From Desmodesmus armatus (taxonomy: Eukaryota; Chlorophyta; Chlorophyceae; Sphaeropleales; Scenedesmaceae): 64,000 nt of DNA. Below the pieces are notes generated by a model. That model searched no databases. It was not told the DNA's origin and saw only the letters and a program-made list of their open reading frames with translations. Both the position numbers and the translations under genes were made by a program. Shown here one piece after another: positions 1 through 64,000 of the stretch (its first letter is position 1; each line of letters starts with the position of its first letter). The stretch covers positions 89,287 through 153,286 of the forward strand of contig VIIQ02000665.1 of NCBI GenBank assembly GCA_007449985.2, read 5' to 3'.

Positions 1-2212
1 AAACAGTACAACAAGCAGACCTGTCGCAAATCAAGCGGCATAGTAGTTGTGGACCAGAGACAGACCACATGTCTGACGCAGATCACCGTGATCCTGGGCC
101 AGACGGCAATACCACAGGTGATAATGTTACAAGTGCCACTGCTAGTGGCCGCTTGTGAGAGCAACACTTGGTATTGTGGACAGCTGCCTAGTGTGTTGTG
201 AGTGCCATAAGGAGCAGAACCCAGTTATGTCCCCAAATAATATGCTGCATCTGTTATGCTGTTGATGCCTGCATGAGTGAGGGCGTCTCGACCCACAGGA
301 ACAAGCACCCATTTCAACCTCTGTTGCACAGCAGAGCATGTGCACAGCGTGCTTCCTTTTAGACAGCCGCCGTTGGCTCAGAGCCAACCTGGTAGGCTTG
401 ACACACCAACATGGACTGCTGACTGGCCATGGCTCTTGTCCAAGAAGGCATGCACATCCCTAACAAACAACACAACTGCCTATTGCTGGCAGCCCAGGGC
501 TGCTGGAGGAGAGAGCACATACGTGCATATGCATGTGCATGCATACAGCCCACCCTGCCACTGAACCCATGACTGCACGACTCAACCTCTACCCCAAACC
601 GCAACATAAGAAGGGACCATCAAGGCGCCCACAACTTCCAGTCTCCCAAGCACGCCGCCACATACACACTGTGGCACCATGGCATGGCGTGTGTGCCTCT
701 TCGCAACAGGCACAGCATGGCCAGGAAGCGATCTGCATCGCACCAATCATGATCATGCGAGCCTGGGCTACGCACCTCAAGCGATCCCTAGGATGAGACT
801 CCAAGGGCACAGTGTGCAATTCACCTCTTTGTGGACAACCATTGGCCGCTGCAGAAGGTCCAGGGGGGGGTGTTGGGCTCACAAGCTGAACGGCCCTGGC
901 CAATCCAAACAAGGCCACATGCACTCCACCTGGGTGGCTTGAAGCTGAGCAACAAACCCTGTGCAGCTGCATGCTTCGTAAAACAGCCATCAGGGGTGAG
1001 CCCCTGTGACGCTGCAAGCTTCTTCAAGTCCACCATTAAGGGTGAGCGGCTTTCTTGAGGCACTCCACCTGTCACATTCTTAAGCCACTCAACACTGAGA
1101 CAAGTCATGCCAACGACACACTGTGCAGGCATAGCTGATAAGCACACCCCTCACAACCCCAGGTCTGCAGAACAGACAGACAGGACGACACACACACCAA
1201 GGGACCATCAACAGGCCAGATACAAATCAACCCTCATAAAGATGCGGCGGAGCCATCATGCAAAGGACCTGCATGCATTTCCAGTGCTGCATGCGCCTTT
1301 GTTGTCAAACGTGCAACCATCATACCCTGCCCCACACCAACGCAAACCACTTCAAAGACACCAATTCATCATACATCTCAGCAGCCGTAGTGCCGGCCTT
1401 GCTTGGGGGCAAGACACATGCCGCACTATTGATTAGTGGGTAGGGTTTAGGGTGCAGGAAAATCGCTTGGAACACACCAATATCCCACATGATGCAGCGT
1501 CACATGCAGCTATGCTCCTTCATCAAACTGCATGCACCCAACCTGCAGCCAAGATCACTGGTGCATGCACATGCGCAGGTGTCGCAGTCAGAGCACCAGC
1601 AGCCGTTTGCACACACAACACATTGCCTTATGTACAGCAGTCATGCATTTTAGCTTCCCTAAGTACCGTGCTTGCCTGCAGACAAGACATGCAGTTGTGG
1701 GTAATAAAAGAGTGAGGTGTTTGTGCAGATGCGTACCAACGCTAGGCAACGTGAGACAGTAGGCAACGTTGGAACAGCACCCCATTGGACCAATCCCAGC
1801 TGCTAATAGGTGCAATTGTTGTGCCGATATGTGTCAGACAATCTGAAAGCCCTCAACATGACACCCAGTGATGGCATCAAACAAACACAGACAGTACACC
1901 ATCAAAACCTGACTTGAGCCTCAAAGTGACTCACACCTCAAGATGACGTCTTTGTCTCATGATGCAATTCACCAAACCACCGAGCAGCGCACGCAGCAGG
2001 CCTGCTTCTAGTAGATAGCATTCAAACCTCTGCGGTGCCAAAGGCAGTGCCCTTTCGCCCCTCACCAGCACGCCACACACATGCCCAAGCACCACCTCAC
2101 ATGACAGGGAAGGACATGCAGACGCACGCCTGGTAAACAAGCCGCTGCACATGTCAGCCATGCAGCCCACACATCCAACAGCTCTACAGCACAACAGGTC
2201 TACAGCACACAC
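1..2212. other. no gene recognised; 3' flank of kinase gene
   Basis: I see no supportable gene here. The plus strand is CA-rich and all open frames are short, without domain-like composition or paired splice sites. The right part, roughly 1,850-2,212, is the expected 3' untranslated region of the minus-strand kinase gene ending at 2213. A single TTTAGGG-like motif near 1,443 is not a telomere array. Confidence 0.5.
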
Positions 2213-5200
2213 CTAGGTTGGCGCCACTACAGCAGCCACCTTGTGCTGAAGCTCAACCAGCTGTGTGTGCACCTGCTGAGCGTTGGGGCGCTCTGTAGGC
2301 TCATGTGCCCAGCAGCGCTGCACTAGAGCCTTCAGCTGCCCCAGCACCTCAGGCCCTGCCTCCCCACCCCGAGCCGCCTCCCAGCCAGCCCAGCTGGGCC
2401 GATTGTCGCAGCTGGGCCGATTGTCGCTCCTGACGAATGCCTTCAGGGCCCCAGGAGTCCTTTTCTTGTCCGCGTAGGGCATCTTCCCTACCAGCAGTTG
2501 GTGCAGGATGATCCCAAAGGCGTACACGTCGCTAGCCATTGTGGGTTTGGCTTCATCCCCCCGCTCCTCACCCTCAAGCAGCTCAGGGGCCGCCCAGAGC
2601 AACGACCAGCCTGACTGCCCAGCAGCACCCATGCCCACCATCTTCCCTGCAGCCACACTCATCGTGTGCGCTGCAATGGTGTGGCTCAGACCAAAGTCCG
2701 TCAGCTGCACATCCCATGTGGCAGTCTTGATAAGGACGTTGCCGGGCTTGAGGTCCCCGTGCACCACGCTCAGGCGGCCGTCTGTGTGCAGGTACTTCAG
2801 GCCACAGGCGATGCGCTCAGCAATGTGCAGGGCTGTCTTCAGGGGCTGCAAGGGCTTGCTGTTGAGCATCTTGTCGAGGCTGTGGTCGCACAGGTCCATG
2901 ACAAGGCCCAGGGACAGGCTGCTGCTGCTGCTACTGTGGGAGCTGGAGGGCACCTGGTTGCCATGTGAGTTGAAGCTGTCGTGGAAGGATCTGCTCAGAG
3001 ATGCAGCTGGCTGGAGCTTATTGTCGTCCACTGGCACGTACCCCCAGAAGCGGACGATGCAGGGGTGGTTCAGTCGGCTCAGCACAGCAGCCTCCTGGAA
3101 CATCTGCATGGGGCAGAAGATATGGCCAAGCAGGCAAGCAGCAGCAGACGGCAGCAGCAGCAGCAGCAAGCAACAAGAATGAAGTCAGCCAGCTGCAGAA
3201 CCTTGTTATGCAATGAGGTAGGGCCAAAGCCTTTTCCACATCCACCTGGCAGGCGCCAGCAAATGCATGTCAACAGCAATCACATGATTGGGGTGCCTGA
3301 TCCATACAATACAGTGCGCACGCTATGTGAGCTCTATGAGCCCAGCACTGTTGTGTGTTGTCGGCGTTGGCACATGCCATAGATCTAGCACACTGGGCAT
3401 GTGAGAGAATAACATCTAAATGCGGTTACACCAAAACCACAAGCGCTGGCCTCACCTGCTCCTGGTGGTTTCCGTCAAACTCCGACAAGTGCAGCAGCTT
3501 GACAGCAACCACTGTGCCATCCCATATACCGCGGTAGACATTAGCAAAGCCCCCCCGCGCCAGCGGTCTGTGCGTGTCCCACCGCACACGCTCACTGTCT
3601 ATGATGTAGCGGCTGCGCACCAGCTGCTCGCTGCTGTCGCTGACAGGCTTGGCAAGCTGCTGCTTGATCTCTGCCTCGATCTTCCGCACAATGTCTGCCA
3701 CCTCCCGCAACTCCAACCTGATGCCCCCGACATCCCCTGCCAGCTGGCCCAGGCTGCCCGCCACTTTGTCCCACTCCTGCCGCTGCTCCTCTGTGGCGGC
3801 TGCCAGCTGCTGCTGCAGCTCAGCCTGTCCCCCCAGCAGCTGCTCCAGCTGGCCCTTCAGCTGCTGCTGGTCCTGCTGGTGAGCCAGCTGTAGCTGATGG
3901 GCCTCTGAGACCAACATCTGGAGCTGCTGCTGCATCTCGAGTGTGTGGATCAGATTGAGTGAGGCCACGGCAGTGTTCAGGTCCTGCATGGCCTTGTTGA
4001 TGGTGTTCTCAAACTGCAGGGCATGCGTCGGCAAGGAGGGCACATACAGCACCAAAGATAACTATCGCAGCATTCATGGCCACTGGTACAACAAAGAACG
4101 GTACAATGGCTGCTTCCACCCGAGCGGCTGAAGTACATGCAGGCCGGCCGGGACATACAAGGTAACAATTTGGACCATACGCAAGTGTAAGGTATACAAT
4201 ATAGAAAAAGTATAGTATGTAACTGCATTGGACAGGCTTTTAGACTATAGTACCTTTAGGGAAGTTATTTTGGGCAGCGTGCCCTGATAGTGCCGTTGTT
4301 TAAGGGCAAAGGCAGTGCCAGGGAATCAACCAACCACCGGCCCATTAGCTTGTTGAGCATCCCTGGCAAGGTGTATGCCTTGATACTGCTGCATCGTGTC
4401 AGCGACCAGGTTGATAGCCAGCTGTTGGAGAGCCAGTGTGCTTTTCGGAGCAATAGGGGTTTGTCAGATGCCACCTTCACCCTGCGGTCCATCATGTATA
4501 AGTGCCACAGGTACAAGCAGCCGCTGTACCTAGCCTTTGTTGACCTGCGCAAGGCCTATGATTCCATCCCCCGTGATGCGCTTTGGCGTGTGCTATCTGC
4601 TTATGGTGTGGAGCCTAAGGTGGTCGAGCTACTAGCTGACCTGCACACAGGCACACAGGCTGCGGTCAAGCTGGCTGGCGAGCATGGCGATTGGTTTGAC
4701 ATCGGCCGTGGTGTGCGTCAGGGTTGTGTGATTGCTCCTCTGTTGTTCAACATCTTCTTTGATTGTGTTGTCAGGCTGTCGCTGGCAGAGATGCCTGAGG
4801 GTTGTGGTGTGCGGCTAGCCTTCAGGGCTGAGGGAGAGGTGCTGCCTTGGCATGCCAGGGCTGGTGGGCCCAGCACCATGTTGACTATAGCTGCTCTCAT
4901 GTATGCGGATGACCTAGTGCTTATGAGCTGTGACAGGTCTGAGCTGGAGCTGATGCTCAAGGTGTTCGACTCTGTCTGCAGCAGAATGGGCATGTGTGTC
5001 AATGCGGCCAAGACCGAGCTCATGGCTGTTTGTCATGATGGTCAACCACTAGAGAGTGTGCAGTTGTCAGGTGGTGAGGCGCGTTATGTGCCTTCTTTCA
5101 AGTATCTGGGGGGTGTGGTCGATACCTCTGCAAGCTGGGAGGCTGAGATCACTGCCCGCATCAGCAAGACCAGGGGTCGTTTCGCAGAGATGCAGCGTGT

Positions 5201-8200
5201 GTGGGGCGCCCGCAGCATGGGCGTTAAGCTCAAGATGCAGTGCTTCCGCGCGTATGTGCTGCCTGTGCTACTGTTTGGCAGTGAGACCTGGGCTCTTACT
5301 CAGAAGCAGGCTGACCGGTTAGAAGTGGTGCACTCTGATTGCCTCCGGCATATTCTGAATGTGCGTCTCGCTGATCGGCACAGCAAGCAACATCTATGGT
5401 CTCAGTGTGACACAGTCAGCCTAGCCAGCCACCTCACAGCCCACAGGCTGCGGTGGCTGGGGCACGTCCTGCGTATGGGCGAGGAGCGCTATCCTCGGCA
5501 GGCCCTCTTCTCTCTGATGCATGACGCCGGTGCAGCACCGCGGGGGGCACCGCCTATGAGCTGGGGAAAATGTGTCACGAGGGACCTGCAGGCCCTGGGG
5601 CAGCCGACGAACATGCACGATTTAATAGGTGCATGTGCGTTGCGCGGTTCCTGGCGGAGCATGCTCTACAGACTGACACACCCACACGCTACTGGGGTGC
5701 CTTTCCGGCGACCACTCAATGCCACAACCCACAGCAGCAGGATGCGGCAGCGCGCTGAGACCCTGCCATTCCAGGCAGCATGGTCTGCAAGTGGACCAGG
5801 GGTCATGTCCAACTGAGTTGCTTGTATAGTATATGTACAACATGCTACCTATGTTAGCTTTTTCTTGTGCTGTTGGCTTTGAGGGCCGTAACTGGTCCAG
5901 GCTATCTAGTGTCCTAGGTCACTGGTCGTCTGGTGGTGTATTGCTTGTCTTGCACCAAGGTCGATTTGCTGCTAGCAGCATGCTGCATGCGCAATGAACC
6001 TGGCCGGAAACACGTGTAATGATGATGATTTTGGGCAAATGCTTTTTAGCAATGCAGAATAGGCTTCTTTTAGGATGAGACATGGTACTGCTGGATATTT
6101 GGTTTAGTACTTTGTGACCTACTATTTGGTGTAGTTTGGTGTTAAAGAGGAATACGGAATAAGTTGGATTCGAACCAACCTTCCAGATTGGCGCAATAAC
6201 CATTCTGCTATTTTTTCTGGGGCGGTGTTCTAACTTTTTGCCCTCAGCATAGGCTTTGCTTGCCTTGCCTTGCCTTGCCTTGCCTTGCCTTGCCTTGCCT
6301 TGCCTTGCCTTGCCTTGCCTTGCCTAGCCTTGCCTAGCCTTGCCTAGCCTTTGGCAAATGCTGTCTGTTTTGTGAGTGTTTTGTGAGTGTGCACTATCAG
6401 CGCTATGCACACCGTTTGTGATAAAAGCATTAAAAGCACATCAAATGGCACTGCAGTTTCATGGACAACATCCAGTAAGTGGGACTCAGACTTGGGCCGT
6501 TGATTGTGAATGCACATGAGTCATTGCAGCGAAGCAAAGCATGCATCACAGAAAATCACACATGCTCAGGCAATGACTGCCTGTGGACTATCAACCCATG
6601 TTGCATGCTTGTGTCCCTAGCTATAGGGGCAGTCCTCACGTCTTTGATGTCCTCTTTGTCCAGGTCAGCCTTCACAAAGCGCACTGCCATGCCCAGGGTC
6701 ATAGGCTCACTCCACTTGGCGAGGAGACCGGTTGCCTTCCACAGGGCATTTCCAAGCCGTATCAGCTGCTGCTCCAACACCTTCTGTTTAGCCTCGTCAA
6801 GAGCGCCTTGCCACTGCTCCTTGCTGCTGAACATGCACTGCGTGGTACATGCATGCAAACGTCAAGCAATGGGTCAGAGAATGTCAGCACACCAGCGATG
6901 CAGAGGGGTTGAAGGCGCCCTGCAGGCCCGTCAATGATGCCAGTTGTGTCTGAGCGATGATGTCCCGCGCCTGTACACGCCGCCTTATGACTCCGAGTCT
7001 GTGCAGCAGGGGCCGTGGGCACTGTGCAAGACATCGTGACTACCGGCACTTTGCGGCAAGTACTGCACAGTCCGTACGAGAAAGATGGTCACACTGCCCA
7101 ACTGCAAACACAGACTTACCGCCAGGAAGCGAATGAAGGCCTCGACACGGCTCTTCATTGAGCGCGCCTTTTCCTTGTTCACGCGCACCCTCTCCACCTG
7201 CAGCGTTTGACACACAGGGGCAACTTGAGCATGTGACACACAGGGGCAACTTGAGCTGCATGTGCTCAAGCTTTGAGGTGCAGTGCACCTTGCCACTTAT
7301 GAAGCCCACCAACATGCTCTGCACCCTTACCTGCAGCTTCCACATGCACCTAGCTGTTGCTCTGCTGATTGCGCTACCGCTGCATTTAAAAGCGTTGCTG
7401 AGGCATAACAACCACTGTTCCACTCACAGTTGCTCCAGACGTCACGTGAGCTGGAGATGTCACAGACGCACATGGTCTCATGCAGCTGCGCTGTACTACT
7501 GCTGTAGCACAGCCCGCGGCTAGGCTGCCTGAGCAGTACTCACCCTATCCAGGAACCCTACGAGGGGCTTGAGGAAGGCAGACAGGAACGGCACAGCCTT
7601 GGTGTATGACTCCAGCATGCCCAGGAGCTCCACTGTCAGCATGCATGTGGCAGCAAGCAGCAGTGGCAAGCACAGTTGGTGTGCCTGGTGGGCGATGCTC
7701 TTGGTGGGGGTGACCAGAGATCATGTCCATCCATCGATGCCATGCAGATGCTGCTCATGGTAGCGCTGACTTGCTGCCACCACCAACAGACAAACATGAG
7801 CAATATACAGGGATGTTTCTGTCCTGAGGGACGCTGCCGTCAATGCGCGCAACACCGTGCGCACCTGTCGTGGCCAGCTTGGCGCTGGGGCGACTTGAAG
7901 GTGTGCTGTATTGATCACGTGCAGGGGCTGCATCCTGCAAAACACACACACTCTAGATCATCAGTACACATAGGCGATGCACGCAGTATCAACAACCCTC
8001 GACTGCGTGACCAACGCAATGACATCACAATGGGTCTCTATCCAGGCCCCGTAACTTGGCACAGGGCACATGGTAGCAAAACGAACTGCGCAGGTGGTGG
8101 AGCTTGTAGCGTCTTTCTGGTTGGTCTTGGGTGCCGTCACAATCGCCCACACCTACATTCTCCTTGGCAAGTTGGCGTGCTTTGTCTGTTGCTTGATAAC

Positions 8201-8216
8201 TTACTGCTTTTGGCAT
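2213..8216 (-). CDS. MLKL-like helical domain + coiled coil + TKL-type protein kinase
   Basis: Proposed exons (minus): 8216-8205, 7934-7865, 7632-7544, 7197-7120, 6837-6640, 4013-3456 and 3103-2213. All junctions are GT-AG and in phase, giving 631 aa. The five small 5' exons encode an alpha-helical segment resembling the N-terminal four-helix domain of MLKL and algal kinase homologues. The 558-nt exon holds a Gln-rich coiled coil (about 150-260), then the glycine loop (ARGGFANVYRG) and the VAVK lysine. The last exon has HGDLKPGN (HRD arginine replaced by Gly, catalytic Asp kept), DFGLS and AAPELLEG. It is predicted to be an active Ser/Thr kinase, probably acting in signalling or defence at membranes (inferred from the family). 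The 2.6-kb intron 4014-6639 contains an inverted LINE. The 5' end is the least certain part: exon 1 would be only MPKA before a GTAAGT donor. Confidence 0.75.
4260..5816 (+). CDS. LINE reverse transcriptase fragment
   Basis: This is an open frame of about 519 codons with the ordered RT blocks of non-LTR elements: NHRPISLLS (block 1), AFRSNRGLSDA, FVDLRKAYDSIPR (block 3), GVRQGCVIAPLLFN (block 4), and the catalytic YADD near residue 218 of the ATG-like start at 4290. KYLGG and a C-terminal thumb/linker follow. The catalytic aspartates are present, but the N-terminal endonuclease and ORF1 are missing, so it cannot be autonomous. The frame is open to the 5' truncation point and there is no convincing native start codon. 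Confidence 0.85.
   Translation, partial: GSYFGQRALIVPLFKGKGSARESTNHRPISLLSIPGKVYALILLHRVSDQVDSQLLESQCAFRSNRGLSDATFTLRSIMYKCHRYKQPLYLAFVDLRKAYDSIPRDALWRVLSAYGVEPKVVELLADLHTGTQAAVKLAGEHGDWFDIGRGVRQGCVIAPLLFNIFFDCVVRLSLAEMPEGCGVRLAFRAEGEVLPWHARAGGPSTMLTIAALMYADDLVLMSCDRSELELMLKVFDSVCSRMGMCVNAAKTELMAVCHDGQPLESVQLSGGEARYVPSFKYLGGVVDTSASWEAEITARISKTRGRFAEMQRVWGARSMGVKLKMQCFRAYVLPVLLFGSETWALTQKQADRLEVVHSDCLRHILNVRLADRHSKQHLWSQCDTVSLASHLTAHRLRWLGHVLRMGEERYPRQALFSLMHDAGAAPRGAPPMSWGKCVTRDLQALGQPTNMHDLIGACALRGSWRSMLYRLTHPHATGVPFRRPLNATTHSSRMRQRAETLPFQAAWSASGPGVMSN
6155..6219 (-). other. tRNA-like Pol III promoter module (pseudo-tRNA or SINE head)
   Basis: On the minus strand an A box (TAGCAGAATGG, 6210-6200) is followed by a perfect T arm (6179-6163): stem GTTGG/CCAAC around a 7-nt TTCGAAT loop, with B box GGTTCGAATCC. 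The A-to-B spacing is 35 nt, compared with about 44 in a true tRNA. The anticodon arm is compressed and the acceptor stem pairs poorly. This fits a tRNA-derived element or decayed pseudogene better than a working tRNA. Confidence 0.5.
6259..6351. repeat. (CCTTG)n microsatellite with CCTAG variants
   Basis: This is an uninterrupted pentanucleotide array that changes to alternating CCTTG/CCTAG units at its right end. It lies directly after the LINE 3' region and could be that element's tail. Confidence 0.9.
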
Positions 8217-9689
8217 TGCTTGTGGTTTGATCTTCTGGTGGACACGCGGTGCGCCTTCTTGGCCCCATTGCGTGCCCTCTTTCCGCCTGCAACAGGCTGA
8301 TGGTGATGGCTTGTGCCGTAGGAGGTGCTGGCTGGACGTGGGTGCCCTACTTATGTTAGCGGCAGGTTCAGTAGAACCTCTTCGTGCGTATTATGTTCAC
8401 TTTTCGTCTTTGTTTGTGTGCTGTGCGTACGTTCAGGCCAGGGTCCCTTGTCGGCTGTGCCGATCCCTTGATACTGTGTGGACCTTGGTGCCCTGGCTAC
8501 GCCTTGTTTCAGTTTGGCGTGATCTTCTTGTCCTGCAGTGTTTACTTGCTTGTGTCTGGATCGGGAGTGCACCATGCGCTACATTCCCCTCCTCTTGTCT
8601 GCTTGTTCCAGGGTTGAACGTGGTTCCCCTGATGTCTCTGGAACGGGAGTGCACCATGCGCTGCATCCCCCTCCTCTTGTCTACTTGTTCCAGGGTTGAG
8701 TGGCTCCCCTGATGCCTGTCTGTCTGCCTTGTTCACATGGATGTATCATTCCCATGTTCTCCACTTGACTGAGGGTTGAGCTGGCTCCCCTTTCAGTTGT
8801 AGAGGTCTGTTCTGCTCTGTTTTGCCTCTTGGGCACACGGGTGCTCTCTTCTGTGGTGATCCTTCTTTTGTTTCCCTTCCGTGGTTGGTGCTTTCCGCAG
8901 AGTTGGCTGGTCTTTTGTCTGCATTGTTCACTTTGTGTGGTGTACTGTGTTACAGGCGCCCCTGTGGCCTTGCAGATGCTTGTGCGGGTGTGTTGGCAGG
9001 GTGGGTGCAAGGTGTGTGTGGCTGGTGGGGTTGTGTGTGTTGGGATATTGCTTCCTTCAATTTTTTCTGCAGTGGTGCAGTCAGGAGGATTTGAGGCGGG
9101 TACTGTCCTTCCGCTCTTCCTGCTCTGGGGGGGTAGGAGGCGTAGCCACGCAGTTGTCGAGCAGGCTGAGCGTTAGTCCAGCAGTTGGAGACTGACGTGT
9201 GTAGAGATGTGTGAGTCTGCAGTGAGAATGCAGTGATCAGCCTGTTGTGGTGAAGTGGACACTACACAGTATCAGGGTGTCGTGATGAGAGTGAGAAAGA
9301 AAGTGTGTCAATTGGACAGCCTGCATGAAGCATGTGTCAGTGTGTCGGTCTACAGTGGATGTCGATGAGGTCGATACAGCAAGGATACTCGGTTCCTGTG
9401 ACTGCAGTACTCACTGTAACATGTGATGTGTGGTGTTGTGCAGTGTGGTGTGTTGAATGCAGATGAACGATTGTAACCGCTTACATCAAAAGGATCACTA
9501 CAAGCTGCATAGCTCAGCAGGGAGGGTCTGAAGCGAACGTACTTGAGCACTGTGGGGAGGTGCTGCGGCACTGCTGGCAGCTTGTGTCAGAGCTGCTCCG
9601 TGAGTGCCTGTCAACCATACATTGAACAACACAAGGAAGAGGGTGCCACAGCAGACACACATGCTTGAGTGGGCTGCAACCATCAATGC
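8217..9689. other. G/T-rich region without recognised gene
   Basis: The plus strand is strongly T/G-rich and the open frames are low-complexity. It includes the presumed promoter of the minus-strand kinase gene (start at 8216) and the tandem repeat at about 8563-8800. I see no domain or convincing exon chain. Confidence 0.5.
8563..8800. repeat. 82-bp tandem repeat, about 2.5 copies
   Basis: The unit beginning GGGAGTGCACCATGCGCT at 8563 recurs at 8645 with a few substitutions. A more diverged part-copy sharing GGGTTGAGCTGGCTCCCCT follows to about 8800. Confidence 0.75.
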
Positions 9690-9954
9690 AGTCAATCGGA
9701 GACGAAAATGAATCAGCTCAGCTAAAGGCAAGCACAGCCATAGATGCTGGCAAGCGCTGCACATGGTGGGGTTGGCCTTATAGCGCCGCATCAGATGCTG
9801 GGATATTGGTGGTGTCTAAGGAAACCCACAATAAACACTCCACAATGAATGCAAGATCATTTTGTTCCCATATTGCAAGGCTCAACAGCTCAGCAGCAAA
9901 ACACGCAGCTGTGCCAATGCATGTAGTGGGGCTGAACCCGGTGGCACAGCATAC

Positions 9955-11433
9955 CTGTTGTGACTAGGTTGCTGCTCGGGCCACTTGGTGTTGTGCTGGG
10001 CAGGTCAGGTGCAACTGGTGTTGCAGGGTCCCCTGCATGAACACACCACAGAAGGTAAGATGGTAGTGCATTTCAATGGGTGTGGCACAACCAACAGGAG
10101 CAGGCCTAGAGCATAGGCATTCACTTGTCATTAGGCAGCGCTTGCAATGACAAGACTGGTTAGTGGTGACTGAGCAAGCAAGCTTGAGATCTGTGGTATT
10201 TGGTCATGGTATGTGGTAACATGCATTTTGAAAGGTGGGCTTCTACCACAAGGTGCACTGGCTGCACCATCATGCTCTGGTTGCCGTCACTCAAGTGGAA
10301 TCTGGACTCCGGTACACGACAAACATGCATAGGCAGCACATAGCTGCAATGGGTGTGCCAGCCCTGCAAGCATGCAAGCGGTGACACCATGGACAAGCAC
10401 ATGTGGACTCAACCATTAGACAGGGTTTACCAGAAGTCAGCAAGTGAAGGGTTGCAGCAGCCTTGTTGCCAGGGGTGTCTCTCAGCTTCTTCTTAAGGCC
10501 AATGACCAGCTGCTTCATCGCCCGGCTGCGCGCCATCGACCGCCTGAGGGCTGTGCTGCCAGCTGCCAGGCGGTGCAGTAGGAGGGATTCCTCTAAAAGG
10601 TCTGATGCTCTATGCCACTCAAGCTGCCGGTACATCGCTGTAGCAACAGCAGCTGAGTGGGCTTCCAGTGCCTGCCGGAAGTCACTGCTGAACTCAGCTG
10701 CTGCTGCCACGACAAAGGCTGCTCCCCACTGTACATCTGCCTCCCCACTGCTGAGCAGCTTCACCAGGCGGTTGACAATGCCTGGCACCTGGCTGATACG
10801 CTCACTGTTGGCTGAAGACTCCAGGGCCAGGTTTCCCAGGGCCATCGCTGCAATTCTGTGTTTCTGTATAACACTGCTTCCGAGCATCACTGCAAGGCTT
10901 TGGATGGCGTCAGACTCCTGACCAAAGCGCTGGCTGTTTGCTGAAAACCAATCTGTCAAACTCAAAACTGCCCTACCTGCCGCCAGCTGAACATCTGCGT
11001 TGCCGCTTTTGAGCAGTGCAGCCAAGCCTTTGATAGCATGAGGCTCCTGGCCAATGCGGTCTTTGGCTTCTGGGCAGTCAGCCGCCAGAAGCCTCAGGGC
11101 TGCAGCTGACGTAAGCTGCACGGCTGCAGCGCTGCTGTGCAGCAATTTAACCAGACCTGCTGCTGCACCACAACACTGCACAACCTGGCTCTGGTATGTG
11201 GGCCCGGCTAGCCTAAAGCGGCCCAGCACCCTTGCTGCTTCCTCCTGCACCGCAGCGCTGCTGCTGCTCAGGAGCTTCACCACCGCTGACAGGCAGTCAG
11301 GGTGTTCAAGCAGCAGATTTTTGGCGGACTCAGCTTTGCTGTACAGCCTGCCCAGCAGCTGCAGCTGGCCCTTGGCGTCAAGCTGCTGTACAGCCTGTAA
11401 GAGCTCAGCTGTGCTGCTGCTGAATATCGCCAT
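9955..11433 (-). CDS. armadillo/HEAT-repeat protein, copy A
   Basis: The main exon is 11433-10431 (334 codons, donor CTG|GTAAAC). A second exon, 10032-9955, joins in phase and continues a Pro/Ser/Thr tail; the final exon is not resolved. The protein is a stack of about seven 40-residue armadillo-like helices (for example GIVNRLVKLLSSGEADVQWG), the usual scaffold for protein-protein binding; the partner is unknown. An acceptor lies just upstream of the ATG at 11433, so an extra 5' exon is possible. The alternative unspliced reading stops at 10291. Compared with copy B there are 12 coding differences, 11 of them amino-acid changing. Confidence 0.75.
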
Positions 11434-11761
11434 AACCACTGGACACCCTGCAATCCCAAGCAGTGGTGGTCAAAGTGACCATATGCATACATATCAACGA
11501 TGAAGCCTTGAGCTAGCTCAGCGCTCATCTACACACTGACGATAGGCCAGCCTTACCTGCTGGGGGCAGAAATGCCACTGATGTCGTTGCAGTTAACAGT
11601 AGGGGTATGTTTCAGCAGCTGCAGCGCTAGCGCTCTGTGCACACGATGTCAAAGAGCTACTGTCCTGCAATCAGCGCCGTCTGTAGGTGCTCCTGATGCA
11701 ACGTACGACAAGGATGATGATATATAGAGAGCCGAACGATGGCCGCGTGGTCAAGCCATTG

Positions 11762-11854
11762 AATGGTGCTTTCCGCAACCTTCAGGCGACCTTCGTAAAA
11801 CCCTATTATGTTGGGTTTTACGAAGGTCGCCTGAAGGTTGCGGAAAGCACCATT
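11762..11854. repeat. perfect 42-bp foldback (9-nt loop) unique to copy A
   Basis: Arm 11762-11803 is the exact reverse complement of 11813-11854, with loop TATTATGTT between. Copy B (from about 16827) has only the left arm and then runs on into the common flank. The right arm was therefore added in copy A, as expected for template switching at a fork. Confidence 0.95.
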
Positions 11855-12276
11855 ATTATGGAACGGCATGCTCCAACCAGCAAACACTGCCGATACTCCT
11901 TTGACATGCTCCGCTGGACTCAGTATTTTCCTTGTATGTCATTGAGTGTCTCGGTTGCAAGGAGAGTGAGGGGCAAAGGTTTCTATGCCCGCAGGGGCAG
12001 CTGATCCATGTGGAGCATCGGAGACAAAAATGAATCAGCTCAGCTAAAGGCAAGCACAGCCATAGATGCTGGCAAGCGCTGCACATGGTGGGGTTGGCCT
12101 TATAGCGCCGCATCAGATGCTGGGATATTGGTGGTGTCTAAGGAAACCCACAATAAACACTCCACAATGAATGCAAGATCATTTTGTTCCCATATTGCAA
12201 GGCTCAACAGCTCAGCAGCAAAACACGCAGCTGTGCCGATGCATGTAGTGGGGCTGAACCCGGTGGCACAGCATAC

Positions 12277-15200
12277 CTGTTGTGACTAGGTTGCTGCTCG
12301 GGCCACACATTCCACACCACGCGTTTCACTAAAAAGAAATGGCAATTTTGGCCGGATTCTAGGTTCCTGCACTGATCTAATCTTCGTTCCCTAATTCCTG
12401 CAATTCTGCCCTCAGGCAGGGGGGGTGCCATAGTGAAAGTGGGAGCAATCTTGCTGCAAAGGTGCACAACTGGTGCAGATGACCGTGTTGTGGAGTCGGC
12501 GTTGGGGCCTGTCGGACGCAGGGATGAACGTATAACAAAACAAATGTTGATGCTGCGTGGCTAGACAGGCCGTTTGAGGCGTGGTGGAGGTCAGGCGGAT
12601 GGTATAGGCGGTAAGCCGATTGACATGCTACTGTGTCTCCCGAACTCGGTGCTGGGCGCCCTTTCCTCACACTTAACAACAAAACAACACGTCTGTTCAA
12701 GACAACAGTCCATATCTGGCCGTCTGCGCTGTGCCCGCCAAAACGATTCGATGACAGTGCTTTTTACCGGTGCAGCTGTCAGGAGACCAACTTCGCTGAA
12801 AATAGACGGTTTCAGTTCGATGAATATATACTTCGATGGTCTCGTGGTAAGGCACACGCGGCTGAGATGTCAGATTGCTACTGTTGACTACTGCTGGGGC
12901 AGTATGCTGAGGTGTAGCTGACACTGCAGGCATGCACTGTGGAAGGTTCCATGCGGAGATGTGTGTCAGCACGTGACACTAGGGCAGGAGTCAGCAGCAG
13001 CAGCTCGAGCTGCTCTGCAGCAGCATCAACGTCGTCATGAGCGGGCTGAACACTGCTTCGCCCAAGCAGCTCGAAGCACCAGAGCAGGCATGCCTCCACT
13101 CGAATGCAGTGGCAGAGGCCTGCCAGCGGTCAGAGCCTGATGAGCAATGGATAGCTCAAAGCAGCAGGTGAGTGGCACAATGTTTGTATGGGGGAGCACT
13201 CCTAGAAAGGGTGGTCATACTGCTTGGCAAAGGGCACCCTGGCCCAAGCAGCTATCAAGTCAAGCAGTGCAGTGCAGCATTTGCCAGCGTATATCATGCT
13301 CCGCTGGTGTCCATGTTTGGTTGCTTGTGGCCAGTATGCTTGCCGCCACTGAGCAAAACAACCCTTTGGCCAACTAGCAGGCCAAAGGCGTGTGATTCAG
13401 CATATTTGTGATGTAGACCGTACAGCTGCATGTAAGCTACCCAATGATGCTGTCAGGACAGCCCTCATAGTTCTTGACTGTACATCATGGTGCTGCTGCC
13501 ATCCTGCCGCAGGAGTGGTGAAGGACAAGAGCAAGGCTGCTGTTACTGGTTGCCGGGCTGATTGCGCATAGTGGCAGGGCTGTCGCAAGGTGAGAGCGAC
13601 AGGATGGTTTCTGTTGGCGAGGGTTACAGGGTGGCGCCATTCTTGGGACTGCCTGGCACCTTGTTGGATACAGTTGCAGCGCAGTATCCAATCAGCAGCA
13701 GTCCAATGGCAGGCTCTGAATGGTGCTATTGCCTAGGACGGTCCAAACAGTCATCAACAGGGGTGCTGCAGCCAACAAGCAAACATGACTGCTGTGCAGC
13801 AGTGCTACTGCATGGCATGCGTTCTCACAACAATGCTTGCTGCTGCTGTTGGTGCTGCAGGTCATGCAACACTTGGGCCATGATGTTGGCACCGTCACGT
13901 GTGGGTAATGAAGGCCACAGAAGAATTCCCTCAAGGTGAGGCAGTGTCAGAATGTAGTGAAGGATGCTTGCGCTCATGCAACAGCAGCGGTGCAGTCAGC
14001 CAAAACATGGGTGAAGCCATGTGGATGGCAGGAATGGGTTGAAGTCCCAAGGTCATAGGCATAATGTAAGTTGGCAGTGGAAGCACGGGCGCTATGTGCA
14101 TGAGCACAAAGCATTTAACCTGGCAAAAAAGTGTGTCAGGCGCTGTGCAGCTTGCGACAGACTACATGCTCTCCACAGCAGCTGGCCTGCATGTGCAGGG
14201 TATCATTCGTGGCTTTTGTATGATCAAAATGCTGCATGTGAGACCTTGCGCCCTCACATGATGGTGTTGCAACAATGTGTGCTGCTGCAGGGTGATAAGG
14301 TTGCTGCCAGTGGTCGCTAAGAGGGCGCTGAGTGCTGCACGACAACCCAGAGAAGGAAGCCCCTGATGAACGCACCGTACAAGGCCAACATGGCACTGAC
14401 CGGCACCCCGTGGAAAAAGGAGACAAAGGAGGGAGGTTGTGACAGCTGCAGTGCTGAGGGGGGGCAGGCGGGAGGGGAGGGGGGGGGGGGCTGCACAAGG
14501 CTGCATGTTTGCAGCTTGTGACGGTCGGCACATGAATTTGGACTAGTTTACTGCATCTGTTCTGCTTGGCTGATTGTAGTAGTGCATATGTTCTGCTTGG
14601 CTGTGTTGCGTGCCTAGTGCTGGTGGTGTTGTCTCCGCATTTGGCTGGATACAACTTGTCTTGGCTGGCCTAGTGTGCAGCCAGCCATTCTTGGGTGCAA
14701 GCATGTACAGTATGATCTCTGTGGGGATTGGACCTGGCATGGTGTGTACAAGGTCAATGCTGTGGGGCACTGGCGTACATCACAAAATTGATTTTCGTGG
14801 AAAATGCAGCCAAGTCTTTTTTCACTTGTTATGGCAGCTTTTGCACCCTAAGCAGCAACACCATGTTGGCTGTTCTGGGGCGTGGCTTCATTATGTAACA
14901 ATGGCCCTGACCCAGTTTAGTAGTAGTAGTAGTAGTAACAATACATTGATCACCCAGACACCACAGAAACTTCCATTTTCAAGAAAATTTGACAAACGAA
15001 AACTTTATTATTTTTACAGCTGCTGCACATACCACACATATTGGTGTTGTGCTGGGCAGGTCAGGTGCAGCTGGTGTTGCAGGGTCCCCTGCATGAACAC
15101 ACCACAGAAGGTAAGATGGTAGTGCATTTCAATGGGTGTGGCACAACCAACAGGAGCAGGCCTAGAGCATAGGCAATCACTTGTCATTAGGCAGCGCTTG

Positions 15201-16489
15201 CAATGACAAGACTGGTTAGTGGTGACTGAGCAAGCAAGCTTGAGATCTGTGGTATTTGGTCATGGTATGTGGTAACATGCATTTTGAAAGGTGGGCTTCT
15301 ACCACAAGGTGCACTGGCTGCACCATCATGCTCTGGTTGCCGTCACTCAAGTGGAATCTGGACTCCGGTACACGACAAACATGCATAGGCAGCACATAGC
15401 TGCAATGGGTGTGCCTGCCCTGCAAGCATGCAAGCGGTGACACCATGGACAAGCACATGTGGACTCAACCATTAGACAGGGTTTACCAGAAGTCAGCAAG
15501 TGAAGGGTTGCAGCAGCCTTGTTGCCAGGGGTGTCTCTCAGCTTCTTCTCAAGGCCAATGACCAGCTGCTTCATCTCCTGGCTGCGCGCCATCGACCGCC
15601 TGAGGGCTGTGCTGCCAGCTGCCAGGCGGTGCAGTAGGAGGGATTCCTCTAAAAGGACTGATGCTCTCTGCCCCTCAAGCTGCCGGTACATCGCTGTAGC
15701 AACAGCAGCTGAGTGGGCTTCCAGTGCCTGCCGGAAGTCACTGCTGAACTCAGCTGCTGCTGCCACGACAAAGGCTGCTCCCCACTGTACATCTGCCTCC
15801 CCACTGCTGAGCAGCTTCACCAGGCGGTTGACAATGCCTGGCACCTGGCTGATACGCTCACTGTTGGCTGAGGACTCCAGGGCCAGGTTTCCCAGGGCCA
15901 TCGCTGCAATTCTGTGTATCTGTATAACACTGCTTCCGAGCATCACTGCAAGGCTTTGGATGGCGTCAGACTCCTGACCAAAGCGCTGGCTGTTTGCTGA
16001 AAACCAATCTGTCAAACTCAAAACTGCCCTACCTGCCGCCAGCTGAACATCTGCGTTGCCGCTTTTGAGCAGTGCAGCCAAGCCTTTGATAGCATGAGGC
16101 TCCTGGCCAATGCGGTCTTTGGCTTCTGGGCAGTCAGCCGCCAGAAGCCTCAGGGCTGCAGCTGACGTAAGCTGCACGGCTGCAGCGCTGCTGTGCAGCA
16201 ATTTAACCAGACCTGCTGCTGCACCACAACACTGCACAACCTGGCTCTGGTATGTGGGCCCGGCTAGCCTAAAGCGGCCCAGCACCCTTGCTGCTTCCTC
16301 CTGCACCGCAGCGCTGCTGCTGCTCAGGAGCTTCACCACCGCTGACAGGCAGTCAGGGTGTTCAAGCAGCAGATTTTCGGCGGACTTAGCTTTGCTGTAC
16401 AGCTTGTCCAGCAGCTGCAGCTGGCCCTTGGCGTCAAGCTGCTGTACAGCCTGTAAGAGCTCAGCTGTGCTGCTGCTGAATATCGCCAT
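12277..16489 (-). pseudogene. armadillo/HEAT-repeat protein, copy B, 3' exon interrupted
   Basis: The main exon 16489-15487 is intact and encodes 334 codons nearly identical to copy A. Substitutions include Gly-Arg to Asp-Lys, Glu to Lys, Lys to Glu, Lys to Ile, Trp-His to Gly-Gln and Asp to Val. The second exon is broken: 15088-15041 is separated from its remainder, 12306-12277, by the insertion 12307-15040. A transcript could still read into the insertion and end with an altered tail, so the armadillo scaffold may be functional. I call it a pseudogene only with respect to its original 3' end. Confidence 0.6.
12307..15040. mobile_element. 2.73-kb insertion of unknown class in ARM gene copy B
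   Basis: The boundaries are defined by comparison with copy A, where GGGCCAC runs straight into TTGGTGTTG. The word CCACACAT occurs at both edges (12303-12310 and 15032-15039), which could be an 8-bp target duplication or chance. There are no terminal inverted repeats, LTRs or transposase. A (TAG)n run lies at about 14920-14937 and a poly-C/G stretch at about 14,460-14,490. The open frames inside are short; one minus-strand stretch, about 13,100-12,960, has exon-like helical composition but no family I recognise. Confidence 0.6.
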
Positions 16490-17037
16490 AACCACTGGAC
16501 ACCCTGCAATCCCAAGCAGTGGTGGACAAAGTGACCATATGCATACATATCAATGATGAAGCCTTGAGCTAGCTCAGCGCTCATCTACACACTGATGATA
16601 GGCCAGCCTTACCTGCTGGGGGCAGAAATGCCACTGATGTCGTTGCAGTTAACAGTAGGGGTATGTTTCAGCAGCTGCAGCGCTAGCTCTGTGCACACGA
16701 TGTCAAAGAGCTACCAGTAGTCAGTTGTCCTGCAATCAGCGCCGTCTGTAGGTGCTCCTGATGCACGTAGGACAAGGATGATGATATATAGAGAGCCGAA
16801 CGATGGCCGCGTGGTCAAGCCATTGAATGGTGCTTTCCGCAACCTTCAGGCGACCTTCGTAAAACCCCTATTTTGGATCGGCATGCTCCATCCGGCAAAC
16901 ACTGCCGATACTCCTTTGACATGCTCCGCTGGACTCAGTATTTCTCTTACATATGTCCTTGAGTGTCTCGGATGCAAGGAGAGTGAGGGGCAAAGGTTTC
17001 TATGCCCGCAGGGGCAGCTGATCCATGTCGAGCATCG

Positions 17038-17337
17038 TGTATGACCGGCAGTGGTGTGCTGCCAAAGTGCTATTGTGGTCACCTTCATGCCGGCATGCTG
17101 CATGTTGGCTATGCAGCCGTTCTGTACACGCTGATGATGTAAGTTTGGCATGTACATCACAGGTGCTGTTTGACTGCACGTGCCTACTGGAAGTACAGAT
17201 ACCGGGACGGCCAGGGACTGAACCTGTACCGCCATAGTGCATGGTGACTGCTCACCAAGGCACCATGAACCCACGCCGGGCTCCCAAGCTGAGGCTGAAA
17301 CTGTTACTGACCTACTCCCAGCCACCCACCCACCTTC
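17038..17337. other. no gene recognised between duplication and minisatellite
   Basis: This is single-copy sequence to the right of the duplication. Short open frames are present on both strands, with no recognisable exon or motif. Confidence 0.4.
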
Positions 17338-18740
17338 TGCAGCAGTGCTCATAGCACATCAGCTGCCTGCTGCCCCTGTAGCCTGACGGCCTGACTTCAG
17401 GCGCACATCAGGCAAGCCAGGGAGCGTAGCATTATCACACATAGGCATCCATCTGCTGATGTCTCTGGCTGTTGCTCGTCTGCATCTGTTTGACTGGCAT
17501 TGAGGCTGATCAGCTCGTGAGCTGGTACCCACCCATCCACCGTCTGCAGCGCTGCTGCCCCTGTAGCCTGACGGCCTGTCTTCAGGCGCACATCAGGCAA
17601 GCCAGGGCGCACAGCAGTATCACACCCACCTACCCACCTGCTGCTGTTTGTCTGCAGCCGTCGGCCTGACACTGATGCTGAGCTAGTACCCACCCCACCA
17701 CCCACCCCAGCAGCAGTGCTACTCGTAGCACATCAGCTGCCTGCTGCCCCTGTAGATGACGCCCTGCCTTCAAGCACGTCAGCGTTGCCAGGGAGCGCAG
17801 CAGTATTGTAATCACCCACCCACCTACTGTCGCTGCTGCTGACTGCTGTTCGTCTGTAGCTAGTGCCCTGATTATCAGCGCACACTAGCGTGGACCAGAG
17901 CACAGCAGTATCACATTGTCTCCAACCTGCTGCTGCTAATGCTGCTGGCTGCTGTTTTGCTGAAGCTACATCCCGATGCTGAGGCTAGGCCAGTACCCAC
18001 CCACCACCCACCCCCATCAGCGACAGCCTGCTGCTGCCGCTGCCTGCTGCCCCTGTAGATGACGCCTCGCACTCGGTACGTCAGCGTTGCCAGGGCGCAC
18101 AACAGTACAAATTGGACGACCCACCCACCACTGTTGCTGCTGCTGACTGCTGTTCGTCTGTAGCTGGTGGCCTGAAGATCAGCGCACACCAGCGTACACC
18201 AGAGCACAGCAGTGTCATATCTACACCACCTGCTGCCGTGAAATCTGCCGCTGTCGCTGACATTGAGACTGAGCTAGTATCGACCCCACCACCCACCCCC
18301 GCAGCAGTGCTACGCATAGCACATCAGCTGCCTGCTGCCCCTTTAGATGACGCCCTGCCTTCAAGCACGTCAGCGTTGCCAGGGAGTGCAGCAGTATCAA
18401 AGTTACCCACCCACCTGCTGTCGCTGCTGCTGAATGCTGTCTGTCTGTAGCTGGTGGCCTGAAGATCAGCGCACACCAGCCGGTGAACCAGAGCACAGCA
18501 GTATCATATGTACACCACCTGCTGATGCTGGGGCTGCTGCTGCTGCCTCTCAGCTGACAAATCAGGTTCGCAGCAACCGAGTGCTGCCCCTGTAGCTGAC
18601 GGCCTGACTTCAGGCGCGCACCAGCGTGTCCAGGGCGCGCAGCAGTATCAAGTTTCCACCCAACCACCTGCTGGTGCTGCTGCTGTTTCCCACCCATGCT
18701 GTGCTGCACTGCTGGAGGCTTTGCTGATGGCATGCTCACC
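17338..18740. repeat. degenerate long-period tandem repeat (about 200-300 bp units)
   Basis: A core reading about GCTGCCTGCTGCCCCTGTAG recurs near 17,360, 17,545, 17,735, 18,040, 18,325 and 18,580. Each copy is followed by a CATCAG/CGTCAG-rich segment, GCCAGGG, then GCAGCAGTATCA and CCCACCCACC. Linkers vary in length. The frames that cross several units translate to similar peptides, but every one is interrupted, so I do not call a gene. Confidence 0.8.
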
Positions 18741-18902
18741 TGCTAGCTTACCTAATAGGTTCTATATATAGTTGCAGGCGGCAGCTGCGGCAATAGCGAC
18801 AGCGAGCACGCCGAGTGGGAAAAACCGGGGGCAAACAGGGCAAAGACACATAAATCCCCTTGTTGCGGCTCTAACACAAACAGCAGCTATAACGACACTT
18901 AC

Positions 18903-18982
18903 CTGATGTTTCTCAAGCCAACTCTGCCTTCTCTGCTCTGTTGTCTTGGTTTCCGGCACGAGACACTTGTTCGGGTCATATC
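18903..18982 (-). CDS. isolated exon-like segment, unknown gene
   Basis: After an acceptor-like TGTTGCAG near 18,993, a hydrophilic frame (YDPNKCLVPETKTTEQRRQS and on) runs to a strong GTAAGT donor at 18902. Composition and splice context look like a real internal exon. I could not find partner exons on either side, since the downstream side is the tandem repeat. The family is not recognised. Confidence 0.35.
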
Positions 18983-18993
18983 AAGCTGCAACA

Positions 18994-19950
18994 GTGGTTG
19001 AAGTATTACAATGCTGCGCAAGATGACCAATGATAGCTTGAATCCCCCCCAGTGCAACATAAGAGGCAATCCTGAGTGGAAACAGTTGCCAGCTGTCCAA
19101 GGTTTTGGGTCTCAACGAGCACGACACAGCAAAGGGCGCCGATTTAGTCTCGTATCGACAGACTTGATGACATCAACTGAACAAGAAGGCTGGGTAGTGT
19201 CAGAGGCCACCTAGGTGCCTGCCTCCAGAAAAGAACACATCCAGCATACAAGTACAAGTACTGCAGTGTTGTACTGCAGTGCCTCCCCGCCAATTGGTGG
19301 GGAGGTTGGGATGTACCTTACTTTCCTGGCGTCAATACATGCGTCAGGCATGTCCGGTGCAAGGGTGCAGCCTGGAGGGGGTCCATGCAGATGTCATTCA
19401 TGTGGATTCGACCCGCCTGATAGATTCACTGAGTGACTGCAAGGCTGCAGCCATTGCCAGTTTCAGCTGTTTTTGCCAGCCAAGTGGTCACCGTATCACC
19501 ACAGGGAAAGCTTGAATCAGTAGTTTCGGGGAGTGCAAGTGAGTTAAATGGTGCAGCCTGCAGGACTGCAGCTGCAGTCCCATCAAGTGAACCTTGGCTA
19601 TGCTAGGGACTGTTGTCTGGCCCAGAGGTCCGGTCTTGGGAAGATGTCCTGTGCCAAGGAGCAGGTGCTACCTTGTGCCGCCGCCATCGCTCTGTGTGCT
19701 GCTTGCGGCACCCACATGCAACTGGCAGCCCTTGAACCACATGCTGTAGTGATGAGGACTTAGGCAGCTTGGGAGAGGCTCAAGTCAAATCAAAGCAAAG
19801 GCTCTGTTGGGAGGCCGCACTGCACATAGCTTCACCACCAACTGTTACTGTTACATGACTCAGGCCAAGCCTGAACACCCCGTAAGGAACCAACAAGGCT
19901 CATGGGGCATGGGGGCAAACGTGAAAGCATCAGAGTAGACAATGGCATAC
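18994..19950. other. no gene recognised
   Basis: Short frames only. The right end is the presumed 3' region of the minus-strand gene ending at 19951. A small inverted segment around TACTGCAGTGTTGTACTGCAGTG near 19,260 is unremarkable. Confidence 0.4.
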
Positions 19951-20849
19951 TCATCTAAAACACATCGAGGTACAACACCCCCAATGCTGCTCAACAACCT
20001 CCACCAAGCGGTCCTCACCACTCTCCTCAAAGAGCTGTTGCTGCTGCTGCTGCTCCCTGTCATCACCCTCCGCCAGGTTGACAAAGCCTACCACATTGTC
20101 ATCCTGCTGACCCCCCTGTAGCTTCCCTAACAGCAGCAGAATGGGAAGGCAGTGCAGCGCCAGCAGCAGCCTGCTAGCTGCAGGGTCAGTGGCACAGCAG
20201 AGGGTGGGATGTCAGCTGTACTACAGCTATACTACTCTGAGAGTAGTACTGCTCACCAGTACAGCCCAGCACGTTGGTGTGCTTGAACAAATAACTGCAT
20301 CGTGCAGCCGCGGCAGCCCAGGAGCCAGCAGCAGCAGTCGGAGTTTTCCTGCTGACATGGCGCGACTTGCGGCTGCTGCTGGCAGGGTTGCTGTTGGCGG
20401 TTCTCGACTCTGCCTGGACTGTACGCACGAAGTTCGCGTTCAGGCAGCGGCTGTGCAGCTGCACCAGCTCACCTGCATTGAAGGGCTTGTCCGCCAGTTC
20501 ATAAAACAACAGCTGCTACTCGATTGGCAGGCCTGGCCGCAGCTTTTGGCATGGAGGTTCCTTTTCAGTAGCCTGGTGGAAGCTCTGCCCAAAGTACCAG
20601 GCGGAGCGCCCTGCAGCCTGCTGTTGCTGCTGCCGCCGCTTGTGCATGTAACTGGGGGCTTTCTGCTCAGCAGCTGCTGCAGCATCTGCTTTGTTGGCCG
20701 TGAGGATGGCAGCAGTGCGCCTGCTGCCATCTGTACCTGCGGCTGCGTTCACGCTGCCCTCTGTGCCTGCTGCAGCATCCTGCGGCTGCTGCTGCTGCTG
20801 CTGCTGCTGCTGAGTGCTGAGACCTCTGCTCCCTGCGTGTGCCCAGACA
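19951..20849 (-). pseudogene. Gln-rich unknown protein gene with an in-frame TAG
   Basis: Exon 20849-20257 follows a pyrimidine-rich acceptor (TTTTTTTTGCTACACAG). It encodes a Gln run, an Ala/Thr linker and KRRQQQQQ, then a conserved-looking stretch (WYFGQSFHQATEKEP; LADKPFNAGELVQLHSRCLN) in a single frame broken only by TAG at 20518-20516. A phase-1 intron (20256-20178) leads to the last exon 20177-19951: a hydrophobic LLLALHCLPILLLL segment, acidic QQQ tail and stop TGA. That both exons read in one frame apart from one stop suggests a recent nonsense change, a sequence error or readthrough. The 5' exon was not found and the family is unknown. Confidence 0.5.
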
Positions 20850-21011
20850 CTGTGTAGCAAAAAAAAGGGGCAAGCAGCAATGTGCAGGTTGTTGCCAATG
20901 ACGTGACCGCACTGGGTGTCAACAGGAGGGTGGAAACTGTGGAATGGACGGTGTAAGCAAGCCTTGGCTCCACAAGTGGCAAAGTCTGGAAAACACACCC
21001 CAGATATGATA

Positions 21012-21136
21012 GACTCAGTAGTCTATCCAGTAGTCTATTTAGCAGTCTACTTGGTAGGTCGCTCTGCTGTGGTTACCACAACAGAGCGATTTACTGAGTA
21101 GACTGCTGAGTAGACTGCTGAGTAGACTACTGAGAC
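21012..21136. repeat. 125-bp foldback element (62-bp imperfect arms, 1-nt loop)
   Basis: Arms 21012-21073 and 21075-21136 are reverse complements with roughly 80% identity. The inner part (CGCTCTG-TGTGGT/ACCACA-CAGAGCG) is near perfect, and the outer part is built from repeats of about AGTCTACTxAGC. It could be a MITE or the template of a long small-RNA hairpin. It lies upstream of the preceding minus-strand gene. Confidence 0.85.
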
Positions 21137-21434
21137 TCCTCGACCTTTACCCTCTCAGGGTGACAGCACAAATGGATTGTGATGCAGCAGGAGCTCCATC
21201 CCCCTTAAGTCTTATTTGGCCCATGCAGTTTCTGAACTAGACCCTGGCTCAGGCTGGATCTGGAGGAAGGGCCGCAGTGCACTTTGGCGAAGTCATAGCT
21301 GTTTGTGCTGGATTGCCCCTTTGCTCCACCTCCTGATGATGTACAACATGTTTGCTGCTGGTGATGAGGCATGCCTGCAAGCCTATAGCTATCCTACCGG
21401 CATCCAGCACATCTGCTGCAGGTTACAGCCGAGG

Positions 21435-21629
21435 CTAGACCTCGGGTAGCTGCTCCTGCGGCTGCTGCTGCGCCTGAAGATGCTGGTGTTTTGGAGAAGG
21501 GTTCTGGGCCGCTGCTGGTGCTGCTGTTGCATCTAAGCCTGCACTCCCTTTGCATCGGAGCCGCCGTTGCACTGCAGCCTCTGGGGCTGCAACAGCTGCA
21601 GGAGGCTGCTGCTCTTGAGGGACTCTCTG

Positions 21630-21675
<46 letters not shown>

Positions 21676-22095
21676 AGCTGCACTTCCTTTGCGCTGGAAC
21701 CACCCGCTGCACTGGTCACTGCAGCCTCTGTGGCTGCTGCTCTTGAGGAACCCTCTCAGGCTGCTGCTGCTATGGCTGTAGCAGCTGCACTCCCTTTGCG
21801 CTGGAACCGCCCGCTGCACTGGTCACTGCAGCCTCTGTGCTGCTGCTGTTGAGGGACCCTCTGAGGCTGCTGCTGCTATTGAAGCTGTGGCAGCATTCCT
21901 GTGCGCTGGAGCCGCCCGCTGCACTCCCCGCTGCAGCTTCCTCAGCCCTGCGGAACTCTGCCAGAGCTGCTGCCAGCGGTGATGCAGTGTCTGAATGACC
22001 TGCGGCATCTGCAGCCTTCTGTGCTGCTGCGAGGTGGTCTGCGTTGCAATTATGACGTTTAACCCCTTCCCAGCGAAGACGAGCTGGCTGAAACC
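21435..22095 (-). pseudogene. Gln/Ala/Ser-rich protein gene, frame-broken by repeats
   Basis: After a TTTAG acceptor at 22096, a good coding frame (GFQPARLRWEGVKRHNCNAD, then Ala-rich helix) enters a repeat encoding TEAAVTSAAGGSSAKxVQL. The first unit ends in TAG. The second unit resumes in another frame, carries a 14-residue Gln run and continues to stop at 21435. Frame-changing indels and the TAG lie within CAG-rich DNA. This is either a decayed gene or a repeat region with sequence errors. Function unknown. Confidence 0.45.
21580..21950. repeat. approx. 125-bp imperfect tandem repeat, 3 copies, with GCT expansion
   Basis: The block CTTTGCGCTGGAACCGCCCG...GAGGGACCCTCTGAGG occurs three times with indels. 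The leftmost copy contains an expanded (GCT)n run at about 21,632-21,675. On the minus strand the run encodes poly-Gln. Confidence 0.8.
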
Positions 22096-23381
22096 CTAAA
22101 GTCACAAAGTCAGGCTAAAAGACCCCTGGACTTTTGGTTGTGGTGGAGCAGCCTGATCCAGCAAAGGGACTTCCACAGAAGGCTCAGGGCAATGCAGTGT
22201 ACATGGTTGCACCTATGACGTTTGGCAGGTGGTACAGGCAGACCAAGTGCAAGGTGGCAGCCTGCAGGGGAGCCAATGGTCGTCACTGCATGAGTGCCTG
22301 ACTCACTGACATGATCGGTCTCATCCTTGCCTCGGCCCACAAGAGCTGTTGCCAATGCTTTCAAACCTGTAAACAACGTAATGCTTGTTTGTTTCAGTTG
22401 CTGCAAGCGGTTGTCAGGTGGACCACAGGAGCGTATCCTGCAGTCCCGTCGTTCATAGACTAGCTGGGGACTGTTGCTGGGAGCTCCACTCGAGTGGGGG
22501 GCAAACGAGACTTGTTGGGTCAGCCAGACCCGCATGAAGGCTTTTCACGACACCTGTTCTTCTGCAAGCTGGCAAGGGGCAGGCGCTGGCCCAGACACAT
22601 GTTGTCACCGTCATCGCCCTCACAAACGGGATGATATCCGGAGTGGACCATGCAAATGAGCAGAGCCCCAAATAAGACACACCAGTGGCATCACTGTAGC
22701 ATGGATCTCCATGGAACCCACCATTCCGGCAACCAGGCATAACGGCTAGTTGAGTCACCACCAAACCAGAACCCCGTGCCCCCAAATTGTGCCCGCAGCG
22801 CAATCTGTCCATCCACACTCGTTGTCCGTAAGCACTAAAGTTGTTGTACAGAAGCAAGTTGCAAAGGCACTCAACGACCCAATTGACAGCGCAGCAGCAA
22901 AACTATTTGGCCAGCTGTGGAGACCTAGCTCCGTTTCAGCATAAGATAGTGTATAGCTTGACTGGTTGCCGCTTGAAATACATAGTGTTCGCAAACCGGG
23001 CTCAGAGCAGCTGCAGCAGAGCGCAAGGAGTTGCACCCGTCCGCAGACAGCCCAGCCTGCCTAGGAGCGCGCCTGCAGGTGTTCAGGTGAGTGCAACTTG
23101 CGCAACTATTGCTCCGGAAGCGTTGGGGGTGCCGCAGGGCTAGGGAAACGCTTGCATTCTCGGCTGCAGTGTGGCTCAACTTCCGTGCCTGTGTGTGCCG
23201 GTCTTCAGTAGCCTTATCAAATACATGTCATGCATTGAGTCTTCTCCGGGCTCGATCCGCGTGTACTAGGCGCTCTCTTCATTTCCTGCCCAGATTCACT
23301 GTCAAGTTGTGTCACCCCGTGCTGCACACCACAGGTTGCGGCTTTCGTGCTTGGTTAAGGCTTTCTGAGGGATCAATAACA
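22096..23381. other. no gene assigned; upstream region of RING-CH gene
   Basis: There is no supportable coding chain. Minus-strand frames at 22,110-22,857 have mixed composition without domains. The right part should contain the promoter and 5' UTR of the RING-CH gene. A GTGAGT site at 23,088 could be a 5'-UTR donor. Confidence 0.4.
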
Positions 23382-25734
23382 ATGGTAAGCACGCGCCAAA
23401 GCAGCTGCCTGCTCCTGTTGCTGGCTGGGGGCAGAAGCAGCAGGCTGATCTCACTGCAGCACAGCTGTTCAAGCCTCGGTGGTGCCAGCAGGCTCCAGAT
23501 AATATCAGCAGTATATCGGGACTCACCTGGCAACCACAGGCAGGCAGGCATAGCAACCACCTGCAGCTGCTGACAGCCTCCACCATGCTTGTGCTCCGTG
23601 GTCCTGCAGGCAGCAGAGGGTGCTGATAGCGACATGTGTTGGATCTGCCTGGAGGAGGCTTCCGAGGATGGCAACCACCAGCTTGTTGCGCCTTGCAAGT
23701 GCCCGCGCAAGGTGCACCCCCAGTGCCTGGCTCGCTGGCAGCTGCAGCAGGCAGGCAGGCACGAGGAGAAGTTCTGCAGGTGTGTGTTGCAGGCAGCTGT
23801 GTTCTTCACATATCTGGATTCATAGCATGCAGATGCTTTCAGTAGCCTTTGTCCACAGCTCATCCACGCCTCTCACTCCTGTGTCATCCCCACTACCCCA
23901 TGACGCAGCTAGGCAGCATAACCGCACACCACCCATCACTCCTGGTTGACGCCCTCCACGAAGCCGCTCCTGCCCCTGCCAACTCTTCTTGACCTATCCT
24001 GCGCTCCCTTTCCCGTGTCTCTCCTTGCCTGTGCGACTCACAGGTTCTGCAACCATGAGCTTGCTGACTGGAAGCGCCACCTGACCCCAGAGGAGCTGAA
24101 GCCCGAGGTGTCTAAGGTGCAGCCCATCATGGTGGTCTACTTTGAGGGACAGATCCACAGGATCCCAGTCAAGCAGGGCCCAGACGGCCTGGACGAGTTT
24201 ACCGGCAAGATCAGGTGGGTTGGTGCTGAGGACCCAGCTTGGCGGCTGACTGCTTGACTGGTGGGGGCGTGCCGAAGGGCAGGAGGGACCCACAGCTTCA
24301 GTTTATTCTATGCATGGGCAGCATGCAACTGTGCGTAATGCGCTTCTAATCAGCATTTATCAACACGAGTGGCGACCGGCGTTGGCGGGTCGTGCTGACC
24401 CTCTGCTCCCTCCTGCATGTGTGATGTGTGAAAAGCGCAGCATTGTGCGCCTTGTGCTGGCTTCTTGTGTTTCCTGCACATGCATTGTGACAGACCAAAA
24501 CATGCGCGTGATGTGCTGACCCTGTCCTGCATGCGCATGGCTGTGCTGAGCTTTTCCTGCATGCACTCCCCACCCACCCCACCGTCCTGCTGCCAACAAC
24601 GTCTGCATCAGCGTCACCTGTCTGCTCTTGCGCAGTGTGCTGACCTATTCTGATGTACTTGCCATGCACTTTTTGGTCTCCTGCCCCTGCAGGGAGCTGT
24701 TCCGCCTGCCTGAGGACGTTGACATCAGCCTGACCTTTGGCTGCAAGGAGCCCATGAGCGGCTCACACCTCAAGCTGGAGGGCATGGGGGCCTTTGATGC
24801 AGCAGTGCACTGCGCCAGCGTGGCCGCGGCCGATCGGCAGCAGAAGATCAAGAAGTCCTACTCCACAGGCAACCTGGGCAGCACCCCTGCGCTCACCGAG
24901 GGCAACGTGCCCCGCAGTGCCTCCATCAACAACATGGGCAGCGGCGCGCACAGCCCCAGCGACGCCCCTGCCACCCCTCCCTCCGCCGCCGGTGCCTCTG
25001 CTGCCTCTCCTGCAGCACAGGACCGGCGGCAGAGGTTTCCCGCCCAGCAGCAGCAGCCCCAGCACGCCCCCAACGCACGCAGCAGGAGCTTCAGCACCTT
25101 CAGCACCCCCCGCAGCACCGGCGCAGAGCAGCCAGCCGCCTTCCGCAACATCCTCGGCATGCTCAACGGCGCCCCCGGCAGCCCACAAGCACCCCAGGGA
25201 GCAGGAGCAGGCGCCAGCCCTACCCCCATGCCCCAAGCGTCGCCGCGTGCAAGCCTGCCCCCTCCAAGCCCTGTGAGGTTCGCAGAGCCCCCTGCAGCAG
25301 TCACCGCAGCCCCAGCACAGCAGGCAGGACAGCGCGTGCAGCAGTCTGCGTCCATGCGCAGGGAGCGGCTGAGCCTGAGGCAGGTCAGCGAGCTGAAGGA
25401 TGTCCCAGAGGCGGATGAGACGGTTGCAGTTGGCAGCCTGTCTGGCAAGTTCAAGCTGCACCTCAAGGCCTTCTCCCGCAAGGTGGCCCGCAGCCTCAGC
25501 TTCACCAGCGGCAAGTCTGCAGGAGGCGCAGGCAGCAGCATGAGCACCGCTGCAAGCATGGAGCACGAGTTTGTGAGCGCAGGCAGCAGCTTCAGCATCA
25601 ACAGCAACAGCAGCAGCCGGGTTGGCTCCTACACCTCAGCAAGCCCACCGCCCAACTTTGCCGCTGCAGCGCAGTATGGGCGTGGCCCCAGCCCCCTGCC
25701 TCCTGCCACCCCACCCAGCATCTACAGCTGCTAG
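23382..25734 (+). CDS. RING-CH (RINGv) E3 ubiquitin ligase candidate with PB1-like region
   Basis: Exons: 23382-23384 (ATG directly followed by GTAAGC), 23610-23779, 24044-24214 and 24693-25734; phases agree, giving 461 aa. Residues about 7-61 form a C4HC3 RING-CH: CWIC, CKC, HPQC and CRFC, with the last Cys pair split by intron 2. Such domains recruit E2 enzymes for ubiquitin transfer. Residues about 80-150 (PIMVVYFEGQIHRIPV, then the LPEDVDISLTFGCKEP stretch) look like a PB1/ubiquitin-like fold, an oligomerisation module. The rest is a long Ser/Pro/Ala-rich, probably disordered tail. There are no membrane segments, unlike MARCH ligases. The three-base coding exon 1 is unusual; a start elsewhere remains possible. 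Confidence 0.78.
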
Positions 25735-28700
25735 GGCGGGCAAGGGGGTAGGGCATTGTCTGGACTGGGCAGCCGAGTTGTCTGTCTGTCGTAGTACAGG
25801 ATAGGGCAGGGCGCATGTCCCCAGTGTGTACCAATGTGATCCAAGGCTTGTTGGCGGGGGGTGCGGTCTTGCTGCGTTGCTTCGGTTTTCAGGCAGGCGG
25901 CAGCGGGTATTGTGAGTTGTGTCCGACTTGGCTTGTGCAACAGCTCTCTGTGACTCCACTACATTTGTGCAGTGCGCCCCTTTAGCTGACAGGACAGCCC
26001 AGCCTGTGCTGGTGCTGGTCGGCGGGCATTCGAGTTGCAGTTGCACCATTGTTCTGGAAAGTGTTCACCACGTGTGCATCCACCCACACCGTAAACCCCA
26101 GCAGGTGTGGGCTGGTGTGCTAGAGCGGCATGTGCATATTCACCTCTGCCGTGTTTCTGGTCCGTGTGAATCAGCTGCAAACCTCTTGCACAAGATGTGT
26201 GTGATGTGCTGTGCAGATTACAGGCAGGCACCTTGGTTGGGGTTTGTTGGTGCGTGTGGACAGATACCTGCTTGTTCATATCAGTCCTACAGCATGGCTG
26301 CTGCACCTGTGTGTGTGGGGAGCGAGTGACATGCGAGCTCCTCCAACGGATGTATGACAGTGTTGGGGACCAAGGCGTGAGGCAACAGTCGCAGCAGCTG
26401 CTGCTGTATCGGGCATGTGCAGTTGTGCAAGGATGAAAGGGTGAACACCCCAACACATGCAGCACTCGCCAGCAGTGCTTGGGGCAGCTTGGTTTGTATC
26501 CAGTCCGGATGCGCCACCAGCTGTGGCTGCTTTCGTTTGGGGCTGCCGTCATTTTGGCCCTTCTGCGAGGTCATCATTGGGCGTGCGGGTGCGCGCCTGT
26601 ACGTCTGCTTGTTGCTGGCTTGCTTGGACAGCCCGTGCTGGGCATTGTCTGCTGCGGTGCGTGGCACTGAGGCTGATTATGGGCGCCCCTGCGGGTGTTG
26701 TTCCAAAAAAAGAACCTGCTTGAGATCCTGATTGCATCATTCCCCAGAGAACACTGTGTCTAGGAGGCCTCCTGTGTGGCCTTGTATTCCTGGTGAGACG
26801 AGGTGCTGTGCTGGCACCACCACCCTCTCGTGCTCCTGTGGGGCGAGGGCATGTGGGTGGCCTGTCAGCTGTCGAGGGTGTTTTGAGACACGACAGGGAA
26901 CAGCTGTAAAGGCGCGCGTGATTGCCTCTGTGTTGAGCTGTGTGCTGTGCTTCCATCGTTGCTCCAGGCAGGCAGGTGTTTATATTATGTTGTGTGCTGG
27001 CCTCTGCAACAGCCCTTTCCCTCACAGGAATGGCATGTGTGCTGCCTGCATGCTATGCAGCCAGCATGCCATCCAACTGTCAGGGCTTGTTGCAGGGGTT
27101 GTCAGGGTTTTGGGCGGTGGGGTTGTTGTCGCTGTTTGTTCGATCGTTGTGTCACCTGGACTGGTGTGCGTGCTGTGTGTTTTGTGGTGGTATGACGCAG
27201 ACCACCCAGCGTTGCTTTTGCGTGTTCATGTCCCAGCACCCCTGCGGGTGTGGAGTGCACCAGCTAGGCAGGGAGGGAGCAGCGCTTGCCCTCACCTTGG
27301 TGTGCGCTCAGTTATGGGCGTTGAAGACCATCAGTTGATTCGGGTGCTGTCTTTGCCATCCGACTGTGTGTAACATGAAGTGCATCCTGCATGGTGTATA
27401 GTGCACGTTGGCAGGCCTGTTCCTGAGCAGTAACGGAAGCTTTTCGTGCACATGCAGCAAGGGCCTGCATGCCATCCACGCAGAGGGCGAGTCGCTTCTT
27501 TGCAGTGCAGTAGGCTGCTAGCGCAGTGCACCTGAGCATGGCAACACCCAGGGTGGTTTGCCTCCCTCCTCTTCTGTCTGCACAACTGGGCCAGGGGGCT
27601 TCAGTTTGTTGGCGTGGTTGCTGCATGCCGTAGGGTTGTTTCGGGTCCTGCATGGGTTCTTTCAGGCTCAGGGTTGGCAGGGAGCTTTTTGGGGCCCTGA
27701 CAGCACAGGGTCACACAGGATTTGTAACCCACCAAGTGATCTGACTCGCATGCTGCAGCAGGGTTGACTCAGTTGTGCTGACGGGCTTGTTGCATGATGC
27801 ATGCACTATGTTTCTACAGCAGCCAGCACTGTCATGCCCGACAGGCATGGTGTTGTGGGCCTTTGACAGGCGGCCGCAACAAAGGAGGATTGTTGGCAAC
27901 GTGTCGCCTGTGCGTCATCCTGCATGCATGTGTTTGATGGGCTCAGCACGGGAACGTGCCTTGTTTTGCTGGTGTGCCTTGCAAAGTGTGTGGCTTGTTG
28001 GCCGGGTGTACAGTGTTTGAGGGCTTGACACGCTCGACTCCATGCTGTGGTGTGCACTGCGCACACCTTGCAGGCATGGCATACGCGTGGCTTGTACATG
28101 TGGGGATGTTTATACATGCCATCTGCAGCTCTGCAGCCAGGGTTGGGTTTTGACATGGCTCAGTGGGGGTTTTGGGTGGTGGGTGCGAACCCTACTGCTA
28201 GGACGCCTCGACCAGCTGTCGGCGTCAAGCCTTTGTCATGCAGAATACAAAGCACAGCCTGGGTGTCCTTACAGTGCTCCTGTAATTGCCCACTCCTGCT
28301 GCTGTCAGCTTGGGCGTCCTGAGCAGCACCGCCTAGCTGGTGGTGCAGCAGCAGCTGCGACAGTGCTCAGCACTAGCTGCGAAGGCAGGCTGCAGAATAT
28401 TTTGGCGGCGGCCGCTGCTGCTGCTTGTGGGTGAGTAGCGGGCAGTGGCACGGAAGCTCCGACCTGCCCCATGGGGCTGTGTGAGGTGTAGGTACATATG
28501 TGTGCCTTGCTGGCCCTGTTACTATAGGGCAGTGCTCTAAATCTGTCTGTGTGTTGTTGGCCTTGCGTGCATGAGTGTCTTCCTGCCTTCCTGCCATTGT
28601 CGCTTGTACTTGTGTGTGCCGCGTGCTCGAGTGTGTACCTGGCAGCGTGTGCACCTGTGTGCGTAGGTGCATTAAGACAGAACTGCACGTATTGTGTATG

Positions 28701-29500
28701 CGTGGAGATGGTGTGTGCGCTCTTGTGTGTTTCGTGCTTCCTCACAGCCTGTGCTGTGTGATTGCACTGATGACTGCACTGATGTATATCCTGTGTGCCT
28801 TCACAACACTAAGGCACAGCTGCACAGGCATGGCATTGGGTGCTGATACTACCCAAACCTTCAATCCCAAGTCCCTGGTCCTTCTCCTTGTGGCGCAACC
28901 ATGCAATGGTCGAGTGTGTGCGTGTGTGTGCATATGATTCAACCGGCCCCTTGGCCACAATTTTGTACAGCCTTGATGGCACCCCATGGTGATCACGTGT
29001 AGTCAGTGGTGATACTTTGGCCATGCTGTAACTGCAACACCTTCTTCCTATGCTTCTGCCTATGTGGTTTCCCCCTGGACCACTGTTTGCCAGACCAGAC
29101 AGAGTTCATCCCACATTCCGAAGTGAACCATGCCTCAGCAGTAATCCCAAGCAACAAATGGCTGCGACACACAAGCAGCGGCCATCACATGTGGCTTTGC
29201 AAGTGCTTATAATATCTGAACCGTCCAGAAGTGCATATCTTGTCAAATAGGAAACCATGCTGCACAGCTTCTGTTGCATCAGCACCAGGTTGCCGCCGCT
29301 GTCAGAAGCTGCACGGGCAATCCCTGCTGCGGTCATGAATGTGAAGACTGAAAACCACAGCTGTGCAGCCGGCTGATTGCTGCCCCACGAACCTGCTGCC
29401 AGCCTCTCTTGCTGCTGGCATTTGCTGGCACGTTGGCGCGCCCTCAATGTCATACCGCCATCAGCAGCCAAAGGGCCTGCAAGACCAAAGGCATGCTGCA
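25735..29500. other. 3.7-kb T/G-rich region without recognised gene
   Basis: The start is the RING-CH gene's 3' UTR; TGTAA words occur near 26,906 and 27,371. The plus strand is markedly G/T-rich throughout, so long frames such as 26,732-27,373 arise from composition and show no domain. A GTGAGT donor after an Ala-rich frame at about 28,330-28,430 is the only exon-like signal. A minus-strand frame at 29,106-29,501 is also unassignable. Confidence 0.45.
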
Positions 29501-29547
29501 CGTCTACCCCCCCCCCCCTTGTGCTCTTAGCAGCGGCAGTGAACCCA

Positions 29548-29555
29548 TTATGTTA
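29548..29555 (-). terminator. candidate TGTAA poly(A) signal for succinyl-CoA ligase gene
   Basis: ATGTAAC on the minus strand lies about 400 nt beyond the stop codon at 29955. TGTAA is the usual poly(A) signal word in chlorophyte nuclear genes. The assignment is by position only. Confidence 0.35.
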
Positions 29556-29954
29556 CATGTTTGAAAACTTCAGCCCTGAAGCTCAACCCAATCATGCAGG
29601 AAGCACACAGCCCTGTGGCCGATGAGCAGGGCTCAACACAGGTGCCGCAGCCTCAACCCAGGAAACGCCTTTGTGACAAGAAAAATGTACCACAAACCTC
29701 CGTCACAGCTGTGTACAGCAGGGTTCAGCCCAACATGCACCCCTGCCAGGAGGTGTACAGCCTCTGCGATAGGGAGAGAGCTGTGGCTGCAACTGCCACT
29801 GCCCCAGCCCCCACTGCCAGCATGCGCTGCCGTCACACATGCACATGGACAACAAAGACCTCCATATGAGTGCATGTGCACAAGTTGAGAGGTGTGCATC
29901 TGTTTTCTTGTTGCGCATGTGTAACAATCAAACTGAAAAACCCATCAGCGCCCA

Positions 29955-32900
29955 TCAGCTCTTGATTGATGCCACGGCCTTTGTTGCTGCGTCGTCCAGG
30001 TCATCTGCTGCAATGATGTCAATGTTGCTGGTCTTCAGGATCTTCTTGCCAGCCTCAACATTGGTGCCCTCCAGCCGCACAACCTGCACACACACACACA
30101 CCAGCAGTGGTGGCTGGTTACAAACGGCAGCAGCATTCACAGCAAGACGTGCAGCAGCTGTCGGCTTTCAGCCCTAGGCTAGGGTCGCAACCACACCTCC
30201 TCCCTTGGATTTCATCCTGCGCCTGCGGCCCTGCCGTCTTGCCTGACCGCCCTGCCATGCCTTGCACGCCTTTGCTGAACCCCTTCCTGCCTTCATGCTT
30301 CACTCAGCTAAGGTACCTCCACGTCCAGTAGCTTTGCTGTGCCACAGTGACAGGGCCGGCCATGAAGTTTGAACAGCCTTCACTCATTTTGCTTAGGTCT
30401 CCCCCCCCCCAAATAACCAGGCCCACTCACCAGCGGCACCTTGACTCCAACCTGCTTTGCCGCGCTGACGATGCCGCTTGCCATGACGTCACACTTCACG
30501 CTTCCTCCGAAAAGCCACCGCTACCCCCCCCCCCCCCCGCCCATCCCCACGCTGTCCCTCCACTCACCAGTGGCACCTTGACTCCGACCTGCTTTGCCGC
30601 GCTGACGATGCCGCTAGCAATGACGTCACACTTCATGATGCCTCCAAAGATGTTGACCAGGATGGCCTTCACCTGGGGGTCACTGGTCAGGATCTTGAAC
30701 GCCTCAACTACCTGAGTGAGAGGGAGGTAGTAAGTGAGTGAGTGAGTGATTGAGTGAGTGAGTGAGTGAGTGAGCCACATCAGACGTGCATGCCAACAAC
30801 ACCAGTGTAGCCATACACATCAGCATGTACGTGTGATGCGCATGCGTGCAAAGGGGGGAGGGGGCCTCCGTTCAGGATGTTGCACGCCTCAACACGTTGA
30901 CAATGCGAGTGAGTGAGTGAGTGGGTGTTTGCAGGGTGGGGATGGCCAGGGGGGGGGGGTATCAGCCCATGCACTCAGCTGCTGTCATCGCTACATTATA
31001 CTGCTGTCATTCTCACAGCGCACCTGTTGCTCGCTGGCGTTGCCCCCCACGTCCAGGAAATTAGCTGGTGCCCCTCCATGCAGCTTGATGATGTCCATGG
31101 TAGCCATGGCCAGTCCAGCACCGTTGACCATGCAGCCGATGTTGCCGTCCAGCCCAATGTAGTTCAAGTCGTACTTGGATGCAGCAACCTCCCTGTGTGT
31201 GTGTTGGGGGGGGGGGGGGAGCAGGGCACAGCACGGCAAAGGATGCCACAGCACGGCGGGCTTGTCATAAACTTGAGACAACGACCGTCTTGAAGGACAG
31301 ACTATAGAAGCAGTTCTAAACACATTCCTGCAGGGCAGGAGTCTTGATTGCGTTCGATAGATTGATTGCGTTCAATAACGCAGGTGACTGTGCACTGTCG
31401 GCTCACTGAAGACAACAAGCCTGGCAGCGCACCCCTGCCCCCCCCCCCTCCCGTGCTCAATATTGTTGATGTTGAGGCACAGCAATGCACAAGCACACCC
31501 CCTCTGATCCCTGTGGACCCCCCGCTTTTAGACACCTCCCCCCCCCCCCCCCCCCGCCCACTCCCACACACCACTAAACCCCCCACCTTGAGTCCAGCTG
31601 GCTCTCATCCTTCAGCTCAAAAATGTCCTTCTGCCTGTGTAACAGCAGATAGAGGTGGCACAGACATCACTCATCCACTAGCATTGACTAGAGCACACTA
31701 CACACAAGGAGCCTCAGCACAACTCTATGACAGCAGACATGGCACGACGTCAGTGATCAACTGGCCATGACTATCTTAGTGTGCAAGTTATACACAAGGA
31801 GCCTCTAGCCAAGTTGTTCAACAACTGATTGCCAAGGTTGCACATTTGCATGTGTTGCGTTGCATGTCTCACCTGTATGAGGCGCTGTCATCAAAGCCCA
31901 GCTTGGCATCAGCAGCAATCAACCTGCCAGCATCATCCTCAGCAAGGGGGTTCACCTGAAGAAGTAAATCAGTAACAAGTAATTGGATGTTACACAGAAC
32001 ATTGCCCGTTTGGGGAGCCAACAAAAGGCTCATTGGGCAAAAGCAACTCTGAAACGAAACAAAGTGACTAACCAATCCAAGGGTGAAGGTTTTAGGGTTT
32101 AGCTGCAGTAACGTATGCAGGATAATGGCAAGGGGATTTCGTAAGCAGGGTATGGTAGGCGAATACCGTAAGCATCATATTGAGGACTGGATAGCGCAAC
32201 ATATGTGAGCACCTCGATAGACAACCACAAGCCAAAGCAACGGCTCAACCCCAAGTGTGGCTAGCGGGCGTGCAACCAAAAGGATCCATCCAAACTGACC
32301 CTGCTATTCTCCCAGAAGTATGCCACGCAAATTCCAATCTGAGGGTGACAGATAAACCACCAACACCCACCTGTTCCTCGACACTTTTTTTGTCATATAC
32401 CCCGCCTCCCCCCCCCCCCCCCCCCCCCCGCAACCCCTTCTATATCTCCCCTACCCATTCCGTCCCGTTGTGCCAACCCTTGCTCCTGCCCCCCGCCCCC
32501 TGCACCTTCTCACCCCCCTTCCCCCCACTGTGCAGTAACAAAAGGTTAACAAACTGTACCGCACATCACCCCTGTCCACCCCTGCCCCTGCATTCTCCCC
32601 CCCCCCCCACACACCTGTGCCCCCGCCCCCATAAACCCCACCCACCTCCACCATCCTGTAGTATGCTACTTCGAACAGCTTGTACAGCGCCTCACTCCCC
32701 CCCCCCCCCGCTTATGCCATCCCCTAGCCAAACCCCTGCAGTCCCCCTCCCCCCACACCCACCTCCACCATGGTGCAGTCTGCTGAGTCGAACAGCTTGT
32801 ACAGCGCCTTGATTTGTTCAGCAGCAGCCTTCAGGTCACCACTAACTGCCAGACCCTTGGCCATCTGCAGGGCCTGGGCATCGGTGATGCCTGTATGGGG

Positions 32901-35791
32901 GGGGGGGGCAGGGCGAGGGGGTTTCAGGTTGGGTGGGCGTGTGGGGGTGGCGGGGGAGCAGCGGGTGTGACTGTGTGAGTGTGGGCAGGCACGGCGTCAT
33001 GTGAGCCAGAACGGTGGGAGAGAATGGGGTTCAGCAACAGGGCCTGGGCATCAGTGATTATTCTACAGGGGAGATGGTGGGGTGGGTGGGTGGGGAGGGC
33101 TCAGGGCAAGGGAAAGGCATGGGCCGGCATTTCTTCTGTTTGGGAGCTCAGCCCATGCCCCAGCAGCGGCAAATGTATTGTCGCCAAATTGTATCCCGCG
33201 TGGCATAGCTTCAGTACTGACACTCCGCCACGATCACAAGCAGCAAAACCCACAGGCTGGCTGCTCTTTGTGGCATAGCCCCCCCCCCCCCCCCCAAGAA
33301 ACCACCCCCTCACCTGTGCGTATGTCCACTGGTATCTTGATGATCTTGTCAGGGTACTTCTCAGCCAGGTCCTCAATGCTGGTGCCTCCCTCACTGCATG
33401 GACACAGACGGCCAGCACACCAGCCCAATCGTTGTGGCATGTTTCCCTTCACAACCCACAGTCACAGAAAACAAAAGGCCTTGCATGCAAGCATGTGCAT
33501 GGTCGACCATGAGCATTCAAGCTGTGGGGCATGGCTGGTACCACCCTCACCAACACAACCCCCCCCCCCACTCACACACACACACACAGAGGCGCACACA
33601 ATCATGCAGACACTACACAACCCCCAGGGGGACCCACGCATCACTGCTCCCCTCTTTCAGTCCCTCTGTCACCCCCGTGCGCTTGAGCCCCCCCCCCCCC
33701 CCCCACCTCCCCCCCCCACCCCCCCCCCCCCTTCCACACACCACTTACACACAAACACACATGTGTACCCCCCCCCCCTGCCCCAAACAAACAAACACAC
33801 CTGCAGCCGATCATGACTGGTCCCGCCCGGGACCAATCATGTCTTCCTGTCCAGCAGGATGGCAAAGTACATCTTACACACCAGCTTCATCTTGCGCTTC
33901 TGTCATTGCCGCGCGCTTGAGCCCACAAATTCACCCCCCCACCACCACCACCTTCACACACACCCAGACCCCCCCCCCCACACACCTGCAGCCGATCATG
34001 ACTGGCCCCGCTGTCTTCCTGTCCAGCAGGATGGCAAAGTACATCTCGCGTACCAGCTTCATCTTGCGCGCAACATACAGCGTGTTGACGGGCTTGCCTG
34101 CGGGACCTGTCTGCTTGGTGACCAACGTCTGGTTGAGCATCTGCTTCGCCAGCTCAAGGGCCTGTGTGTGGGGAGTGTGTGTGTGGGGAGTGTGTGTGTG
34201 GGGGGGGGGGGTAGGGGGTTGTTGTTTCAAGGGTGTATGGGGTGTAAGGAGTGTTGGCTGACAGAGAAGGTTTCATCACCAGGTTGCCAGGCAAGAATGT
34301 TCACCAGACAGAAACGAGGCAGGAACAGAGAGTGTGGCTAGGCGGCACCTGTCTGCTTGGTAGCCAGCGTCTAGTTCAGCCCCTGCTGTGCAAGGTCTAG
34401 AGCCTGTATGAGGTGTTGATGTGAAGGCACAACAATGCAGCAGCGCAATCTGCACAAGGTAAGCCGCTGCCGCTGCTTACCTCGTGCACTTTGCGCTAAT
34501 GGGCGGAAAATGACCCCAGGTTACTGCAACATACCTCACTACCTCCTGCTGTGATGCGTGCTGTGTTGTCTGCTGACGTTGTGAACATCAGGATGGCGAT
34601 TGGCTGTGTTGTCTGCTGCATTGCCGCGAAAGCAGAAAGAAAACCCTACGTTCTAAAGGCTCACCTTGTTCACGGTGCAGATGTGCACACCACCCTTGAG
34701 CCCGTTGGTGAATGTGCCAAGGCCGCGGCCACCAGCATAGATCTGGCTCTTCAGGACTACCTGCGTAACCACCAAAGCAGCAGCAGCAGCAGCAGCAGCG
34801 GCAGCAGCACCGTATGCCATGCGCACAAATGCAACCCAAAGTCTTCCGTCAGCTGCTGGGTCTCCTGCCCCCCCCCCTCCCCCCACCCCCCTTCTTTTCC
34901 CCCCCTCCCCCACCACCCACCAGCCCCAGGGCCTCCTCTGTCCCCCCCCCCCCCACAAACACACACACCCTGTATCTACACAAGCACATCATCATCCTCC
35001 AGCTCAACTGCTGTGATCCTGCCTGCCGCCCACAGCTCAACACTTGAGCATACATTGCACTGCAGGTGTGTTCACAACAGACAACCCTGGCGCAAGCCTT
35101 ATCAATGGAGCACACGGTACACCCCAAGGCGCAGGAGGAAGCCCTGCTGCGGTTGCTGCTGCTGGTGCAGTAACCGCTGCTGGCACTGCTGCTGCGCACC
35201 TCGTTGTTTTCGTCCTTCATTGCTTCTGCTGCTGCCTTCACATCCTCCAGCGACTGTGCTGCTTTGCCTGGAGGCACGTTGATGCCAAACTTACTCATCA
35301 GCTCAGCACCCTGCAGCACATGACAGACGACAAGCAGCAATGCAGTTAGCGTGAAGGTGTGTGTGTGGAGGAGAGGGGGGGGGGGCGCCACATGTATTTT
35401 CCACACATGAATGCATCGGATGGATTGTCCATCATGGACCCATCTAGGGTTGAACAGCTGGCAGGGTAGCACCTGGTCCCTGGTTGCCCTCCCCTTGAAT
35501 GCAGCAACAACTGGGGGTTTTGTTCACTTTGAATGAGCAGGGAAGGTGCACACCCCATACCATACCATGGGCAGCTGTGGGGGGGCATGGTGCACGGGCA
35601 AACCGTCTGCCGTTGCTGCGCCCCACCCCTCCACAACCACGCTGCTGGTTGCCGCTATTAGAAACCGTCTGTAAGAAGCACATGCCGTCGCTTGCCTGGT
35701 ATTCATGGACGTTCAGGAAGCGTAGCTGCTGCAGTTGTGCTGCATTGGCAGTTTGGGCCTGCTTCAGCAGTCTCTGCGTCGAGCGCAGCAT
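29955..35791 (-). CDS. SCLB1: succinyl-CoA ligase (ADP-forming) beta subunit, mitochondrial
   Basis: Eleven exons (minus): 35791-35696, 35310-35200, 34760-34665, 34161-33986, 33393-33314, 32890-32763, 31955-31873, 31634-31587, 31192-31024, 30711-30568 and 30083-29955. Phases agree throughout, giving 419 aa, the expected size. The enzyme works in the TCA cycle in the mitochondrial matrix, converting succinyl-CoA, ADP and phosphate to succinate, CoA and ATP with the alpha subunit. A short Arg/Gln-rich targeting leader precedes NVHEYQ, the usual start of the mature chain. The ATP-grasp part has [13 protein letters not shown]; the CoA-ligase part has [35 protein letters not shown] and [14 protein letters not shown]. 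Intron 1 uses a GC donor (CAG|GCAAGC). Several introns hold decayed copies of exon edges and long C/G runs. Confidence 0.95.
30425..30510 (-). repeat. shadow copy of exon 10 3' end plus donor
   Basis: About 85 bp closely match exon 10's 3' end and its donor (30,566 to about 30,650), with scattered substitutions. It lies in intron 10, the intron next to that edge. Confidence 0.9.
30868..30925 (-). repeat. shadow copy of exon 10 5' edge
   Basis: The block TTCAGGATGTTGCACGCCTC and the neighbouring (GAGT)n match the 5' edge of exon 10 and its upstream (GAGT)n (about 30,685-30,770). It lies in intron 9. Confidence 0.7.
32642..32692 (-). repeat. shadow copy of exon 6 3' end plus donor
   Basis: CACCTCCACCAT and CGAACAGCTTGTACAGCGCC match 32,760-32,812, the donor side of exon 6. 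The copy lies in intron 6 and carries changes that break the frame. Confidence 0.85.
33034..33060 (-). repeat. short shadow copy of exon 6 5' edge
   Basis: AGGGCCTGGGCATCAGTGAT matches the exon 6 start (32,870-32,890) with one change. It lies in intron 5. Short, so the weakest of the set. Confidence 0.6.
33798..33905 (-). repeat. shadow copy of exon 4 3' end plus donor
   Basis: CACCTGCAGCCGATCATGAC and the following block match 33,984-34,072, including the donor. An extra small palindromic insertion (TGGTCCCGCCCGGGACCA) lies inside. It is in intron 4. Confidence 0.9.
34346..34412 (-). repeat. shadow copy of exon 4 5' edge plus acceptor
   Basis: CACCTGTCTGCTTGGTAGCC to GCCTGTATGAG matches 34,106-34,172, the start of exon 4 and its acceptor, with in-frame stops in the copy. 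It lies in intron 3. Confidence 0.85.
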
Positions 35792-36640
35792 GGTGCCAGC
35801 TGAAACGAGATTGTAGCTGCTGTAACGGTTTCCGAGCGGCAGCAGGCGCGCAACAAGCTTTGCCGACTGCAAACGGACTGGGAATGCCGGAATGATCTGA
35901 GCCAAGCTGAGAGCAGCAAGACAAACGACTTTCAAACTCTCAACACACTTGGCCAGACACACTATCAGCATTCAAAAGTCATGTGCTGTCGACCTGAGGG
36001 TGTACCTGACACTGCGTCATGAGTAATCTGCTGACATGGCTGATCTGAGTGTAAGAAAGTGAGGAACTCTGCTTACAACTGCCACCACAGCTCAGAAAGA
36101 TGCAATAGTGCATTTATACAACTGGGTACACCATCAGCCCTGCAATGCTTGTATGATGAGCATGAAAGCTGGAACACAGAACAGCATGAGCTGTGTGACT
36201 CAATCGCCTTGTGCAACCATCACAACAAGCTGCCAAGATTAATACAATCTACAAGCCCCAACAGCAGCCCAGCCACTTTCGTCAGCCCCTCGCTGCGATG
36301 CCCAGACTCACTGATTGGCAGCAGCTGCTGCTGCTCTCAACTTGTGCTGATGCATGACATCTGCTCCACCTGGTTGTTACATCATCAGCCAGAGATTAAA
36401 ATGTCTCTGGCTGCGGCACTTCTGGCTTGAGGGAGCCCTCAAGGTCTGCACTTTGCCCAACCTGTACAGTTACACATGTGCTGCTGCATGCGCATCTGCT
36501 CTTCCTGGTTACAGTTGTTGTACCTCCTGGTTGTTGTACTAACAAACACACATCAAACGGTCTCTGGCTGCGACACTTCCTGGCCCAACTCGTTGGCAGG
36601 GAGGTCTGAAATATACACGATTTCGAACACCAGGACAATC
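35792..36640. other. upstream region of succinyl-CoA ligase gene; no gene seen
   Basis: Presumed promoter and 5' UTR of the minus-strand gene. A repeat pair at about 36,400-36,450 and 36,555-36,600 (TCTCTGGCTGCGxCACTTC) suggests a local duplication of about 150 bp. No coding signal. Confidence 0.4.
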
Positions 36641-36659
36641 CTTTGCCCTTTGCCTCCTC

Positions 36660-36700
36660 CCCTTATTGGCTGGGCCCGAAGGGCGTAGTATATAGCGGTC
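36660..36700 (+). promoter_or_regulatory. candidate core promoter (CCAAT-type and TATA words)
   Basis: ATTGGCTGGG is followed about 20 nt later by GTATATAGCG. An ATG at 36,774 begins an Arg-rich leader-like frame (MLATMRGLACHC). I could not connect this to the coding end at 37,962, so the assignment is tentative. Confidence 0.3.
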
Positions 36701-37658
36701 GCAGTTCGACCTAGCCTTTGCCGAGGATACACCGTTCTATAGTTGTCCGTTGTCGGTGCTGTCACCATCGCGCATGCTGGCTACGATGCGCGGGTTGGCC
36801 TGCCACTGCCGGTCACACCTGTCTCGGTTTTTTGCAGCTTGTGCCGTTCACACGCGCGTTTTGAACAGAAAAATTACAAATGAAAACACGTGTTGTGTAT
36901 GGGTCTGCCTTTTGTTGGCATTGCCGTTCACACTTCCTGCAAGCAGCAACCCCTCAACCTCACGCCCTGTGCTGGCAGCCAATGTTGCACATTCGTCGCC
37001 AGCAACGTCATACTTGGACATCACGCTCTGAGCAAGGTCTCAAAAGCAGTTTGCCACAGGTGTTTCCAGGCAATAACCGGTTAAGAATCAAAACTTGGTG
37101 GCTGCTGACACCATAACCTGAAAGCTACCTTCAAATGATTGGGATTCAGCTCACTAGGGCTGTCCAGCATGCACGATCAACCTGGCAACTGTCTGTGCAT
37201 GTTCATGGATACCGCTTGCCAGGCAGTCGCCTTCTTGCTACTTGCCTGCACAAGATTAAAACACCAAAGTGCTTGACCTGCCATCTCAAGTGTTTGTTCC
37301 TGATGTGATTGTGCGTGCGACAGCCTTTGCTGCAACCCTGTCGGAAGTGCAAGATGCAAACGCAAGCTGCTTTCAACGCGTATGATGATCATCACATTAT
37401 CAGCATACTTGCCTATGATAATTTCAACCGGTTTCCGTACCGGCGAACTACTGGCTTGCACGCCTGCCATGCCCTGCCTTTGATGGAGGTGAAGTACATG
37501 TGTGTAGTGCTGACCTGTGTGCTGGGAGACTCCCGGGAGCACAAACAGTCATATCAGGTCACAGATAACCTGGTCACATCAAGTCCTTTGATCAGCACAT
37601 TGCATGCACAAGCTTTGTATGTTGTGCCAGTCCTTTGTATGTTGTGCCGCTGCTGCAG
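36701..37658 (+). other. possible 5' part of the plus-strand acidic-protein gene; not resolved
   Basis: Only short frames without a consistent splice chain. It lies between the promoter-like site and the acidic 3' coding exon starting near 37,659. Confidence 0.25.
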
Positions 37659-37962
37659 AGGGGGAGCAGCAGCAGCTGGGGGGGCAGCGGCGCAGCAGCA
37701 GGAAGCAGCAGATACCCATGCGGCTGCAAGATGCAGTGTTTGGAGATCTGCTGGATGACCTAGAGAGCAGCGAGTCGGATGCAGATGAGCAGGACGCAAC
37801 TGACGATGCAGACTCGAGTGCAGACTCCAGCACAGAGGGTGAGGACTCTGACCCGGGTCAGACGCAGCAGCAGATGAGGTTGAGTCAGCAGGGGAGGCTG
37901 ACAGCTCCAGTGAGAGTGGCTATGACAGTGATTGTGTTGTTGCCGCCAAAAAGCGGCGTTGA
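37659..37962 (+). CDS. acidic Ser/Asp/Glu-rich protein, 3' part, unknown
   Basis: After a CTGCTGCAG acceptor-like site the frame encodes a Gln/Arg segment, MRLQDAVFGDLLDDLESSES and a long Asp/Glu/Ser tract. The same style of sequence resumes in another frame (EVESAGEADSSSESGYDSDC) and ends VAAKKRR at the TGA 37960-37962. The frames join exactly if the 23 nt 37839-37861, which start GT and end AG, are removed. That is far below normal intron length, so a base indel is the likelier explanation. The basic KKRR end could be a nuclear signal. Family not recognised. Confidence 0.5.
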
Positions 37963-38452
37963 AGGGGTGTCAGTAAGTTGCGGTTGTCTTTGGTGGTTGA
38001 GGACCACACCTTACAAGGTGTGACAACTTGTTTTGGAGTGTTGAGTTGGTGTGGTGTATGTGTATGTTGAAGCTGTGAATACATCAAGGTTGTGCGTCGT
38101 GTTTGGACTGTACTGGGGGTGCAGATGCTGCTGCTGGCAGCAGCTTGCCATTTCGCGGCTAAGTCCCATCCTAGTGGCTACACTGGGTGGCCCCCCTTCA
38201 AACTGCACACCTGTGCCTGAATCTTTGTGAGGATATTGTGTACATAAAGTTGATTTGAAAACACTTGCTTTGTGGCACAACAGTACTCTGGCAGAAGATT
38301 TACAGGCTGGTCAAAGGCGTTGACTGTACGTCATGTACGAGCACCCAACCGCCACCAAACTTTGACCGGCTATATCTTCCCCTAGACACATCAGATCGAC
38401 TCGGGACTTTCACAACATGTTTTCACAGTTGATTTACAACATTTATATATGA
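37963..38452. other. convergent intergenic region
   Basis: Holds the 3' flanks of the plus-strand acidic gene and the minus-strand gene ending at 38453. No other feature seen. Confidence 0.45.
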
Positions 38453-38753
38453 TTAAATGCCACTTCTGATGACCTGCCCTCCGGGAGTGGAACCACTACA
38501 GTGGTGCACCGTCAGTGCGTGCTGTTGCACGATTTCATCACCAGTATCAGCATACATGTGCTGTGCATTTTGCTCATAGAGGGCCCAGCCGAGATGGCCG
38601 TAGGCCTCTTGTTCCTCCTGGTCCCCTCCCCTTGTTGAGTGCCACTGCCTTGAGAGCCAGGTGTGGCTGCTGTAACGGCGGTCACGCAGCGCCCTGACCC
38701 GCTCCAGCAGTATTAACTTCACTGGCTGACCCCTTTGCCCAGCTTGCCAGCAC
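38453..38753 (-). CDS. terminal exon of an unrecognised gene
   Basis: A TTGTTGCAG acceptor at 38754 opens a 100-residue frame (for example VKLILLERVRALRDRRYSSH, then a Gly/Asp/Glu segment) ending at the stop at 38453. Composition is that of a folded, charged protein. No partner exon was found upstream, where only short frames occur to about 38,960. Function unknown. Confidence 0.4.
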
Positions 38754-39103
38754 CTGCAACAATTAGCAAGCACACACTGCATTAAGCAGCCTTGACAGCT
38801 TTGACAGCTTTGACCTATACACAGCAGCCGCAAGACCGACACACTAGCAGGCGGGTGGAGCACACAGCGGTCAACTAGCTGGTCCTCCCATCATAGTGGT
38901 TTGACACACCCCGCAGGAAGGAAGCAACTCTGAGCCCTGGCCGCAGTGCAGAACGTAGGACACCTGCGTACATAAGCACAGGTGTAACATGTAGAACATG
39001 CTACACCTGTAACGCTTGGACAGCTCTATGGCTGCTGGACACATTGAAAATGTAATTCAGGGCTCTGCAAGAAGCCTCCCTCTTGCGTGCTGATAGCAAG
39101 GGT

Positions 39104-39122
39104 AGCCCCCCCCCCCCCCCCG
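39104..39122. repeat. poly-C run and similar runs in the region
   Basis: Long C runs occur here and at about 40,230-40,253, 40,504-40,517, 32,408-32,430, 33,280-33,296, 33,689-33,731 and 49,100-49,190. Most lie in introns of minus-strand genes, so the transcripts carry G runs. Confidence 0.9.
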
Positions 39123-39193
39123 GGGCGGGAAAAGGGGATGGTGCATAGCAGTTTGTAGCCACTTCCAGCCACTCACCTGCTTCCTCATCCCTA

Positions 39194-40501
39194 TCACTTG
39201 TTCTTTAGGCCCAGTGTGTTGTTGCCAACCTTGGGCTGCACGGCAACAGGGAGTGACTTGTTGCGGCTCGATCCTTGGAGGTTGCTGCCGCCGGTCAGGT
39301 CGCTCAGGCGACAACGTGCTATAGGGGGGCACACCAGGTTGCCTGTGGGGCCCGTGCACTCCGCAGTGACGGCAACCCAGCCTACGGCATCTGTTTCCTC
39401 ACAGGCTCCGAGTCCACCATTGGAAAATACATTGAAAAAGTAGAACCAACCTGCGCGTGGTGCAGCAGGCAATGTGAGCGCTTTGAGCTTCACACTATCA
39501 TAGGTACAGGTGCAGCACCAATTGATTGAGTAAGTGTGGCACAGTCTGCTCCTTGGCAGCGGTGGGTTGCTGGCATGTGCAGACATCTTCACTGCCATTC
39601 AAAGGCAAAGTCTGCACATCTGAAATCAGGTTTCGGAATAAACCTACAATGCTGTGTTTATTGCCATTTGACTTTGTTAGGTGTGGGGCTGATTGAGCGC
39701 AAAAGTTGCCATCACGGGTCACATGCCATACTCGGTGACTGTTGTAGTTGCATTTGGTGCTCACCGTTTGTAGTAACTCCACTGAGGTTGCACCACTCCC
39801 CAGTTTTGCTGACAAAGGTACCAGCAGCATAACCAGCAGCTCTGCATAGCGCAGTGGCACACGCTTGTCCTTCTATGGCATCGCGGAAACCAGGGGGGGT
39901 GCAGCCGTCGTAATCAACGTCACCAAGACCAACCCAAGAACACCGAGGAAGTTGTTCACTTCCGTCACTCGTCACTTGGGACACAGCAACAGCAGCAGAC
40001 ACAGCAGACACACCAACACGGATTCAAGTCCACCACGTACATGATTGTCAGGCTTTGGAGTGGTGGTGGTAGTGGTGGTGGCTTAGGCAATGACCCAAAC
40101 CGTGTCTGACACAATCTGAGCCAAAAGCTTGGCACACAGTGACATTGTGTAAGCGGCTTGGAGCAGCCGTGCATGCTACGTTCTGAGTTTCCTTGGTGCC
40201 TGGGGCTCACTACTTGATGCAGGCTCTGCGTGCCCCCCCTCCCCCCCCCCCCCCACTGCTGGAATGCTTGCATGCACTGCCCATGCAACCCCCTAGCGCT
40301 TGAAACATTCCTTCAATGCCTCATGCTTTGCTTCAACATCCCCATAACCACAGTAACGCAGCCCATGGCTCTTACCTTGGACAGTTTTGGCTCCGGGTAG
40401 GGGAGGGGTGGGGGTTCCTTGAATTTCCTAGGTCTCTGGGGCCCACTGTTGCATGCAGGCTCTGCGTCCCCCCTTGGGGGGGGGGGCAGGCGGTGTCCCA
40501 T

Positions 40502-40532
<31 letters not shown>

Positions 40533-41247
40533 GCTGCAATGCTTGCATGCACTGCACATGCAACCTCCTAGCGCCTAAATTATTACGTTATTGCCGCATG
40601 TGTTGCTTCCACATCCCCATAACCCCAGGAGCACAACCCATGGCTCTCACCGTGACAGGTGGTGTTGGGCGTGGGGGTGGGGTGTCAACTCCAAACGGGT
40701 TCATGAGGAGGATCTCCCACAAACGCATAGGGCCATCCCATGGCCTCTCCTGCTGCACAGCAGGTACAACAGCAGCAACGGAGAGTCCATGGCCGACTTG
40801 CACAGCTCTCACAGCAGATGATTGATGTATAGTATCACTGACCACAAACGGCAATCAGGGCAGTGAGGAGGGATTGCTGTTGTTGGTGCACTGAAGAACC
40901 AAGGTGCATTGATGAAGCAAGTCTGCTGAAACCAACTTGACGGGCTGAGCTCTGAAGCAGCGCAGCCTGCAGTGTTCACAGTCGACCCATACTGCTGTGG
41001 CAGCAAAAAACCTGTCTGCCAGGCAAGCTCGTCTGCTGCCACAAGCCTTGTCTAATAAGAGCGTACTTTCAAAACGCCGGATGCAGTGCAGTGCAGGCAG
41101 TGAACGTACCTCATGGTGCTGGTACTGCTGGTGACCACTGGTCGACAGGCCAGCTACTGCAGCATGCCCCTCCTTCGACCGTGCTGCTTCCAGGCCAGAC
41201 ACCATAACCGCCAAAAGTGTTATCGCAAGCAAAGCCTTTGAAGCCAT
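39194..41247 (-). pseudogene. secreted Cys-containing protein, paralogue A, probably broken
   Basis: Signal-peptide exon 41247-41110 (MASKALLAITLLAVMVSGLE, donor GTACGT). A Pro-rich exon (VDTPPPRPTPP) lies at about 40,800-40,660. Exon 39974-39765 has DAIEGQACATALCRAAGYAA and six Cys-bearing positions shared with paralogue B. The last exon ends at 39194 in NTLGLKNK, as in B. Relative to B, the last exon has a net 1-base loss near 39,500, so the aligned frame stops early. Phases at the Pro-rich exon also disagree. Either a pseudogene or affected by sequence errors. It was presumably exported to the wall or matrix; the family is not recognised. Confidence 0.5.
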
Positions 41248-41492
41248 CGAATGCAATTGACCAGCGCACGCCAGTACTCAACACGCCAAGGGACAGCGTT
41301 GAGACGCCTGAAGGGGAAGACAGCTTACGATACACCCGCACAAGTTGTATCTACGTGAGAGCATTGCATGCATGGATGCGAGAGCTTGCAGCTGGGCCTC
41401 ATTTTTGGTCTGCAGAAAGGACGTTTTCCCCTGTAACTTTCAGCAACTCGTATACGTTGTCTTAAACTTCTGGTACGTTTCGTGTTCCTAGA

Positions 41493-41752
41493 CCTAGGCA
41501 GAAAACTGGCCACCAAGGCCGTCTGCTGCAGCCAGTACATCTGACAGTCAGCAGCACCTCAGCAGGGCTGCCACCACGCTCGGACAACCCCACCCATCAG
41601 CATATAACCTGCCTCACATAACAATTGCTTGTTTATGGTTTGTTTACGTTTCCAGGCCTAGGCTACAGACTGCGCATCAAGGCCGCCTGCTGCAGCCAGT
41701 ACATCTGAAAGTCAGCAGCACCTCAGCAGGGCTGCCACCAAGCACGGGCACC
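41493..41752. repeat. 162-bp tandem duplication
   Basis: Two copies of about 98 bp beginning CCTAGGC and containing CTGCTGCAGCCAGTACATCT start near 41,493 and 41,655. About 90% identical. Confidence 0.85.
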
Positions 41753-42590
41753 CCAAACAGCATGTACTATCTGCCACAGCATGTATAACCTGCCACTATC
41801 ACAGATATGGGCCGTCACAGGCACCTCCATTCCCCGCATGTGCCTGGAATGTCTCACAACAGCAGCTGCACGCCTCAAGGCCAAGTGGCCACACCCCATG
41901 CCATGCCCACAATCCCATGCACAACGCACCTTTGCCACTACATCACAACTGTGTATGCGGTGATGTAGACGGACAAACTTGCTGACTGCTGTGGCAAACG
42001 TGCTGCAACAGCACCACCAGGCAGATGCACATTCAGCATGGCCAACCCTGACATTGGAGGCACCTCAATGCCATGGGCTTCAACTCTGCCGCTGGTTGAG
42101 TCCAGCACCAATGGTTACCCTTCAACAGCCCCCTAACCTATGTGATCTTTTGAAAGCATGGTTACATCCACACGCAACCTAGCAGACGCCAAAGGGGGAT
42201 CACTAGGCCACGGAGTTCAATGCTTGCTGCTGCTGCAAAGCCTGGTCAAGGCCATGCCAGTGGTCAAGCTCCGTGCACCATTGACACTACTGCTGCCAGC
42301 ACAGCCGGGGCAAGACAAGGGTCAAATTTCAAGCTGTAAGCAGCGACAACAATACTGCTGCTGCTGTTGCTGCTGCCCCTGGTCAAGGCCAGGCCAGTGG
42401 TGGTCAAGCTCCGTGCAGCATCCACAATACTGCTGCCAGCAGAGCCTGGAGAAGTCTAGGGTCAAACATCAAGCTATAAGCCGCAACCACAATACAAGTG
42501 CTGCTGCTGCTGCTGTTGCTGCTTCAAAGCCTGGCGACCAGTGCTGGCCACAAGGCCCTCACAGCATCCACAGCACTGCTGCTGCTGCTG
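41753..42590. other. GCA/GCT-rich region, no gene
   Basis: Contains diverged repeats of a block with AAGCCTGGTCAAGGCCA and CTGCTGCTG runs, at about 42,230-42,570. The same block recurs at about 46,860-47,010 in the second segmental unit, corresponding to the 3' flank of the DUF1499 gene. No coding frame supported. Confidence 0.5.
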
Positions 42591-42693
42591 CTACTGGTAG
42601 CTCTATTTCGCAGCCCAGCGCCCTCCAGCCGGTTAGGTTGTTCCTGATCAGCCCCAGCTGCTTGCACTGCGCATCAAAGTCTCTCAGAGGTTG
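42591..42693 (-). pseudogene. orphan copy of the DUF1499 gene's last exon
   Basis: After a CTGCAG acceptor it encodes QPLRDFDAQCKQLGLIRNNL and TGWRALGCE, matching the last exon of the intact gene at 47,152-47,045. Small indels near the end shift the frame past the original TAG. None of the other four exons occurs beside it, so it is a passenger of the segmental duplication. Confidence 0.85.
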
Positions 42694-42721
42694 CTGCAGG
42701 CGGGGGGGGGGGGCAGCAGCG

Positions 42722-43350
42722 ACACATGCACACACACGCATATGAGACAGAGCGGCAGCAGCACAGCAGGGGCAGCACAAGCAACTCAGCACAGCACAGG
42801 TTTGTGTGGACATGTGGACATGTGGGTAACTTACTCTGACTTGAAGTCAAAGATGCAAATTGTGTGGGGTAAGTGGTCGTGGCACTTGTGGTGGTGAGCG
42901 GTGGGCAAGGGGGAGGGGACGATGGTAGGGGAGGGGGGCAAGTGCATGTGAAATATTGGGGGTAACCAAGGGGGGCGGACCCCCACCAGCTGGCCACACA
43001 TGCCTGTGGATGCCACCCCAAGGCAATCAGCTGCTGCGTGATGCACACACACACACACCGACACGCATATGAGACAGAGCGGCAGCAGAACAGCAGGGGC
43101 AGCACACGCAAGCAACTCAGCACAGGTTTGTGTAAGACACGTAGATTGGGTCAGAGATACAAGCTGTGTGGGTGGTGCGTAGTGGTACTGGTGGTGGTGA
43201 GCGGTATGCAGGGGGGGGAGGGGGGTGGTACATTCATGTGACTTTTTTGGGGGTCATAAGGGGGGGGGTCTCCCACCCGGTGGGAGACCCCCCCCCCCCC
43301 TTATTATCCAGCGGCTGGCCACACATGCCTGTGACTGCCCCTATGTGAGG
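42722..43350. repeat. 327-bp tandem duplication
   Basis: CGCATATGAGACAGAGCGGC occurs at 42,737 and 43,064, and GGCCACACATGCCTGTG at about 42,992 and 43,317. The right copy has gained a palindromic G/C tract (TCTCCCACCCGGTGGGAGA) at about 43,270-43,290. Confidence 0.85.
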
Positions 43351-43384
43351 ACGGCTGAAAGCCCTATGTTGGGACGGCTGTTCT

Positions 43385-43685
43385 CAGTCGCGTGTGCATG
43401 GCCTAAATGCTGTAGTACACGTGGGGGGTGTATGGGTTCAACTCCCATGCGAGTTTGGTCCGGGCGCTGGGCACCTCCTGAGTACAAAGGGTGTTTAGGC
43501 GTGCGTCATCGGTGTGAGGCTAGACCTCGGGCTCCCGGCAGCTTCGGCTGCTGTGTGTGTGGCCAGCCGGTGGGGTCCGCCCCCCTTATACCTACCAAAA
43601 AAAATATAAGGACCCAAGCTGCTTCGTGTTGGTCCCTGGCGAGCTGCTACTACCCCAACTTGGCGCAATAGCTAGGGCCAGCCAG
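43385..43685 (+). mobile_element. tRNA-like headed, SINE-like segment
   Basis: A box TGGCCTAAATG (43399-43409) and a T arm ATGGG/CCCAT around TTCAACT (43432-43448; B box 43435-43445) lie 36 nt apart. That is the same compressed spacing as the module at 6155-6219. About 230 bp of unrelated body follow. No poly(A) tail or clear target duplication was seen, so the SINE label is tentative. Confidence 0.4.
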
Positions 43686-44175
43686 TAGATGTCAGGAAGC
43701 AAACACCTGACACATGCCACCCCTCAGCCACCCTACTGTTTTCATTGCTGCATCGTTGCTGCCGCTGTCAACATAGATGTTGCTGAAACGCAGGAGATTC
43801 CAACTTCTTATCACCATAACAATCCTCAACGACTAGGCAAGGCCTGCTGTGGCACCTCTTGGACTATAGTTGGGACCAGTTCTGGCAGTCATGTGTGTGG
43901 GTGTGAGACCCGTGCGCTGTATCTGCATCTCATCCTAAAGGACTCGATGCAATTCAAGTACATACCACCCCTGTAGCTGTACTACACAGATAGCTGCATG
44001 GCTGCTGGACACATAGAGCAGTTCTGAGCTCTTCAAGAGTCCTCTCTGCTTGCGTGCTGATAGCATGCATGCTGCCCAGTGGGTACTACTCTAGTAGGGG
44101 GTGCACCCCCCGGGGGAGGTGTGTGTGTGTGGGGGGGGGATTGCATATCAGGGCCACTCACCTGCCTCTTCAGCG
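43686..44175. other. no gene; 3' flank of secreted paralogue B
   Basis: Single-copy sequence to about 43,975, then the left edge of segmental unit 2. No coding signal. Confidence 0.45.
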
Positions 44176-46039
44176 TCACTTGTTCTTCAGGCCCAGTGTG
44201 TTGTTGCCAACCTTGGGCTGGACGGCGGCAGGGGGTGGCTTGTTGCTGCCAGATCCTTGGCGGTGGCTGCCGGGGTCGCTCAGACGAGGGGCTGGGGCTG
44301 GGCACATCGGGGTGCCTGTGCCCGTGCACTCCGCAGTGATGACAACGCTGCCTATTTTCACATTTATTTCTTTACAGCCTCCTAAATCGTACATGTAGTA
44401 CCAACCTGCGCGTGGTGCAACAGGCAATGTGAGCACTTTGAGCGTCATGATAGTGTAGGCACCGGGTGCAAAACCGTTTGATCGACTGAGTGTGGCATTG
44501 TCTGCTCCCTGGCAACTGCGGGTTGCTGGCAAGTAGAGACATCTTCACTGCCATTTGCACAGCTGGCACCAGGTTTTGGAGCACATCAGGCAATCTTGTA
44601 TCCATTGCCTTTTTAACTTTGTAAGTGTAGGGCGCAAAAAATGCCATTACGGGGCACATGTTATACTCTGCAACTGTACACACATGTGGTACTACATTCA
44701 GTCACTGCATTGCAGTGCTCACCTTCAAACTTGTCGTTATTGCACCAGCCCTCAGTGCGGTTGACGAAGGTACCAGCAGCATAACCAGCAGCTATGCACA
44801 GCGCAGCGGCACAAGCTTGTCCTTCTATGGCGTCGCTGAAATTGTCAGTAGCATTCCCGGTGCAGCCATCGTAGTTGGCAGCGGTGGTACCATCCCAAGA
44901 GCACCGAGGCTTTTCTACACTTCCGTCGCTCGTCACTTGGCACACAGCAACGACAGCAGACACAGCAGACACACAACACAAGGCTTGTCACACTTCGCTC
45001 CCTCCCGTCCTGCACACCTCAAATGCTTGTTTTTCTCCCACATGCAACATGTACATGACAACACCCTGGCGCCAAACCCCATGTTTGTTCAAACTGATCC
45101 ATTTATGCCTCATGTACTAAATAAGTGACTCTGGTATGCCATGTGGACACATACAACAATGAAACTGCTATGATACTACAACAGAACCCCACTACCGTCT
45201 ACGTATCCATCTACGTATCCATCTACGTATCCATCACAAAACTGAACTCAACATGGCTCTCACCAAGGACTGAAATAGGGGGTGGGGGTGGGGGCCCAAC
45301 TGCAGAGGGTGGGGTGTCGACTCCGAACGGGTTCAGGAGAAGGAGCTCCCACAAACGCATGGGGCCATCCCATTGCCTCTTGTGCTGCACAGCAGGTACA
45401 GCAGCAGCATCGCAAATGCCTTGGCCAACTGCTGCACAGCTCTCATAGCAGATCAGTGACGGGTATAGGAACACACTTCAACAACAACAGAAAAACATCA
45501 GTCAGGGCAATAAGGTAGGAGTTGCCGTCGTTGGTGCACTGATGAACCAAGGTTGCTGCAGCTGATCAGCAGTTTCACTGATATCAGCTGACCAGCAGTT
45601 TCACTGATATCAGCTGATCAGCAGTTTCTCTGATATCAGCTGATCAGCAGTTTCACTGATATCAGCTGATCAGCAGTTTCATGAAACCGACTTGACGCGC
45701 TTAGCTGACTGCTGGTGGCTGCGAAGCTGTGAAACAGCGTTTGCCGCGATAGGTTCCCTTCATACTGTGGCCTGTGGTGGCTGTGGCAGCAGACAACTTG
45801 TCTGCCCGGCAAACAAACCAACAGCAGGGTCGTCGTCCTGCCACGAGGCATGTCCCGTGCAAGCGTTCTTGTCAAAAGCCTGATGCGCGTTGTGAATGCA
45901 GTGCACGCACCTCATAGTGCTGGTGCTGCTGGGTTCCACTGCTGTGAAGGGTAGCACGCCCCTCCTTCGGCCTTGCTGCTTCCCTGCCCGACGCCGCAGC
46001 AGCAAGCAGGACTAACAGAAAGAATGCTTTAGCACGCAT
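44176..46039 (-). CDS. secreted Cys-containing protein, paralogue B
   Basis: Exons supported: 46039-45911 (signal peptide MRAKAFFLLVLLAAAASG, donor GTGCGT), 45428-45264 (DGPMRLWELLLLNPFGVDTP, then a Pro run), 44935-44723 (CSWDG; DAIEGQACAAALCIAAGYAA; WCNNDKFE) and 44525-44176 (LPVAPRAGWYYMYDLGG through a Pro/Ser tail to KNK stop). The last three join in phase with each other. The acceptor of 44935 would be AAG, which is unusual. A further short exon around 45,525-45,480 (CTNDGNSYLIALTD) is likely but its donor is unclear. Paired Cys and the leader suggest an extracellular, disulphide-bonded protein. I do not recognise the family. Confidence 0.6.
45559..45680. repeat. 26-bp minisatellite, about 4.7 units
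   Basis: Units CAGCTGATCAGCAGTTTCAC + TGATAT start at 45559, 45585, 45611, 45637 and 45663 (partial) with one or two changes each. They lie in the first intron of paralogue B. CTGATCAG inside the unit is self-complementary. Confidence 0.95.
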
Positions 46040-47044
46040 TGCACGCAATCGACCAGCGTGCGCAAGTGATGCACAGCGAAGTACTCAAGTCCAAAATCAC
46101 AGCGAGACGAGCCCTGTCAACGTAAAACGGCTGATTGTGGATTACACAGCTGGTTGTCTACTGGTGCCTGTCTGAAACATCCGTTTCAGATGCGTTTCTG
46201 CCCTTCTCTGGGTGTCGTACAATACAGTACATCCCAGCACTTCTGAGTACTCCCCCTTTCGTGCGAAATAAAGGCTGCAGAGGCACACTGACCCCCTTTC
46301 CCAGCCCGAGACACGGTCACGGTCATTGAAGGTATACCTGATTGGTAGAATTTTATAACCGCTGATTGGTAGAACTTTGCTGCTTGATGGCATGCCATGC
46401 CAATTTTCATGCCATCAAGCAGCATCTCCTGCAGACGGGCTTTGGCTCTTCGTTTCTGGTGCCTATGATGCCAGAAATACTGTTACTGTTACATACAAAT
46501 GCTGGCATCAAAAGACAGCTGCAGAACCAGCTTGCACGTAGTGCAGCAGGCACTGTAAGTGGGGAATAGTATGCGGAACAGCACAACACAGTCCAACTGT
46601 AAGTACAGCAAGTGGAGATAGCAGCCGCTGCAGCAAAGTGTTCGTGAGTGGGGCTCGGCCGGTGAACCAATCAGTGAACATATGCCCGCGTAGCTGCCAC
46701 AACAACAATCACCGCAGTCAGACTGCAGCGCATCGGCTGACAGCAGCTGCCCCATGCCATGGTTCTGTGGCTGATACACGACCCAACTACACTTCCCACC
46801 GCTAGCATTGCTCAATGATACTGCTGCTGTGGTTGCCAATGCCAGGGCAGAGGTGCAGCCCCGTGCAGCATCGACACTACTGCTGCTAGCAAAGCCTGGG
46901 CAATACCAGGGTTGAACATCAAGCTACAGGCCGCAACCACAATACTGCTGCTGCTGCTGCTGCTGCGACTGCTGCTTCAAAGCCTTAACACTACCAGGGC
47001 TGATCCACGACGCCCTCGCAGCATCCACAGCACTGCTGCTACTG
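46040..47044. other. intergenic: 5' of secreted gene B, 3' of DUF1499 gene
   Basis: No gene. A minus-strand TGTAA (46,489-46,493) about 550 nt past the DUF1499 stop may be its poly(A) signal. CTG/GCT runs at about 46,950-46,980 belong to the segmental repeat. Confidence 0.45.
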
Positions 47045-49152
47045 CTACTGGTAGCACTCTATGAGTTCGCAGCCCAGCGCCCTCCAGCCAGTCAGGTTGT
47101 TTTTTATCTGCCCCAGCCGCTTGCGCTGAGCATCAAAGTCACCCAGGGGCTGCTGCGGGGGTGAACAGCAGTAACAGCAATGACAGCAGGGACAGCAGAC
47201 ACATGTCGTGTGTCAGCAAGCAAATGCAACTTGATTCATGTGTCTTACACACAGGATTGTATCGGCTGTCTTCAAGCTCTGTGTCGTACACATGCAACTC
47301 AGAGCAAGGCGCAGGCGCAAGTGTGCTTCGTTCCTGGGCAGCCAACCACACTAATGAGATTCTCATCACCCCCCCCCCTCAACCCAGACTACATCCAACA
47401 CACCCCACCAATGGGCATATGTGCCTGGTTGATGGGCATGCCTTACCTGTATTGGCCATATGTACTTGACACTCCCCGCCATGGACCTGTATGTCACCAG
47501 TTGACCCGATGGCTTGTCAGGTTTTATCACAAACTCAAGCACGTCCTGGCCAAACAAACTGCAGGGCAGGACGGTCACGTGCATGTGTTGGAGGTGAGGT
47601 GGCGATGGTTGTTTGCAATAGCGTGTGATCAAACATGCAAGGTGTGGCAAATGTCACAACGTGGGGTTTGTACACATGCCACGTGGCATGTGTTGGGTGT
47701 GTAGGGACCTCACTGGCCTGCCCCTTTACCCCCCCCCCCACCACCTAGGAACGCTGAATGCCCTGTACTCTGCCCAGCCATCCCTCACTGCCATGTCAAC
47801 TGTACCACCTGACTGCCTTCCCTGCCGAGCCCCCGCCCTGGCCCTATCCCCTACCCATACCACCCCTCCCCTCCAGCCCCACCCTCCACCCCACAGCCAC
47901 CCTCTCACCCCAACCTGCTTGCTATGAATGCACTGAATGCACTGAAGCACGTCACTCTCTTTGACTGATGCCCCCCCCCCTCCCACACACACACGCACAA
48001 ACACAAGTTCCAAAGTTCCTTCCAAACCTTCCAGTTCATGGGTTGTTCATGGGTTACTTTCAACACACACTTGAACCCACCTGGGTGCGCTGAATGCTCT
48101 GTACTCTGCCCCTGAGCCAAGTGTGACCTGCTGCAGCACCTCAATCCCCTCAACTGACGCCAGCACTGCTCGCTCCAAGTCGTCAGCAGCAGCAGCAGCG
48201 GAGGACTGGGGCGCAAACCACGCGGGCGAATATGAGTCATTGGTACTGCCTGCGGGCATAGCACGGCATGGCATGGCATGGCATGGCGTGACGTGACGTG
48301 GCATGGCATGGCATGGCACAGCAGATAGAGGTAGCCGTCATGCCAGTCTGTGCGCAATGCTGCGTTCGTCATCATATGGCATGGCATGAGTTGCAGGGGG
48401 GGTGTGCAGGCTGGCGTGGGGGGGGGGGCATGTTGTCTTGCAAGGAATGGCCAGATGACACACATGGCATACAGCACGTCACATGACAGGTAGTGCGAGC
48501 TGTTGTTTGCGGATGATTGGCTGGGGGCTTTGTCAATTGAATGGCCTGGTGCAATAGTTGGTAGCCTGCCTGTGTGTCTGCAATTGCAATCACGCAAAAA
48601 AAACAGCAAATCAAACACCACACCACATCACACCAGCTGCAGGAAAGGTGCACTTGACACATTTGCCTAAGCCTCAATCATGATGCACCCTCTGTTGATT
48701 CAACAAACATCAGCAGCAGCACCATCACCATCACCACAGCCAAAAACACCACACCACAGTACACCACAGTACACTACACCACACCACACTACACCACACT
48801 CAGCAACACCATCATGTGTGAGGACCACCATCATGATGATCAGCACCCATGATGCTGATCATCACCCACCTGTTGACACGCAGTTAGGGTTTATGTTTGT
48901 GGGACAGCTGCGCACACGATCATCCTCAGTGGGACCATACGCCTGCAGGCAGTAGCGAGGAGGCAGGCAGCAGGCAGACAAGCTAGCCAGCTGTTCCACC
49001 TGTTCATGAACTTTTTGTGATTGTACAGCCTCTTATTTTCTTCTCTTGACACGGGTCAAGTCAGACAATCTGACGTCCCCTTCCTTTAACAGCCTTCCAG
49101 CCCCCCCCCCCCCCCCCACCCCCCCCCCCCCCCCCCCACCCCCCACCCCCCC

Positions 49153-49192
<40 letters not shown>

Positions 49193-49603
49193 CAAAACGC
49201 ACACTGCTTGGATGCCTCTCATGTCCTCTATCTGTCAGTGCACAAGCTCAGTGTGCCAGGAACTTTGCTGTGCTGCTGCAAGATCCCCTATCTTCATCTA
49301 TCATGATCTAAAATGTAACAGTGCCTGACACCTCCCCCATGACCCACCTACCAGGCGCTTTGCTTCCAAGTAAGGAGATGATCCAGGGGTGATTACAGGG
49401 GCTGCTGCTGCTCCAAAAGCCAGTGAACAGTTTAGTGCTGTCAATCCACTGCAGAGCAGGCTGATCAGGTGTGCTGTACTGAGCCCGTCTGCTGCATCTT
49501 TTTGAGACTGCAAAGAGACTGGTTTGGGGGTGGGCAACGGGACAGAGGCACGGCTCGCAGGAGCCTTGAGGTACGGCGATGAAGCTGATTTCACTAGCTG
49601 CAT
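47045..49603 (-). CDS. DUF1499 family protein with plastid/thylakoid-type leader
   Basis: Exons (minus): 49603-49352, 48942-48870, 48249-48081, 47558-47447 and 47152-47045. All are GT-AG and in phase, giving 237 aa and stop TAG. Exon 1 is a Ser/Ala/Pro-rich transit-like leader followed by a hydrophobic stretch (HLISLLCSGLTALNCSLAF) ending AAAAP, resembling a thylakoid-lumen bipartite signal. The DUF1499 hallmark follows: CPTNINPNCVST, a helix around DDLERAVLASVEGIEV, the strand QDVLEFVIKP, YRSMAGSVKYIWP, and a C-terminal GDFDAQRKRLGQIKNNL. Members are widespread in bacteria and plastids but have no agreed function. One of its introns holds an exon-edge shadow copy. Confidence 0.85.
47745..47805 (-). 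repeat. shadow copy of DUF1499 exon 3 3' end plus donor
   Basis: CCACCTAGGAACGCTGAATG and CTGTACTCTGCCC match 48,078-48,112, encoding the same AEYRAFSxPRW peptide. It lies in the adjoining intron 3 and carries its own donor-like edge. Confidence 0.85.
48255..48395. repeat. (GGCAT)n pentanucleotide tract
   Basis: ATGGC/GGCAT repeats at 48,266-48,318 with GACGT variants and an outlier at about 48,378. In intron 2 of the DUF1499 gene. A CACCA-rich tract lies at 48,715-48,802. Confidence 0.85.
49100..49190. repeat. long poly-C tract, nearly 90 bp, with rare A
   Basis: Almost pure C within intron 1 of the DUF1499 gene. Tract lengths in such DNA are rarely exact in assemblies. Confidence 0.9.
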
Positions 49604-49912
49604 GCTGTGATTACGCAGTCAACCGTGTCTGTACAGAGTTGGGAGATGAACAGGACAGGTGATCGAACACTTACAGGGATCTCTCTCTAGTTTCTCATGA
49701 CGTGACAGAAATCAGCTGGAAATAGATGACTGCATCCCCATTCAGATCAAAGATGCTCGAAAGCAAGGCACGCGTCGGATGGCGAAGTTCAGGGGTCACG
49801 CCCATTTGAACAAGTTCGACAGCCAGAAACAGCAACCATTCAGAACATGCCAGGCAACTCCCAAACCATGGCAGACACATACCCCCACGCTGGCAAACAG
49901 TAACCCCTGCCA

Positions 49913-50125
49913 TCAACGCTGCTGCTGCTGCTGCTGCATGTTGCCTGGCATGGAGTGGTGATGCAACTGCGGAGGCTGCAGCTGCCCCTGCTGCACGTCA
50001 GCTTGAGCTGCGGCCATCATCATCATCTGCTGCCGCTGTTGCTCTGGCTGTTGCTGTTGCTGCTGTGGCTGTCCTGGCAGTTGCAGCTGTTGTGGCTGTG
50101 GTGGTTGCCCTGGCAATGAAGCTGC
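49913..50125 (-). CDS. C-terminal exon of a Gln-rich protein, cut off by the retrotransposon
   Basis: The minus-strand frame encodes PGQPPQPQQLQL, poly-Gln, MMMM, a His patch and a final QQQQQQR before TGA at 49913. The 5' LTR of the retrotransposon begins at 50126, right against the frame, so the upstream part of the gene must lie beyond the element and outside this window. A possible acceptor (TTCATTGCCAG) at about 50,113 means the insertion could be in the exon or in the last 15 bp of the intron. A glutamine-rich transcription or RNA-associated factor is possible but unproven. Confidence 0.5.
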   Translation of the reverse strand, partial: AASLPGQPPQPQQLQLPGQPQQQQQQPEQQRQQMMMMAAAQADVQQGQLQPPQLHHHSMPGNMQQQQQQR

Positions 50126-50720
50126 TGACACGAGCAGCAGCTACACTGACCGATTCCTGCTGAGTGAGCAGTAATCTTCACAGGAAGGTTATGCTGTGTA
50201 CAAGGCTATACAACACATGCCTTAGCAGAATCAGTGTGATAGTTGACTAATCATGTTGAGTCAACAAGGACTCTGGGTGATATCAGATCATGCCAGATAC
50301 TGCTGCGTGGCAGTGCTATTATTGGTGGTTAAGTGCTTGGGAGTTGTATGCGATGAGTTTGGTGCTGCGATGCACAGGTGAAGGATCACTGGCGGGTTCA
50401 GGGTTTACCGCCTGCAGTGCCGATTCCTTTGTGCCGCTGTGGTGCTCTGTGCGTCGCACTCGGCTTTGACAGTGCTTGGTGTAAACTTCTGGCAGTGTTT
50501 CCCGAGTACTCGCTCATTTGAATCCCCAATTCAGAGCGCACAGGTGCAGCAACCAGCCCCAGCAGCGACCTGTGGTCGAACCGGGTGCCTGAACATCACT
50601 CATACATTCATACAGCGCATCAACACTTTGCAAAGGACTACAAGTGAGTATCTGCTACCCTCAGAGCAGCCAGCTGGCTGCGAAGCATCATTGCTGCAAG
50701 CTTTAGGCAGCAAACCACAA
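50126..50720 (+). repeat. 5' LTR (part matched by 3' LTR)
   Basis: The matched portion is 50126-50720. The true right end lies beyond, probably 50,740-50,800, and cannot be fixed because the other copy is cut by the window edge. It must contain the element's promoter; no sure TATA box or primer-binding site was identified. Confidence 0.88.
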
Positions 50721-50892
50721 GCCGAGTGCCACATTTGCATTTATACACTTGTAGTAGCTCGCTAGTGCTCAACTGCGGGCGCTAGTGAAAGGGCCACTAG
50801 TGGGTGGTGGGCGCTGCCACGTGCCTGGCTACTGGGGGCATCGCGGCGCGTCTAGTAAGCATTAAGGTGTTTTAAATACTATTATAGTTTAC

Positions 50893-53001
50893 TTGCGTGG
50901 GTTTTTGGGAAGATCCACTGGTGCATTTCAGAGCTGGCCCATTTCCAGGCTGGCTTCTTCAGCGGGCAGGCGTGGACAGCAGCCATTTCCAACGTCTGGA
51001 TCGCTTTCGGAGCAGTTCCAATCGGTGGTTCGGCAAGCTGTTGGTCAAGTGCGTGCGTCGGAGGAAGCAGGTGGCGCTGACAACCAGGAGAATTTGGGCT
51101 CTGGACTGATCAGCTACTCTGGTGACCAGGATCAGCACATTGGCGAGCAGCAGGAGGACAGCACTCTTGTTTTCACCAATCCACTCTTCGAGCAGGCCAC
51201 CAGCAGCATGGCTGGCCTTGGCAGTCTGTCTTTTGGGGGCAAGCTGGACTCTGGAAGCAGCAGCAGCAACTCCATGATACCAAAGCTATGGTCTGGACAG
51301 CCTGGAGTGGATTCCTTCGGAGAATGGCAGCGTGCTGTCAGGTGGAACCAGGGCCAAAAGCGCAATGCAGCCATGGACAAGAAGCTGGACAAGCACTCTG
51401 GTGAAGAGATTGCCGAGATTGCCCAGTTGACTGTCATACGCTCCGATGGTGCCAAAGCAGTGGAGCAGGCTGGGCAGGTCTTGGAGAAACATGTCAGGGC
51501 TGCTGACCAGGGCTGGTATCCTCCACAGGAGCTGGAAGCAGCTGCTCTGGAGTTTGTGCGCAAGCGTCACCCCAACAGTGACTTGGCAGAGCAGACGCTG
51601 GCAGCATTGATCAAGGAGAGGTATGAGAAAGTACACATTGCTGCGGTTGCCAAGGGCTGGGCACTTGAGGACAGTGTTGGGCTGGAGCAGGCGCTGACAG
51701 CAAACTCTTCGCCACTTGTGCAGCAGCAGGACTCAACTGGCAACAGCAGCGGCGGTGGCGGCGGCGGCCTGCCTCCTGCAACAACAGATCCTATGCAAAC
51801 TGCTATGCTGGGCTTCTTCAAAACGCTCAGTGACAGGCTGGTCAAGAGCACGCAGGACAATAAATACTTCATGACTGTGGGGATGAGGAAGTGGAGCCCT
51901 CACAGCTGTGTCATGGAGCTTTTCTGGTGTATGATGGACGCAGCATACGGAGTGGCCAGCAGCAAGGAGCAGGCTGAGTTCTACCAGCTGCAGAGTGAGG
52001 GTTCCCAGGGCAGCAGGCAGGTGCAGGAGTTTGCGCAGCGCGTGGCAGTGCTGTATGAGAGTGTCAAGACACTGGGCATTGTGCCAGCAGGTGCAGACAT
52101 TACCACCTTCTGCAAGGGTCTCAGCAATGCCAGCAGCAGGCAGTTTGCACGGCAGCGCAAGGAGGAGTACTATGCGTCCAACAGAACTCACATTGCGCTG
52201 GAATCACTAGCTGACCAAGTTCAGCAATTCGAGAAGAACCTCCACCAGGATGGCGTGCTGGCGCAGCAGGCATTGATTATGGTGGGCAACAGCAGTGTGG
52301 GAGCTGGAAGCAGCAAGAACGCCCGGCGCGCAGGTGAGGAGAGTACACTGGTGCAGACGCTGCTGCGTTCTCGCCGGGAGAATGAGGCTACACAGCAGTA
52401 CCTCAGCAAGATGGGTGCGCGTGAGAAGCTGCTCATCACCAAGGGCTTTGACATGGCGGAGATCGACCCCAAGGACCCCTCTGCTGTCTGCCTGGACTGT
52501 CCTGCAACAAAGCGGCCACACCTGAACCAAGACTGCAAGGGCAGGCGCATGGCGGGGCTGGCTATGGCAGCAGCGCAGGAGGGCAGCACTGCCAACAAAA
52601 GCAGCAGCAGCATTGGCAGCAGCGCTGGAACCTTGGACGTCAACACGCTGGCAATCATGGTGCAGCAGGCAGTGGCTATGGCAGCAGCAGGAGCAGGCGC
52701 AGCACCGGCAGGACTGGGGCAAGGGCTGCCAAGGGCTTACAACAAGCCAGAAAACAGCAGGGGTAACAGGGGCTATGGTGGCAGCAACGGCAGGCAGCAG
52801 CAGTACGCAGGGCCACCTGGCTTGGGTGTTGGGTCAGCAGTTATGGCGTGTGTCATCTGTGGCTTTGCCAAGGGCCACTCAGATGGTGTCTGCTATATGG
52901 ACAAGCCAGAGCTGGCTCCAGAGAAGTGGGAGGGCCCCACGGAGCGTGCACCTGAGCAGGGATGGTGCACTACATCTCCCGCTGCATGCAGCAGAAGCTG
53001 A
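50893..53001 (+). CDS. gag-like polyprotein
   Basis: The 702-codon frame is open from 50893, with its first ATG at 51208. Residues about 330-460 resemble the retrotransposon gag capsid region (WSPHSCVMELFWCMMDAAYG; QEFAQRVAVLYESVKTLGIV). Two zinc-knuckle-like motifs follow: CLDCPATKRPHLNQDC (CX2CX6HX4C) and CVICGFAKGHSDGVC (CX2CX5HX4C, one residue longer than the classical knuckle). The role is particle assembly and RNA packaging. The frame ends within the next ORF, which starts at 52962 in the -1 frame; no classical slippery heptamer is visible. The start codon is uncertain. Confidence 0.8.
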   Translation: MRGFLGRSTGAFQSWPISRLASSAGRRGQQPFPTSGSLSEQFQSVVRQAVGQVRASEEAGGADNQENLGSGLISYSGDQDQHIGEQQEDSTLVFTNPLFEQATSSMAGLGSLSFGGKLDSGSSSSNSMIPKLWSGQPGVDSFGEWQRAVRWNQGQKRNAAMDKKLDKHSGEEIAEIAQLTVIRSDGAKAVEQAGQVLEKHVRAADQGWYPPQELEAAALEFVRKRHPNSDLAEQTLAALIKERYEKVHIAAVAKGWALEDSVGLEQALTANSSPLVQQQDSTGNSSGGGGGGLPPATTDPMQTAMLGFFKTLSDRLVKSTQDNKYFMTVGMRKWSPHSCVMELFWCMMDAAYGVASSKEQAEFYQLQSEGSQGSRQVQEFAQRVAVLYESVKTLGIVPAGADITTFCKGLSNASSRQFARQRKEEYYASNRTHIALESLADQVQQFEKNLHQDGVLAQQALIMVGNSSVGAGSSKNARRAGEESTLVQTLLRSRRENEATQQYLSKMGAREKLLITKGFDMAEIDPKDPSAVCLDCPATKRPHLNQDCKGRRMAGLAMAAAQEGSTANKSSSSIGSSAGTLDVNTLAIMVQQAVAMAAAGAGAAPAGLGQGLPRAYNKPENSRGNRGYGGSNGRQQQYAGPPGLGVGSAVMACVICGFAKGHSDGVCYMDKPELAPEKWEGPTERAPEQGWCTTSPAACSRS

Positions 53002-55634
53002 AGCCACGGCTGGGGCGTTGCAAGGAGCTGCTGCGGAGGATGATGCAGAGCAACAAGCTGCCGCCAGCTATGCAGCAGTTCATTGGACAGCACACACAGC
53101 AGCAGCGGTACATGAACATGGCTTATGGCGCAGCAGCAGAGCCGTATGGGGCTTATGCAGCTTACATGACAGGCATGGGGTCTGCTGGTTCCAGCTACTG
53201 GCCCATGGGCGGCTCGGCAATGCAGCAGCCAATGGCAGGGCTGCCACCCTCTCACACACCGCTGGCTATCACTGGTGCAGTTGGCGACAGCACCGGTGAA
53301 CAAGCAGCAATGATGGTGCTGCCGGATGCAGGCGGGTATGTGAGTGAGGAGCAGCAGCAGGAAACAATGCACTTTGGGCCCTCTTTCTGTTATGTGGGCT
53401 TAGCAGACTGGCAGCAGGATCTGGCAGGTGGGCTCTTTGACTCAACGGGACATGAGTATGCACTGGTTGGGACACGTGCACAGGCAGGAGCTGGTGCAGT
53501 GCAGCAGGGCAGGGTTGTCAGGCAGCCTGTGCCCAAGGGCTTCCTACCACCCTCAGCTCTTCCTACAGACCTGAATGCCATGCGTTCCATGCCACGCATC
53601 ACCAATGCACTGGTTGCTGGCTTAGGAGAGCTGGACGGCACCAGCAGGGGGCTACTGCACACGCTGCTTGACATTCAGCGGTTTGTGGCGAGCAGGGTAT
53701 CTGCTTTTGGAGACCTTCTGGGTGTGCAGGAGGCTGGTGGAGCACATGGTAGCAGCAGTGCACAGCAGGGAGGGCAGCAGGCTCTGCAGGAGGCAACAGC
53801 AGCAAAGGGTACTGCCAGCATGGTGTCCAGCAGCAGTTCTGGGCGCTGTGGCCCTGTTGCAGCAGCGGCGGCAAGCAGCCGCAGCCTCCTGGAGTCAGTC
53901 ATGCTGCAGTATGGCTTCAAGCCAGTGGCAATCGATTACACCCTACGCCAGTCAATGCCTGTGACGCTGGACTTCCTGGTGGGCACGAACAAACAGGAAG
54001 GATTGACACTAACAACCCCGGATGGGCGTGATGTGCTAGTAGATATGGCGTTCCAGGACTCAGGTGCCACACTGCTGCTGTTCACTGAGGTGGCTTGTGG
54101 CGAGTGGGGTACTTACATCTTCAGAACAAATCAGGTGCCGTCTGTCAAGGGCATTGATGGGCTGCCGTCCAAGAAGATTATCGGCAGGACAGGACCGCTG
54201 GTTCTCACACTTGCCAAGGGACACCCACTGGCAGCAGTCCTGCCCGTTCCGTGTGCTTGGGTGCTGGAGGGAGACGCGGGTGGCATGTTTAAGGTGTGCT
54301 TGGACAAGAAGACACTGCTGCCGGTGTTTGGGTATGTGGATCCAGCCCTCAACATGCTATGCTTCCGTCCCAAGGCAGCACAGGGCAGGCTTGACATTAT
54401 ACACGGCATTCCCGTGCGTGGCTATGTCAAGAACGGCAACAGCAGCATCAGCAGTGGCAACATGGCGGCTGCCACCATCTGGGAGGAGGACAGCAGGGAC
54501 ACAGAGGAGCTTGAGGGCTCAGCAGCAGCAGTGCCGGGCATCAACTACAGGCCGTTTACTGCAGAGGAGAACACTCTAGCCAATGCAGAGCTCGAACGGC
54601 TGCTTCAGGCAGGAGTTATCACAGAACTGGATGCTGGGCCATTTGAAGTGAACGATCGCTGGTACTTGGACCACCTGGGCCTGAATGGTGGTGTGCCACA
54701 GCAGGTGCAAGAGGACTTGGACAGCAGCAGCTCCACTGGGTCAACCGCTATGCCTGAGCTGTGCACAGGCAGTGACAGCGACAGTCTCCCAGAGCTGGTG
54801 GATGCTTACAACCCAGTGACTGCTGACATCGAGTATTTCAGCCCTCATGGCAGTGCAGCAGATGCTTGGCTGCAACAACAAACTGGGGGTGAGCACAACA
54901 AGCGCAGGCGCCGGCGTGGGCGCGGCCGCAAGGGCAGGGGGCGGCAGCAGCAGCAGCAACAGCAGGAGCAGGAGCAGGAGCAGGCAGAAGCACAGCAGCC
55001 ACTGGAGGAGCCAGCAGGCAAGCTATGGGGCTTTGACTGGTCCAAGGCTGCTGGTCAGCTGCTGCCGGGCATCAGCTGGATCACGACACACATGGTGCTG
55101 CTGCTGCTAGGCATGTTCCACTTCTTTGTGGACTTGCCGCTGAGGAAGTACCCCTCAAAGATCATGCGTGGATTGGTCAGCATGGCGGGAGCAGCAGTGC
55201 GCCCAGGCAACCCCATGCGCGCAAGGGAGTATAATGTGGCAGAACCTGTGCCCACTAACAACCTTGGCGACACACGGCGCGCACGCAAGCGTCGGCACAA
55301 CAGAGGGCCCAGGCCAGGCCCTGGCTTGCAACCGACGGCAGAGCAGGACGCACCGCAAACAAAGGTCTCTGTGGTCGCCACAGTGCGTCACTCTGGCAAG
55401 GTCATCACTGCGCGCACAGTGCTGATGTGCCTGCTCTGTTTCTTCTCAGTGCTGTGCTCCACAGCAGCAATGCAGGTTACCAACAGCATTGGGGCAGCAG
55501 CCACTGGATCAGCACTGCAAGCTGGCTACTTTCCCCTGCCACATGGCGTCCCACCACACCTCAACATGCACTTGCTGCAGCAGGAGCTTGCCAACCTGCA
55601 TTGCAGTAGGTTTCGCTGCTACAGCAGAGCATGA
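52962..55634 (+). CDS. protease-containing ORF with hydrophobic C-terminal segments
   Basis: 890 codons in the frame -1 to gag. The first third is Gln/Gly/Tyr-rich linker. A retropepsin-like centre lies at about residues 330-450, with FQDSGATLLLFTEV holding the active Asp near residue 366. After it come KRRRRGRGRKGRGR (nucleic-acid or nuclear signal) and Gln runs. Two hydrophobic stretches follow (WITTHMVLLLLGMFHFFVDL at about 703 and VLMCLLCFFSVLCSTAAM at about 818), unusual for a gypsy protease region and possibly membrane-associated. It overlaps the pol frame 55489-55634. Confidence 0.75.
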   Translation: MVHYISRCMQQKLKPRLGRCKELLRRMMQSNKLPPAMQQFIGQHTQQQRYMNMAYGAAAEPYGAYAAYMTGMGSAGSSYWPMGGSAMQQPMAGLPPSHTPLAITGAVGDSTGEQAAMMVLPDAGGYVSEEQQQETMHFGPSFCYVGLADWQQDLAGGLFDSTGHEYALVGTRAQAGAGAVQQGRVVRQPVPKGFLPPSALPTDLNAMRSMPRITNALVAGLGELDGTSRGLLHTLLDIQRFVASRVSAFGDLLGVQEAGGAHGSSSAQQGGQQALQEATAAKGTASMVSSSSSGRCGPVAAAAASSRSLLESVMLQYGFKPVAIDYTLRQSMPVTLDFLVGTNKQEGLTLTTPDGRDVLVDMAFQDSGATLLLFTEVACGEWGTYIFRTNQVPSVKGIDGLPSKKIIGRTGPLVLTLAKGHPLAAVLPVPCAWVLEGDAGGMFKVCLDKKTLLPVFGYVDPALNMLCFRPKAAQGRLDIIHGIPVRGYVKNGNSSISSGNMAAATIWEEDSRDTEELEGSAAAVPGINYRPFTAEENTLANAELERLLQAGVITELDAGPFEVNDRWYLDHLGLNGGVPQQVQEDLDSSSSTGSTAMPELCTGSDSDSLPELVDAYNPVTADIEYFSPHGSAADAWLQQQTGGEHNKRRRRRGRGRKGRGRQQQQQQQEQEQEQAEAQQPLEEPAGKLWGFDWSKAAGQLLPGISWITTHMVLLLLGMFHFFVDLPLRKYPSKIMRGLVSMAGAAVRPGNPMRAREYNVAEPVPTNNLGDTRRARKRRHNRGPRPGPGLQPTAEQDAPQTKVSVVATVRHSGKVITARTVLMCLLCFFSVLCSTAAMQVTNSIGAAATGSALQAGYFPLPHGVPPHLNMHLLQQELANLHCSRFRCYSRA

Positions 55635-58600
55635 TTCTGGCCAAGTGAAGTGGTACCAGGCCGACCCAGCAGCTCTGGACCAACTTGGGCCCGATGGCGC
55701 AACAGAAGATGTGCATGACGCCAGATGGACAGTGCACGATGAGGGCAAATGGATCTTGGGCAACCACCCAGATGCATCGCCTGCACAAATGGACCAGCTG
55801 GTGCAGATGCTGTTGGAGGAGCGAGGGGCATTTGCTTACAGTCTGCAGGACTTGCCTGGCTACACAGGGGACGTAGCTGACTTCAAACTGATCGATCCCT
55901 CCAAACGTATGTGGAGCGCACCCAGACGCTACACAGAAGAGGAGGTGAAGTTTGCCAAGGAGAAGGTGCAGGAGATGCTGGATGCGGGCATCGTAAAAGA
56001 AATTCCAACGACCTGTCCGCATGCTTCAGCTATCACGTTGCCTATGAAGCGAGCACCCGACGGTAGCTGGACCGACAAGCGGTTCTGCATCGACCTGCGC
56101 AACGTCAACGGCAACACAGTGGTGGACAGTTACGGCCTGCCACTACCGGAAGAACTGTTTAGGCGAATTAGGGGGCACAAATTCTTGGTCAAGGCGGACT
56201 TTAGAGCGGGCTTTTGGCAGCTCAACCTGAGCGAAGAGGCGCAGCAGCACGTGGCCTTCCACGCACCCGACAGTGGCAAGCGACTGACCTACACGCGGCT
56301 GTGTTTTGGTCACGTGAACGCCACGGCAATTTTCCAGCGGGTTATGGAGAAGGAGCTGGCAGCAGCTGGTTTGTCTCACTGTGCGGCGCCGTTCGTCGAT
56401 GACGTTATCATGTGGTGCGACACCTGGGAGGACATGGTGACCAACTTCAGAACACTTCTACAGCATCTCAAGACAGTGGGCTTGCGCCTGCACCCTGCCA
56501 AGACAATCGTGGGTGCAGACTGCTTGCCTTACCTGGGTCACCTGGTATCAGCCAAGGAGTGCAAGCCGGAGCCAGCCAAGATTGCAGGCATCAAGGCACT
56601 GCAGCCACCCACCAGCCTCAAGCGCCTGCAGGCCCACCTTGGCCTGTTTAATTACTACAGGTGCTATGTGCCCAACTTTGCCATCATTGCCAGGCCGCTT
56701 TACAAGCTTATGGAGAAGGGTGCGCAGTACATCTGGAGTGATGACTGTAACCAGGCGTATGAGGGGCTTCGAACGGCGCTGTGCAAGAAGGGTTTGGGGC
56801 TCAGGCAGCCTGTGGATGGGCGCAGTTTTCATCTGTATGTCGACTGGAGCAACACGGGCATTGCAGCTGTGCTGAATCAGGAGGCGGAGGATGGGACGGA
56901 GTACATGGTGGCCTGTGCCAGCAGGTCCCTCAATGCAGCTGAGCAGAACTATCCCGCCTGGAAAGGCGAGATGATGGCAGCAGTGTGGGGCGTCAAAATG
57001 TACAGGCCGTACTTGCACTCCAGGGAGTTCTATCTCCACAGCGACCACCGGGCGCTGTTATGGCTGCTGACACAGAAGACACCAGTGGGGCAGCAGATGC
57101 GTTGGATTCTGGCACTTCAGGAGTACCGCTTCTCACTGGTGCACAGGGCAGGCAAGTCAAACCCAGCTGATGTGCCTAGCAGGGAAGCCAGTAGCTGTGT
57201 GGCAGACACCACTGGAGCCAGGTTGGACACGGAGCTGCATGACTGGGTGCCCACTGTGCTTCTGCCAGACTGCAAAACAACGGACCCACTGGTCTACACA
57301 CATGACAGTCTGGCACTGGAGCTGGGCATTGGCAGCAAATCAACAGCAGCAGCTGGAGTGGCAGCAATGGCTTATGAGGAAACACCTGGTGACTGCCCAA
57401 TCCTTCACAGCCCAGCAGCAGCGCTGGCGGCAGAACCAGCAGACAGCTACAGTCATGAACAGCTGGAGCACGAGGCGTTGTGTTGTCTACTGTGCAGCAA
57501 CGAGTCTGCAGTGGACACATTCGCCCCAACCGCCGACTCATTGCTGGGGGGGGAGACAGCAGGACAACTTTTTGCTGACGATGGCTGCTGCGTGGACACA
57601 CAACACCCAGCAGTAGCTTGGCGGCAGCATGACCTACAGCAGGCAGCATCGGCGTGGGTCACATTGGCAGGGCTACAACAGCCCCAACCGGACAGCTTCC
57701 AGCCAGGAGTGTACACAGGTGCATTGGACCCCTGGGGCGTAAGGGAGACACAAGGGCTGTGCACGGCTACTGTGGCAGACACGTTCTTCCCGGCAGCGCT
57801 GCAGCAGGGCATCGTGCTTTATGAGCCGTTTGGTGGCATCTGCGCAGGGCTGGAGATGGTGCTCAGGAGTGGCATCACAGTCAAACAGTACCTGTACAGC
57901 GACATCAACCCCATGGCACAGCGGGCGGCGTTACACAGGATCAGGGTGCTGCAAAGCATGTATCCCAAGCAGCTACCGGAGGATGCTTTGGCTGGCAGTT
58001 TCAGCATTCTTCCCATGGATGTGAGGCACATCACCACACAGCAGCTCAGCAAGGCTGTCAGCGAGGCACCAGTCAAGCAATGGCTGGTAGTAGGAGGCTG
58101 GCCCTGTCAAGACTTCTCTGCAGCAGGCAAGTCACAGGGGCTTCGGGGTGATCGGGCTCAACTGCTGTTTGACCTGGTCAGGGTAGTGGGAGCGTTGCAA
58201 CAGCTACTCCCACACCAGCCCCCAGCCTACCTGGTGGAGAATGTGCTCTTGCAGCAGCACAGGCTGAGCAGCATCAGTCAGCATGACTTCAATAAAATCA
58301 AGGCGTGCCTAGGGTTACCTGTGGTGCTGGACGCAGCACAGTTTGGCAGCCTTGCACATCGGGCGCGCAACTTCTGGTCCAACCTGGTTGGGCCCAGTCA
58401 ACTGCGAGCAGCTTTGGCATTTGTCAAGAGGCCACCCGCACGCAGCGTACAGCTTGCCTTGGGACCTGGCAGGACCGCGCAACCTGTCAACCGACCAGAC
58501 GCTGCTCCTCTCTACCCCTGCAACGCACCAGGGCAGCCTCGCGCAGCCTGGCCTACCTTGGTCAGCAGCGCACGCTCCTACGCCTTCAGGCCTGGCCAGC

Positions 58601-60018
58601 CTGGCAGTGTTTTGGACACAACGGTGCCTGCTGTAGTCAAGTGGGGCGAGCCAACAGCAGAGGAGAGAGAGGTAGCTCTGGGCTATCTTCCAGGCAGCAC
58701 AGCAGCAGCAGGCCTCACACAAGCGCAGCGGTGTGCGTTGCTCGGTGAAAGCATGGATGCCAACACTTTGCAGGTGCTCATGGCCATCGCCAAGGCTTGG
58801 TTCCTGCGGGGCCTGCCTACCTCTACTGACTTGGCGACACGTGCATTCAGCGCACACGAAGGGGAACTGGCGCAGGAGTGGCCTGGCAGAGAGGCAACTG
58901 CAACCCCACATGGCTATCAGCAGCAGCTAGCCATGACAGCTGGCTACCAGGAGAACACTACGGCTACGAGCCAAGGTGACATCTGGGCCGACGATAAGAC
59001 CCTGGAGTACATCAGAACAGGGCAACTCCCACAAGACCTGGCAGCCAGCCAGGCAGCACGTATCAAGCGACGTGCACGCTCATACTACTTCAAGGACCAG
59101 CAGCTGATCAGGAGGATGCCAGATGGCACCGACAGGCTGGTACCTCCACCACAGGCGCGTGCTGGTCTCATACGGCAGCAACACGAGATGTGTGGGCACT
59201 TTGGCAGGCGGCGCACCTCAGCCATGCTACTCAGTAAGCACTGGTGGTATGGGTTACTGGCGGACGTTGCAACAGTGCTGTCACGCTGCGAGCACTGCAG
59301 CAGGGTGCATGCCAGCTTCACCGCCAAGCCGGAGGAGCTGCGCCCCATTCCAATCAGCAGCATGGGTTTCAGGTGGCACGTGGACACAGCTGGGCCACTA
59401 CCCAAGAGTGCAAAGGGCAACAAGTATGTGCTGGTGTGTGTTGAGGCATTCAGCAAGTACCTGGTGGTGGTGCCGATGGAAAACGACAAGGCGGAGACCA
59501 CTGCATACCACTTCTTGCACGGTGTATTGGCACACTTTGCAGCACCAGGGCAGGTGGTGACAGACTCAGGGACAGAGTTTGAGGGCGAGTTTGCCAAGCT
59601 CCTGGAGGATGCGCTCATCGATCATGCCATCATCAGTGCAGACCACCCTCAGGCCAATGGTCAGGCAGAGAAGGCTGTGCACATCGTCAAGCGGGCGCTT
59701 ACCAAAATGGCAGTGGCAAGGCACAGTGTCAAGCAGTGGGATGAGGACTTGGCATGGCTGGCACTGGGCTACCGCTGCTCTCCACAGGCCAGCACAGGCC
59801 ACAGCCCGTACGAACTCATGTATGCACGTCCACCGGTCATTCCACCTGCAGTGAAGGAGCTTGTCAGCACACCCCTGGACATCAGTGCTGAGGCGGCTGT
59901 CAAGGACCTACTGCAGCGTAAGGAGCGGCTAAAGCAGCAGGTGCCCATTGCGCTGGAGAAACCTGGCGATTGCACAGCACAGGGATCAGCGCCGTTACCT
60001 GCAGCTGCGTGCGCCTGA
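55489..60018 (+). CDS. pol: RT, RNase H, C5-DNA methyltransferase, integrase
   Basis: 1509 codons; coding probably continues from the previous frame near 55,600. RT spans about 130-400, with FVDD at 302-305. RNase H spans about 445-570 (D452, E494, D519). The methyltransferase spans about 774-1105: motif I PFGGICAGLE (780), SDIN (804), MDVRHI (843), GGWPCQDFSAAGKSQGL with catalytic C873, ENV (917), HRARNFW (957) and LLGESMD (1084). The order is canonical, unlike DRM enzymes. HRARxFW and LLGxS recall DNMT3; the PCQDFSAAG block recalls bacterial Dcm types. Integrase: H1232/H1237/C1267/C1270 zinc site and D1299, D1359, E1394. All catalytic residues are present, so each activity is plausible. Confidence 0.92.
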   Translation: MGQQPLDQHCKLATFPCHMASHHTSTCTCCSRSLPTCIAVGFAATAEHDSGQVKWYQADPAALDQLGPDGATEDVHDARWTVHDEGKWILGNHPDASPAQMDQLVQMLLEERGAFAYSLQDLPGYTGDVADFKLIDPSKRMWSAPRRYTEEEVKFAKEKVQEMLDAGIVKEIPTTCPHASAITLPMKRAPDGSWTDKRFCIDLRNVNGNTVVDSYGLPLPEELFRRIRGHKFLVKADFRAGFWQLNLSEEAQQHVAFHAPDSGKRLTYTRLCFGHVNATAIFQRVMEKELAAAGLSHCAAPFVDDVIMWCDTWEDMVTNFRTLLQHLKTVGLRLHPAKTIVGADCLPYLGHLVSAKECKPEPAKIAGIKALQPPTSLKRLQAHLGLFNYYRCYVPNFAIIARPLYKLMEKGAQYIWSDDCNQAYEGLRTALCKKGLGLRQPVDGRSFHLYVDWSNTGIAAVLNQEAEDGTEYMVACASRSLNAAEQNYPAWKGEMMAAVWGVKMYRPYLHSREFYLHSDHRALLWLLTQKTPVGQQMRWILALQEYRFSLVHRAGKSNPADVPSREASSCVADTTGARLDTELHDWVPTVLLPDCKTTDPLVYTHDSLALELGIGSKSTAAAGVAAMAYEETPGDCPILHSPAAALAAEPADSYSHEQLEHEALCCLLCSNESAVDTFAPTADSLLGGETAGQLFADDGCCVDTQHPAVAWRQHDLQQAASAWVTLAGLQQPQPDSFQPGVYTGALDPWGVRETQGLCTATVADTFFPAALQQGIVLYEPFGGICAGLEMVLRSGITVKQYLYSDINPMAQRAALHRIRVLQSMYPKQLPEDALAGSFSILPMDVRHITTQQLSKAVSEAPVKQWLVVGGWPCQDFSAAGKSQGLRGDRAQLLFDLVRVVGALQQLLPHQPPAYLVENVLLQQHRLSSISQHDFNKIKACLGLPVVLDAAQFGSLAHRARNFWSNLVGPSQLRAALAFVKRPPARSVQLALGPGRTAQPVNRPDAAPLYPCNAPGQPRAAWPTLVSSARSYAFRPGQPGSVLDTTVPAVVKWGEPTAEEREVALGYLPGSTAAAGLTQAQRCALLGESMDANTLQVLMAIAKAWFLRGLPTSTDLATRAFSAHEGELAQEWPGREATATPHGYQQQLAMTAGYQENTTATSQGDIWADDKTLEYIRTGQLPQDLAASQAARIKRRARSYYFKDQQLIRRMPDGTDRLVPPPQARAGLIRQQHEMCGHFGRRRTSAMLLSKHWWYGLLADVATVLSRCEHCSRVHASFTAKPEELRPIPISSMGFRWHVDTAGPLPKSAKGNKYVLVCVEAFSKYLVVVPMENDKAETTAYHFLHGVLAHFAAPGQVVTDSGTEFEGEFAKLLEDALIDHAIISADHPQANGQAEKAVHIVKRALTKMAVARHSVKQWDEDLAWLALGYRCSPQASTGHSPYELMYARPPVIPPAVKELVSTPLDISAEAAVKDLLQRKERLKQQVPIALEKPGDCTAQGSAPLPAAACA
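57796..58803 (+). other. C5-cytosine methyltransferase domain within pol
   Basis: Sub-region of the pol ORF, residues about 770-1105. It is flanked by linkers of about 200 residues (after RNase H) and 95 residues (before integrase), and is in frame with no stop. Motifs I, II/III, IV, VI, VIII and X can be identified. The target-recognition region between VIII and X is about 115 residues. Predicted to transfer a methyl group from S-adenosylmethionine to cytosine C5, with sequence preference unknown. Confidence 0.9.
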
Positions 60019-61216
60019 CTACAAGCCACGCGTTCACAGGTTTATGGTGGGTGACTACGTCTACACTCAGCAGCTTAACCGGGCAAGCAAGCTACAGCCC
60101 AGGGCCAAACCCCTCATTCTGCGAGTTCTGGAGGTGCGGGACTCTGGGGTACTGCACCTGCAGGGGCGCTGTGGCCGGACCATTGAGGTGCACATGTCTC
60201 ACTGTGCACCCTGCCACTTGCCTGATATCGACGGCGGCATCGACCCACTGCTGGTGGACAACACAGATGATGTGGTCTGTGAGGTATGCAGCACCAGCGA
60301 CAACGGGGCCGAGCTCATGCTGTGTGACGTGTGCAACAGCGGATACCATACCTACTGCTTGCAACCACCACTCAGCAGTGTGCCTGACGGTGTGTGGCTG
60401 TGCCCGGAGTGTGTGGACGCTGGCTACACAGAACAGGATGCTGCTGGCAGGGAGCAGCAGCGGCAGCAGCTACAGGAGCGGGAGGCCAGGCCAAACATAT
60501 TCCCCGGCGCGCAAATGAAGCGCAGGGACGAAGCAGCACATGCGCTGCATGGCCGACTGGTGCTGAAGGCGTTCACGGATCCAGCCACCGGGAAAGGCAG
60601 GAAGTACTGGGGCAGGATCTACTTCAAGGATGCTGAGTCACGCCCATACTACTTCCGAGTGGTGTACGAAGATGGGGACTCTCACCACGCCACCATGGCA
60701 GGCATCAAGCGCTACCTGCAGCCGGAGGATGCAGTGCTGCCACCTGGGGCCAGCATTCCTACACCAGAGTCACTGGCAGCAGCAGTGGCGTACGCACGAC
60801 AGCTGGTCAGCAGGGTTGCTGGCGGTTCAGTAGCTGTTCCTTCCACAAGGGTCTCACCGGCAGATGTGCAGTTGCTGCAGCTTACAGTGCAGATGTCCCT
60901 GGTTCAAGCCCTGGTGGACCCACTAACACTCAACACCCAGTGGCAGCAGGTTTTTGCTGGGCGACCGTTCACTGTGGGCTGCGGGCCTGTACAGCACGGC
61001 GCTACAGCCATCATCATTACACCTACAGCACCCTTTGTGCTTCATGCAGTTTTCACAGCACTGCAAATGAGGCCATTGGTGGTGCTCTGTTACGTGCCTT
61101 CACTGGCGTTTCCAGCTGACATCCACCCTCTGTTCAGTGCACTCAAGCAGCAACGGCGAGCAGCAGCATTCAGGGGCAAGAATGGCTGCTGGCTGGTGCT
61201 CAGTAGGCAAGGCTAG
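59948..61216 (+). CDS. integrase C-terminus + PHD finger + Tudor-like module
   Basis: 422 codons in frame +1 to pol. The first about 70 residues (RDQRRYLQLR; FMVGDYVYTQ) are the normal continuation of integrase. The two frames become continuous if one base of the AAA near 59,960 is disregarded, so this is probably a 1-base indel rather than a true gene boundary. Residues about 108-157 are a PHD finger of C4HC3 type (CEVC, CDVC, YHTYCL, WLCPEC), a histone-tail reader. Residues about 210-265 (YWGRIYF; VVYEDGDS) resemble the Tudor-like YEDGD module of algal chromatin proteins. The last 110 residues are globular and unrecognised. Confidence 0.85.
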   Translation: MRWRNLAIAQHRDQRRYLQLRAPDYKPRVHRFMVGDYVYTQQLNRASKLQPRAKPLILRVLEVRDSGVLHLQGRCGRTIEVHMSHCAPCHLPDIDGGIDPLLVDNTDDVVCEVCSTSDNGAELMLCDVCNSGYHTYCLQPPLSSVPDGVWLCPECVDAGYTEQDAAGREQQRQQLQEREARPNIFPGAQMKRRDEAAHALHGRLVLKAFTDPATGKGRKYWGRIYFKDAESRPYYFRVVYEDGDSHHATMAGIKRYLQPEDAVLPPGASIPTPESLAAAVAYARQLVSRVAGGSVAVPSTRVSPADVQLLQLTVQMSLVQALVDPLTLNTQWQQVFAGRPFTVGCGPVQHGATAIIITPTAPFVLHAVFTALQMRPLVVLCYVPSLAFPADIHPLFSALKQQRRAAAFRGKNGCWLVLSRQG

Positions 61217-61410
61217 ACATCGACAAATGGCTGCATTGAGCACTGGATGCTCGGTTCATTATCTCGGTCCGGTTTCGCTAAGACGGCGCAGTAGTAGCTT
61301 AGCACCAAGGGGCTTCAAGGAAGGGGGGGCATGATAGTGCATACTGCAGGCTGACTAAGCAGGTGATTAGCTGACACGCTCAACCTTCTGTCCTGCACTG
61401 CTCACTCTCC

Positions 61411-61683
61411 ATGGCGGGCGTTTCTCATTTATGCCGACGACACAGCACCTGGTGCCAGCAGTGTAATAGAGGAGCAGCTGGACTACGGGGAGGACTCTGG
61501 GAGGAGTTGCAGGAGCAGCCAGTCAGTGAGGAAGTGGCACTGCTAGGATCTGGAGAGGAGGAGTTGCCTCAGCAGCCAGACAGTGAGGGTGCAGAGCAGC
61601 CGGACTTTGGGGGCGAGGGCTTGCCTGAGGAGCCCATGCAGCAGGACATAGCAGCTCACATGGACCTGGCACTGCAGCAGTAG
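61411..61683 (+). CDS. small acidic ORF of the retrotransposon
   Basis: The frame's second half is Glu/Gln-rich and repetitive (LPQQPDSEGAEQPDFGGEGL) and stops at 61683. The first part reads poorly, so the frame may begin by a shift or splice. No family recognised. Confidence 0.35.
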   Translation: MAGVSHLCRRHSTWCQQCNRGAAGLRGGLWEELQEQPVSEEVALLGSGEEELPQQPDSEGAEQPDFGGEGLPEEPMQQDIAAHMDLALQQ

Positions 61684-61809
61684 CGGAGGACCCAGCCGGC
61701 CAAACGCGTCACGAGGGTACGCGCGAATCTAGCCAGGGGCTGAGGGGGGACAGGGGCTTGTGGCAGCTTTACACTAGAGCAGCAGCGATGGGTGGAGCGC
61801 GAAGCAGCA
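61684..61809. other. short spacer between retrotransposon ORFs
   Basis: No feature seen other than the open frame leading into the next ORF's ATG at 61810. Confidence 0.4.
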
Positions 61810-62626
61810 ATGGACGTGCTTGGCATCACCCGTGTTGCATGTCACCTTGGCGGCTATGCCAACGGGATGTCAGAGGACCTCACAGTTGCGGCAAGGCGGG
61901 CAAAGGAGGCAGAACAGCACATGCTGCAGAATGCAGATACAGACTTGGAGGCAGAAGCAGCACGGGCAGCTGCAGCAAGGGAGGCTGCAGCAAGGGAGGC
62001 TGCAGCAAGGGAGGCTGCAGCAGCTGAAGCACTTGCAAAGGAGGCAGCAGCGAAGGCAAGGGCTGCAGAAGGGAACCGCGCAGTAGAGCCGGCAGCAAAC
62101 CAGGAGGCACCTGCAGCAGTAGGCTTTGATTGGAGTCGCGTGAAACTACCCTTAGAGTTTGTGCCTCCGCAGCGCGGAAGCAGCAGCAGCGGCAAGGGTA
62201 ATGATGGGGAGCATAAGCAGGAGCGCAGCGGGGAGCCGCGGCCGCAGCCCCAATGCCGACAACAGGGAGCGCAAGCCCAAAACGCAGCAGGAGCCGCAGC
62301 AAGGGCCGCGGCAAGGACGACAACCAGGACCGTGGTGGTCGAAGCAGCAAGTACGACATGGACGGGCCTCCCAAACCGCAGACGTACCTGAGTACGAGCT
62401 CCCTCCTTTGGGCTTTACCCGCAACAACTGCAGGGTGGGCAAGGACGGTTATGGATTAGCAGGAGTTATGGATTACCAGGGCACGTGGTTCCCAGTGGCA
62501 GCACACGACCCAGCGCACAACCCGGAGAAGAACCCAAAACTTAACGACACATGCCCAATCTGCTTCCTGCGAACAGCATACAAGCAGGATCGCCTGGCAT
62601 ACCGTTCAAACACCCGGCGCAGGTAA
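61810..62626 (+). pseudogene. retrotransposon ORF: Ala-rich helix, basic RS-like region, Cys motif; frame-broken
   Basis: It starts MDVLGITRV, then a helical repeat of REAAA units (about residues 60-85) and AVGFDWSRVKLPLEFVPP. Plausible coding then passes into a second frame (KRSRSRSKGRGKDDNQDRGG) and a third (YELPPLGFTRNN; DTCPICFLRTAYKQD) ending at 62626. Two small shifts in under 250 bp suggest indel mutations or sequence errors. The basic region could bind RNA or DNA, and CPIC plus neighbours might be half a zinc site. No family recognised. Confidence 0.5.
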
Positions 62627-63406
62627 TGATATGGCAGAGACAGCAGGTGCTGCCGCAGCAATTAGCAGCAGCAGCAGCAATTGCTGGGCGTCTGGATTGG
62701 CTTTGGTAGCGACAACAGCTTTGGCAGCAGTGGTTTAAGGCCGTCTGGAGTGGCCTCTGCTGGAGCGATGGTTTGTGCCAGCTGGGGGTGCCCAGACTGG
62801 CAAGCAGCTTTGCAGGAGGTGGGGAGCAGCAGTGATTTATTGGACATTGTGGATAGTAGCTTTGGCCTTTCACATGCGAACGATGTGGGGGCATCTGTCC
62901 TGCTTGCATGTTGGTTGGGATTTAGCAGCAGTGAGCGCAAAGGGCCACTGTTTGTGCTTGTCAAGCTCAGTGAAATATGCTTCCTGAGTAGTTAAGTGAG
63001 TGCTGCATGACTCACTTGTGTGCAGCAGATCCAGCAGTGGCTGGGTTTGTTTGTCAATTATGTGTGTGTGTTTTTGACTGTGCAATGCACAAACATCACA
63101 TGCGTTGTAGTGTGTGTGCCCAGCGTCTGGATGTGCCTAGATGCCGTGGTGAGAAAAGACAAAAAACAAAAATGTCTGTTGACTTGTGTTGTGTGGTCAC
63201 AGCAGCATTCTCTGCAAGCAATGTGCAGTTTTCCCCGTGCGTTGCGCATCAGCTGTGTGCTATCAGCTGTTGCATGTTGCTTTTGGATTGGGTTGTTTGT
63301 AGCTGCTCAATGTGAGTACTGCTGCTGTGTAGTGTACCCAGCAGCAGTGGGGGGGGTGTACACCCCTAGCAGCAATCTGAGCAGGTCAGTGTTCTACTGC
63401 GTCAGC
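62627..63406 (+). other. non-coding 3' internal region of the retrotransposon
   Basis: No coding frame supported. A G run (63,349-63,356) lies about 50 bp before the 3' LTR, which is too far to be a standard polypurine tract. Confidence 0.45.
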
Positions 63407-64000
63407 TGACACGAGCAGCAGCTACACTGACCGATTCCTGCTGAGTGAGCAGTAATCCTCACAGGAAGGTTATGCTGTGTACAAGGCTATACAACACATG
63501 CCTTAGCAGAATCAGTGTGATAGTTGACTAATAATGTTGAGTCAACAAGGACTCTGGGTGATTCAGATCATGCCAGATACTGCTGCGTGGCAGTGCTATT
63601 ATTGGTGGTTAAGTGCTTGGGAGTTGTATGCGATGAGTTTGGTGCTGCGATGCACAGGTGAAGGATCACTGGGCGGGTCAGGGTTTACCGCCTGCAGTGC
63701 CGATTCCTTTGTGCCGCTGTGGTGCTCTGTGCGTCGCACTCGGCTTTGACAGTGCTTGGTGTAAAACTTCTGGCAGTGTTTCCCGAGTACTCGCTCATTT
63801 GAATCCCCAATTCAGAGCGCACAGGTGCAGCAACCAGCCCCAGCAGCGACCTGTGGTCGAACGGGTGCTGAACATCACTCATACATTCATACAGCGCATC
63901 AACACTTTGCAAAGGACTACAAGTGAGTATCTGCTACCCTCAGAGCAGCCAGCTGGCTGCGAAGCATCATTGCTGCAAGCTTTAGGCAGCAAAACACACT
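63407..64000 (+). repeat. 3' LTR, cut by window end
   Basis: Aligned end to end with the 5' LTR from TGACACGAGC onward. Differences include single-base gains or losses in GATATCAG/GATTCAG, GTAAAC/GTAAAAC and AACCGGG/AACGGG. The right end and the target-site duplication lie outside the window. Confidence 0.92.

Follow-up and report, generated by a model that had tools for sequence, protein, structure and literature searches.

A predicted DNMT3-type methyltransferase in the Pol polyprotein of a Gypsy-type retrotransposon family with split terminal repeats in the chlorophyte Desmodesmus armatus

Organization of the element and its ends

The window (the whole stretch of 64,000 nucleotides of D. 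armatus DNA that was analysed) ends within a retrotransposon, the features of which are listed in table 1. The Pfam families matched in the Pol ORF follow the order RVT_1, RNase H, DNA_methylase, Integrase_H2C2, and rve, which contains the RT-RNase H-integrase arrangement with a DDE (rve) integrase of Ty3/Gypsy elements. An earlier note on this DNA had described a complete-looking C5-methyltransferase (MTase) between RNase H and integrase, and both the open reading frame and the Pfam order bear this out. The DNA_methylase match itself (E 1.7e-10) has its best stretch at residues 866-962, which is only the region around motifs IV-VI. The Pfam scan found no family above cut-off in the Gag-like ORF, no protease family in the 890-aa ORF, and no ADD or PWWP families in the ORFs scanned. 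Where the gag and protease ORFs meet, the window copy and each of the three sister copies read differ by one base in length. Outside the element, diverged direct repeats (about 85%) were observed at window positions 41484-41754 and 42607-42700/47066-47159.

Table 1. Features of the retrotransposon copy in the window.
Feature	Position	Strand	Basis or remark
Left terminal repeat A1, 594 bp, starts TG	50126..50719	+	Direct repeat of the right end at 99%; borders via other copies
Gag-like ORF, 702 aa	50893..53001	+	ORF list; zinc-knuckle-like Cys/His stretch by eye only
ORF of 890 aa with protease-like DSGA motif	52962..55634	+	Motif by eye
Pol ORF, 1509 aa, RT-RNase H-C5-MTase-integrase	55489..60018	+	Uninterrupted ORF and Pfam
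Reverse transcriptase, RVT_1 (Pfam stretch 202-351)	56092..56541	+	Pfam
RNase H (Pfam stretches inside residues 416-546)	56734..57126	+	Pfam
Predicted DNMT3-type C5-cytosine MTase domain, 336 aa	57796..58803	+	Pfam, alignment, PDB profile, AlphaFold2/Foldseek
Catalytic Cys codon of the MTase domain	58105-58107	+	
Integrase: Integrase_H2C2 zinc domain and rve core	59143..59640	+	Pfam
PHD finger (E 7e-13)	60278..60412	+	Pfam; inside overlapping ORF 59948-61216 in this copy
Tudor-like domain (PTM_DIR17)	60551..60685	+	Pfam, below curated cut-off; ORF 59948-61216
G-run, polypurine-tract-like, immediately 5' of B1	63344..63355	+	Shared with the C774 family
Repeat B1, ~49 bp, terminates CA	63356..63404	+	
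Repeat A2, reaching the contig end	63407..64000	+	B2 and right flank absent from the window copy

The ends of the element are organized as A - coding - B - A - B, with a left A of 588-594 bp and a right B-A-B in which B is ~49 bp; the inner joint of the right-end repeats reads CA-GC-TG and a G-run lies 5' of the first B. A second family of the genome (C774, MTase 61% identical) shows the same repeat plan and G-run with an A of ~536 bp and a B of ~192 bp. Two identical terminal LTRs, as expected of a Ty3/Gypsy element, were found in neither family (A1 stands at the left and B1-A2-B2 at the right), and a plain LTR structure was rejected for the copies compared. Split direct repeats of this type are a DIRS-type character, but the tyrosine recombinase that replaces a DDE integrase in DIRS-type elements was not found: rve is present and no recombinase family was matched in the four ORFs scanned. 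The description as an LTR retrotransposon in the earlier note is thus corrected as far as the terminal repeats are concerned.

Elements of the window family carry TG...CA ends, and four out of the six copies that are readable at both ends are flanked by a 4-bp target duplication (the other two, C99 and C629, have no identical 4-bp flank). Such ends with a 4-bp duplication are as a DDE integrase leaves them. The A1 and A2 repeats show zero mismatches in 5/5 copies compared, with a 6-bp gap in C629 and C634; in the window copy 3 mismatches and 6 gaps separate the two repeats. No TGG-type primer site was seen by eye directly 3' of A1. The B-A unit might correspond to an LTR behind a polypurine tract, and the B|A joint would be the site at which the integrase opens the cDNA in its circular or tandem form. 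The combination of split direct repeats with a DDE integrase bears on how such ends form.

The methyltransferase domain

Among PDB sequence profiles DNMT3A scored highest against the MTase domain (51 bits), followed by DNMT3B (about 42), plant methyltransferases (32; DRM2 28.5), and M.HhaI (26), and none of the 59 PDB sequences with an E of up to 10 carries the name DNMT1. The match to the DNMT3A/DNMT3B catalytic domain is significant over profile positions 75-256; motif I and the C-terminal motifs are matched in colinear order but weakly. An AlphaFold2 model of the domain (mean pLDDT 94.9) was compared with the PDB using Foldseek. This gave 1070 matches with an E of up to 10, and the 50 best ones listed are without exception DNMT3 entries. 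The model resembles the catalytic domain of DNMT3A/DNMT3B in fold (E 6e-18, TM 0.69/0.81) but shares only about 23% sequence identity with it, and motif IV reads PCQD instead of the PCND of DNMT3A. A tree of C5-MTases with 63 rows (23 retrotransposon domains chosen from the matches, 28 viral, 11 bacterial, and one DNMT3A), in which the single DNMT3 row sits on a long branch and DNMT1, DNMT5, and CMT are not among the rows, joins DNMT3A with the retrotransposon domains (99% SH-aLRT) and separates them from the bacterial and viral enzymes. A Dcm-like or viral/bacterial origin was rejected because all 38 viral and bacterial ORFs fall outside this grouping; these are the 28 viral and 10 bacterial ORFs that passed filters on length and motifs after a sampling of 45 viral and 15 bacterial loci, of which 49/60 were used. 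The domain is thus DNMT3-type as judged from profile, predicted structure, and tree, which replaces the view of the earlier note that mixed DNMT3 and Dcm motifs leave the origin unclear.

Motifs I-X occur in the DNMT3 order with the catalytic Cys, ENV, and RxR. The catalytic Cys, the Glu-Asn of motif VI, and the Arg of motif VIII are invariant in 17 domains within the genome. Near-full homologues, defined as covering at least 300 of the 336 positions (118 of the 180 database proteins with a match), carry the active-site Cys, the motif-VI Glu, and the motif-VIII Arg in 118/118 cases and the motif-VI Asn in 117/118, in a sample that was collected by similarity and is biased toward conserved homologues. 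Conservation of the catalytic residues in sister copies, on which the earlier note had made its reading depend, is therefore seen both inside and outside the genome, and the methyltransferase looks intact and catalytically competent from its sequence.

Copies, relatives, and known elements

The MTase domain is 100% identical at the amino acid level, over all 336 residues, at 34 places in the genome including the window, among a total of 94 matches (matches were counted as pieces, the 34 as assembled places). The 34 places are not all independent insertions since the window copy and C634 have the same 5' flank, which suggests one insertion assembled twice rather than target choice; four out of six 5' flanks read differ. 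Pol and the PHD finger share a single open frame of 1937 aa at 16 of the 34 places (the frame length recorded for the PHD finger there equals that of Pol). The open frame of the window copy is 1530 aa, and this copy is interrupted relative to its sisters such that the PHD/Tudor part falls in an overlapping ORF. Between positions 59850 and 60060, 28 out of 29 sister copies differ from the window copy by one base in length; the opposite difference was seen in 1/29. Contig C634 (L073) carries a tail-to-tail pair of element copies whose A2 repeats are inverted and nearly abutting, an arrangement that is either real or an assembly palindrome. The window family looks recently active given the number of identical domains and the mismatch-free A repeats of five copies.

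In addition, the genome contains about nine divergent MTase groups by our own grouping of the matches (83-45% identity), plus fragments: C630 (83%, one stop), C167/C123/C829, C773/C774/C78/C647, C379/C229, C180a, C589/C211/C180b/C147, C431, C786, and C190/C131 (down to 45%). Several of these groups carry stops or shifted frames and some have long open frames. The window copy reaches the contig end and is frame-interrupted, as might be expected if an ordinary host gene or an assembly chimera lay inside one retrotransposon copy. This explanation has a negligible probability and was rejected: the identical domain is found on many contigs, which also answers the concern of the earlier note that it might be unique to this copy, divergent groups exist within the genome, and environmental polyproteins show the same domain order.

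The analysis covered 189 sequences, and in 69 of them RT, MTase, and integrase each span >80% of their profile. The order is RT-MTase-integrase in every one of these, same-order polyproteins come from many environmental contigs, and a PHD pattern is present 3' of the integrase in 90/93 cases. Outside the 69, the MTase precedes the RT in P0168 (integrase cut) and follows Gag-protease in P0171, P0178, and P0179. The position between RNase H and integrase is therefore not universal, and these four cases represent domain relocation or repeated capture. Named hosts of relatives are Scenedesmus sp. NREL 46B-D3 and Tetradesmus obliquus (fragments), and a relative in Cymbomonas tetramitiformis contains RNase H-MTase followed by an integrase-like zinc motif (identified by eye). 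Judged from such relatives, the DNA of the window would probably belong to a green alga close to Scenedesmaceae. One polyprotein of the same family (P0187) was deposited as part of a Minisyncoccia bacterium MAG and is probably a mis-binned algal contig. Overall, this looks like a large, old lineage of MTase-bearing elements.

The dN/dS of the MTase was 0.099 (C180a-C589), 0.105 (C167-C78), and 0.185 (C786-C190) in between-family pairs with dS under 1, indicating from sequence comparison that the domain is under purifying selection between families. The corresponding values for C180a-C589 and C786-C190 were 0.058 and 0.132 for RT and 0.038 and 0.164 for integrase, with some dS values of these domains exceeding 1 and a C786 integrase cut to 99 codons; the integrase value of C167-C78 (0.309; 78 codons, 29% identity) was set aside due to a broken frame in C167. 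Compared with RT and integrase in the same pairs, the MTase ratio is higher by a factor of 1.1 to 2.6, and the MTase is therefore less tightly constrained than these two domains. Saturated pairs gave MTase values of 0.12-0.24, and near-identical pairs gave noisy values of 0.11 to 0.67 (dS was 0 in one pair). Distance matrices are correlated between MTase and RT (Mantel, 0.84), MTase and integrase (0.74), and RT and integrase (0.81), with 0/1000 permutations each. The preserved active site, the dN/dS of ~0.10-0.19, and a divergence that tracks RT and integrase argue that the MTase is a maintained part of the element and not a host insertion into one copy.

In an RT tree with 29 rows, a branch with 100/98 support separates 21 selected MTase-bearing RTs from 8 MTase-less RTs; the latter are sequences of this genome with no MTase match nearby (only C18 was read), and long branches meet among them. 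Since Gypsy-type relatives without a nearby MTase match coexist in the same genome, including one with about a dozen near-equal copies, the MTase is not required. The family read (L082, C18:42600-50000) is organized as RT-RNase H-PHD-integrase (order by eye, PHD by match), and its about a dozen near-equal RT matches are 35% identical to the window RT.

Elements of this kind are already known. In Klebsormidium, a Gypsy element that has DIRS-like repeats and carries a Dnmt3 within its Pol was described, and DIRS and LINE cases with a C5-methyltransferase in Symbiodinium (de Mendoza et al. 2018, PMC5890265), so that the statement of the earlier note on captures in a streptophyte alga and dinoflagellates agrees with the account in that article. 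Its suggestion that the lineage is new looks correct, whereas the position may not be unique in view of the Klebsormidium Pol. As presented in the sections of PMC5890265 on KnitGypsy-Dnmt3 (Klebsormidium nitens), that element shares with ours the Dnmt3-type domain within a Gypsy Pol, DIRS-arranged repeats with Gypsy domain content, and conserved key residues, with a Ka/Ks below 0.2 there. Its host is a streptophyte and ours a chlorophyte, and the main text of PMC5890265 never uses the word "PHD". Among the named matches of the database searches none was a K. nitens protein; most matches are nameless, and the searches scored candidates that shared most words and were of limited length. The same article presents SymbioDIRS-Dnmt3 and SymbioLINE-Dnmt as retrotransposons with a C5-methyltransferase, of Dnmt3 type and with split A-coding-B-A-B repeats in the DIRS case, but these carry a tyrosine recombinase or are LINEs, in contrast to the DDE integrase found here.

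The words "chlorophyt-", "green alga", and "Chlamydomonas" are absent from the main text of PMC5890265, the passages of Sarre et al. 2025 (PMC12344493) on retrotransposon DNMT3s mention them only from streptophytes and dinoflagellates, and PMC6338049 has, in its passage on the subject, one sentence without data on DAM- and DCM-encoding retrotransposons in green algae. Literature searches for a chlorophyte Gypsy element with a C5-methylase showed no such report among the papers listed. As far as these searches go, the new aspects are the chlorophyte and environmental lineage, the RT-RH-DNMT3-IN-PHD order, and the breadth of the group.

Proposed function and its meaning for host methylation

The writer is located between RT/RNase H and integrase and is therefore positioned to act on fresh cDNA. 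The likeliest mechanism suggested by this order is that the long Pol of the Gypsy-type element carries a DNMT3-type MTase that methylates the element's own cDNA before integration, a proposal to which we give an even chance. Pol would be packed together with the element RNA, RT and RNase H would produce double-stranded cDNA, and the tethered MTase would then methylate its cytosines, probably in CG, within the particle or the pre-integration complex. The integrase, steered by the trailing PHD/Tudor reader, would insert the methylated cDNA, and host DNMT1 would retain the mark after insertion. A pre-methylated insert would resemble host DNA and evade the sensing of unmethylated foreign DNA at the price of earlier silencing. 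The earlier note had offered methylation of the element's own copies, concealment from other silencing, and marking of target sites as possible purposes.

PHD fingers are histone readers. Chromoviruses, the chromodomain-bearing Ty3/Gypsy elements, likewise combine a Gypsy Pol with a chromatin reader behind the integrase, but in the present element PHD/Tudor replaces the chromodomain and an enzymatic writer and split repeats are added. MTase and integrase within one polyprotein and the frequent PHD pattern 3' of the integrase would also agree with an action at the target or after integration, in which PHD/Tudor-bound Pol or integrase methylates the insertion site or resident copies and thereby marks safe heterochromatic targets. 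The MTase-less C18 family points in the same direction, as its PHD finger lies between RNase H and integrase and chromatin-related modules thus recur at that place. The differing 5' flanks, together with a shared window/C634 flank that suggests a doubly assembled insertion, speak against such targeting, which we regard as rather unlikely.

A point against methylation of the cDNA before integration is that the Klebsormidium counterpart yielded no methylation in yeast, a result its authors called inconclusive; the Symbiodinium DIRS enzymes were active in yeast (as given in the yeast assays of PMC5890265). The same conserved active site would serve equally if the MTase shields the cDNA from a host nuclease or deaminase that targets unmethylated cytosines, in the way a phage methylase counters restriction; analogous ideas appear in passages of PMC5890265 and PMC6338049, and we consider this protective role improbable. 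Alternatively, the element may methylate its own copies and so invite host silencing, which would limit damage and copy number. The discussion of PMC5890265 suggests such self-restraint for other retrotransposons with a DNMT, and the host DNMT1 could serve it, but the family looks recently active, with its 34 identical domains and five copies with A repeats free of mismatches, and the idea appears quite unlikely here.

The host genome contains DNMT1-RFD exons on contig C146, where 2 of the 4 PF00145 matches outside the element list are also located, and a mark set by the element could therefore be maintained. The RFD and PF00145 matches at C146:127529-138506 probably mark the exons of a DNMT1 gene of the host. 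Exon-wise genome searches, an insensitive approach, revealed no DNMT3 gene of the host. Outside the element, positions 1-50123 of the window show strong CpG depletion with an excess of TpG/CpA. The CpG o/e is 0.44 over this region and 0.47 in the element, which is not below its surroundings, so no signature of self-methylation stands out. Other MTase families range from 0.38 to 0.585 and an MTase-less Gypsy copy has 0.62 (one copy, too few to judge). C-to-T changes in C630 (window family, 81% identical DNA) amount to 14/80 in CG, 13/199 in CHG, and 23/337 in CHH, with 18/125, 26/276, and 40/511 in L003 and 4/24, 1/77, and 9/109 in L005, two loci from other families; C630 was the only diverged copy of the window family in this comparison. 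These changes cannot be credited to the enzyme of the element because reverse changes are also frequent and the whole window is poor in CpG. The CpG depletion suggests a general CG methylation of the genome, and 76.9% of CG is methylated in Scenedesmus acutus according to the relevant passage of a review.

PMC5890265 presents the Klebsormidium element as acquired independently; the findings suggest that it may belong, as a single tip, to a wider lineage of green algae. We think it unlikely, on present sequences, that these elements and those of Klebsormidium form one ancient lineage that supplies the de novo writer seeding CG methylation in DNMT3-less chlorophytes. Such a lineage would be defined by a Pol that contains a DNMT3, by a PHD reader, and by split repeats on which a DDE integrase acts, and if it existed, its elements would seed a genome-wide CG methylation that is later kept by host DNMT1. 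A retrotransposon that carries the very enzyme hosts use for silencing it is a puzzle, and a young multi-copy family with divergent sisters in one alga, a selected enzyme, and a chromatin reader makes this puzzle testable.
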